64,000 nt of DNA from Cucumis sativus (taxonomy: Eukaryota > Streptophyta > Magnoliopsida > Cucurbitales > Cucurbitaceae): the NCBI RefSeq assembly GCF_000004075.3, contig NC_026660.2:13783837-13847836 (forward strand), given 5' to 3'. Position numbers and translations under genes: made by a program. Positions within the stretch are counted from its first letter, which is position 1. Every line of letters starts with the position of its first letter. The notes below the pieces were generated by a model. The model saw only the letters and a program-made list of their open reading frames with translations, did not search any database and was not told the DNA's origin. Positions 1 to 64,000 of this stretch are shown one piece after another.

Positions 1-3000
1 GGGTTAGAATGTGTAAATGATTCAAAATGGTGATAATACTTTCCAAGTAAATTGAATTTGTTGTATGTTCCTTATGATTCAACTAATAAAATTATTATTA
101 TTCTAATTCTATTTGGAATCTTGAATTGTTGACTAATTAGGGAAAATTACATATAATAATTACTTAATATTTATTGGGTTAAGTACGTTAGTTTAATTGT
201 TTTTATTTTTTTTTAAATTAACAACAAATCCACTAGTATAATATAATATAATTTTGACTTTACTGAAATTAAAATAGTGATATTAAACTTAAATAACACC
301 CAAAAGATGTAGGTTCGTTTTGAACAGTTCTTGTGTGTCACACACCCACGCCATTCAAAAACTATTATAATCTTTACAAATTACATTCAATAGAAATGTG
401 ATTCAAATCATTTTTATAATTCAATTTGAGTTTGAGAAATCTTGTCAATGCTAGAGAGTTGGAAGTGTGATGTCACCTATACATGATCTTAGATACAATA
501 AATGTGATATAAAGATTTGAATTTGTTAGCTCACGACAAAATGAGATGATACATTAAATGTTGATCAATTATGTTTATGTCCATTGTCAAAGACACGATA
601 ATTAACATAACTTTCCTCTCTAGCTAATGTGAATCTTCATTCCTGTAGTTGTTATACTAAAAAAATTAATAGTTGTCCGATATAACCGATTAATTTGTAA
701 TAGCCCTCCTATGCATATTTGTTGTTTAAAATTTGAGTAGCCCTATGATAGTTTGTGATAGTAGTCTAATATATCTAATTCATTTAATTTGAAACATATT
801 TTAAAATTTAAGTAGTCTTCCGATAGTTTGTGATAATCGTACGATACACTTATGATAGTTTTAAAAAATAGGAAGATGAAAGAAAGTTAAAAGCAAAAAA
901 ATATTTAAGAAAAATAGAAAAACTTGAATGTTGAACCAAAAAATCAAGAAAAAAGATTGATGAATGCTACTGAAGTAGGTAGATTTCCTATCAATTAACT
1001 TATATTTTACTTCATTTCATTATCTATTGATTAACTTATTGAAAATATAATGTAACAGGACGCACCATCACATGCAGTAAAGGTTCATTATTACTTAAAA
1101 ATGGATATAATTGAAACATTGGTTAAGAATTGACCAATGATCTGCATAAAAACCACACTTGTCCAGAGATGGTATCTTCATTACAACACCTTTACACGAT
1201 GACGAGACAGTCGTGAAAATTGCAAACTTAAACATCTTACCACTTTTTATCATTGTAAACATATGCACAATGTTTTGGATTGGAAAGAAGTTGAGATGAT
1301 AAAAAATGATGAAATGTTGAATAGTTTTCCGTGGAGTAGGTTAGTCTTCGATCTAAATAATATAATTTTTTAGAACGGTTTCACAATCGAAAGGTGCAAG
1401 CTACACATTACAAGGTTTTCCACAAGTCTTGTTAGTTTGGACATACGAAATCATACCTAAGCGGATCAACGTATTGGAATTGTAACTTAGACTAGTGGAG
1501 ATTAGCCTAGAATGTTAAAATGAAAACTAACAGAAAAAAGATTAATTAGAAATACCTTCACGATCGAATCTTTAAAACTAGTAATGAAAATTTACCAAAT
1601 ACAGCCATTACTTCTTTACTATCATTTACACTTTGATATCACTAACTTATTACATTTTACATATTTTGTTTATTTTTGAGTCGTGTCTTTAAATCCATCT
1701 ACCTTTGAAGTGTATTCAAATTATTTCTAATGTTTTGTTAATGAAGCATTAGATGGAATTGAAGAAAGATGAGCGTATAAAAATGTAGTAAACTTATGAA
1801 GACAACTTCAATTAAAAAAAGAAAAAGAAAAAAGGAATGGTTGGTTCCAGGAAAGAGGATTCTCTTAGAACGAAGGTTAGACAAATGAAGGTAGATTTGG
1901 CTTCTTTAAAGGAGGAGGTCTTGTGATTGGTTAAGTCAATTATTGATACTTTCATTTTTGAAACATAGCTATGAGGAGGAAATGAACGTAGAAAAAGAAA
2001 AACAAAATCGATGTAGAACACAGAAAGTGAAAACAAAAATGAGAGGAAATCGAAAACTACCTAAGCTTTTCGGAATCAAAATCGTACAAAGAAAACCGAT
2101 GGAAATCAATGTAGAATACAAAAAGCGTAAATGGAAAAGAAAGAAGAAGATGGTCCAAATCAAAATGGTACAAAGTGACTGACGGATAGTGACGTAGAAC
2201 GTAGAAATCGTGAACAAAAAAGGAAGAAGAAGGTGTCCAAATCAAAACGAAGGAGACTGGAAAGGAAAGTGTAAAGGAAAAACCAACAAGAAGCACACGG
2301 GGTAACTTTGTCATTTTCAATATAATTAATGTAATAAAGGCTAAAAGACACAAATTAGAGAAATTAATTAACAAAATTTGTCATATTTGCACACTCGACA
2401 AAAAGATGTGACATAAACTGCTTATTTTCAAAAAAAAATTTACATCTGGTCCAATTCACATGAGTTAATATAAATTTAATATTATATCATTTAACACTCC
2501 TTCTTCGCATGTAAATTTGAAATTGTGGAAAAATATCTTAAACCATATTCTATAATGATTACATACCATCGATCCTATATATTGTTTTTTCTTCCTTACA
2601 CCATTTGTCATTTTCCTCTCGTTTTATATTTTATTATATATCATTTTTTTATCACTTCCCTTGAGTCTCTTCTTCTTTTTCAGTCCCTAAATTAAACTCC
2701 TCACTCCATTCTCTTGTGAACACCATCAACAAAATTCATGAAATTTGAGTTTTTAATCTTTGAATTTGAGTTCTTGACTTCATCAATCAATATCTCAACC
2801 ATTCCATCCTTGTCTCACTCATTGATTTTAAGATTATTTTGAAAAAAATAAACCGACCACCAAATTTAAATTAGATTGACCAAATTTAAATAACTACTAA
2901 TTTAAATTAGATTGACCAAATTTAAATAACTACTATAAGTCTTTTAAATCCGAGGTTTTTTAGATTGGGTATTAAATTTTGTTAGATATACAATTTTAAT

Positions 3001-3360
3001 AACTAAATAAAAAGAATGAATCGATGTAAATAACCTAAATAGGGTATTCTAAAATTAATAAAAAGAAAATATACATAAAATGACATTTTGTTAAGGTTAA
3101 TCATTTAAATTTCATTTCCATAACATAGAAAAGTAAACACCACTTACAATTTCTTTACTATTATTAACATCATCCGGTGGTTATCTGATTACCACTCTAA
3201 CTTATACCCTTTACAATATATTGCCACCTAAATTTCAAAGACTTGTAAACAAACCCTAAATATATGAACCAAACTAATTCCATCATTCCATCGTTTACCT
3301 TTGCATCCTCTACATTATCACACACACAAATTTTACCAATCAATGCCAATATTGTTCCCT
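1..3360. other. AT-rich spacer without a recognisable gene
   Basis: I see no gene here. The longest open frames (1812-2374, both strands) lie in a purine-rich, degenerate repeat block and have low-complexity Lys/Arg or Phe/Ser composition, so I do not call them coding. A direct repeat of about 37 bp in two copies lies at about 2863-2937. The short phrase 'gatagtttgtgata' recurs at about 746 and 816. Confidence 0.6.
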
Positions 3361-4012
3361 ATGCAATTGGCTCATAGAAGTAGATACACACGGCCTAATG
3401 CCCATAATTCTGCCATTTGAAGTCTTCGTAATCAAATTTTCCTGAAAAAAAGATATTTAAAGTCTAAACTATTCTCATATCTCAAGATCATCAAGTCTAA
3501 ACTATTCTCATATCGATCCATATGCAATTGGCTCGTAGAAGTAGAAACACACTGCCTAATGCCCATAATTCTGCCATTTGAAGCCTTCGTAATCAAATTT
3601 TCTTGAAAAAAAGATATTTGAAGTCTAAACTATTCTCATATCTCAAGATCATCAAGTCTAAACTATTCTCATATCGATCCATATGCAATTGGCTTGTAGA
3701 AGTAGAAACACACTGCCTAATGCCCATAATTCTGCCATTTGAAGCCTTCGTAATCAAATTTTCTTGAAAAAAAAAGATATTTAAACTATTCTCATATCTC
3801 AAGATCATCAAGTCTAAACTATTCTCATATCGATCCATATGCAATTGGCTCGTAGAAGTAGAAACACACTGCCTAATGCCCATAATTCTGCCATTTGAAG
3901 CCTTCGTAATCAAATTTTCTTGAAAAAAAGATATTTGAAGTCTAAACTATTCTCATATCTCAAGATCATCAAGTCTAAACTATTCTCATATCTCAAGATC
4001 ATCCAGTCAAAA
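3361..4012. repeat. 161-bp tandem repeat, about four copies
   Basis: Copies begin with ATGCAATTGGCTC or a close variant at 3361, 3522, 3683 and 3839, giving periods of 161, 161 and 156 bp. The copies are nearly identical. Each contains an inner duplication of the phrase CTAAACTATTCTCATATC, so the unit is itself compound. The array ends at about 4012. An open frame on the minus strand (3913-3593) only repeats the array and is not taken as a gene. High similarity among copies suggests recent expansion or ongoing homogenisation. Confidence 0.9.
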
Positions 4013-6600
4013 GGGAATAATAAAAGTGTTGTTTGGGGGGGGGGGGTCAATGCCTTACAAAGAGACACAAATTAAACTCAAAAATTGGTTTTGACCAAAT
4101 TTTATATTAATTCATCAACTTGTGAAACACTTCACCCTTCATAGCCAAGTCAACTGTTCTTGATGAGAGGAGATTAGGTTGGTCTCTACCAAACTTGGTT
4201 TATAATTTAAAGCTTTGGATTTGCTTTACCTACTACATTTGCCCCATTCCTCCACCGCCTACCTGTCTTTATCCACACTTTTTTTCCTCCAATTATTGAC
4301 ACAATTTATATTAAAAAGCAAACAATAACTTGTAAAGGTGGGATTATATTGTGATTGGACGCTAAAATAGACTAAGAAGCACGACCATGTTAGTTTAGTT
4401 AGAGTGTCTATGTTTTGACAAGTTTAGACACTTGGACATGTATCAAACACTAACACAAGCAAATATATATATTAGACACTAGTTGAACAGAATCAATCCA
4501 TAATGGACCAACATTTGTTTGACATATATCAAAAGGCTAGTTAGGTATGATAAGTAGACGTACAACCTTACAAAACTAATAAACAAAATACGTATAACTA
4601 ATTTCTTTATTTAAGAGAAATGCATATATTTTTATAAACATATCCTTAACAAGTTAACGTGTATATGCCCTAAGTTAATAAAAAATGACAGGTCACCGTG
4701 CTTGTGTCGTGTCGTGCCTTGCATCCATATCTACGCTAAGAGCTAATAGATAAGTGATGTAATTTAAGTAAATCTTATTTTCTAAACAATGAATTCTCTG
4801 TCAGTAATGGATAAGAGATGAAGTATTCATTGAGGATTTGTAAACAGTTGCAAGTAACTGTTTTTGAACCAGTTAAGTATTTAATTGTTTCAACTAATTA
4901 CAGCTTAACTGTTTTACTAACTACAGCTGTCTTCTATTTTAACTAACTATACCCTTATTTACATCCATAAGTGTTGTACTGAAATCCTCCAGTAGAAAGA
5001 AAATAATTTCTGAACTATCAACTCGACCTTATTTAACTTTATATCATCAAGGGAGACCCTAAACTAAGGCCATGATGTATTGGGATGAAATATTCTAAAC
5101 AATCAGGAATATCTATTTGACTATGCATGCAATTTCAGAATAAAATAGTTCTTGAGATAAAATATAAATCGTTGTTGGAAAATTTGTGAGTTGCATACTG
5201 GTAACGGAAAAGCTTGTTTAATGTTTGAGGAAAATCAAGTGTCGTATTAAAAAACAGTAGTAATAAAAAATATCATCGAAATGATTGACATAATTGAATT
5301 GAAGTTGTCTTTTAGAACAAGTAATAGTCACTGTAATATTTTATTTGAAACATTTTGAGGAACAATGATGTCATTGAAAGTTATAATAAAAAGTGATTCT
5401 GTTTTTAAAACAAAAACTATTCAAACTCAAAAAAACACAATCCAGATTGAGTAAAGGAAAATTTATCTTTTTAGAAGCATACTTTTTTAGACTAGATTTT
5501 CTAAAATAGATTCATTGACTCTAAGTATTTTTCAAAATGAATCCTTTTAGTTCCTAAGAGTGTTTAGGACCCTGACTATTTTATACACCAAAAATAATTT
5601 TGTATTCTCAGTAGTGAGCTACAATCAACACTCTTCAAAACTCTAATTTATTAGAATATTAACTATTTTTTACCGTTTTTATTAGTTTACATTCATCCTT
5701 TTTTTTAGTCTTTGCTATAGAATCAGTTAGCTTGCACTATTTTTTTTCTTTTTCAAACTAATATAATTTATACCTCAAACACATGCTATTATAAATAAAA
5801 CTATAATAATCTAGACTTCAAACATGACCTAAGAATATAATAATCAACTGCTTTCGTCATACACTCCCAAGCTTTGTGAAAGGTTTAAAAGATCCATGCC
5901 ATAAATTTTTTATTAAGATAATAATTTTTTTCAAAATTCAAGATTATTTTTTAAACATATCTGTGTAATTCAAAATTTCAGATAATTATATAAAATCAAA
6001 ATCAAAATCAAAATAGGTTGGAGACATTTTAAACCTATTCTAAAAAACTTGACTAATGACAACTTAAAAACTCAATGACCAAATGTATCTATTCTTAAAA
6101 ATCGGGGAGTAAAAATATAGTTTGCCCTTGAGTGATTTTGTTTTTTCAAAAAGGATTCAGCACAGGAAAAAACAATAATATTTTCCAACTGCTTTTCATA
6201 CTTTTAATGACCTAAAGCTACTACAAAATTGGTCTAAAGACAAAAGGAAGATTGGTGTATTACTTAGTCTTAGACTTCATCACTTGTATTCATGCGCAAG
6301 CAGAATATGATGCATCATCATTTTAATAACAAGGTTATGGTGTACCTCGGAAGTCAGAATGGGCATTCTCCAAATCCAAAACTGAGCTCCGTTGATGTCC
6401 AAGCCAAGACAAATCCAGAGTTAACTTAGAAAGTGACATCGGAATCGTCGGGACTCCTCCACACTCTAGGAAATGAGATAATGGCTGAATTTGACAACAA
6501 AGATACAGTAATCTGTTGGGAGAAAAAAAGTGAAAGGTAAAAAGCGACATTGTTATCGGTCACCGAAAAATAAAATGGTAAAGCATTATGAAGCTGAATA
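4013..6600. other. Non-coding spacer downstream of BLOS1
   Basis: AT-rich DNA without a recognisable gene. It starts with a run of 12 G at 4035-4046, unusual for this composition. A minus-strand open frame of 71 codons at 6335-6550 lies past the BLOS1 stop; it may be 3' UTR or an alternative exon, but I do not recognise it. Confidence 0.5.
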
Positions 6601-6993
6601 TTAATGGACAGAGTACAATAGGGATACCAAAAATTGAAAGAAGGTAGAAATTATTATTACATGGCAGCTGCTAACAGTTGTACAAAGAAGGCTGCAGTTT
6701 ACATAAGCAATAAATGGGCAAAATGGTAACATGCACTGTTCTAATGAAGAACAAATCAGTGAACATAAAAAACACAGTCGAAAAATCATTTTACACGGTA
6801 GCGAGGTAGCAGACTCCAGGTGATTGGTGTTATAAGCTACCAAAAGTTTTCATCTGGGCATGCTGCACCTTTTGAACTTATCAAACCATGTACGGCGGCA
6901 TCGGTTCAGAGAAACTTAAAGCAGAGGATGAGGATCTATCTTTTTCTCGACTCTACAGACTACATTCTGGTTGACTTTTTAACTACAAGCATT

Positions 6994-9900
6994 TCAGTCT
7001 TGGTAAATGTTATGGATGGCCGTAGTGATGCTTTTACAATCGAAATCGATGGTCTTTATCCAGTTCTCAAAATCTCCAATTTCCTACAAAATAAACACAT
7101 CAAATTAGTATGAATAACATATCAAATCGAAAAAGATCTAAAAGAAACTCAAAGGGGAATATGACGAAATCATGAAGGAAAGGAAATCAGAGTGCCCTCC
7201 CTATCTTACATTTTCAAGATTATGATTTTTTTTTTTTTTTTGGTAAAAGAAATCTTCTATCGATCAATAAAATCAGGGGAGAACCCCAAACACCAAAAGG
7301 TGATTACATAAGAGGTTGTCAATTACTGATTAAAAAGGATAGCTATAGTGAACGAAACAATGCTTAGGTATTAAGAATAAACAGTAGATAAAACTATTAG
7401 AGACTTTGTAAATAAGTTGTAAATTTTGTTGTACTTTTTGTAGCTTTTTGTTATTTGTTATAACTGATTTAGTTGGTTATTTGTACATCAGACCCTATAA
7501 ATAGGGCTTCTGTGTAATGTATTCAAGCAAGTGGAGTTATTTCTCCTTAATGAATATTACTCCCATTATTCAACACTTGTTATGGTATCCACAAAACTAC
7601 TGAGGGAGGGAAAGGGACCCTTGTGAGGTTTGTTCTTTGACAACATTTCTTGTGTCCCTTTAGGTTTGGTTTCAAATTTTTTTGTAACTACACTCTAAGA
7701 AACATTTCCCTTAGTTGGAACCCCTACCTTTAGTTGGGTTGTTTTGGTGCCTTTTTTTCTCTTTGCCATGTATTCTTTCATTTCTTCTCAATGAAAGCAA
7801 TTGTTTCATAAAATTTTAAAAAACAAGATTAAAGGAGGAAAGAATCATGTGAAAAGACAATGTGCACCTGGTTTCTTTTAGTTCAAATCTTTAACTAAAA
7901 AACTTATTGAGTGATTCAAGCGTTAAAACTAATCACAGTTTTAGGTTCTGCAGATCCAAAATACGAAGTTGCTCAATGTTTTACAAAGGTTAAGGTCAAG
8001 AAACAATGTGCACAAGCACGGCTAAAACTGTCCAAAATCCTGTGAAAAATTGAGATTTTCTATATGTATCTGACAAAACAATAAAGGCATGTTAGTTTAG
8101 CTCTGGAAAATTGAAATTTTTTATATGCATCTGACAAAACAATAAAGGCATGTGTTGGGACTCAACCTTGAATTCAATCGGTAGACTTTATTGGTTGACA
8201 ATCAATGTGCTACAATGTAAGAAAATTCCGAATTGAGATGAATCTCAATTCCAAACCCTCAACATTCTCTGCGGATCTCTCAAAGGTGTACAAAGGACTA
8301 ATTTCGTTTTTCAACTTTCTAACTGTCTTTCCCTCCTAAAAACAAGAAGTATTTATACTACAGAAATAACAGACTCTTTAACACGAGCACTAAAAACTGA
8401 CTTCATTACACACGTGCCACTCTCATGTTCTTCTTTTATTCCTTCTGCTGTATTGGTGTATGATAGGAGGTCTATCAGCATGTTAGTGAGCTCAGTTATG
8501 ATTGTGGAGTCCCTTCTCAATCCGTCATTCAGGGAGAAAGGCCAGTTTCTTTGGTTTTCCAGCATGTGTGCTTGTTATGAGCTTTTGTAGGATGAGAAAA
8601 ACAGAAGGGTGTTCAGGGGTCTTGAGAGGGACCCAGTGAGCTCTAGTCCATTGTTCGTTTTCATGTTTCTCTCTAGCCTCGATTTCAAAGCCCTTTAGTA
8701 ATTGTTCTCATTGAAAAGAGAGACAACGAGTTCACACCAATTTACGTGGAAACCCGAGTACCGGGAGAAAAACCACGATTGTTTGTTGTTATTATTTTCT
8801 AATGAATAAAACAATAGGTACATGGGAGAATAAATAGAGTACACAATGGAATAAAAAAGGAAAAGATTTAGGAAAATAAGGAATACATTCCCATAATCTT
8901 TCCATAATTATTCTAGGATTCTAACAAGGAAAAAGCCTAGAAAAAAAGGAAAGAATTCCAACACTCCCCCTCAAGTTGGGACGTAAATATCAATGAGGCC
9001 CAACTTGCTAACGCAAAAGTCGAAGTTTGGTCTGAGAAGCCCTTTGGTAAGAACATCAGCAACCTGTTGACTCGAAGGGATGTACGGAATGCATATGCTC
9101 CCACTGTCAAGTTTTTCTTTGATAAAATGTCGATCAATCTCAACATGTTTAGTTCTATCATGTTGAACAGGGTTGTTAGCAATACTAATAGCGGCTTTAT
9201 TATCACAGAAAAGCTTCAATGGTGTCTCACATTCCTGATGAAGATCTGTCAAAACTTTCTGAAGCCAAATTTCCTCACATATTCCTAAACTCATAGCTCT
9301 ATATTCAGCCTCAGCGCTGCTCCTGGCCACAACACTTTGCTTCTTACTCCTCCAAGTTACAAGATTGCCCCAAACAAAGGTACAATAACCAGAGGTAGAT
9401 TTTCTGTCAACAACAGATCCTGCCCAATCCGAGTCAGTGTATGCCTCAATGGTCTTTCTGTCTGTTTTTCTAAACATCAGCCCTTTACCAGGTGTTGATT
9501 TTAAGTATCTCAAGATTCTGTTGACAGCTTTCATGTGTTCCTCATTAGGGGTCTGCATAAACTGGCTGACAACACTCACAGCAAAGGAAATATCAGGACG
9601 AGTATGAGATAAGTAAATTAATTTACCCACGAGGCGTTGATACTGTTCTTTATCAACTGGAACTTGATCATCAGAGTTTCCTAGTTTGCAGTTGAATTCA
9701 ATAGGAGTGTCAGTGGGACGACATCCTAACATACCTGTCTCGGTTAACAAATCAAGGATGTATTTTCTTTGAGATACGGAGATACCTTCTTTAGATCTGG
9801 CCACCTCCATTCCAAGGAAATATTTCAAATTTCCCAAATCCTTGATTTCAAACTCATCGCCCATTCTCTGCTTTAGTTGACTGATTTCTGCCTGATCATC

Positions 9901-12900
9901 TCCAGTCAAAACAATGTCATCCACATAAACTATTAGAACAGCAATCTTTCCTGTTTTGGAAACCTTTGTAAATAAAGTATGATCAGAGTGTCCCTGCCTG
10001 TACCCTTGGGACTTGACAAAGGTAGTGAATCTGTCAAACCATGCTCTGGGAGACTGTTTCAGACCATATATAGATTTCTGGAGTTTACACACATGCTGAC
10101 CAAACTGGGCTTCAAATCCAGGCGGAGGGCTCATGTAGACTTCCTCTACGAGGTCTCCATTCAAAAAGGCATTCTTAACATCCAGCTGATATAAAGGCCA
10201 ATCTTTGTTCACAGCAACAGATAACAGAACTCTAATAGTATTCAACTTAGCAACTGGAGAAAAAGTTTCTGAATAGTCAATACCATAGGTTTGAGTAAAT
10301 CCCTTCGCAACTAACCTTGCCTTGTGTCTGTCAAGAGTACCATCAGCTTTGTATTTGAGAGAGAACACCCATTTGCATCCCACAGTTTTGTGTCCCTTAG
10401 GTAGAGTACAAATGTCCCAAGTACTATTCTTTTCAAGAGCTTTCATCTCTTCCATGACAGCATTCTTCCATTCAGGATACTTTAAAGCAGTGTAGATATC
10501 TTTTGGTATTATGGTAGAGTCAAGGCTTGCTGTAAAAGCTCTGAACTGAGGAGAGAGACTATCGTAGGAAACATAATTGCAAATGGGGTGTTTAGTACAA
10601 GACCTGGTGCCTTTTCTCAGAGCAATGGGAATGTCAAGAGAGGAATCATACTCATCTGATTTTCCTGTATGACCCTGTTCCGCTTCATTATTACGGGTTT
10701 CTATTCTGACCTCAATCTCATCACCACTGTCCTTTTCTTCCACGTTTTCAAGAACAGCAACATTAGACCTGTCATTCTCACTTATCATATTCTTAGTACA
10801 GGGTTCAGTAGGGTTTTCCATACCTTGATCTCGAGGAGGTTCAGAGTCTTGGACTGGAGCCGGCGGCTGACTAGTAGGGGAACCGACTTCCTTTTTGTGA
10901 TTCCTCCTGTAGTACGTTTTCCAGGGGACTTGGTTTGTGGGTAGGACTATGGAATGAGGAATGATGTTAGACACGATACTAGGAGTGGGTTCGATGAATT
11001 CAAAGGTGTTGTTAGACTCTTCACTCACACTCTCCCCCTGAAGATGGCTAACGGGAAAGTAGGGTCGATCCTCACAGAAAGTAACATCCATAGTGACAAA
11101 GTATTTTCTGGATGGTGGGTGAAAACATTTATAACCACGCTGGTGAGGGGGATACCCAACAAACACACATGCCTGAGCCCGAGGGGTAAATTTGGTTTGA
11201 TTAGGGCCAAAATTATGGACATAAGCGGTACACCCAAACACACGAAGAGGAACCTCAGAAACATGACGAGTCGATGGGTAGGACTCCTTAAGACAATCTA
11301 AGGGAGTTTGAAGATGAAGAATACGAGAAGGCATTCTATTGATTAAATGAGCTGCTGTAAGAATAGCATCTCCCCACAAGTATGAAGGAAGGGAAGTAGA
11401 AAGCATAAGGGAACGGGCTACTTCCAGAAGGTGACGGTTTTTTCGCTCGGCCACTCCATTTTGTTGAGGAGTGTAGGCGCACGAGTTTTGATGAACAATC
11501 CCCTTGGAAGCAAGAAATTCACTAAGGTTATGGTTTTGGAATTCCCGACCATTATCACTCCGAAGAATAGCAATTTTTTGATGGAATTGTGTTTCAATGG
11601 TGTGATAGAAATTTTGAAACATAGAGGAAACCTCAGATTTATCAGTGATAAGGTAGACCCAGGTAAGACGGGTATGATCATCAATGAAGGTTACGAACCA
11701 CCGTTTTCCAGATGAGGTTGTTATCTTGGATGGTCCCCAGACATCACTATGAACAAGAGTGAAGGGTTGGGTTGGTTTGTATGGTTGTGAGGGAAAAGAG
11801 ACTCGATGTTGTTTGGCCTGAATACACACATCACAAGATAAGGTAGTCATCTCAACTTTAGAGAAGAGATGTGGAAATAAATGTTTCATATATTGAAAAT
11901 TAGGGTGGCCTAAACGAAAATGCCACAACATACAATCTTGTTCAGAAGTAGTGAAATAGGAAGATAAGAGACTAGTCCTAGGAATGCTACTAGAAGAGGT
12001 ATCGTCATCAAGGAGGTAGAGTCCCCTACTATGCCGGGCAGTGCCAATCATCCTCCCGAGCTCAAGTCCTGAAAAGAGACAGAATCAGGTAAGAATATTG
12101 CTTTGCAGTTTAACTCATGAGTGATCTTGCTTATCGAAAGCAAATTATAAGATAGTTTGGGCACATGCAAAACATTATGTAAGGAGAGCCCTGCACAAGG
12201 AGAAATCTTCCCCTTTCCAGCAATGGGGGCCAAGGAGCCATCTGCAATTCTAATTGTCTCGTTCCCAGCACAAGGAATGTAAGATACAAAATGTTCAGAG
12301 GACCCAGTCAAATGATCTGTGGCACCAGAATCCAGAATCCAGGGGTTCTTCCCATCAATACTAACAAGACCGAAGGAATGAGGTATACCTGATTGGACAA
12401 TGGCACCTAAAGTGGCAAGACTGAGATCAGTTTGGTTTTTGTGTGGATCGGATTGTTGAGGAGGTTCAGCAGACTCACTCACATACGCCCGCCCTGTGTT
12501 CTGTTTGTCGTTGGAAGGGCGTTTCTTACTTCCTGGGGGACGACCATGTAACTTCCAACATTGTTCTTTGGTATGCCATTGTTTTTTGCAATGCTCGCAG
12601 ACAGGAATTGGTTTTCCATTATGCTTGTCACTGCTACTGTTAGAAGATCTTGCACTAAAAGCAGCAGAGTCAATAGTAGGGGTTGCGGAAATATTCATAG
12701 CACTTGTGCGATCTTCCTCGAGGCGGATTTCAGAGCAAACTTCCATCAGGGAGGGAATCGGTCTTTGACCTAGTATACGCCCTCGAACTACATCAAACTT
12801 AGGATTAAGACCAGCAAGAAAGTCATAAATCCTGTCATTCTCTTCAATTCTCGAGTACTGTACACCATCAGTGGGATCACGCCAGACTAGTTCTCTGCAT

Positions 12901-15900
12901 AGGTCCATTTCTTGCCATATAAGAGAAAGCTTATTGAAAAAGGATGTGACATCCATGGTTCCTTGCTTGCATTCATGAACTTGCTTTCTCAGCGTGTATA
13001 GACGAGAGGCATTCTGACGTTTTGAGTAAAGTGTCTGGGCTGTGTCCCAAATATCCTTGGCTGTTGCAGCAAACAATAACGGCTTGCCAATTTGAGGTTC
13101 CATACTATTGATCAATATGGATCGAAGAATAGAGTCTTCTGCCTTCCAATATCGTTCATGTGGGTCGCCCGGTAGGGGCGAGGTATTTCCCTGTCAGAAA
13201 GCTAAATTTTTGTCGTCCTTCGAGGACCATCTTTACTGACTGAGACCATGAGAAATAGTTGTTGCCATTCAACTTTTCTCCTGAAAGATGATACATGGAA
13301 GACTGAGCCACCGTATTAGTCACATAAGGAGAGGATACATTAGGGAACGAGTTTACCGGATTCTCAGAATACATCGGTAGAGTGGATGTCGTCCCTAAGG
13401 TAGCCTCAAGTGCTGCTATCTGTTGTCGAAGCCCTTCCAATTGTTGATGAACTATTCCCGAGGAAGCTTGCACGTTACGGTTGGAATATGCCGAAGATTC
13501 ACCAACCTCAAATGTTGAGTGAATTTGAGAGTTTTTAACATCGGGATGGTAGCTAGGATCATTGGGTGGCTGGCCATACAGATTTGACGGCAGAAGCGGT
13601 GGTAGCCGATTGGAATTAGATGGCAGAACATAAATCGGGGCGTGGGGAGCAATATAGGCCGCGGACGAAGAAAAGGGTTGGACAGATGGGATGGTCGGCG
13701 CCGTCTGAGGAAGAAAACCAGGCGCGTGGTGGTCCGGCGGCGCGTGGTGGTCCGGTGACGGCGCGGACGACTGCGGTAATGACGAAAAATTATTTTCGGA
13801 CGTTTTGTAGCCGGCTTAATAATTCGTCCATGGCAGCACTCATCCGAGCATCGATGGCAGCAGCTACGGCAGCACTAAAATTGATGGCTGTCCCTTCTGT
13901 TTGATTTTCATAAGTGGTTTGGTTTTTTTGGGTTTCTAGGGTGTTTTCATTGTCCCGCTCTGATACCATATTGAAAAGAGAGACAACGAGTTCACACCAA
14001 TTTACGTGGAAACCCGAGTACCGGGAGAAAAACCACGATTGTTTGTTGTTATTATTTTCTAATGAATAAAGCAATAGGTACAAGGAGAATAAATAGAGTA
14101 CACAATGGAATAAAAAAGGAAAACATTTAGGAAAATAAGGAATACATTCCCATAATCTTTCCATAATTATTCTAGGATTCTAACAAGGAAAAAGCCTAGA
14201 AAAAAAGGAAAGAATTCCAACAGTTGTTTAGGATTGATCTTGCATTGTTGGAGTCCCTTCTTGTAGAGGGTAGCCTTCTTTTATGGGTTTGGTTTTTTGT
14301 ATGCCTCATACATTTCATTTTTCTCGCTGAAAGTGGTTATTCTCATTAAAAAAATACAGGCATGTTTGGCCCAAAGAATCCTTTAACTCATGGTGATCTA
14401 AACAACAATTCCATGCCTTGTTGATTTATGTCACCGTGGGCCTCATTGCTAAACGAGTCTCCAGACTTAACAACTACTAAGACTAAACAACTCTACTTTT
14501 TGCCCCAAGTGTCCCCAAGAGATTATTTCTATCTTTTTTTAAGAAAAAGGAAAAAAGAGAGGAGATTATTTCTGTCTTGTTGCCCTATACATTTTCATTT
14601 CACTCTCAAATGATGAGACAACATCAAGGGTCCAGAATCATGAGAAATGTTTATTCAGTGATCACAAAGATGGAAGTTAAAGTTAAAGTTAAGTTTTATT
14701 TAGACTTTTGCAGTCTTTTTATCTTGTATACTTATTACTTAGTGTGTTCATGAAATGGACTAGTTTGAAAGGTGTTTCTTCCAAGTCTGTAGCTACCTCC
14801 TTGTGTCAACAAAGCGAAGCACAAGTCATTGAAAGCAAACCATCATAACACAAAACAAAATCTTCTAAACCTAAACGATAACTGAGAAGTTTTTTAAAGT
14901 AGCCTTTTCTTGAATAGCCAAACTGTTTCCAAGAGTTGTGCTGAATGGATTGCAAGGCCAACGAAACCTTTTTCTTTTCTTTTTGACATCCATGAGTGTC
15001 CATTGTCCATACTAACTTCAGTGCACCTCAACTATTCTCATGGGGCAATCATTTGGCTTTACTACATTTGGTTGCCAACCGAAATTGTAGGGTATTAAAT
15101 CCTTGAAAGTGGCCACAATGACTTGAATTCATTCCCTCAAATCCCATTGTTACACCCCACTTAAAATTTTAAAATGAATAATAAATAGCTTAAGTTGTCT
15201 TAAGTAGCAGACTAGCAAAAAACAAATGCAAACTAGCCCTAACCTAAGTTTCAGGAACTGCAACTATCCATATTTCTATTGATACGAGGAGTACAGTGGG
15301 GCTGGTTTTGAAGATACCGCTTGGCAACCGAGTCTGAACAACACTAACCGTGCTATGAATTTAACATACAAAGTTTTAACCAAAACTAAGAATATAAATA
15401 ACATAACTAAAAATACACCAAAAACAAACACAACAGATCAATGTCGAATAGGCCCCAAACTCTTAATAGGAACAGATGGGCAGAATTGAAGCCATAGGTA
15501 AACATCTAGACTCAACATCAAATGTAGTTACTAAGTAGTATCATATCCAATATCAACAGCGCCCCAATGTAATCCGTCAAGCTCAAATACCATCTCAACA
15601 TCATTGAATTGACTTGAAAAGTTTAAGAGTTCTGGAAAACTGAATTGGCGGACTCCAACAACGCTGCTAAACTCTTCAGTCAGTAATAAGATTAAGCAGG
15701 CTTTGATTCGCAACAATGCTGAATTCACATATTAAATTTCAGATGTACAGCTAAAAATAAAAATGCAGTGTTTTCTTGAAATTCAGTAGTTGCTCTCCAA
15801 ATGAGAACGAACCTTAACAGCAGTGTTCAAAGCGTGAGTGGCGGCGAGCCATTGATCGGTTTGCTTCGTAAATCTTGCAATCGTAGTCCCTAAAGCCCTA

Positions 15901-16317
15901 ATTTCAAGCTCAATCAACTTCTGATTGACAAAAGATTCCTGAACTCCACCATTCACGGCATCAACTAAAAGATCCGATACGCGTACCGCCTTCTGTATAG
16001 CATCTTTCTTCGCCTTCTCTATTGCAATGATTCAGAAGGAGGAGTTAGGATTTAATTTTAAGAAATTTGGAAAAAAATCCGAATGTAAAGGGTATGGAGA
16101 CGTAAGAGAGAGAGTTTAAGGAAGTAGAGAAAGAGAGCAACTAACCGGAGTTTTCCCTGAGCTTGAGAGAGGCGTACTGATGATCAGTGACCATCTGAAG
16201 CAATGAAGCTTCCAATCCACCTACATCGGCGGTCAATCTCTCCGTCTCCGATTGAAACTTGACGCGATTAGGCCCTACCGGGAGGTCCGGCCGCGATTGC
16301 CCCGACGAAGATCTCAT
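6994..16317 (-). CDS. BLOS1: BLOC-1 subunit 1 (BLOS1/GCN5L1 family), three exons
   Basis: I assembled this gene by eye from the minus strand. CDS exons are 16317-16146, 16018-15813 and 7083-6994; they join to 155 codons plus stop. Introns follow GT-AG: donor GTTAG after 16146, acceptor ..CAATAG before 16018, donor GTTCGT after 15813, acceptor TTTTGTAG before 7083. The protein has a diverged N-terminus, then the family core with 'KQTDQWLA' and, across the last junction, 'NTAVK|EIGDFENW'. That motif is characteristic of plant BLOS1. The family belongs to the BLOC-1 complex; in plants it acts in endosome-to-vacuole sorting of membrane cargo. The reading frame stays open across both joins, which supports a working gene. 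The odd part is intron 2, 8729 bp long and filled by a copia element and other LTR remnants. Without splicing at 15813 the frame ends eight codons later and lacks the conserved tail. Confidence 0.88.
7375..7590 (+). repeat. Possible LTR remnant (copia-like)
   Basis: The segment has a TATAAATAGGG promoter-like box at about 7496, followed after a short distance by 'ATTCAACA' and then 'TTATGGTATC', which resembles an LTR end followed by a partial initiator-Met primer site. No matching second LTR or coding region follows, so this would be a solo or truncated LTR. The left boundary is not clear. Confidence 0.4.
8045..8152. repeat. 61-bp direct duplication
   Basis: The phrase from AAAATTGAGATTTTCTATAT to AAAGGCATG occurs at about 8046-8091 and again, with a few substitutions, at about 8107-8152. 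The heptamer AGGCATG closes both copies (8085, 8146) and also occurs right of the copia element at 14358, after a short A-tract. Confidence 0.7.
8153..8640 (-). repeat. Possible minus-strand LTR remnant
   Basis: Read on the minus strand, the segment has a TATAAATAC box (near 8350) and ends in ..TCCCAACA at 8153, the CA end expected of an LTR; on the plus strand it therefore starts TGTTGGG. No partner LTR is visible and the upstream boundary is uncertain. An open frame of 70 codons (8565-8353) within it is not recognised and is probably incidental. Confidence 0.35.
8712..8963 (-). repeat. 3' LTR of the copia element
   Basis: 252 bp, bounded on the plus strand by TGAAAAGAG and ..TTCCAACA. It follows the polypurine tract of the element. 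Compared with the other LTR I see about four differences, including one single-base indel (CATGGGAG against CAAGGAG). Confidence 0.93.
8971..12051 (-). CDS. Copia Pol: integrase, reverse transcriptase, RNase H
   Basis: An uninterrupted frame of 1026 codons. In order it shows a GAG-pre-integrase motif (LWHFRLGHP, about residues 43-51), integrase with catalytic acidic residues in 'HSDVWGP', 'SDNGREF' and 'NGVAERKNRH' (about residues 86-210), reverse transcriptase with 'LDVKNAFLNG' and the active-site 'YVDDIVLTG' (about residues 560-720), and RNase H with 'AYTDSDWAG' and 'SSAEAEYRAM' near the end. In the cell these copy the element RNA into DNA and insert it. All catalytic motifs look intact. 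The frame overlaps the end of Gag-protease by a few bases and is shifted relative to it, so it would need frameshifting or a repaired base to be made as a fusion. The stop lies inside the polypurine tract. Confidence 0.93.
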   Translation of the reverse strand: MIGTARHSRGLYLLDDDTSSSSIPRTSLLSSYFTTSEQDCMLWHFRLGHPNFQYMKHLFPHLFSKVEMTTLSCDVCIQAKQHRVSFPSQPYKPTQPFTLVHSDVWGPSKITTSSGKRWFVTFIDDHTRLTWVYLITDKSEVSSMFQNFYHTIETQFHQKIAILRSDNGREFQNHNLSEFLASKGIVHQNSCAYTPQQNGVAERKNRHLLEVARSLMLSTSLPSYLWGDAILTAAHLINRMPSRILHLQTPLDCLKESYPSTRHVSEVPLRVFGCTAYVHNFGPNQTKFTPRAQACVFVGYPPHQRGYKCFHPPSRKYFVTMDVTFCEDRPYFPVSHLQGESVSEESNNTFEFIEPTPSIVSNIIPHSIVLPTNQVPWKTYYRRNHKKEVGSPTSQPPAPVQDSEPPRDQGMENPTEPCTKNMISENDRSNVAVLENVEEKDSGDEIEVRIETRNNEAEQGHTGKSDEYDSSLDIPIALRKGTRSCTKHPICNYVSYDSLSPQFRAFTASLDSTIIPKDIYTALKYPEWKNAVMEEMKALEKNSTWDICTLPKGHKTVGCKWVFSLKYKADGTLDRHKARLVAKGFTQTYGIDYSETFSPVAKLNTIRVLLSVAVNKDWPLYQLDVKNAFLNGDLVEEVYMSPPPGFEAQFGQHVCKLQKSIYGLKQSPRAWFDRFTTFVKSQGYRQGHSDHTLFTKVSKTGKIAVLIVYVDDIVLTGDDQAEISQLKQRMGDEFEIKDLGNLKYFLGMEVARSKEGISVSQRKYILDLLTETGMLGCRPTDTPIEFNCKLGNSDDQVPVDKEQYQRLVGKLIYLSHTRPDISFAVSVVSQFMQTPNEEHMKAVNRILRYLKSTPGKGLMFRKTDRKTIEAYTDSDWAGSVVDRKSTSGYCTFVWGNLVTWRSKKQSVVARSSAEAEYRAMSLGICEEIWLQKVLTDLHQECETPLKLFCDNKAAISIANNPVQHDRTKHVEIDRHFIKEKLDSGSICIPYIPSSQQVADVLTKGLLRPNFDFCVSKLGLIDIYVPT
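12048..13969 (-). pseudogene. Copia Gag and protease, frameshifted
   Basis: The start codon at 13969 overlaps the primer-binding site (ATGGTATCAGAG). The Gag-like sequence continues through three frames: 13969 to about 13790, a Pro/Ser-rich linker and 13473-13156, then 13115-12048. Similarity continues across the breaks at about 13790 and 13175, which marks them as frameshifts. The last part has a CCHC zinc knuckle (CEHCKKQWHTKEQC) and the aspartic protease motif 'LDSGATDH'. Its function would be particle assembly and polyprotein cutting. With at least two shifts the element probably cannot make its own full Gag. Confidence 0.85.
13957..13968 (-). promoter_or_regulatory. Primer-binding site of the copia element
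   Basis: TGGTATCAGAGC on the minus strand, complementary to the 3' end of plant initiator Met-tRNA. It lies three bases inside the 5' LTR edge and overlaps the Gag start codon. Confidence 0.9.
13972..14222 (-). repeat. 5' LTR of the copia element
   Basis: 251 bp, nearly identical to the LTR at 8712-8963. On the minus strand it starts TGTTGGAATT and ends TCTTTTCA. It should hold the element's promoter. Confidence 0.93.
14223..15812. other. Rest of BLOS1 intron 2, unassigned
   Basis: A T-rich segment at 14223-14350 ends in ..CTCATTAAAAAAAT and resembles a retroposon 3' end; a similar ending occurs at about 7740-7830. The stretch 15140-15800 starts TGTTACACCCC, a form common for gypsy LTR ends, but no partner is visible. 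Open frames here (14428, 14806, 15531) are short and not recognised. Confidence 0.4.
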
Positions 16318-16658
16318 GTTCGCCCCGCGAAATATTCTGTATTAACATTTCACGCCCATCTTCTTATTTCAATTTGTTGGTTGATCTGTCCAAAAAATAT
16401 AACAAAAATCTTTCTTAATGCAAAATTACCTTTTTATTCCAAATTTGTTCATCAACACTGTTTTTGTCCTTTCTTTTCACAATTATATTATTTTTACAAT
16501 TAACCCTTCTACCATTTAGGGTCTAAATTTCAAAATTGGTCTTTTTTAAAAATTTAATATTAACAATTTCAAAATACCAAAAACACACCATCATTCATTA
16601 ATTGGCATCCACCATAATATATTTGCCTATTTTTGAGCTCTTGTTTCTGTTTAATCTA

Positions 16659-16691
<33 letters not shown>

Positions 16692-17151
16692 CCAACATTG
16701 AAGATGTATTTAGTTTTGAAGAAATGATTTGAGTTTTAGAACTGTCTACATCTAAAATTATCCTCTTTTAGCACAAATGAAAATTTAATTAGAATATGTG
16801 TTAATTTAAGTGTTTCTTGATTTGAAGTTGATAAAATAACGTAAATCTAAATTTGAAAAACTATACTCAATTCTTTTTAAAATGTACCTGAGAGACAAAA
16901 CGACGACGGCTTTCAACATACCAAGCAAATATAAACTAAACTCTTTGAAATTCTTCTTATCCTTTTCTTTTAAACAATACAAATAAACCTTCAATCTTGA
17001 CTACTAATTAACTTACATCAAATAATTGTATTCAAGGAGAACCTACCAAACATATCCATTAGCCAACTAGAAGCCAATTCCAAATTTCTCCAATCTTTTA
17101 GACATTTCCACGTTAATATATCCCTTCATGTTTTTTTTTTTTTTTTTAATG
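16318..17151. promoter_or_regulatory. Divergent spacer between BLOS1 and peroxidase 1
   Basis: The two genes start back to back about 950 bp apart, so this spacer must hold both promoters. It contains an (AT)n microsatellite at about 16661-16687 and a run of T at about 17130-17147 just before the peroxidase TATA box. I see no clear TATA box for BLOS1. Confidence 0.45.
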
Positions 17152-17159
17152 TATAAATA
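17152..17159 (+). promoter_or_regulatory. TATA box of peroxidase 1
   Basis: TATAAATA lies 112 bp before the start codon. The same octamer precedes the other two peroxidase genes at 83 to 119 bp, which supports it as the core promoter. Confidence 0.7.
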
Positions 17160-17260
17160 AGCCCTTACTTCATCAAACCACAATCATCGTCTCTTCATTG
17201 CTTCCTTTCCTACCTCTTACTCATTTTCTTCAAATAATCTCTCCATTTTACTTCCAATAA

Positions 17261-18735
<1,475 letters not shown>

Positions 18736-20930
18736 TCAACATACCATAATTCACAATCCTTCAAATTTCCATTCAAATTTGTTTCTCAAGTAATAAAAGC
18801 CTTACACAAGTAATTGTGGATGATATTGTTAATTTGTTTTTGTTTTCTAAATTATATATTATCTTCAATGGTTATATATTATCTTAAATTATGTTGCTAC
18901 TTTTTTTAAATACACAACGTTAAACTACAATCTTAAATGATTTATTTTCAACTTTTGTTTTAATTATAAGTTGGTCCCATAGATAATAGATTTGAAATTT
19001 TAAAGATTGAAGTTCAAATTTCATTAATTAATATATTAAAATCACTCCAATTTATAATAATTTAACTCACTCCTTCCATAAAAACAAAATGAACCAAAAT
19101 TAGAAACTTGAAATTCATGTCTATTTCATTTTTAGTGTCAAACCACCTTAGTCTAGTTTTTTTTATATCTTTTAGTGTCAAATTCATGTTGGCCAGCTTC
19201 TACAAATTTTAAAATTTCTCATCAACCATCTAAGTTTTAGTATTTTAATATTCTTGAGGTGAATATAAAAAACTATATATCTCTTGAAATAAAAATATTT
19301 ATTTTTCTAATGACTTCTATGTCACCCATAATTATCTATTCAGGTTTAGATTTTATTTTCTTCCATGTAAATTGAAAACCATGAGACATTTTAAAAAAAC
19401 CTAAATAAAATTTTGTTTTGTGAACTCCTATAATTTAGTTTTAAAAGATAAAATTATGTAACCATTTTATGAGTGTCGTAGTTGTTAACATCTTTCCTAC
19501 ATACAACTTACTCACGAACTCAAATCTCATAAATTTACGTAGACCATTATTGTTTTTTATTTCTTTTCTTTGGGCGACCAATCACACCTTAATATGGTTG
19601 ATGGCGACTCCAAAATTATTTATTTCTTGAAATTAAATGTACGGGGAGATCGACCGCTCCACGTTGCGATCACGTCGCGACAATCATTAATTTAGTAAAT
19701 GATGTGGCAATTTGTGATTAGTCTAAAAATTTCATATTCAACATCTTCATTATATATAAAATAATCCAAAGATGTAAACATTTACATGAAAAATATACAT
19801 TATTCACTCTAATTAACTATAACTAATTTATAAATTAGGAAGACTTTAATACGTAAAGGGAAGTTTAATTTACTCTTTACAATTCTTAAATTTCCTATTT
19901 GATCGTCAACAATCATAAAAAGGAATTAAGAATACATGTGACATATAAAAATAAATCAATAATTTTAATTAGGATGAAATTAGATTAATTTTATTAATTG
20001 ACTTGATTATTAAACATTCTTTTCCTTCTTCAAACGGTTACTAATTGCCTTTGTATGCAACCTACTCTTGTTGCTTACAATCCTTTTTCTAATTATTATT
20101 TATTTATTTTGAAATTTGTTTTAAAATAAGAAAAGTGCCTTGATGACTCAATATAAAAACAATTTGTGACACTTTTTTTTTCATATGGTAAATATGACCG
20201 AATTAGAATTAGTGATATTAGACAGTTATATGACAACTATTAGGGGACTATCAAAAAATATAGTGACATGAGCTCTATTATCATAAATGTTTTTGATATT
20301 TTTGCAACCGTCTCTTCAAATAATAAGCTAACGAAAAATACTTATAAATTAAAGCAAAATTTTACTTTCTATTAGTGATAAATAATAAAAAGAATTATAT
20401 TTATAAATAAGTGGGTTAATTTTGTCATATTTGAAAACATCTCATTTACTGCTTGAAAATATATGTTTGAAATAGAACAAAGGGTATATATTATTTTAAA
20501 AGTAGAATTATCCATAAGTATTGTGAACTAAAATAAGGTAGATATTGTTCGATAATTATTTGGTTTTTTTTTAAAAAAAATAAAGTCTATAAACACTTAT
20601 TTTATTCCAAATTTCTTTTTTTGTTATCTAACTTTTTAAAAATAATTTTTTCGTAAAAAAATAAGTCAAATTTTTAAAAGATAGAAAAAAAAGATGTTTT
20701 TGTTTTTAGAATTTGACCAAGAATTTAACTCATTTAAAGTCATAGTTAAGAAATTGAGAGAAATTAAGTTAATTTTAAAAAAGAAAAATTTACATAAATA
20801 GAAGGAAATGAAAAAATATTTGCATCCTATAGCAAAAAAATATGAATATTTTGGATTTGGCTTAAAATTTTAGTTGTCCATTTTGGACTTGGATTAAAAT
20901 TTTGCTATAGACAATAAATAGTTTGTCAAT
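18736..20930. other. AT-rich spacer after peroxidase 1
   Basis: No gene recognised. Near its end, at about 20832-20920, a short segment is bounded by CTATAGCAAAA and TTTTGCTATAG, so it could form an imperfect hairpin; this may be a small inverted-repeat element. Confidence 0.4.
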
Positions 20931-20934
20931 TCTA

Positions 20935-23750
20935 TTAAGAAAGATTTAGACAAAAGAACTAAATCTACTAAAAAATTTCACAAATGTCCTAAATTATGAT
21001 TTATTTTCTTTATTAGGTTTTCGTATATTTTTAGGACAATTATAACATATCATAATGATTAATTATATATAATTTTTGAAATTAAATTCAAATTATTTTC
21101 TTATTTATATTATACTAAATTTATTATTTAAATGATAACTTGGTTTATTACTAATGCATATATATTTGAATTTTTATTAATGAAATATATATTAGCTTTG
21201 AAATAATTTAAATAGGGTATAAATTATTATGTTATAGGGTAATAATATTTTTAATTATGTTACAGAATAATTATTTTCAATTTCATGCCCAAACTAAAAG
21301 CTTTTTTCTCACGATATCAATTTCGGTGTCGGCTTTCTTCTCCGATTTGTATTTGAAAAAATTGTTTTCTTTCTTTTCGATTCGCTACATAATATTTTGT
21401 TAATCTTTTTTTTTCTTTCATTTTTCGTTTCCTATATCTTTCTTCTTTCGTTTCTAGCTAGCATATATTTTTGTTCCTTAAAAAATTTGTTCTTCTTCCA
21501 TTCCATAGCATATATTCTGATCATGTTCATTCTATTTTATTTAATTTTTTATTATTCAGTTCATCTTTCTGTCATGCTGGACATATAATTTTTATTAAAT
21601 ATCCTGTCATCCGTATATACTATGGTATAACGCTGAATAATAAATTTATGTTTTGTGATTTATTACATATATACTACTGCATATATTCAAGAATACATAC
21701 ACATATTCTTTTTTGTGTTCTGTGATTTTTTCTTATTGTCTATATATACCAATACATACACAAATTATATATTGAATTTCCAAGAACATTTCATTTCTGA
21801 GCAGAAAAGCTATTTTCATTTTCAAGTAGTGTTCGATCGATTACGTATTAACCAATATTCGATTGATTGGTCTAAGGTTATCAATAAAAAAGATTGGTCT
21901 AAGTCACTTCGTTTCTTTTTGTCCAAGTTACTTGTTTTTTTGTCCAAGTTTCTTCTCTTTTTGTCTAACTCACTTCCTTTTTTCTTTGTGAGTTTCGGGA
22001 ATATCCCCATTCATAGGTCCGAGATCCACATCTATGAATTGAAAGGTCCGAATGATCGACTCTGCAATCAGTTGTTAGAATCAATAGGTCTTCAAATCGT
22101 TCATTTGAAAAAATTGAAACCCTTCTTATTGGATGATCATTATACTTCCCAAAAATCGAAATTCTTGATCAATGGAGGAACAATATCACCATTTTTGTTC
22201 AATAAGATACCAAAGTGGATGATTGACTCATTCGATACTAGAAATAATCGCAGGAAATCCTTTGATAACGTGGATTCCTATTTCTCAATGATATCCCACG
22301 GTCAAGACAATTGGCTAAATCCCGTGAAACCATTTCATAGAAGTTCATTGATATCTTCTTTTTATAAAGCAACTCGATTTCGATTCTTGAATAATCCACA
22401 TCACTTCTGCTTCTATTGTAACAAAAGATTCCCTTTTTATGTGGATTATGTGGAAAAGGCTCGTATCAATAATTATGATTTTACGTATGGACAATTTCTC
22501 ACTATCTTGTTCATTCGCAACAAAATATTTTCTTTGTGCGGCGGTAAAAAAAATATGCTTTTTTGGAGAGAGATACTATTTCACCAATCGAGTCACAGGT
22601 ATCTAACATATTCACACCTAACGATTTTCCACAAAGTGGTGACGAGAGGTATAACTTGTACAAATCTTTCCATTTTCCAATTCGATTCGATCCATTCGTT
22701 CGTCGAGCTATTTACTCGATCGCAGACATTTCTGGAACACCTCTAACAAAATAATTCATTTATATTTTGTTATTTGTTATATATATACTACTGCATATAT
22801 TCAATAATACATACATAGATTTTTTTTCATGTTTTAGATTTTTTGTCATGTTTTGTTATTTTTCTTATTGCATTTATATATCACTCTATACACATATTAT
22901 GTATCCGGTCAGTGTTCTTTTTTAATTCTAACATATATATTACTGTATAATACATATATTTTCTGTAATTTGTTACATATATACTACTTCATATATTCAA
23001 TAATACATAAATGATGTTATCTTCAATATACTCTAATGTATTTCGAATGCAAAATATAAATTCTTACTAATCTTAAATTTTTCCCAAATTTTTTTCGAAA
23101 GATCACTGCACCAATCGACCACCGATGTTCTTCTCATTCATCACTTATACTTCACCAAATCTTCTAGTATTAGGTGTCTTTTGTGAAGAAAGTGAAATTA
23201 ATATTCAACGTATTCGAAGAATGAAATTTTTACTCTTTTTTTAATTTTCTAAATCGAAACTCACGTCCCTGATTTCTCTCATTGTTGGTCCACCTTCTAT
23301 AAACAAATTAATATAAGAACTTTTCATTCATAAAATATACATCGTATTATTCAATATATATTATAATTAGGTGGGATATATGAAAAATAATGTAAAATGA
23401 AAGAAAAAATGGACGGAGAGAGAGATTGAGAGGGAAATTTTTTTAACAAAATCACCAAAAATAAATATAATTAAGGGAGATTTTTTATTATAATATTATC
23501 ATAATAGAATCAACCGTTTACCATATTTACATAAGATATGTAATAAATGCAAATATTAATTAATCATGGTCTACTTTCATTTTTCCTTTTTCATTTTTAA
23601 TATATTATTAATAATAAAGATAGATAAATTGGTCGGTCTTATATTTGTGTAAAATATTAGTCAATTTAGGATATTTCTAAAAAAATTTAGAAATTTAGAT
23701 TAATATTGTAATATGATACCATTTTAGGCTACCTTAGTTAAAGACCCTTC
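20935..23750 (+). repeat. Dispersed repeat block, copy A (with plastid DNA inserted)
   Basis: The start (AAGAAAGATTTAGACAAAAGA), a middle part (CTGTCATGCTGGACATA..., TACTACTGCATATATTCAA) and the end (TTTAGGCTACCTTAGTTAAAGA) match 58460-60720 in the same order and orientation, with many substitutions. The short phrase TACATATATACTACTGCATA occurs several times within it. Copy A contains the ycf2 fragment at 21775-22756, which copy B lacks. I recognise no coding region apart from that insertion, so the repeat is a non-autonomous transposon or an old segmental duplication. Confidence 0.65.
21775..22756 (+). pseudogene. ycf2: Nuclear copy of a chloroplast ycf2 fragment (NUPT)
   Basis: About 980 bp encode an internal piece of the chloroplast Ycf2 protein, recognisable from '[17 protein letters not shown]', '[10 protein letters not shown]', '[10 protein letters not shown]' and, in another frame, '[10 protein letters not shown]' and 'ADISGTPLT'. 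Functional Ycf2 is a very large plastid protein of over 2000 residues (linked to the import motor); this piece is about 14 percent of it. The frame is open for most of the insert, then shifts by one at an A/T run near 22548-22566. There is a 9-bp duplication at about 22438-22456 (TATGTGGAT twice). Base composition is richer in GC than the flanks. With no plastid context, no start and a frameshift it is a pseudogene. Confidence 0.93.
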
Positions 23751-24024
23751 TATTAATTTTAATAATCTCATTTAAAAAAATTAATAAAAAAATGGTTACC
23801 AAATGTAGCTATAGTTTCATTTGATTTTTAAAATTAAGTTTATTTTTTCTCAAGATCTTAGAATGATTTGCAGTTTTCTAAAATACATTAGTTAAATTAC
23901 AAGTCAAATTCTAAAAATAAAATCTACTTAAAAAGAAATTCTTTTATCTTTCTAAATTTTATTTGGTTTCGAAAGAAAAGTAGATAACAATTAAAAAAAA
24001 GTCAAAGATAGAACAGGTATTTGA
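22757..24024. other. AT-rich spacer between the ycf2 insert and the gypsy remnant
   Basis: No gene recognised. The first 1000 bp are the right part of the dispersed repeat block, including further copies of the phrase ACATATATACTACT. Confidence 0.5.
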
Positions 24025-24501
24025 TGTCACGGTCATACTTGACCAGGGCTTTCTTTGCCTATGGCTGTATGCTCAAATACTCCCGATTTATCTTGTCTTT
24101 ATTATGTTTAGTTTAGCTAGTTGTTTTCCTTCTCATGTAATAAATCTATAATGTGACATTTCGATTTTTTCATATGCAAGCCTACCAGGGCTAAAAAAGT
24201 AAAAAATGTACTATAGGGGAGACATAGTAGTTGAATCCCCGCCCAAGCATTGTTGCACTCTTTACAAGCAAACTTTTTCCCTTGCAACTGACAGTTTTCA
24301 ATGTATATTGTAACGCCGATTTCAATGAATTTCTCTCTCACACATTTTCTAAAACATTTCTCAAGAACGTGACGGGAGGTTGATTCATACTGCGAGTTTG
24401 TCTGCGTTTTTTGAATTTTGATCGGCTGACTTGTTCATCCTGTTTGAACAACTGCTGTACAATATTGTCCATTCCGAGGTTGAAAGGGTACAAATGTGAC
24501 A
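24025..24501 (+). repeat. 5' LTR of the gypsy remnant
   Basis: Boundaries are set by TGTCAC at the left, GTGACA at the right and the adjoining primer site. 477 bp. No second copy exists in the window. Confidence 0.75.
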
Positions 24502-24548
24502 AGTGGTATCAAAGCCAAATTGGCTAATTTATACTTGAGACAGAAAGA

Positions 24549-26390
24549 TGTCGACTACAAAATAGATAGGCAAGACCCATAATGAACAATTAGTAGAAAT
24601 TGAAGAGCATAAGCTCTACTTGGTGAAACTTCATGATTCCATCCGTTCCTTAAAAACTCGGCTTAATGAAATTTTCAAGAAAGCTGATGTTGTTGATGCT
24701 GTATTCGATCGTGTGGATGGATTATCCATACAAGATTTGTTGACTAGAGTTGACACTCTAGAGTCACAACTTGTGAGAATTGGAAACGTCACCTACGAGC
24801 ATGGGGATAGTTGGTCGGGCTTTGTTGCCTATATGGAAGAATGAGTTCTTGAGCTAGATAACTTCCACAAGAATATGTTGGAAATGACAAGCGGCATGAC
24901 AGAGGATTTTCGAGTCACCCTTGTTGTCGTTAGGAATGAAATCGCAGAGGTGAACACGAAGTTGAACCTTACAATGCGAGCATTGGCAAACCAAGCTCCA
25001 ACTGGAGGGACAAATCCAATTGGTAGAATAAAAATCCCTGAACCCAAGCTCTTCTGTGGGACAAGAGATGCAAAGGCATTAGAAAGTTTTATCTTTGATA
25101 TCGAGCAGTACTTCAAGGCCACAAATGCCATTACAGAAGAAGCCAAAATGACATTGGTGACCATGAGTAAATCTGAAGATGCAAAGTTACACAATAGAAA
25201 GAACTTCGCTCACATATTTTTTCCGAGAATGTTGAAATTCTGGCTCAGTGGAAAGTGCGTGAATAAAACACAATGACACCATTCGTGAGTATGTGAAACA
25301 ATTTGCAAGACTGATGTTAGACATATGTGGTGTGTCTGAAAAGGAAAAAATCTTTAGTTTTGTTGAAGGATTGAAGCTATGGGCAAGGGCTAAGCTATAT
25401 GAGTAGAGAGTTCAAGACCTCTCATCAGCCTATGTAGCAGCTAAACATTTGTTCGATCTGTCTAGTGACTCTCAAGATACGAGAAGTCATCAAAGCTCTT
25501 CACTTGGAAGAAGATAAAAATAGTCGATCGAATTCTTCCAAAGTTGTCAGTGAAGACAGACGTCCCGGTAGAGACCGCAAGCCTTCCCAACTCAACACGG
25601 AGAACACCTGGCGAGGACACAATAACCCAAACACATCAAATCGTCCTCTTAGTTGCTACATATGTAATGAGTTATATCAGGCTAAGGAATGTCCGAATAA
25701 ATTGGTCTTCTATGCCTTTCAGGCCTCTTTAGCTTCAGACTCGAATGACAAGTTGAGTCAATCAGGGAAGGAAATTGGTCAAGTGGAGGAAGTTGAGAAT
25801 CCTAGAGTGGGGGCCATGAGATTCTTGTCGTCTCTTCAGAAGAAAGTGGGAGAGACAAGTAGATGTGCGAAAAGGGATCTAATATATGTTGACACTTGGG
25901 TTAATCGGAAGCAAGCAATGAGCACTATGGTCGACTTTGGGTAACTCACAATTTCATAACGGTGACAGAAACCAGAAGACTGAACCTTCATTGGAAAAAA
26001 GATATAGAAAAAAATGAAGACCTTGAATTCTACAGCTTTACCCTTTGTCGAACTAGTGAAACGAACGATGATACAGTTGGAAGGATGGAGCATTCCCATA
26101 GACTTCGTGGTTGTAGGTATGGACGACTTTGATGTAGTACTCATAATGGAATTACTCCTTGAACATCAGGTGATCCTAATGCCTTCAGCCAAATGTCTAG
26201 TGATCACTGAATCTATCCCGACCATTGTGCAGACAAACCTTCGCCAACCCAAATGATTGAGAATGATCTCGGCCATGCAACTAAGAGAGGACCTCACTCG
26301 AGACAAAACAACGTTCAGAACCACCCTATTTGAATTTTCAGATAGCTTAGGGGAGACAGTTCGCAAAGACACAATGTGTCATAGTCAAAT
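24549..26390 (+). pseudogene. Gypsy Gag and protease, degenerate
   Basis: Several open pieces (24620-24844, 24875-25276, 25465-25944, 26014-26256) carry one Gag-protease reading with stops and shifts between them. A Gag core lies at about 25030-25440. The zinc knuckle near 25660 reads CYICNELYQAKEC, with Tyr where the metal-binding His is expected. At 25936 the protease active site, normally D-S/T-G, reads D-F-G and is followed directly by a stop. A conserved 'MDDFDVVL' segment follows at about 26120. The element cannot encode a working particle. Confidence 0.85.
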
Positions 26391-26952
26391 AATTTTTTTT
26401 CATGAAAGAGAAAAAACTAAATGGGTATTAAATTAAAAAAATTAGAATTTAACTTAGTTAAAAAATAAAATTTATTTGTTATATAAAATAAAAATTAATT
26501 AAAAAATATATTATTTTAAAATTAAATTAAATGGCGTGAAAATAAAATAAAAAATAGAAAAAGAAATATAAAGGGTCAAGTGTGGACTCACCCTATAAAA
26601 GAGAAAAATAAAAACAACCATATTTTGGTAATTAGTTTGAAAACAACCACATTTTTTAATTAGTTTGAAAATAACCACATTTTTTAATTATTTTGGGAAA
26701 ATACATTATTGATATAGTTTTGCCAATTAATATCCTAAATTGTTAGTCTCGGAAAATGCATTATTGATATAATTTTGCCAATTAATATCCTAAATTGTCT
26801 TTTCCGTGAAAAGCTTCTCTGTATTAACCAAAGAAAAATACAAAATAAATAGACTTAAGTACATACTTAATGAGGACCAATAAGGAAGAAATTAAATAAC
26901 ATCCTATATTTTGACAAATACCAAAAATAATCAATCAAAACATAGACTTCCA

Positions 26953-26963
26953 GAAAAAGTATG
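26953..26963. repeat. Left target-site duplication of the Mutator-like element
   Basis: GAAAAAGTATG, repeated exactly at 30776-30786 on the other side of the element. Confidence 0.93.
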
Positions 26964-27079
26964 GGAAATTGCCAAAAATAGGCTAAAAAATGGAGTAGAA
27001 AATGAGTTTTAGGATTGATTTTGAAAAAGTAGAGATTTAGGACAAATTTGGAGTGAAATGTCCAAAATACCTATATTAA
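26964..27079 (+). repeat. Left terminal inverted repeat of the MULE
   Basis: About 115 bp, matching the reverse complement of 30660-30775 with few substitutions up to the sequence around CCAAAATACC. Confidence 0.9.
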
Positions 27080-27750
27080 ATTTTACTTCTCCACACTTGT
27101 CTCTTTTCTTCCAACCTCTCTTCAACGTAGAATATGTAAAGGAAAAAAAAAAAAAAACTCATTTGCAGTTCTTCTCCTGTGTGAAAAATTTGTCAACTTT
27201 CTGCTTTTACTCTAGTGTCGTTCATCCTCTACTCCAGTGAACATATCACGCACTGTGGTTTGTTTTAATTTTTAATTTTTAATTTTTTTTAATCTGAACC
27301 GTGTTGTGTTATATGTATATATATTTGAATCTTAAATGTATAAATCAAATATAATTTTTAATTGTTTCAAGTTGATTTAGGGTTGATTTAAGGTTGTTTT
27401 AGAGTTGTTTCAAAGAATGTTAGCAAGTTTTTTTTTTATCTCGCAAACATCTCGCATGTTCTAAAATTCAAATGTTTAATCTCAAATGAATTAATTTAGG
27501 ATTACTTTTAACTATTTTTTTTTTTAATCTCGCAATCTCGTAAACATCTCGCAACTGTCAAACTTTAAATGTCCAAAACTGAATTAGTCATATACTTATT
27601 TAGGGTGCGACTATGCACGTTTTATTTATTGTTTAGCTACTGTTTTTTAAATTCGCAAAATAAGTCAATAAACATTTTTTATGTGATATGTCAAATTCTA
27701 ACTTCAAATCATTTTTTGCAGGAATTAATTTTTTTTTTTATGGTTTAAGG

Positions 27751-28886
27751 ATGTCACATGTTTGGATTTTAGTGCGTTACAGTGGTACATGGGATGAGAT
27801 ACGAAGAAAATACGAAGGAGGCATGTTAAAAGGCATCGTTGTCAATAAAGAAATAACACATAAAGATTTACAAACAGAATTATATGACCTTGCAGAAGTT
27901 GACCCTACAAAGTTCGACAGAATGATAAGATGCATATATGAGATAAAAGTGGAACATGAAACTCCTCCATTTGAGTTAAGCAATGACCCCGATTTAAAGT
28001 TTTATCTTCTTAGTGAAAATCCATTAGAGGTTCATTTATACGTCTCATTTGAGCCTAGAAGCAATCAAAGAAAGAAAGTGTTAAGCAAAAATTACAATTC
28101 AGTATCCGGGACCAACCAAGCTCATAACTTAAAGCCTCATCATCCAATTGCAATGGATACATTAAATGAGAATGAAGTTCATATTCGTGAAGTTGAAGTT
28201 GGCTTGTGTGATAACATGATAGGGATCATTTCGGCTATATGGAAATCATATGAGTCATATAATTCGAAAGATGATACTTTTACATGGGAGCCAGTTGAGA
28301 TGAATAGTGAATCATTTGACATTCCACAACATAGAGATGCTCCTACAAAAATTACAAAGGAAAATCTAAATTTCATTACAACTCTTTTAGCCGAATGTTG
28401 AAGACAGAAAGGAGTGATTGGTTTAAAGAAAGCTCTACAAGTGAGGGGTTGGATGTAGGACAAATACTTTTTTGCAAAAGAGATTTGTCAATGAGATTAA
28501 GTGTCTTGGCGATGAAAAAAAATCAGTTTGTAGTAAAAAAAGTCTACAAAAGAGGTTCTTTTTGTTAGATGCATTGACAACAAGTGTGGTTGGAGACTGC
28601 GAGCGATGAGATTGAAGGATTCAAATATATTCAAGATTAAAAAGCATGTCAAAGTTCATTCGTGTTCTCTTGAGTTTTTGAATCGTGACCATAGGCCAGC
28701 AAAATCTTGGGTCATTGGAGAATTAATAAAGTCAAAATTCAAGGAAGTTGGTCGTCTATACAAACCACGTGATATCATAGAAGACATGAGGCAAGACTAT
28801 GGTTGTTGGTCCATGTGCTCAAGGATTCTTAAATTGCATTAGACCGGTTATAGTCATGGATGGAACATTCCTTAAGAACAAACATT
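27751..28886 (+). pseudogene. MuDR-type MULE transposase, truncated and frameshifted
   Basis: The first part (to 28401) has the N-terminal region usual in plant MULE proteins; I place the start at the Met of 'MSHVWILVRYSG' because an earlier frame start at 27688 runs over a likely splice acceptor (TTTTTGCAG). A shift follows at about 28400. The second part (about 28564-28810) carries the MuDR DNA-binding domain with 'CIDNKCGWRLRA'. After another shift the catalytic domain begins with 'VMDGTFLKNK', holding the first catalytic Asp, and ends at a stop. The rest of the DDE domain is missing, so no active transposase can be made. Confidence 0.85.
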
Positions 28887-29280
28887 AAAGAACCATTCTA
28901 AACGGTTTAAGAAGGGTGGCAATCTCATTTTGAAACTCCTACTAAAATTTTGGTACGTGCGAGATACGTGCGAGATAAAACATTAAAGACTAATAAACTT
29001 GCTAACCCTAAACCCTTAGAGAAAATAAACTAGCTAAACATGAATAGGACCATTTTAAACAATTTAGGAAGGGTAACAATCTCATTTTGAAGCTCCTACT
29101 GAATTTTTAGTAGGTGCGAGATACGTGTAAGATAGGTGCGAGATAAAACATTATGGTTCAATAAACATACATAGGACCATTATAAACGGATTAGGAAGGG
29201 TAACAATCTCATTTTGAAACTCCTAATGAAATTTTGATACATGTGAGATAGGTTCGAGATAAAACATTAAAGCCCAATAA
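28885..29280 (+). repeat. Three diverged repeats inside the MULE
   Basis: The phrase GACCATT.TAAACGG.TTA..AAGGGT..CAATCTCATTTTGAA..CTCCTA, followed by repeated GTGCGAGATA motifs, occurs at about 28889, 29050 and 29169. Spacing is 161 and 119 bp. The GCGAGAT phrase is written several times within each copy. No coding reading is evident. Confidence 0.7.
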
Positions 29281-29687
29281 ACATATATTGTAACACCTTT
29301 ACTAAAATGAGATTGCTAGTGAAGGGTTGACAAGTTCATAAGAGAGAGGTTGACAAGTTCATAAGAGAGAGGTTGACAAGTTCATAAGAGGCTTACCATA
29401 ACAATAAACATGTGAAAGAGCATGCTAAATAAACATGTGAAAGAGGGTTGACAAGTTCATAAGAGGTTTGCTAAATAAAATTGCTTGCACTCCTAAACAT
29501 ATATTGTAACAGCTTTACTAAAATGATTAATAGTGAGAGAAAAACCTACAATTCTTATGTTTAGGAACAAAACTCATAAAACCTACAATTCTTATGTTTA
29601 GGAACAAAACTGATTGAATCATTTGTTTCCAAATTCTTTCTAACAAATGAATCCTAAATAAACTAGTTTGACATAGGAGGAATTAAT

Positions 29688-29907
29688 ATGGGGAGTTGCT
29701 TGGTTATACAAAGCAACAAAGATTGTATTTATTGGAACTACATCACTAAAAACATCAACAAAGTAGAGAACAACAATGCAACTTTTGATTATAATAATGT
29801 GATTAACTCTAAAAATGATAATGTCTTTCAACATTGTTCTACAGGTAGCTTTGCTGAGTTTAGATGGGATACCAAATATGTTGGAATTCATGTTCTAAAC
29901 TCCAAGG

Positions 29908-29996
<89 letters not shown>

Positions 29997-30136
29997 ATTA
30001 TTAACCTAATTATCTATTATTACAGTTTGTGGTGAGTGAAAATGGTTCTTCGTCCAATATGTTTATTAACTATATGGTTCTTCTTCCTAAAAACGGAATT
30101 CATGTTCCCACAACTCTCTATGTGTGTGTGTTGTAG
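29688..30136 (+). CDS. Unrecognised two-exon reading frame inside the MULE
   Basis: Exon 1 29688-29906 (73 codons) ends in AACTCCAAG before a strong donor GTATGT. The frame continues from 30026 after TATTATTACAG for 36 codons to a TAG at 30136, giving 109 residues in all. The 119-bp intron is almost entirely an (AT)n run. I do not recognise the protein; it is mixed in composition, with 'WDTKYVGIHVL' before and 'NYMVLLPKNGIHVP' after the junction, and has no membrane segment. It lies downstream of the broken transposase. It could be a host gene fragment picked up by the element or a chance frame; the fit of donor, acceptor and phase is the main support. Confidence 0.4.
29914..29994. repeat. 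(AT)n microsatellite, about 40 units
   Basis: An uninterrupted AT run of about 81 bp. It fills the putative intron 29907-30025. Confidence 0.95.
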
Positions 30137-30318
30137 GACATATGCATTTCTTCTCTACAAATTTAATGGTATATCTAAAATGTGCCCAATAAAAATCTCA
30201 TATATCTCAAGAGACAACTTAAACAAGAATGATTTGTAAAAAAAAAAAAAAACTTAGATTTTATTACTCACTTGACTTCAAAGATGATGGATACAACACT
30301 GCCAACAGAGAAGAGTGG

Positions 30319-30590
30319 AGAAGAAATGGAGAGGTCCGGTGAAAATGAAGCTGAAATCGGAAAGGAATGGAGAAGCGTTCATCGGAGTTGAAGTCGAAAC
30401 TAAAACAGAGAGTCGTGGAGAAGAAATGGAGAGGTCCGGTGAAAACGAAGTTGAAATCGGAAAGGAGTGGAGAAGTGTTCACCGGAGTTGAAATCGAAAC
30501 TAAAAACAAAGAGCCATTGAGAAGAAATGGATAAAAGAGATGTTCACCGGAGGCACCGAAGTTGAAATCGAAGTGTGGAAGCGAGAGAGT
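30319..30590. repeat. 100-bp tandem repeat in the MULE right arm
   Basis: Units start AGAAGAAATGGA at 30319, 30419 and 30520; the third is shortened. The shared core includes GAGGTCCGGTGAAAA and GTTGAAATCGAAAC. GC content is higher than the surroundings. Confidence 0.85.
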
Positions 30591-30659
30591 TGAGGTTTAC
30601 TTTTTTTTTTCAATGTTGTTTTGTTTTTAGGTTGAAGAAAAGAAAAGGAAAGGGAGAAA

Positions 30660-30775
30660 TTAAATAAGGGTATTTTGGACATTTCACTCCAAATTTGTCC
30701 TAAATATCTACTTTTTCAAAATCAATCCTAAAACTCATTTTCTACTCCATATTTAGCCTACTTTTGGCAATTTTC
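30660..30775 (-). repeat. Right terminal inverted repeat of the MULE
   Basis: Reverse complement of the left terminal repeat, with only a few mismatches or indels. Confidence 0.9.
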
Positions 30776-30786
30776 GAAAAAGTATG
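30776..30786. repeat. Right target-site duplication of the MULE
   Basis: GAAAAAGTATG, identical to 26953-26963. Confidence 0.93.
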
Positions 30787-31673
30787 GTGTGAAAACTTTT
30801 AATATCCTCAACACCAATATTTAATCGGTAGGACATCCGTTAAGACAAAATATAAGTTTGACCCTTTCTTTCATTTATATTTTGAGGATCTTTTCACAAA
30901 TTTAAGAATGAATATTCATTCTTGAATTGGACCTTCTAGTATGTATCTTTTATATATATTAGAAGTAATTAAAATTCATAGTGTTTAGTATTCAAATAGA
31001 AAATTGAAAATTTTGGTGTGAGGCGGATGATTATTGATTATTTTTGTATCATTCATAATAACTCAATAATAATAATAATAATGAACGTAAATGATCACAA
31101 AAGGAAGTTCAAAACTATGATTAAATTCAATTTAAGATATACAATAAAATTGTTTTTTGAAGAAATATAATAAAATTAGAAAAGTTGTGAGACTAACAAC
31201 TAAATAATGTTTGAATTGTTCCAAATGAATAAATAAACAGAAAAAAGGTTGAAATTTCCAAGGTGGGTTTGCTTATTAATAATCCACATACCAAATGACG
31301 GCAGCTTTTCTTAGTACTTAACTTTAATACCATGAAGAAACTATTCAAAATAGTTCGAAAAATGACTATCTAAATAAACCCTTCAAATTTGACTTATAAT
31401 TTAATCAAATAATTGATTAAGCATGAATAATCCACCTCCCCTTTGCTAACTAACCCATTCAAAATATACACAAAAAGGGTTTCTTCTCCCCATCCAAACC
31501 TTGGCTTCTATTTTAAGTGTTCTTTTATGATTAAACAATTAAGATTTTTGGAAATTTCTTCAATCATATTCCAACAAATATTTTACTAGGTCTTCTTTCA
31601 AGTTTTAGGCCATCTACTAACCAAATTTGATTTCTACAATCTTTTAATACCTCCCATTTCTCTCCTTCTTTTG
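30787..31673. promoter_or_regulatory. Upstream region of peroxidase 2
   Basis: AT-rich without a gene. Includes a short (AAT)n run near 31068. The last 150 bp are pyrimidine-rich, as is usual before plant start sites. Confidence 0.4.
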
Positions 31674-31681
31674 TATAAATA
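31674..31681 (+). promoter_or_regulatory. TATA box of peroxidase 2
   Basis: TATAAATA, 119 bp before the start codon, in the same setting (GTATAAATA) as for peroxidases 1 and 3. Confidence 0.7.
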
Positions 31682-31792
31682 TCCCTTCTCTTCTTTCTTC
31701 AAACTTCAATCACCCTCCTCTCTTCTTCTCATAGTCTTCCTTTTTACAAATCTATATATATCACGATTGTTACACCCTCTTCTTGTAACCAA

Positions 31793-33076
<1,284 letters not shown>

Positions 33077-34311
33077 GATTCACATTCATGATGGAGAATA
33101 AATTTGTTTCCTTGTTTTTTCATTTGAAATTGGTTTGAGCAAAAATAAACCTCCACAAGTGTGGATGGAGTTGTCTTTGTTTTTTTTTCTTTTATACTTT
33201 TTCTATTTAATTAATAGTTTGATTTTGTATTGTTTAATCTTTGACTACTGAGTCCTAATTATCAGATTTCCTACTTGCAATTAATTTAAAAATACAATAT
33301 TATTTCATGTAATTTAAGTTCAAAGTCCAATTTCGCTGTGATATGTACTTAAAATTACAAATATATAATAAACTCACATGCAAACGCTAATTAAAAAGGG
33401 AAAATCTATATCTTACTGTTAATCAACAAATTTGTTATTCAATGGGTGTATTTAATCAATCCAAAGTTTCTCCAATAATTTTACTTCATAAAAATATATA
33501 TCTTTTAACCAATGAATAAAATCATTTAATTTTGTTTCACGAGTTGAATTAGAAGATTTTTAGTAGTTTTAGAATCCAATTGAAATTATACCATCATACT
33601 ATAGCTAATTAATTAAAGTAATACAACAAATCAAATTTTTGTAATCAAAGCACATTGAGAGTGGCATTACTGTTGCAAAGCTAATTATTATTCTAATTAG
33701 TAAGTAAAACAACCAACTATTCAAATTTCCAACTAAACAAATCAAATCTATAAAATAAATTATTGGATGGAGAGTAACAACACAGCCTAAGAGATTATTT
33801 AAATGTAAGAGAGGTAGACATGCATGGAGGGAGATTTCCTTTTTCTTTAGCATCTCGTTGATATCAAATGTCGATAGTTGTTGGATAGGTAAAAATCACT
33901 ATCTTGAAAGTAAAATTCAATTTGATCTCAGTACTAAATTGAATGTGTCAATTGATCTTCAAGGTTAACATAACTTTTCAAATCAAGTATGCATTTGTCA
34001 AACAAAGGAATGAAATAAAAAATAGATATTGATTATCGAAAGAATTGAAAAGTTTGAAAAAAAAAAGGAGAAGAATCACACCATACCAAAATCTACTTCT
34101 CAAATTTAATTTATAGAAAAGCAAAACAGTTTTAGATCTAAATTTAATTTTAGATCTATATATAAGCGGTTAGCATATTAAAAATATAACATTAGAACCA
34201 TCAAATGATTACAATATTTATAACCCTCATAACAGGAATTTCAAAAAAATAATAATCATCACTATTAATATATTTTTAATTGTAGCATTTTAGTAAAATA
34301 GTAATAGTAAT
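33077..34311. other. Spacer after peroxidase 2
   Basis: No gene recognised; AT-rich with scattered short open frames that look incidental. Confidence 0.5.
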
Positions 34312-34640
34312 CACTCCAACAACTTGGTATATTTCCGACGCGTTATGACATCGGGGAAGATTACGAAAAACATCATAAAACACTTTTCGACGTTGAAGAA
34401 AATGTCGAAAAGGACATCGGTAAAATTGTGTTGGAAGACCTATCCCCGACGCACCACAAAATTGTGTCAATAATTCATTTCTCCTGATGTTCCTTCTGTC
34501 AACGTCGCTAATGCGGTGGGTAACCTATAGAACTCTACTAACGTTCTCGTCACGTCGGGAGAAGGTGTTTTTCGACGATGTGTTGTGAAACTTTTTCCCA
34601 ATGCCATCTTACATGTATCGAAGGTCTTTTTCAACGCATT
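34312..34640 (+). mobile_element. CACTA-like terminus remnant
   Basis: The segment starts CACTCCAACAACTTGGTATA and then carries many CGACG/CGTCG motifs (for example TTTCCGACG, TTTTCGACG, CCCCGACG), the pattern of subterminal repeats at CACTA element ends. It is GC-richer than its surroundings. No second end or transposase of this family is visible; the first five bases are CACTC in place of CACTA. Confidence 0.5.
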
Positions 34641-34869
34641 GTATGCGTCGCAAATAGTATTTAAAGTTTTTTTTATATATATATTTTACATTATTATTAT
34701 TAATTTTTTAATTTGTTTAATTATATATATTTTTTTTTGTTTCAATTGTAGGTCTAAAACTGAACAACCAAAATAGTAAATAATATATCTAAATCGAAAT
34801 TGTATTATAATTAGATAAACGTCACAAGAACATAATTTTAAATTTGTTAAGAAAAAGTGACATGAAAAT

Positions 34870-35007
34870 GGACTCAAGTTTGTGCTGTCGAACAAGGTCT
34901 CTGAGTATCAAATGGCTTTTGTGAAGGGGAGACAAATTATTGATGTTGTTCAATTCTTAAGGCAAATGAGAGGTTGTGGACTATTGGAAAGTGAAGAAAA
35001 CTAAAGG
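34870..35007 (+). pseudogene. LINE reverse-transcriptase fragment
   Basis: A short stretch encodes 'SEYQMAFVKGRQIID', the motif of plant LINE reverse transcriptases, and, one frame over, 'DYWKVKKTKG', which follows a little later in the same family. The piece therefore has a frameshift near 34970. It ends abruptly at the left end of the CACTA element (35008), and I cannot find its continuation on the far side. Confidence 0.75.
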
Positions 35008-35150
35008 CACTACACGAAAAATTACCTATTACGACAGTTGATTATATCCCAAATTGAGAAGAGGAGAAAAAACTGTCACAAAACGTCAAGATGCGCGTTC
35101 TTATCTGTGACAGTTATTTGTTGTCATAAAATGGTCAAAAAAATAATTTA
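35008..35150 (+). repeat. Left terminal and subterminal repeats of the CACTA element
   Basis: After CACTACACG come ACGACAGTT, AACTGTCACAAAACGTC and TCTGTGACAGTTATTTG. The right subterminal region has the same motifs. Confidence 0.7.
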
Positions 35151-37148
35151 TTTATTTACTAAAATGAAATTTAATAAATTTGGATTTCCCCCGATTCTCA
35201 AAACTCACACAGACTTTATGTTCCCCCTTCGCACGCGATTCCAAATTATCGCTTCAATTCGACCACTTCGTCCCGTAACCAACCACCGCCGACCGTCTCC
35301 AAACATCGTTCACCTAAAATCATCGCCAATCATGGGAAAACGTCTTTCATCTCCGCCATTCAGTAACAATCAGCAACGTTTTGTCAAGTTAAGTTTTTCT
35401 TCACCTTTCCTAAAAATCTTTCGTAGGTCCTAAGAAATCAACGGCGTTTTTGTTAACAATGTTTTTCATCTACTTGTATACTTACAAACATGAAATTTTC
35501 GTTTGCTAAACCTGTGCATAAAGAAATATGTGGATTTTAACGTTGATATGTAATCTTCAAAAGTTGTGTGTGATGTAATCTTGTTTTGACTTCGAGGGAG
35601 AAGAGATTAATCTTGTTCTTTCTTGGTTTGTTTATAAGAATTAATTCCACGTGTTTGTGAGCAATTGGATAATTAGATTTTAATTAGATTTTAGGATAAT
35701 TGGATAATTATCAGCAACATCCTAGTTTTTATTAGATTTTAATTCCTTTAATCATGCATTAGAATATTAATTGAACCCAGTTACGATCCTTTTAAACAAA
35801 ATAATTATATCGATAATTAATTATTAAATTATGATTATCATTAAATAAACAAACACACACTAACATACACGATGACCGACGAGACATACAGATTAATAAT
35901 TAATCATTAAAGGAACAAAATACATTGGAACCGATGGTGGTTTTGTGTATGCGCTCACACACGTATATGTCATTTAATTTATTTCTTCCCTCATGCTTTC
36001 AAATTTAGTTCAAATTAACAATCAATAATTAAACAACCCTTTTTAATTCAAATCATAATTGATGACTAAATAATATTAATTTAAATCCATGAAAACATAT
36101 GCAACCCAAACATTAAAAATCAACTATTAATTATCCATGTAAAATCAAAAGTTCTCGATCAACACTCTCATACCACGTGTAAACTTTAGTTTCATGATTA
36201 TACAACAATAAAACTCTAACATTGCATATAACAATAAGTGTCAATATCTTTGAACTACATGATCTTACAAATTAAAGTTTACACGTGGTTCTTGCAACCG
36301 TTCATTAATCGTTGATTTTTTGTTATATGACCTTAATTCGTTCTTGCAACCACATGAGCTTATTTTGTGAATTTGAGTTATGCTCAATTTCTATTTTCTA
36401 ACTGTTAATTTCTCTTCAATTTTAATTTCTGGCAGTGTACTGTGGTACAATCTAAAATTAGTCTAATTACTTGTACAGTGTAAGCCAAACTACTTATACA
36501 AACCTACCCTAATCAACTAACTAAAGACAAACTATTGTTATAATTATTTGTCAACTAATTCCCTTCATCATTCATCATGTCTATAAAGGAAATTGTCCTT
36601 CAAATGTTTTATGCTAATTGGGGGTTGTTGAACCTAGTCCAGAAGTTTCTTTCAAGATGGTTTCATCACTAATGTGGTAATGAGACAACCTTTCAAATTA
36701 ATGTAACAAATTTCATTAGTTTTCATCATGGCATTCGAGTGATTCGTTTAATAGGGACGAAAGTCTTCAAAACTGTCAAAGTCGACAAAATCCAATAGTG
36801 GAGGTCTGAATTGACTCAAGTCTTAGGAGAATGTTTTATGGTATTTGAGTGTTAATAGGTGGATAATGATATTTTCTTCGTATATATAGTTACAATATTT
36901 TCTTTAGTATATATAATTTTGATGTTGATTATCTATTTTGGAAAATATACTTTTGTGTGTCTATCTGTGACGCTTTTTCCTACCACAATCGTTTCAAATA
37001 CAACTAGAAAATTCCTAAATGGTATGAAATAAATTATTAAGTACTTTGAGGATTATCTACCGTTTTGAAAGTTTGAGTTTTAAAAGTTGTTGCCTATAAT
37101 CTCTTTTGTAATCAGGTTTATTTCGAGGCCAACTTAGACCTCTACACA

Positions 37149-40100
37149 ATGGACAAGTCATGGATGACCCAAAATAGGATGTCAAGAGAATATGATTTAG
37201 GAGTCGAAAGGTTCATTAAATTTGGGTTGAGTCATGCCAAAGGTCTTAATTCAATTAGATGTCCATGTTTGAATTGCGGCAATCGTTTACTTAAGGATGT
37301 CTCAACAGTTCGGTATCATTTGTATGCCAATGGAATTGATAAGAGTTACAAGGTATGGTTCTGGCATGGTGAAGAATTGAACTCAGATAACGTTGCCAAC
37401 ACGATGGAAAATACAGTGGATGAAACTGATGAAAACGACGATTTATTTAATACAATTAATATGGTTCAATCTGTTCAAGAACAATCTTGTAATGCATCAA
37501 ATACCTTCGACACTATGTTTGATGACGCGAAGAAACCCTTATACCCAGGATGTAAGAAATTCACAAAGTTATCAGCCCTCGTGAGATTGTATAACCTGAA
37601 GGTTAGGTATGGTTGGGCGAATACTAGCTTCTCTGAATTGCTGTCCATAATAAGTGATCTATTACCTGATAACAATGAAATTCCATGTTCTTTGTACGAA
37701 GCGAAGAAAACACTTGGTGCCCTAGGACTGAGTTACCAAAAGATTGATGCATGCCCTAATGATTGTTGCTTGTACAGAAAAGAATATGAAAAGTTGACCA
37801 AGTGCCCTAAGTGTGGTTTGTCAAGGTGGAAGATCGCTAAGAACACAAAAAAGGAAAATAGTGGTGTGGCTGCTAAGCAGATGTGCTACTTTCCAATAAT
37901 TCCAAGATTTATAAGAATGTTCAAGAGATCTGAAAATGCTAAGAACTTGTGTTGGTATGCGATAGATAGACAAGTTGATGGTATTTTGAGACACCCGGCT
38001 GACACTCCATCATGGAGGTTGATAGACCACATGTTGCCAACCTTTGGGTCAGAACCGAGAAATCTCCGTTTGGGTTTGTCTACTGATGGAATTAACCCAT
38101 TTGGAGATATGTCGACGACGTACAGTTGTTGGCCCATCATCACTACAATATACAACCTTCCACCATGGCTGTGTATGAGAAGAAAACATTTGATGCTGAC
38201 AATGTTAATATCAGGTCCAAAGCAACCGGGCTACGATATCAATACGTACTTAGCACCTTTAATTGATGATCTACAAACGTTGTGGATGGATGGAGTTCGT
38301 TGTTTCGATGCATATAAGGAAGAATATTTCACACTGCAGGCTGTATTATTATGAACCATCAACAATTTTCCAGCATACGGTAATCTATGCGATTTTAGTG
38401 TGAAAGGATATAAGGCTTGTCCAATATGTGGAGAGGAGACTACTTCTATAAGATTGCAACATGGAAAAAAAATGTCATACATGGGACACAGGAAGTATTT
38501 GCCAAGACATCATCCATACAAATTACAAAAAAAAAAAAAAATTAATGGGAAGCAAGAGCATGGAATTCCTCCACAACCCTTGTCGGGCGAGGCCATGTAC
38601 CTTAAGATGAAAGACATGATATTTTCATGTGGGAAGAAGTGTGGGAAGACCGTGCATAATGAAGGTGGCAATGACTATTGGAAAAGAAGACCTGATTTTT
38701 TTCAACTACCATATTGGAAACACTTGCATGTTCGACACTGTTTAGACATAATGCATATTGAAAAAAATGTATGCATGAACATAGTGGGCACCTTACTTGA
38801 TATACCAGGAAAAAGTAAGGATGGGATGAATACTAGACTTGACTTGGTTGATATGAAAATTAGACCAGAATTGGCAACCAACGTTTACTGGTAATAGAAC
38901 TTATATCCCTGCGGCATGTTATACACTGTCAAAAGAAGAGAAGTATCGATTTTGCAAGACTTTGTCAGAAATTAAAGTTCCAGAAGGTTATTCAGCAAAT
39001 ATTAGTAGTCGTGTCTCTTTGGATGACTTAAAACTGACCGGCCTTAAGTCGCACGACTGTCATGTTTTAATGCAGCAACTGCTTCCAATTGCAATACGTT
39101 CAGTCCTACCGAAGAATGTGAGGTACACTATTAGTAGATTGTGCTTCTTCTTCAATGCGATTTGTGCCAAAAGTTTTTCTGTCTCAGATCTTGATGCACT
39201 TCAAGAAGATATAGTTCTGACTTTATGCAATCTTGAGAAGTATTTCCCACCCTCGTTTTTTACAATCATGGTTCACCTTGTCGTTCATCTCGTTAGAGAA
39301 GTAAAGCTTTGTGGACCAGTATATTTGCGATGGATGTACCCATTTGAACGATGCATGAAAGTGTTGAAAAGTTATGCGAGGAGGCATTGCAGAAGCAAGC
39401 ATATGCGAGGAGGCAGTTAAATTCTGTTCAGGTTTTCTTTCTGGATTAGATCCTATTGGACTTGGGTCACTCAATTCAAGGACAGAAATACAAAGCGTTC
39501 GACTGCTATCAGCAGGAACATACGTTCGACCCGATGTCCAACAACTCAAGCAAGCACATCTTCATGTCTTACAGAACATTGGAGAAGTGCACCCATACGT
39601 TGAGTAAGCATTCGTATGATTATATACTGTCATTAATTTACCCTCAAGCCACCAATTTAATGTATGAAACATTTCGTAGGCAACATTTCAATCAATTAAA
39701 GATGGAAAATCGCAGAAGAGCAAAAAATGAACAGTGGCTACAAGTAGACATAATCGATCCTTCAGTGCATGGTTTAGGGATCGGGTACGTACACAATCAA
39801 AATTTTATTTTCGTTTAATCTAATTGTTCAATATTTAGAACGACTAATTGTTCTATTCAATAGATGATGAGTGAACTACAGGAAGGGAAGGTGCTCTCGA
39901 ACACCATACGTTGGCTTGCACATGGACCCCACCCTGCTTTAATGATGTACGACGGATACATAATTAATGGAACGTCTTACCACACAAAATCTCGTGATGA
40001 CTACCGAACGGTGCAAAACAGTGGGATTATGTTAGTCGCAACAACAATGCAAGTGTCAAGTGCGAAGGACAAAAACCCGGTCGTCTGTGACATGTCTTTC

Positions 40101-40496
40101 TATGGCACCATTCAAGAGATTTGGGAAGTCAACTACAATATGTTTAAGGTTGTTCTTTTCAAATGCAATTGGGTTGAAAATAATGCTGGTGTTCGGAAGG
40201 ACGATCTGAACTACACACTGGTGGACCTTAGTCGAATTGGCCACTATTCAGATTCGTTCATTATTGCCACACACGGAAGACAAGTATTCTATGTCACAGA
40301 TCCTGTTGATGCAAGATGGTCGGTTGTTGTGATGCCACCCGAGAAGGACTTTCCCCACAAATGTGTTGATGATGACATAAATGACATCTTACCTCACTAT
40401 CCCCCACTCTCTTCTTACCACACAACTTTTGATTTTGACGAAGGTGGTGAAACATATGCTAGACCTGACTGTGAAGGCACATGGGTTACCAATTGA
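37149..40496 (+). pseudogene. CACTA transposase (tnp2 type), broken
   Basis: The order is a Transpos_assoc domain at the N-terminus (about residues 1-76, with 'RCPCLNCGN'), a Transposase_21/tnp2 core, DUF4218 (about 38962-39600, with 'FFNAICAKSFSVSDLD') and DUF4216 (about 39864-40420). The known role is binding and cutting of element ends. Breaks: an in-frame TGA at 38352, where the family has Trp, with the same frame continuing to about 38890; a frameshift there into 38962-39420; another at about 39385-39420, where ATGCGAGGAGGCA is written twice; and one near 39605. A GT-AG intron of about 78 bp (39786-39863) precedes the last exon. Few lesions in 3.3 kb suggest recent loss of function. Confidence 0.85.
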
Positions 40497-40907
40497 CTAT
40501 CCCCACAAATGAGTTAATCATTGTTGTTTTTTTCTTCGTTGTAGGACTATTCCATTTTTAGAGATGACTACTTCAGAATGTACCATTATCAAGTTTTCTT
40601 TTCATGTTCAATACTTTCTTTGTTTTCAAATTTCGGAGAATTTTATGTAGTAGATGTTCTAATTTGAAAGTGTTATGTGCGTTACCATATTTAGTGTGAA
40701 TTTTGCCTAATTAAATTTGTATGAATCGTTTCCTATTTTCTTTGAGAACCAAGGGTTTATTAATGTTGAGTTATGTTAACACTTTTTTGGTTATTTCATA
40801 TTTCACATTTACAATTAATTGTTATATAAGTGTTATGAAATATTAAATGAGTATTGTTACTAACAGTGTGTTGGGTTATGTTTTAAAACACATGTATGTT
40901 TGCAGTA

Positions 40908-43900
40908 ATGGTTCATTCAGATGATGATGAGGTTGCTACACCCATTCAAAGAGGGGAAACTAGTAGCCAGAAAAAGAAACGTGGCCCTACGGGAATGAAA
41001 GATATAACACGTTTTAGTAGTGAGGGACGGAGAATGGTTATTCAGTATAATGAACTAGGTCAACCGATTGGACCGAATGCAACGAAGTTGAAGAGTTTTA
41101 TTGGAACGACCGTAAGGTTTCACGTTCCTATCACGTACTCTACTTGGCATGCTGTTTCAATAGAGATGAAGGAGAAAATTTATGAATTGATTGAGGTAAA
41201 AATTCTTCTTATTGAGTGTTTTTAGGTTAAACTACCAACTTCAACAGATTTAATACATTTGAATTTTTTTTTTTTTTGTAGGCCGGCTTCATTCTTGACC
41301 CCAAGTCGAGGAAAAGCATACTTCAAAATGTGGGAGTATGCTATCGTGGGTTCAAGTCGAGATTAACAACTACGTACGTACTTCCATTTAAGGACGATGT
41401 GGAGAAATTAAAACACCCACCAGCGGAATACTCATTCATTGATCAAGACCATTGGGATGAATTTGTGGCTTCACGGTTGAAGGAAGATTTTGAAGTACGT
41501 ATGGATATCCAAACATTTTCTTATACTTTATGTACAATTTGTTACACAAATATGTTAATTTAATAGATGTTATACAACTTTTTCTACAGAAAAAAAGTGA
41601 AGATGGTAAACTGAAAAGGAAGCTGTACAAATACAACCATAGAACATCTCGCAAGGGGTATGCAAATCTGGTTGAGGAGTTGGTAAGTAACTGCCCTTAA
41701 AGATGTTCTTTGTTTTCATGATGTTAGATTCCAAATATAACATATACTGTTTATGTAGCGTGCATCTCTTCTTCGTCAGATCAAATAGATCGATCGATAG
41801 TATGGAAACATGCACGGTTGGATCGTAAGGGAGAGTTCCCAGATAAAGAGACGATGGACGTTGCCAATCTCATTGTAAGTTAACAAGTTGAGAAAATTTG
41901 GCAACTTATAATTTCCATGTTTTTTTTGTTACTATGGTTTCACATCTTTTAATTTCCATTTCGTGCACTCTTTTAGGACGATCTAATGGGCAACTAGAAG
42001 GGACGTAGTTTATCTGGTGGTGACGATGTTCTCACCCAGGCATTGGGAGGGAAAGATCGTCCGGGCATACTCCGAGGCGTGGGGAAGTACGTGACTAAGA
42101 AAAAATATTTCCATACCCCAATGGAATCTAAAGAAGGTAATGAGGAGAGGACAGTGTATGAGGAACGTGATCAAATGGCCAAACGAATTATCGAGCTAGA
42201 AGCGGAGTTGCATAGAATGAAAAAAGATGAGTGTGCGAAAGGAGATGAAGAAGAACAAGACCCTAGTATGTGTTCGAAAGGAACACCATCAGTTGAAGGG
42301 GTTTCAGATGATGAGACTGAAGACGTAGCCTCTGATTCAGTACCAGATAAAGCGGCTGACGTTGTGACAGAAGTGAACAAAGAAGAAAATGTGGGGGACA
42401 CAAGATCAAGTGACTTGAAGGTTAGTTTAAAGTATACTTTACTAATTAAGGCACACTGCTCCACAACAATTCTATATACGTGTTTAATCTTGTAAGAAGT
42501 TAGACATAACCCTGAAAACGTATTGACTAACTTTACGTGCACATATTTAACATATAATTCTACGTAGGTTGGAACTCCGTGTATGCTTGCGTTTGAAACT
42601 GAAGATACTATCATTGCACATGGGACAATATTTGATGCTGAAGGTGACGGTGAGAACATCAAGGTATCAGTGGATGTTGTCCTCGATGGCCAATGTGTGA
42701 TTCCAAATCCGACAAAGGAAGGAGTCACCAAACTGACGCATGAAGTCGGATCACATTTAATGTGGCCACGACATCTTGTTCTTACTAGGAATGATAAGGT
42801 AATTGTCTGTCTTATTGTGTTGGAGTTTTTATGCATCAAATTATACTAACAGTAGTTGAACTTTTTGTGATAGACGGAAATTGTGGGCTTCAATACGGAT
42901 CCGTCCACATTCTCTAGTGCATCATATCTACGTGCTCTAGTGGCACTCTGGTGTTTGGTTAGACTCGTTGAACATATGGGGTCATCGATTCAACTAAACA
43001 CGCCTTCAGATCTATTCGGTGTGAAGAGAAAATGTTGCATTATGGTTGAGTCACTGAGGGATTTCTCGTCAATGCAGCCAATATGCACATCATGCCTAGA
43101 TGCTTACATGATGTAAGATTTCCTTTTAATATATATACGTCATTGATGGTTGCGGTCTCCTTTTAATTGTAATGTCATTTCATTGTGTAGGTACCTTCAC
43201 ACAATTATGGTACAAGGACGAAGTTCAAGCTTGTTCAAGTTCATGGATGCCGGATCTGTAAGTTACTCGAGTTACAAACAATCGCATGCGCAGTTGTTGA
43301 ATGCTCGACTTCTCGGAGCCGAGTATGACCAAGTAGTATTGTTCCCATACAACTCTGGGTAAGCGCATGATAATGACATTTTCATTAACATTCACGATTT
43401 GAATTCACTATTAAAATATTAATTTATAATGGTGGAAATGTGTTCTTAGCAATCACTGGACATTGGTCGTTGTTAATCCTACAAAGGGTGCTGCATATTG
43501 GATTGACCCGTTGAAGAATCGGATTGACGGAGACATGAGTGAAGTGCTTCAAATGTAGGTCATATTATTGTCGTTAATGTCTTTTATTATGTGTGCAACT
43601 ATTTTAATTATGTAACAATCTTATATTATGTGGTAGGTCATTCAATATATCAAAGAAGAAAAAACTGAATTGGAAGGTTGTTAAGGTATGTGGCATTGAC
43701 CAGTAGGGTAGTCGTAAATAAGTTATTAATTTAAACGTTTCACATGTATTTTTTGTATTCTACATCCAGTGTCCCAAACAAAATGGGGTGGTAGAATGCG
43801 GGTACTATGTTATGCGATTCATGCAGGACATAATTTCTGCGAGGAGTACTTCGATTGTAGATGTCGTAAGTATTAGAGTTTTAAAACCACTTTATGTCAT

Positions 43901-44039
43901 TGTTTGGAATGAAAATAATTCTTAACCACTTTATTATTTACAGATGAAAAGTTTACCTCCTACGTACTCTCAAGATGAAATCGATGAAGTTAGATCGGAA
44001 TTGGCGGAGTTCCTTTCTAAGCACGTACATCGTGCTTAG
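40908..44039 (+). pseudogene. CACTA second protein: Transposase_24 plus Ulp1/C48 protease
   Basis: Exons I can place: 40908-41195, 41282-41494, 41590-41682, then further pieces near 41761-41875 and 41977-42420, and the protease part from about 42570 to 44039 over seven short exons, all with GT-AG borders. The N-terminal part has the Transposase_24 region ('LKSFIGTTVRFHVPITY'), the middle an acidic coiled-coil-like stretch, and the C-terminal part a C48 cysteine protease fold with its catalytic set: His (NHW, 43454), Asp (WIDP, 43505), Gln (KQNG, 43779) and Cys (ECGYY, 43797). Ulp1-type enzymes cut SUMO conjugates; the target here is unknown. A TAG at about 41996 (after 'DDLMGN') interrupts the frame, so full length is unlikely unless splicing avoids it. 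Confidence 0.8.
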
Positions 44040-46330
44040 CACCAGATTAGGAAACAACATTTTTTGAAGTATTTTGTGGGGATTTTTTGTTAATATAATT
44101 TTGTTAAACCCGAACGACACACAAGAAAATGTTAAGCACATTGTTTTGAACAAACTTAAGCATGAAAGGGGTAAGTGAATGGTTATTTTATCACATCTAA
44201 GTATATGTGACTTGCTTTTAAGTAAGTGGATATAAATGTGTGTTTGCTTATATGTTTCTTAGGAAGAGTTCGATATATATGTGACTGGCTCATGGAATTT
44301 TGTTATTTGGTGCCATACTGCATTGAGATATGAATCTTCTTGCAATCAAATAACTGCCGAAGGTGATTATTTGCTTGTGTCCTTGGTTCACTAGCTTTGA
44401 ATGTTTAATATACGGATTCTGGATTAGAGATGTATGTTTTTGCAATGTGCTGTCTAATTGGTTTTTGTAATTCAGTACTGCGGTCTTCCAAAATATGGAC
44501 AGCTTTGTCATACACATGGGATAATGTTGGGCACTTCATTCAAGTAAGACGCTATAGACCTACATTGCCGCAAACCAACAATGAATGGTACGTCATTACA
44601 TGTATGTTTTCACATGAACCCTTCATTCCCTGTAGCACTTTTTTTGTTCATGAACCTGAGTAGTTGATGTAATCTTCCTATTCGTTTTAATAATTTGAGA
44701 GAATTGGTACATGATTATTCATAGTTCATCTTTATTTGCGATGATTGCCTAATACAAACTGTTCAACTCTAAGGATTACAAATTGTCGTACATGTATTGT
44801 CGTAGGTTTTTTGTTCTAAGGACTAGGAACAACCCAAGAAGTTGTTCAATTTGCAGTGGTCATTTGGTTGGACGTTCTTCTTCTCCTTGATCTCTTTCTC
44901 TTCTTCTTAGGAACTTCATTTTCATTATCAGATTTGATATCCATTACCATATTATGTTCGGCATCTGTAATATGATAATTTGGTTCTTCCACTTCTTCTT
45001 GCAGTGACCATTTGTTTCTTATCATTATGAGCTATATTATTGGTCAAATGAGAACTCATATTCCAAAGGGAAAGATCTCCCACAAGCAAAACTCTTATTA
45101 CAAAGCTTGCAAACATGTGTTGACCCTAAATTAGCTTCCATTCACGAAAGCCTATTATTTTCCAACACACCTAAAATGAAAACTAAATACAAGACCCAAT
45201 ACACAATGAAAACAGAAAAACATGTTTGCAGAATATGAAGAGGGACGACCATGAGTGGGGTAGTAAAATGAATAGAGAAGGGGAGAGTGAGAGGGGGTAT
45301 GTTTTTGGTATGTGTATTCTGGAGAGAAAGAGTAGCAGATAGACCCTTGAAAGGCATTCCATCACTTGCCTGATCTTCCAAAATCTGGTATTCCATCATC
45401 TATGAATTGCTAAAAAAGTTCACAACACAACACAACAAAATTTGGTATTCCATCACAACACACTTCACAACACACCCAAAATTGCTGATCCTACTACTTG
45501 AGTAACACACTAGAACTCTGCATCACTTCACAATACAGAATTTGCTCAAAAACTATTATTTCCACTTCAACCGACTATCTTTGATAAGCCAATTCTAAAA
45601 CAAAACTAAGCATATCATCTCTTGAATATACCCTTATAAAGAAATTTAAAAAATATATCAACAAAAGATCAAGACCAAGCAGAGAAGTCCATTTATCTTC
45701 ATGCAACGCAAAGGAATCACCCAAAACTACCCATCTTTCCAAGACAACTTTAAATCCACAGGTTTTTTCTTCCCTTTTTCAACTTGTTGTTTGCTGTGTT
45801 TGCCTAATGTAGTCCTCATGTGCTTCTCTTTTCATTTCATGGAATCAAGTGTTGAAGTTCTTGTTTGTGTTCTGTATTTTGTTGAGACATTGATTTAGTT
45901 ATTCATTGACTGTACGTATGTGTTATGGATACTTATATTCATGTTGTCTTTGTAGGTTCAACTGGAGTCGACAACTTCATGAGTTTTCTTTCAAAGAACA
46001 TTTTCAGAGACGAACATTCTCGGTTGGTCGTTTATGCTTCTGCAGAAAATCTTGTTAGATGTATTCTAATGCTATTTAAAATATTTTTTGATTAAGGGCT
46101 AGTATTCCGTACATGTGGATTATTAAAACTTGTATTAAGATGTACAAATATTATAAATTGTATTATAGTGTATATATATTAAAGTGTTGGCTATTTTTTT
46201 GTACATTGGTGTGAAACTTGTATAAATTCAAATTTGTCATTCTCAGCTACATTATTGTCATTCAAATGGTTCGTGTAATGGTGGAGCTGCATGGAGAACA
46301 GAAAAAAACTATAGTAAATTGAGAAATGTG
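44040..46330. other. Right internal non-coding part of the CACTA element
   Basis: No further conserved domain is recognised. Open frames at 44430, 45142-45399 and 45701 are short and give no family match by eye. Confidence 0.5.
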
Positions 46331-46971
46331 CAACAGGAAATAAATGACGTAATAAACGAATTTGTGATAGTTATTACTTGTTGTAAATTGGAGAACGATG
46401 ACAGTTATTTAACAAAATAAATTGTCACGATTGCTCTATACGTGACAGGAATAACATATCGTCAATAGATAAACAATGACAATTTTTTTTCAAAAAAAAC
46501 TGTCACGATTGCAATATATTTGACTGGAAAAAAAAGGTCGTCAATAACAAAACAATGACATTTAATGTTATCGAAAAACTGTCACGATTGCACAATCGTT
46601 GACTGGAAAAAAATGTCGTCAATAGCAAAACAATGACATTTTTATACAAAAAAAACTGTCGCGATTAACATATTCATGACAATTAATAAATATCACAATA
46701 AATGAATTCGTGACATTTATTTAACTGTCGTTAATAAAGAAATGATGATAGTTATTAACTCTCATGAAATAGAATATGACAGTTATTTGAAGTCGTTGAA
46801 TGTTGATTAACGACATTTATTTCATGTCATAAAATAACCTATTGCGACAGTTTTGGAAAACCGTCGTCGAAGGACTTTCCATGACTCCCGCTTCTATGAC
46901 TGAAAATAACTGTCGCGAAATTCGTTTACGACAGTAAATAACTGTCGTCGTAGACCACTTTTGTACTAGTG
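46331..46971 (-). repeat. Right subterminal repeat array of the CACTA element
   Basis: About four tandem units of 75 to 83 bp lie at about 46415-46690, each with AACTGTCACGATTGC, a TTGACTGG or GTGACAGG motif and GTCGTCAATA. Further inverted GACAGTTATTT motifs run to the end at 46971. This arrangement is the usual transposase-binding zone of CACTA ends. Confidence 0.8.
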
Positions 46972-49900
46972 AATATATGTATTAGACGCTTCTTATTTTT
47001 AGACAAATTCTATTGGTTTTATTTTTTCTTCAAATTCATCAATTTGTGTTTGGAAAATCAAACCAAAGAACAATGTGTGCATACTTTTTCTTATAAATCT
47101 TCGTAAAATTAAAAAATCTTTGAAAGTAATTAAAAGTCTTGCAAATTGGTAGCATATGAAATTATATGTTCTAATAATTAATTAAAGTCAAATAGAAGAT
47201 ATTTTTCTTATCCCTTTATAGTGTACAAGTGGAAAAGTATGAGAATCAAATTAAATTTTAGATGAAAATTTCAAACACACAACATGTATTCACTTAGTCA
47301 ATATATCAATACCGAGCGGGTGAGAATGGTAACGGTGAGGAAGCAAAGAGAACTTGGAATTGGTTTAGAAAGAATAATAATCTCCTCTTTGATTATTCCT
47401 AATTTTTTTTAAAAAAAAACTATTTTAACTACTTAATCATTAATAATATATATAAGTTCCTAACTTTGACTTCATCTCATACACACTATCTTTTTGTTAC
47501 TTCTTTAAATATATTTTTCTCTCTTTTTGACTTTTGTTTCCCTTTTAATCCATAATAAATGTGCTAAATGTTATATAATATTAAGTAGGTGACTTTTCAA
47601 TTTTTCTTAATTATTCTTTCAAATGTTTCAATTTTACTTTTTATGAATTAACTTTTACGTTATGAATTTATGGTGTTAAATTATAGTTTAATAATTCAAT
47701 TGCATTAATCCTAAGTACTAACTAATCTAGTTTTGATTGACTACGTCTTCAAAAATAAAATTATTAGTATTAGTATTATTATTAATTATTATTTTGTTAG
47801 AAATTGCTAATATATGATTACCTAACACATGTGTGCAATCTCATATAATATTATATATAATGAAGAGAAATAGATATGGTAAATATTTGTATTTGATATT
47901 TCATTTTTTATTTAAGAGATCAAATTGGTGCTAAATTCAAAAACTTCAGTTGTTCTAAATTATGTTTAGTGTATGAATTTTGAGATTTATGGGCACTTTA
48001 ATCTCCTATTTAATTCTAACTAAATTTAAAAACAAAAATAATTTTTTTGAAAGCTACTCTTATCTGTTTTCAAATTTTTGCAATTTTTTGCATCATCCTT
48101 TAAATCGTTAATAAAATATAGATAACAAAGTAAGAAAGTTGGAAGAAGAAAGTAGTGTTTATATATAGATTTAATTTATAAAAATAAAAAGCAAAATAAT
48201 TACAAACAAAAATAAACAAATTTATACCATACACAAAAATTAAAAGCTTTCCATTTCTAGTAAACATCAAATTCAAATTGGTATCCAATATTAATCAAAT
48301 TAATTTTCAAAATTCAAATTTGTACTAATTCTTACTATGTTTCACACAAATGAAAAATTCAACGAGTAAATAAATACAAATTTAAAAGCTTAAGAAAAAA
48401 ACGTGTCGGTTCAACTTAAATATTTATCAAGTATGTACATGTCTATAGACAATAAGTATGTATTAGTTCAAATTGTAAATTTGATGCCTGTAATTTGGTA
48501 AACTTGAAATTTAGTTCATATATAATTTAACAAACTGGTATGAATAATTAAAAAATAAAAATTATGTACGAAGTATTTTCAAATTACAAGGGTTAAAATT
48601 TCAACTTTTATAATACATATACATAATTTATGATTTAACCAATATTTTAACATTTGATAGGATACAAGTCCACTACAAACTTTGAAGAAGAAAGTAGCTA
48701 CTAATTTACATTTACTTTTCTTTTGGTCAATTTCAAAATTTTTTCCTAAAAAAGTTAGAAGTTTGCTTAAACTTTAAACAAAAGAAATTAATATTGAAGC
48801 ACAAAGAGGCATGCCTTTACTTGGCCTTTCTCTATACTTTATGCATAATATATACCAACCTTCCTTTCTTCATGTAAATTGGAGTCCAACTTTCAATTTT
48901 ATATTATTTTAAATAATTAAGCAAATAATGCAATATATAGTGCATTTCCAAATAGGATAAAAATTTGAAACTATTAAAAAACTTTAATGGTAAAACATAT
49001 TCTTCCTTTCCAAAATACCTTTAAATTTTAAAAATGAATTAAAAAATACTCTTGTAGTTAGTTTGAAATAGTAATTGTTAATTTTTTTTTAATAAAATAC
49101 TCTAAAACTTTTTTAAAAAACTAAAAGAGAGTTTAAAATACCTTTATTATATTGTTATATAAAAATAATTCATTTGAGAGCGTTTGGACGAGGTTCAAAA
49201 TCAAATATCTATGAATTAAATGACAGTGGACTTATTTGATGAGATTCTGATGTCTGTGTTTAGGGTACAAGAATTGGTAATTTGTATTTCTAATGCTTGT
49301 GTTTGGGGTGTTAGTTTTGAATTCCTAAGCTTAGCTAATCTATATATGTGTTTATTGTACCATCTCATGTATAAAATATTTAATTAATTTTTTTAATATT
49401 TTGTACATATAATTCAATTTCTTTGACTTATTAATTTTCATGATAATAATGTAAAAACAGAAAAAGTTTAACATTCAACAACAATAATTTTCATTAAAGT
49501 TGCATTAACACGAATGGTTTAATTAGAAATATTACAACCTATTCACAAAATATATCAAGTTTATGTAATCCAATGAAGTTTACAAAAGTTTCATTTAAGC
49601 AAAACTTTATTAAAAGTGTGTAATAGCTAGGTTTCAAGATAAGCATAGAAAAAGTTCATGCAAAACCTTTCCTTAAACCAATTAGTTAAATAAAAAAAAA
49701 AACTATATAAGATGTATCATTTAACTAATATCTTCCCTCAAACCAATTAGTTTTTAATTTTAAAAAACCATACCCAAATGTATAGTTATTTCAAATCAAA
49801 TATGTAAATGGTTAGAAACTAAACACAATAATAGACTCCTTATAAACATTATATTTAAAAACCATCTTTGTAGTGAATCAATATTACAGTAAAATGTCCC

Positions 49901-52694
49901 ATCAATAAAATGGATAAATACATTAATCCTATAGAGAAAATTGATCGAAGGTATAAATTAATATATATTTTTTTTCTAAATTTTGGAATTAGAAAAGTAT
50001 GTAAGTAGGTAGAATATAGATAATCCATCCATCTATTGATACAATCATTAAATATATTATTTTTATAATATTGTTAGGTTCACTATTTAATTTAATTATA
50101 GATGAAGAAAAAAAGGTACTTGATATACAATTAATTTTAATGAAGTCAAACCTTTTGGCTTTCCATAATGATATGAGTGGTAGCGAGGAGTTTTAATTAA
50201 TACGTTTTCTTTCCAGGAAACTTTCTTTCTAATTAATCAATTATTGTTTTTTGTTTTGTTGGAAAATTATTGCTTTTTAATAATCAAATATTGTTTAAAT
50301 TGACATTATTTATAACAAGTAACAACAAATTTTCAAAAAGTTTCTTTTCTAAAAGAGAATTGAATTAAATTATTAAAAATTAGAAGGAAAAATAAAACAG
50401 CTGCATGCTCCATTAGAATCCCCCAAGGAAAAGTTGTATGCATGCAATTGCATGGCATTGGGGTTGCTTTTTAAGATTTGAAAAAATCACCTTTATTTAA
50501 CATATATTTATGTATTTGAAGAATGGTTCAATATTTTAGGTTTTAATCATGAACATAGGGTTAGTGCAGTGTTGTTTGAAGCATTTTAACATTAGTTTTA
50601 CTAAACAATAAAGACAGTTCAGATTTTTTTAAAATCAGTTTAAACCATTTCAATCTAATAATTTTTATTTAAGTTAATTTTGCAAAACCAAAAATTATTA
50701 TAATGATTCTCTGCAGAAAAAATAATATATGTTACCAAAATTTATAACGGAAAAACTCATAAATAATATTACAAATGTAATTGGATTGTTTTTTTAAAAA
50801 GAATATCGTGTTTATTCTAAAATATAAATTTTGCAAATTTATTGTTACTATTTTTTTGTGAGTTATAGCGTGGAACATAACACTAAACCATAACAATAAT
50901 AGTAAATGTGTCAAAATTGATAGTTTAACAATAAAGACAACCATAGTCCAAACTATAACCGTGACAATAATGATAAAATGTAATTTTCAAATGCAATAAA
51001 AGTTTGTTGATAGACGTAAGTAATCAAATATAAAAGAAAATACAAATGTAATCCACTTTTTATTTTGATTGAAATTGGTAAAGATGACCTAAATTGAAAG
51101 CATAGATATGAAATTTAGGCATAAATGAAAAATTGAAAAAAGAAAACCTAAAATGATATTGTAAGCATTAAAATTAAAGTTGACATTAAGAAAAATGTAA
51201 ATTATTGAAATGAAAAAAACGACTCCAAAGTTTGGTTGAGTGGACCCTTGTAATTTTGACTAAATGGATTAAGGCTTTATAATAATTAAAGTTGAAATAA
51301 ACCCTCCAACCACATACTCTCTCATTTCCAAAACCCATCCTCTCGTCCCATTTCTATTTTAATTATTTGGTTTAATCAAATTCATTACATTTTTAATTTT
51401 CAAAATAGTTGATTTTCAAAAATATGAGTGTAAATATATATGTTTTTCTAATATATATTTGTCCAGTTTTAGATCGAGATTCAACATCTATATTTTTAAT
51501 GCATAATTTAGTGCTTACCATTTATTTTAATCTATTTTTATTACGATCAATTTTGATATTTTGGCGTAATTAACATCAAATAGAAATAAAAATGAAATAA
51601 CTGAAGAAAATAATGAAATATAGATCAAAAGTTGTGCTTTTGGAACCAAAGTTAAACAGTCATGTAGGAGATAGAGTCGTTGAATCCATTTTTAGCCTAA
51701 CAACATCATTTTATGACTGTGGTGAGCTTAGGAAAAGCTGTGTTGGCCTTTCTTATCTATATTCTTCAACATATACATCTTGTTATAGCTACAACGATAG
51801 ATAAACCAAGTTCATTTCTACACTTACAAACACTTAACCTAGCTACAACTATTCACTCTTAAACTTCACCTTCAAAGCATATGTAGCAACAACCACCTTC
51901 GTGTCTAGATTTTCTACTTTGTAAGTCATGTTTATCTCTTATCAAACAAATTTAATTATTGTTATTATCAAGTGAAAACTAGGTGCATTTTTCATATTCT
52001 TAATTTTGACACCAATCATACTCATACTTGTTAACAAAGAAGACATATATTTAAGTTGTGCAATACATTACTAAAATATGAGGGTGTACTTTATGGTTCA
52101 CATATATAAATATTAATTGAATCCATAACTTAAAACAAACAAATGTACATGTATTAAACATACCCATAAATATTTTTTACTAATGGTTGTAGAAAGTCTT
52201 AAATTTAGCGTGACAAAAAGGAAAAAATGGATTTGGACTGGTTTGATAACCCATTTGTTTTTTTTTTTTTTTTAACATATATGATATTTTTACTATTTAA
52301 TAAACAAAAATTTTAAAACATTGAAATTAATGGTTCCGTTATAGCCCTTAATAATTAATTCCTTGAATCTTACCTTTTGTTTTTGTGTTAAAAACACAAT
52401 TTTTTAAAAAAAAATTCATGGATGATCAAACAAAAACATCCACCAACAATTTGACATGAAAGAGAAAAGTGTTTGATGTTCCTTTTTGTAGATCTATATT
52501 CTCTATAATTTTCAAGACATACATCCAATCCATGCAATTGCTAGTCTCTGTCTTTGAATAATATTAGGTAATCTACCCAATGCCCATCAAGTTTGGCCTC
52601 ATCTTCAAATTAAATTAATAATGCCTAATTTTCTCTCTCTATGTTATCTTTGTTCCCCACTTTTTCCTCTCAATTATTGTCCATGGTTGAAGTG
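46972..52694. other. Long AT-rich spacer before peroxidase 3
   Basis: I find no gene in these 5.7 kb. All open frames are short and of low complexity. The region is likely old, decayed repeats; I see no clear terminal repeats or domains. Confidence 0.5.
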
Positions 52695-52702
52695 TATAAA
52701 TA
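52695..52702 (+). promoter_or_regulatory. TATA box of peroxidase 3
   Basis: TATAAATA, 83 bp before the start codon, in the same GTATAAATA setting as in the other two peroxidase genes. Confidence 0.7.
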
Positions 52703-52777
52703 GTCCTTAATCAAACTAATACTCCACCACACTCTTCTTCTTTGACCTAAAAGAACTCTCTTGTTTCCTTAACCAAA

Positions 52778-54235
<1,458 letters not shown>

Positions 54236-55356
54236 TTCATAATAACGTATGTTTGGATTTAAACAATAGGTTTAAGGAATTCGACAATAACGAGTCTTTA
54301 TCCTTCTTTTTTTCAATTTTATATGTGGACAAATTTGGTTGAAAGGTATGAAGTATGAGATATACTGATTACTAGTAAGGAATTTGGTGGTCAGTTTTGT
54401 TGTTTCAAAGCAATCTTTCTTAAATTTGTAAGATTTATATAAAGAGTGAGATATAAATTTCAAAGTACTTTTAAATTGTGCATTTCCCTTTTTCTGCCTT
54501 CTTTATATTGCATTTCGGCAACTTTCCTTCAAACTATAATTATTTAATAACCATTTATGGTTTGTTTGTAGTGTAATTCTAAAATTATCTAAATTACTTG
54601 TAATTTCCAAAATCACTAAAAATATATATATATATAGTTCATTTTACTACCACGAAAGATGTGTATAAAAAGGTAAAATAAAAAAATAAATTATTTTGTG
54701 CAAATAAAAATGTGTTTTAGAGTAATTCTTTTAAAAATAATTAAAACAGCTTACATGTTTTAAAATCACTTGCAAATATCTATACCATCCTTGAGGTTTT
54801 ATTAGATTCATGTTATTGTAAATTTTTATTAGAGCTTCTAAATTGGTACAAATATTAGTTTACTATTGATGCAATTGCTAAAGTTTAAGTTTATACATTG
54901 ATATTTTGTCAAATTGAATTTGTATTGTAATAATAATTAATAAGAGATAAACGTGAGAATGACAAAATAATAGATAGCAATTTGAAAAATAGCAAAACCT
55001 AAAAATATTTTGATTTTTAGCAAAACCGCTGAAGTAGATATTTTTTTTTGACAATTGTTCAACCAATTTTATCTTTTCATAGATTGAGACTCACTTTTTT
55101 CATATACAGTAAATTTGTGCAGAGTAAAATAATGAAATATAACACAAAATTACAAATACAGTATATTTGCATATCATTCAGTTTTATAAAATTATTAAAT
55201 AAATATTTATTTTTGGGATTAATCTCACATCATCTTCTAGATTTATGCTTTCAATTTATGTCATATTTTCGGATTTGTAGGCTTCAAATCAAATGATTAA
55301 CAATTTGTTTTATTAATAATAACTATTTAATTCATACTCTTTTTGCTATTCATAAA

Positions 55357-55515
55357 TGATTGTTAATATAATTTATACACGTTTCTTAATGTTTGGTTAA
55401 CTTTTAATAATATTTTATTATATCATATAAATATGATTGATAATATAATTTATTCATTGTTTGTTTTTTAAAGTTTGGTTAATTCTTAGTAACATTTTAC
55501 TATATCATATAAATA
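55357..55515. repeat. 80-bp direct repeat, two copies
   Basis: ATGATTG(T/A)TAATATAATTTAT... to TATATCATATAAATA occurs at about 55357-55434 and about 55434-55515. Confidence 0.7.
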
Positions 55516-55547
55516 CACAATTTTTCATATTTATCCTTCATTGTTTT

Positions 55548-55550
<3 letters not shown>

Positions 55551-55635
<85 letters not shown>
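55551..55635. repeat. (AT)n microsatellite, about 42 units
   Basis: An uninterrupted AT run of about 85 bp inside the inverted-repeat element. Confidence 0.95.
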
Positions 55636-55640
<5 letters not shown>

Positions 55641-57345
55641 AAATATTTATTTTATCATTTTATTTTAAAAGTTTGGTTGGAATATCTCCAAAATTTGAAT
55701 TTAAAATTGTATCATCCCCTACAATTCTACAATTAATATAATAACAATTTCATATAAACATTGTATCCTCCCTATAATGATGCATGTAACAATTATTCAT
55801 TATATTATTTCAATGTCATTTGATATAATAACAAGTTCATATTAAGATTGTATTTCCCCTATAATTATGCATTAACTATCCTTTCATAAAAGAATTCATT
55901 TAACATAATAATAAATTGAAATTAAAACTTCCACAGAATGTTGATTTAAAGATCATTCCATAAAATAATTTTATTTGTTATTTCTTTCTATAATTATGAT
56001 GCATTTAACAAAAACAGTTTTCTTTCCATAAAAGGGAATGACAATTTTCTAAATTGTATCATTGAATCATAATCACGGTCCTTTAACTCACCAAACTTTA
56101 TAATAACCAATAGAATTAAGATTTTCTAAACATAGTATATGTCAAGTATGAATGATGTTATAAACAAGAAATTTGGGACACATAAAATGACAAAAAAATG
56201 GTAAACAAGATATAGTATCATTCATCTGGGTATAGGATAATCGATATATTTCAATTATAGTGTATTTGAAAAGCTCAAATAATTATAATACTATTTTTAC
56301 ATTATTCTTTTCCTTTAAATATCTTCCTTTTCTTTTTTTCTTTTTTTTTTTCATTTAAATAAAAGAAAATCCTCTTTTCCAAAAATAAAATATTCAAATT
56401 TTTTATAAATACTTTGAAATATAAATAATCTAAAAATGTTAAATTTATGTTTGTCATTATTTTACGAATGTAATATCATGATTTTAGGGATGATAAATTT
56501 TTAAGGATAATATTAGCACAATTTTAGGAATGATAAAATTTTTAATTTAAATTATTATTAACAATACTTATTTTTATAAATTTTTAAAACAATTTTAATA
56601 TTTTAGCCGTTTCAAAACAAAATTTAAAATCTATTTTTAAATAACAATCATGAAAAATAGATAAAAGATATTAAAAGATAATCCTAAAATTTTGAAAGGA
56701 TGTTTGTCATCATTTTAGGGAAATCATTCGAGTAGCACGATTGTTGGGGAGATCAAAATCAAAATTTTCTTAGAATAATCCTATTAAATTCATCATAATC
56801 ACGGGGTAAGATACAATTATAACTCCAATTTATTATTATGTTAAATAAATTGTTATTAGAAATATGAAAAGTTTAGGAAAATCAATCATGTAATACGGTT
56901 TTAGGGAAATATCAATTTAATTTTTTTTAGAATAATCATATTTATTAAATGCATCATAATTACAAAGAAAGATACAATTTTAATTTTAACCACCACAACT
57001 AATAAATGGTTAATTACTTGACTTGAAATTTATAAATACGAAAATTTGGTATAAATTACCGACATAAATATAAGGGATGTTGATTCAATCATATCCATCT
57101 CGAAAATAATTATTTATTTAATATTTTTACAAAATAGAATGATTTGCAAGTACATTGTATCTGTGATTCTGAGTTATATTTCATCATCTATCTATCAAAT
57201 AAGAATTTTCCGGTATACATGGAAAAAATTGGCTAAAAGAGATTTTTAAAAAATATCTACATGAGCCGATTTTGCTATAAATCAAAATATTATTTAGATT
57301 TGCTATTTTCCATTATTTTGTCATGCTCACGGTTTTCTCTTGTTT

Positions 57346-58459
57346 CATTTATTTATTTATTTTAATTTTTATGTTTTGCTATTTTAATAATTTAAAATTA
57401 CTTTTGGTATTTGTGTAAAGTAAAACTTGTTATTTTCCTTTTCACCGTGTAATAACTTTAAATTATTTTAAAGAAACAAGTTGAAAAAAAAAAGTAATGA
57501 ATTAATTAATGAGATATTCAAACAAGGCGGTCCAAAATAGCGATCCCCACTTCAATGTAACGAACTTCTTGATCCAATAGGCCAAAGTTATGAGCCTAAG
57601 GCCTTGAGACTGAGCCCAAATAAATTTGGGTTGGGGCATGGGCCAAAAAGTCAACAAATTAAAATGGGCCGAAACTTTTGAGTTTTGGAATAATGATCAA
57701 AGGATAATGAAATCGCTTTTTAAAATCTACAAATGGACTCCTGTAGAGAGAAAATATTATACATCAACACCTTTTAGATTACATCATATACACATCTCTA
57801 ATTTTATTTTGCACTTGCAACACTAGATTGAGCCATATAAATCCAAACAATACTAAAAAGGAAAAGAAATACACTATATTTACTATATTTAGTATATTTA
57901 CACATGGAAGGAGGGGTTTGGAAGTTTGTTGATGCCAAAATTTAGAGAGGGAGAAAAATCATTTGGCGTTCACATCACAACCATAAATTTAGTAATTTAA
58001 AAAGAAAATGTATTTTGGAAGATAAAAAGATTTACATGCTTAAGGGCATATCTATAGTAAGTAAAAAAGTTTGAGTATTAGAATGAACTTACTTTAAAAC
58101 TATAAAAGAGTTTGATGTATTCTAGCTATTTGTAGTTGACCTAGGAACCATTTTCCTATAATTTTTTAGTTGGTTTAGATTTCTTCCTTGACTTATTGAA
58201 CTAAAGCGGGTGAGAGATATGAGACGTTTGACCTTTGACTAGGGTAGACCAAACACCTTATTTTGCTATATTTTGAGCCTTCAATAATGATTATCTAGGT
58301 TGAGACGTGCACCATTTGCTGATTTGTGTGACATGCGACATTTGATAATTAGTGACACTTGTTCTTAACTAAGGTCGAGGCTAGTATACTAGATTGGGCC
58401 AAATCCCAAATCACACTTTTTCCAGGCCCATCTGGGTCCTACCTAGGGTTGTTACTTTT
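57346..58459. other. Spacer between two repeat elements
   Basis: No gene recognised. A 66-codon open frame at 57626 is not conserved to my eye. Confidence 0.45.
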
Positions 58460-60720
58460 AATCAAAGAAAGATTTAGACAAAAGACATCAATTGAATAAA
58501 AAATTTCACAATTGTCTTAATTTAAAAATTATTTTCTTAAATAGGAAAGATAATATTTTAAGTACAATTCTAACCTTTCAATAATTATTAATTAGATATT
58601 ACGATTATTAATTAGATATTCTATTCATAATTTTATTTGAAATATTTCTTTATTGAAAATTATTTTGAATTTAATATAAATTCCATAATTTTCTTAATTT
58701 AACGTGATTAATTATTATGATAATAAATTTTAAGTATTTTTCAATTAACTATAAATCAAAATATATTATAATATGAGTAATTTTATTCTAATTTGCAACA
58801 ACCTATTTATATCTTCTTTCCAAGATTATATTTTTATCTATTATTCTCCATCTCCGGCAGCTATTATTGTCCATCACCTGAAGCTTTTTCCGTTTCGTAA
58901 TATATATTTCAGTCATGTTCCTTCTATTTTCTTTAATTTTTTATTGTTCAATTCATCTGTCATGTTTGACATAATTTTTATTATTAAATGTCTTGTCGTT
59001 TGTATATACTATGATATACCACTGAATAAAAAATTTATGTTATGTGATTTGTAACATATATACTACTACATATATTCAATAATACATACACATGTTCTTT
59101 TCAATAATCTGTGCTTTTTTTAGTGCGTATATATACCAATATATACACAGATTATATATCCATTCCTTATTTTTTTTTATATTTCTTACATATATGTTGC
59201 TGAATAATTTATTTATGTTTTGCGATTTGTTACATATATATCACTGCATATATTCAATAATACATACACATCTTTTTTATGTTCTGTGTTTATTTTTACT
59301 GCATTTAACATTAATTATATTTCTTACATGTATGTTACTGAATAATTCATTTTTTTTTTCATATAATTCCCTAGATCTTCAATTCTTTCATCAAAGTCCC
59401 TACATTACAATTATATTAAGTTTTTTTCAACATTACATATACTATAAAACAATTAATGTTTTAATGACATATATTATATATACTCATCATAATTATTTCT
59501 CATTCATGTTCTTATAGCCATAAACAACTTTAATACATAATCAATATTATTTCAAACATAATGTATTACCACATAAGATATGAATATTTAAATAAAATAC
59601 ATAAACAAATTGTTATAAGAACCTTTCACTAATAAAATATACACTGAATTTATATATGTTATTTAGTATATATACCTCATATTATATACAATAATACCTT
59701 ATACACAATTCCTACAGGATTTGTGTTTAAATTTTTTGTTTGTAGAATAAATATTACTAAAACAGTAATAAACGACATGATCATACATACATGTTTTTCC
59801 TTTATAAATGTATTTGATTACATTATATTTTAATATATCAGCAATCTATAATAGTTATGTTCTATGTTTTAGTATATATATACCTCATATTATATACAAT
59901 AATACTATATACTCACATATAGTTCTATTATTTTTTTGATAGAATGACCGTTCTTTTTCAACATTGAATTCTTAATAAACAATAGAATGTATCACATTCA
60001 AAACTAAATTTTCGTTTGTTTACCTATTTAATCGAATATTTAAAAGATACCTAATATACCAAATCTTTCATATGTGTTTGAATATAATCTAAAATATACC
60101 TAATATACCGAATGTTTCATTTGTTTTGAATATATATAATATTAAGCACAAAATTTATAGCGAGATTCTGTTGGATAAGTTTTGTATTTTTCGGCCATCG
60201 AAAGTTTTCATCTTCACCACCGAAATCTCAATAAACCCTAAAATGTATCACATTCAAAACTACATTTTCATTTGATTGACTATTTAATTGAATATCTAAA
60301 ATATACCTAATGTTTCATATGTATTGAATATATACAATACTAACCTCGAAGTTTTTAACTAGATTATGTTCGAAAAGTTTTGTATTTGTCGATCGTCGAC
60401 TGTCTTCTTCTTCACCTCCGAACTCTCTAAAATTTCGAAGTAAAAATCGTAATTCACATTGGAAGGAGTAGACAACTGTTTTCGTGGAAGGAAAGCATGA
60501 AAAGTTTTCAACTTCTTTCCAAAACCGTATCTCATTATTTTTTCCATTTAAATATTTGTTATAAATCAATTAAATAAGAGAAATGTGTATTAAAATAATT
60601 TGAGCCTACATTTATGTAATATACTAGTCAATTTATAACTTTTATGAAATTTATTAGTAATTTGAATCTTTCATGTAATATCATATAGTAATTTAGGCTA
60701 TATGAGTTAAAGATCCTTAA
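58460..60720 (+). repeat. Dispersed repeat block, copy B
   Basis: Matches copy A (20935-23750) in order and orientation: AAAGATTTAGACAAAAGAC at the start, TCTGTCATGTTTGACATA and ACTACTACATATATTCAATA in the middle, TAATTTAGGCTATATGAGTT at the end. It lacks the ycf2 insertion. Open frames within it (58773, 59092) are rich in Phe, Ile and Tyr and look incidental. Like copy A it lies a few kb downstream of a peroxidase gene. Confidence 0.65.
59986..60420. repeat. 256-bp direct repeat inside copy B
   Basis: AATGTATCACATTCAAAACTA occurs at 59986 and again at 60242; both copies go on to ATACCTAAT..., TTTCATATGT.TTGAATATA and GTTTTGTATTT.TCG, with some differences in length. Confidence 0.75.
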
Positions 60721-61609
60721 TCTAAATCATGTTATCTTCTCATTTCTCATCTTTATTGCTTATGTTTTCGCAAGATTCGTTTATGCCTATTGATCTTAAA
60801 TGAGTCGTACTAAAAGTAAACAAAAAGAATCCAAAAAGAATATAAATAATGTTAGAGTTTGAGAATATAAATAATATAAACAAAAGAGAATTGAAAGATG
60901 TTGACAGTTATTGTTATATACAAATTTAGAGTTTTATTGTATAATTATGAAACTAAAATTTAGAAGTGATTGTGTGGGGGAAATGTAATAAATAATCTCT
61001 AATTTTTTCAAACTATATATCTCAATAGCTAAAATGCGTCCATCTTTTAAATTAGTTAATGTTAATTAATGTACCAAACCTTGCAAATACAAAATGGATT
61101 GGAAGCAAAATGATCAATAACAATTTGTTAAATAAATTGTGTAAATGTAAATGCAAAAACATGATGAAGAATATATATATATTTAACATAAATACACATA
61201 TTAGATTGAGGAGATTAGAAGATTATGTTTGAGGTTTGAAGCTGTTTCATTTGGTTTTTGTTCATAGGAAAAGAAGTTAAATTATTGGGTGTACGAATGT
61301 TGTGGGTGGCTTATATAGCTCAAAGGGGTTTTGTTCATTATATTCTATTCTTTTTGGGATTAATTGGTTAATTACATTGTTGTAACAATCATCTCTTACT
61401 TTGTTGTAACATCCAACCTCCATCCTAAAACAAAAATAAATTCAATCATATATATCATATCATACTAATTATGAAAAGGTAAACTGAAACATGAAATGAA
61501 AAGTTTGGTAAGAGTTCTTAGTGGGGGTTAATATAGTTTCTCTATAATTAAACCAAAACCTATAAAACTTCCCCACCCAACCCAACCCAACCTAAACTAA
61601 ATTTATTCT
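60721..61609. promoter_or_regulatory. Upstream region of the LEA_2 gene
   Basis: AT-rich, no gene seen. A CCCAACCCAACCCAACC run lies at about 61575-61592, just before the TATA box. Confidence 0.4.
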
Positions 61610-61617
61610 TATAAATA
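61610..61617 (+). promoter_or_regulatory. Possible TATA box of the LEA_2 gene
   Basis: TATAAATA, 164 bp before the start codon; the transcript would have a leader of about 130 bp. Confidence 0.5.
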
Positions 61618-61773
61618 ATTTATTAACTTCCAATAATTCTTAATACCCTCAACAATTCACTTATTCATTCATTCATTTAATTCCATTGCCCCGCCAACGC
61701 CAACGCCTCCGCTGCCGGACCCCCCCAATCCACCTCCATTTTTAACAACTTTAATTCCTCCCTCCTGCCTAAC

Positions 61774-62349
61774 ATGGCCGCCGCTCCTGCTTCAAAATTA
61801 CTACCAAATATTTGCTTAACCCTTTTCCTTTCTCTAATTCTTCTCCTCCTTTTCTCTCTCATTTTAGCCTTCACTGTTTTCAAGCCCAAACAGCCTATCA
61901 TCGTCGTCGATTCAGTTTCTCTGCTCGATCTAAACGTTTCTATAACCGACGGCGTCCATCTTAGTTTATCGCTCAATGTGGATCTAACCGTCCAGAATCC
62001 CAATAAAGTGGGCTTTGAATACTCTGAAAGCACGGCCGTTGTGATTTACAGAGGTGAAAAGGTGGGAGAAGCGCCGATTCCAGGTGGACGTTTACCGGGG
62101 AAAGGAACGGAGAAAATGAACCTAACGTTAACCATAATGGGGGACCGGATGCTGGGGAAGTCGGAGGTGTTTTCCGATGTGGTTTCGGGTCAACTTCCGA
62201 TAAGTACCTTCGCTCGGTTACCTGGAAAAGTGAAGGTGATGAATGTTCTGAAGATTCATGTTGTGGCGTCGACGTCTTGTGATCTCATAATTGATGTTAA
62301 GAACGAAAGTTTTGGAGATCAACTATGCCAATACCGGACTACGCTTTGA
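61774..62349 (+). CDS. LEA_2 / NDR1-HIN1-like membrane protein, single exon
   Basis: 191 residues without an intron, as is common in this family. A short cytosolic N-terminus is followed by one hydrophobic segment at about residues 9-36, then an LEA_2 domain at about residues 60-165 with the hallmark 'VQNPNKVGFEYS' and the later 'GRLPGKGTEKMNLTLT'. Family members sit in the plasma or other membranes with the beta-rich LEA_2 domain outside; some (NDR1, NHL3) act in defence signalling and others respond to stress. This one is at the small end of the family and has no basic or proline-rich N-terminal extension. GC content is clearly above the flanking DNA, as expected for a real gene. The role here is inferred only from the family. 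Confidence 0.85.
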   Translation: MAAAPASKLLPNICLTLFLSLILLLLFSLILAFTVFKPKQPIIVVDSVSLLDLNVSITDGVHLSLSLNVDLTVQNPNKVGFEYSESTAVVIYRGEKVGEAPIPGGRLPGKGTEKMNLTLTIMGDRMLGKSEVFSDVVSGQLPISTFARLPGKVKVMNVLKIHVVASTSCDLIIDVKNESFGDQLCQYRTTL

Positions 62350-63887
62350 GATCAATTTCAGTTAGGCTTAAAATTTGGTCCATAAAACTTTGCATCCAAT
62401 GCATCTGTTTTTGGTCCTCATGTACAAATTCATCAACTCTTTAACACAATTATTGGAATGATGCTTTAGAGATAATCATATACTAATTCAACTCATAAAT
62501 AACCAAACCAACCTAAATCTATAAATCTTTTATGCCATAACATCATCAACATACTTCAATCAATCAATCAAACAAACAAACAAGCAAGCAAATTTTCTTT
62601 TCTTTTCTTTTTTTTTTGTAAAGAATTGAGTAGAATAAAAACAAATAAAATAGAATGTTTTTGGGAATGTGTAGAGTGGAAAGGGTTGAGCGATAGCTGT
62701 GGCGGCAATGCATGGAGCGTGACTTACCTTCTTTATTTGTCGCATTGGTTGGAGTTTGGAGTTTGGAGTACATTTTTCTTTTTTCCTTTTTTTTAGATGG
62801 GGAATTCTTCATTCTTCTTTTTCCATCTTTGTTTCGCGTATTTGGCTAATTAACAATACATCTTTTCTAGTTCCCAACACTACTACAAAATTAAACGAAT
62901 TAAGTTTATATGGTGATTCTAAAAAAATGTCATTATTAATCTTGTCACTCGTTTTTTTATGTCCTATATAATCCACTATTAAAATAAGTGAATAGATGAC
63001 CTCGTGAAAAATATGTCGTAATTGATTGTTTGGTGGCACTTCATTTCAATCCACAATAGAGACGTTTATTAAGAATGAATATCTTGTTTTGTACAACAAA
63101 GAGCTAACAATTTTGTTACCTAATATGTTTTAGTTAGAAATGGGAATGAGGATGTGTTGTAGGTTGACCAGATAAGAATCAAAGAAAAAAAAAAGAATTA
63201 ATTTAAGAGAGAAGTAATTGTACATAAAAGGGAACATGAAGATGAAGATGAGTCAATTACATGTCTTCAAATTCCTAAACAACGTAAATCCATTTTCTAC
63301 TTATCCCTTTCATTTTCATCCTTTTATCTTTTGAATATAATATTGCCTCAAATCTTTATATACTTAACTTACTTTCATCTCATCCTTCAATTTAACCTTT
63401 TCACATACATTATACTGTACATACCATATCACATTCCTCAAAAAAATTAAAATGCTAAACTAAAAAAAATAAATAGATAAATAGATATAGGTAGATGTAG
63501 GAAGGAAGAGAGATGTTGGATTGAAATCTGATGGTGGGAGTTTGTACTAATGTGTGTGTGTATATATATATTATGGAATTTATAATGAAGAAAAAATAGG
63601 GTTTGATGGAGTGTTAAGGTATTAGGAAACAAAAGGTGAAGCGTTGGATGAAATGATGAGAAAGGAAGGCATTGCGATCTTAGGGGAGTTTCACATGGGA
63701 AGCACGTGGAGGTGTCCGTGTATGAGCCCAGCCTCAAAGGCGGGTTGGTCAAGTGGAGCTTTTCTCTTCTTTAATTCCCCTCTTCTTCTCGGCTTCTCTT
63801 CTTCTCTTCTTCTCTTCTTCTCTTCTTTCATAATTCCCAATTTCCCATTTCATAATTTTACACTGAATATTAAATTATTTTTCTTCT

Positions 63888-63927
<40 letters not shown>

Positions 63928-64000
63928 AAAATTAAAAACCCAAACCTTTCAATCTCTAAATCCTCTCCATTAATCCTCCCCATTAATCCTCCCTTCCCAG
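62350..64000. other. Right-end spacer with simple repeats
   Basis: No gene recognised. It holds a GC-richer patch at about 63660-63760 with a G-box core CACGTG (about 63701), then a CTTCTCTT pyrimidine repeat at about 63780-63830 and a long T run at 63890-63922. Such pyrimidine tracts often precede plant start codons, so a gene may begin beyond the window edge. Confidence 0.45.

Follow-up and report, generated by a model that had tools for sequence, protein, structure and literature searches.

In the 64,000-nt window of Cucumis sativus DNA analyzed here, a short exon lies 8729 bp away from the gene to which it appears to belong, with a retrotransposon in between. The question raised by this locus is whether the distant exon is really spliced to BLOS1 (GCN5L1, BLOC-1 subunit 1), and how an intron of such length came about.

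Structure and identity of the BLOS1 gene

The predicted gene is composed of three exons on the minus strand, with coding sequence running from 16317 to 6994. The coding part of exon 1, starting at the first ATG (16146..16317, 172 nt), is followed by intron 1 (16019..16145, 127 bp, GT-AG), exon 2 (15813..16018, 206 nt), intron 2 (7084..15812, 8729 bp, GT-AG, phase 0) and exon 3, EIGDFENWIKTIDFDCKSITTAIHNIYQD (6994..7083, 90 nt, stop included). Together the exons form a coding sequence of 468 nt that encodes 155 residues with no internal stops, and the exon 2/exon 3 junction, AAG/GT...TAG/GAA, falls between K and EIGDFENW. The 184 bases at 6900-7083, in the exon 3 region, have one matching place in the genome.

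Comparison with protein families demonstrates the contribution of the last exon. The GCN5L1 model of Pfam (PF06320, curated cut-off 23.9 bits) aligns with residues 42-154 of the joined protein over profile positions 1-113 of 114, with a score of 138.5 bits. When exon 3 is omitted, the match is confined to profile positions 1-85 of 114 and the score to 86.4 bits, and so exon 3 adds 52 bits. A solved BLOC-1 subunit 1 (PDB 9tqb_G, chain residues 3-113) aligns with residues 44-154 at an E value of 1.9e-20, with no gap at the exon 2/3 junction. Coverage of the whole model length and similarity to the solved subunit both place the predicted protein in the BLOS1 family. The gene identity, exon coordinates, exact in-frame junction and 90-bp last exon had been proposed in a first-pass annotation, and all are borne out by Pfam, PDB and the joined coding sequence. 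In Arabidopsis, BLOC-1 assembly and a role in endosomal sorting are reported for BLOS1 (PMC5035748).

Splice signals at the distant exon were also considered. A branch-like TACTAAT begins 27 nt upstream of exon 3, and 9 of 15 positions at the acceptor are pyrimidines. Among the 227 intronic YAG sites, a crude score lets 8 pass a pyrimidine-plus-branch cut, which the real acceptor fails. The acceptor thus appears usable and adequate, not outstanding, and exon 3 is therefore identified by the continuity of the protein and not by its splice signal. For annotation, it should be noted that a 90-nt last exon located 8.7 kb away is easily missed, with a truncated BLOS1 being called as a result.

A complete alternative copy of BLOS1, envisaged in the first-pass annotation as the case against this gene, was not found in protein and Pfam searches of the genome. 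The protein search (E up to 10) returned three places, all of them exons of the same gene. PF06320 returned 14, only two of which exceed the cut-off, both from this BLOS1 gene; a second copy was rejected, the other 12 falling below the cut-off. The two highest-ranking of the 12, L084 and L085, were compared with BLOS1 by tblastn, and neither match was significant, the best E value being 0.16.

The copia element and growth of intron 2

Intron 2 contains a Ty1/copia-type LTR retrotransposon (8709..14222, minus strand, 5514 bp) in the gene-sense orientation, with its frame split over several ORFs. Its limits had been placed at 14222 and 8712; the former stands and the latter is corrected to 8709. 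The 5' LTR (13969..14222, minus strand, 254 bp) is followed by TGGTATCAGAGC, of primer-binding type, while GGGGGAG is located just before the 3' LTR (8709..8963, minus strand, 255 bp); we take these to be the primer-binding site and the purine tract of the element, respectively. According to the ORF list and Pfam, a minus-strand ORF at 12051..13115 carries gag-type (PF14223) and Pol_BBD (PF22936) domains. A second, at 8974..12051 on the same strand (1026 aa, scanned against Pfam in three pieces), carries GAG-pre-integrase, integrase core, SH3-like and RVT_2 domains. The order is gag_pre-integrs, rve, SH3_retrovirus and then RVT_2, so that integrase precedes reverse transcriptase; RNase H was not among the models that the Pfam scan of the copia ORF reported. 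The element's strand has separate ORFs of 100 aa or more, at 13790-14164, 13156-13473, 12048-13115 and 8971-12051 in the ORF list, and the one uninterrupted polyprotein frame of an autonomous copy is absent from the intronic element. The family is high-copy, with 763 first-look candidates, and all 40 of those scored are 98-100% identical. The LTR pair, the primer-binding and purine motifs, the position of integrase before reverse transcriptase and a 5-bp target-site duplication together identify the element as Ty1/copia. The first three kinds of evidence, LTR pair, motifs and Pfam domains, agree well with the earlier description of a near-complete element of this type within the BLOS1 intron.

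The duplication was located by comparison of the flanks, with the upstream copy ACAAC at 14223..14227 and the downstream copy AGAAC at 8704..8708 (both minus strand), alike at four of five bases. A recombinant or mis-joined element had been suspected, since an assumed LTR end of ...CA hid the duplication; an end of ...CAATA, read by eye in other copies of the family, reveals it, and the suspicion was dropped. Matching 5-bp flanks were observed by eye at five of six solo-type LTR places (L015, L019, L025, L026 and L031) and also at two LTR pairs (L023/L024 and L006/L028); the sixth solo-type copy, L021, has no matching 5-bp flanks under the ...CAATA reading. Genome comparison further shows that the element splits an older dispersed repeat, the upstream half of which occupies 14223..14354 and the downstream half 8480..8708 (unstranded). 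Seven relatives of this repeat were examined, and identity to them is 73-81%. In all seven, which are unoccupied, the flanks of the element overlap by 5 bp. The overlap is read straight from the alignment ends in L036 and after one added base in L037 and L049; in the remaining four it emerges once the alignments are extended, ungapped, by 4 to 20 bases. AGAAC or AGAAT is present at the target site in four of the seven. These alignments show that the copia element was inserted, gene-sense, into an older repeat already present in the intron, duplicating 5 bp. With the element and one copy of the duplication removed, intron 2 measures 3210 bp.

The age of the insertion was estimated from the LTR pair, which differs by 4 substitutions and 1 gap. 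Two of these five differences (columns 100 and 258) are absent from all 28 other LTRs compared. The remaining three fall within a short tract whose sequence varies among the compared LTRs, both versions of which occur in the two LTRs found on contig C48 (L028 and L006), and simple LTR dating is therefore weakened. The LTR substitution rate is 1.3e-8 at the upper limit used. The slower limit was 4.5e-9 (PMC9456015). Dating by 4/254 gives 0.6-1.8 My and by 2/254 gives 0.3-0.9 My, which suggests an insertion age of approximately 0.3-1.8 My. The split between Cucumis sativus and C. hystrix is placed at about 4.8 My (PMC9456015); the insertion would be younger, and relatives should therefore carry an intron of ~3.2 kb. 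Some cucumbers may carry the element and others lack it, which would allow its effect within an intron to be compared in natural material.

Other repeats in intron 2 had been described as several LTR remnants, a description that found no support: those detected are older dispersed repeats and one low-copy repeat that is LTR-like by eye. The latter, the sole LTR-like one among them and by eye only, spans 316 bp (8155..8470, unstranded) and has four genomic places including itself, the other three being 90%, 77% and 69% identical. An old dispersed repeat fragment at 7602..7797 (unstranded; 601-bp query, 285 first-look candidates, 40 scored) is probably of the same kind as the split older repeat, because C5:30.036 Mb and C4:16.739 Mb appear in both sets. 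A LINE origin of the older repeats is suspected from a tail-like motif in L065 and L070, which we take as a LINE sign. A zf-RVT search of the genome, with 150 of 1685 candidates scored, took this no further than a suspicion. A tRNA-Leu call at 8594-8674 is probably spurious, because Rfam gave no match in the window at curated cut-offs.

Predicted transcription across the intron and competing explanations

A spliced three-exon BLOS1 gene carrying an inserted copia element, with intron 2 enlarged by repeat insertion, is very probably the correct description of the locus. Here a transposable element lies within an intron, deduced from protein continuity, that has a coding exon downstream. RNA polymerase would transcribe the whole of intron 2 and the spliceosome would remove 15812 to 7084, yielding the 155-aa protein. 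By analogy with work in Arabidopsis and rice, it is somewhat likely that the copia element is methylated and that early polyadenylation inside the element is held back by IBM2/EDM2-type factors (PMC7145194, PMC4417168, PMC10241880). If a transcript stopped early in intron 2, its product would be a 135-aa protein without the last 29 residues. In the cucurbit Gynostemma, lower expression is reported for genes with intronic LTR elements (PMC9456015), and full-length BLOS1 output could therefore be reduced.

It is very unlikely that BLOS1 is mainly truncated, with early polyadenylation inside intron 2 and the 135-aa form as the main product, little full-length protein being made. Read-through from exon 2 does meet a stop after 9 codons (VRSHLESNY), the copia element is in the sense orientation, and failed silencing is documented to cause early polyadenylation at intronic elements (PMC4417168, PMC10241880). 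AATAAA is also present at 14700 and 14655, about 430-480 bp upstream of the element; however, the sense-strand count in intron 2 (five, with ~6 expected from base composition) is no higher than chance and therefore uninformative either way. Exon 3 displays no decay, its frame being intact, its motif conserved and its acceptor usable, which argues weakly against truncation, because an insertion of 0.3-1.8 My leaves little time for decay. A related possibility, that the young sense element acts as an epigenetic switch, with the 135-aa form replacing the full protein when silencing is weakened, for example by stress, is very unlikely indeed. If it were true, endosomal sorting would be tuned in plants with the insertion and not in plants without it. 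That the 8.7-kb intron, or the position of the element within it, is an artefact of assembly is extremely improbable. A high-copy family with near-identical LTRs can mislead assembly, but the sequences on its two sides are the halves of a single older repeat, and 5 bp are duplicated where that repeat is interrupted, a pattern that would not arise from a chance mis-join; moreover, the exons flank the element in the correct order and strand.

Comparison with known intronic elements

COPIA-R7 is sited in Arabidopsis RPP7. An element of this name appears in PMC7529245, and RPP7 is reported to carry a copia element, as does an intron of AT1G11270, which holds a full-length copy of COPIA78 (ONSEN); the group that includes AT1G11270 contains genes whose full-length transcription depends on element silencing (PMC4417168). 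These genes and BLOS1 are alike in having a copia-type element inside an intron. COPIA78 has an intact ORF, whereas the BLOS1 element has a split frame and belongs to another family in another gene; for COPIA78, methylation and transcripts were measured. In soybean, intron 1 of the rhg1-a alpha-SNAP gene holds RAC, a 4.77-kb copia element, which like the BLOS1 element lies within one intron, has both LTRs and has related copies across the genome (PMC6712407). RAC is oriented against its host gene and its ORF is intact, in contrast with the sense orientation and split reading frame in BLOS1; it is reported absent from the mature transcript after splicing (PMC6712407), whereas the splicing of BLOS1 is predicted.

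Copia elements in plant introns are thus already published, including full-length Arabidopsis and spliced-out soybean cases (PMC4417168, PMC6712407). In the literature searched, no paper had both BLOS1 and cucumber, and a search for a transposable element in a plant BLOC1S1 intron gave a match that concerned swans instead. The BLOS1 intron illustrates cleanly, though in no unusual way, a type of event that is already well documented, and leaves existing knowledge of introns and retrotransposons as it is. Intronic heterochromatin is reported in about 11% of rice gene models (PMC7145194), and copia elements outnumber gypsy elements in the large repeat-filled introns of grape (PMC3058033). Introns in both species resemble BLOS1 intron 2 in being enlarged by transposable elements (PMC7145194, PMC3058033). 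Heterochromatic introns of rice are enriched near promoters (PMC7145194), whereas BLOS1 intron 2 is the last intron of its gene.

The BLOS1 gene and the predicted splice across intron 2

The minus-strand gene with coding exons at 16317-16146, 16018-15813 and 7083-6994 is identified from its predicted protein as BLOS1. When the three exons are joined, a CDS of 468 nt without internal stops is obtained, encoding 155 aa; both introns have GT-AG ends, and intron 2, in phase 0, spans the 8729 bp over which the first-pass annotation had described an in-frame joining. Residues 42-154 align with positions 1-113 of the 114 in Pfam PF06320 (GCN5L1) at 138.5 bits, whereas exons 1 and 2 without exon 3 cover the profile to position 85 only, at 86.4 bits. 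Moreover, the alignment of residues 44-154 with 9tqb_G, a solved BLOC-1 subunit 1, is gap-free at the exon 2/3 junction, in agreement with the earlier statement that the junction restores the family sequence exactly.

A complete alternative copy of BLOS1, which the annotation had set against this splice, was sought in the genome (226,625,048 bases in 88 contigs, the window being C6:13783837-13847836), and none was found by protein search (E up to 10) or Pfam search. The former returned three places, every one a BLOS1 exon of the window gene, and the latter 14, among which just the two from the window BLOS1 were above the cut-off; for the two Pfam places ranked next, tblastn showed no significant similarity to BLOS1 (best E 0.16). 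The last exon with the DNA downstream (184 bases) has one genome match. The splice is probably real. The strongest argument for it is that joining at the exact GT-AG borders recovers the family sequence without adding or dropping a residue, and that neither part was found encoded anywhere else. The splice signals are adequate: the acceptor is preceded by a T-rich tract and by TACTAAT, which resembles a branch-point motif. Of the intron's 227 YAG sites, however, eight exceed a cut set on a crude score, and the real acceptor lies below it.

The copia element, its insertion and its age

The near-complete copia element reported inside intron 2 is borne out by an LTR pair (5' LTR 14222-13969, 3' LTR 8963-8709, minus strand, the orientation of BLOS1) and by Pfam domains in copia order, namely gag-type, GAG-pre-integrase, integrase core, SH3-like and RVT_2, while no RNase H model was reported by Pfam. 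The sense orientation of the element relative to the gene was not mentioned in the annotation. TGGTATCAGAGC follows the 5' LTR and GGGGGAG precedes the 3' LTR. The reading frame is broken up into four distinct ORFs, each 100 aa or longer, and this copy therefore does not read as one polyprotein. The LTR family is abundant, with 763 first-look candidates, of which the 40 scored have 98-100% identity to the 5' LTR.

Comparison with other copies gave ...TTTTCAATA as the end of the LTR; on this reading, visual inspection shows matching 5-bp flanks at five of six solo-type places and two LTR pairs. The element therefore covers 14222-8709 (5514 bp), with ACAAC on one side and AGAAC on the other. The flanking sequences together make up a single older dispersed repeat, one half each (14354-14223 and 8708-8480), for which 40 and 33 places, respectively, were listed. 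Seven genome places matching both halves were examined (L036, L037, L040, L048, L049, L050 and L053; L051 and L054 coincide with L036 and L037). A 5-bp flank overlap is observed in all seven, directly from the alignment ends in L036, with one base added in L037 and L049, and once the alignments are extended without gaps by 4 to 20 bases in L040, L048, L050 and L053; the site reads AGAAC once, AGAAT three times, and AGAGT, AAAAT and AGCAT. This overlap supports arrival by simple integration with duplication of 5 bp. With the element and a single copy of the duplicated site taken out, the intron would measure 3210 bp.

The LTR pair differs by four substitutions and one gap across 254 aligned bases. 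Counting all four substitutions, K is 0.0159 and the age 0.6-1.8 My at rates of 1.3e-8 to 4.5e-9. Just two differences are private, that is, absent from 28 other LTRs compared, and alone give 0.3-0.9 My; the remainder fall in a tract varying among those 28. The rate of 4.5e-9 is one applied to cucurbits, and the C. sativus-C. hystrix split is placed at 4.81 My (PMC9456015); the insertion is younger than this split under either age range. The two intron-element LTRs (13969-14222 and 8709-8963) carry different versions of this short tract, variable across the family. L028 and L006, the two LTRs on contig C48, lie about 4.9 kb from each other and show both of these versions with the order reversed, a hint that copies have undergone conversion or recombination.

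Other repeats and probable transcription through the intron

The "several LTR remnants" also annotated in intron 2 were not confirmed; other repeats there include the older dispersed repeat, 7797-7602 and 8470-8155. The dispersed repeat at 7797-7602 is probably of the same kind as the older one, as both have matches at C5:30.036 Mb and C4:16.739 Mb; that at 8470-8155, perhaps an old LTR, has three further matches in the genome. Segments of 15696-15355 and 15148-14968 resemble other places at 65-85% (18 of them, not counting this one), and a portion of 15355-15696 has six same-strand matches at 70-74% across C4:9.10-9.18 Mb (C4:9100149-9178368), perhaps a tandem array. A LINE origin is suspected for the dispersed repeats. 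Within the older repeat, ARAGORN called a tRNA-Leu(GAG) at 8594-8674 on the plus strand, probably spuriously, because Rfam at its cut-offs gave nothing there.

Intron 2 would most likely be transcribed end to end and then excised as one piece. In rice, CHG-methylated introns with H3K9me2 are reported as frequent among transcribed genes, heterochromatic introns occurring in 4,227 of 37,866 gene models, and when OsIBM2 is lost, transcripts are polyadenylated early in some such introns (PMC7145194). In Arabidopsis, mutants of IBM2 and EDM2 likewise show early polyadenylation within elements of this kind (PMC10241880; see also PMC4417168). Similar behaviour would be expected of the BLOS1 intron. 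If transcripts ended early, exon 2 would run into VRSHLESNY and a stop, giving a 135-aa form; sense-strand AATAAA occurs five times against about six expected, so early-ending transcripts gain no support from it.

Intronic copia elements are already known in plants, and the BLOS1 locus adds another case. COPIA78 in Arabidopsis AT1G11270, which belongs to a set of genes with intronic elements investigated in PMC4417168, is described there as kept full-length, and RAC, a 4.77-kb copia in intron 1 of soybean alpha-SNAP, as apparently spliced out (PMC6712407). For grape, 2,697 large introns are reported, with 591 complete LTR elements analysed and a copia to gypsy ratio of about 6.5 to 1 (PMC3058033), and in the cucurbit Gynostemma lower expression is reported for genes bearing intronic LTR elements (PMC9456015). 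In the literature collection searched, no paper contains both BLOS1 and cucumber.

Neighbouring features

The plus strand carries a peroxidase gene at 17264-18732, matched by PF00141 in two segments, of which the first scores right at the cut-off. Its start and the BLOS1 start codon, on opposite strands, are separated by about 0.95 kb, and a shared promoter region is possible. A 363-codon ORF at 21655-22743 (+) appears to be a nuclear fragment of plastid DNA, given its Ycf2 family match of 515.7 bits. Matches to Transposase_21 (tnp2), Transpos_assoc and DUF4216 at 37149-38891 (+) and 39864-40493 (+) mark a CACTA-type DNA transposon, and a 191-aa ORF of the LEA_2 family is located at 61774-62346 (+).
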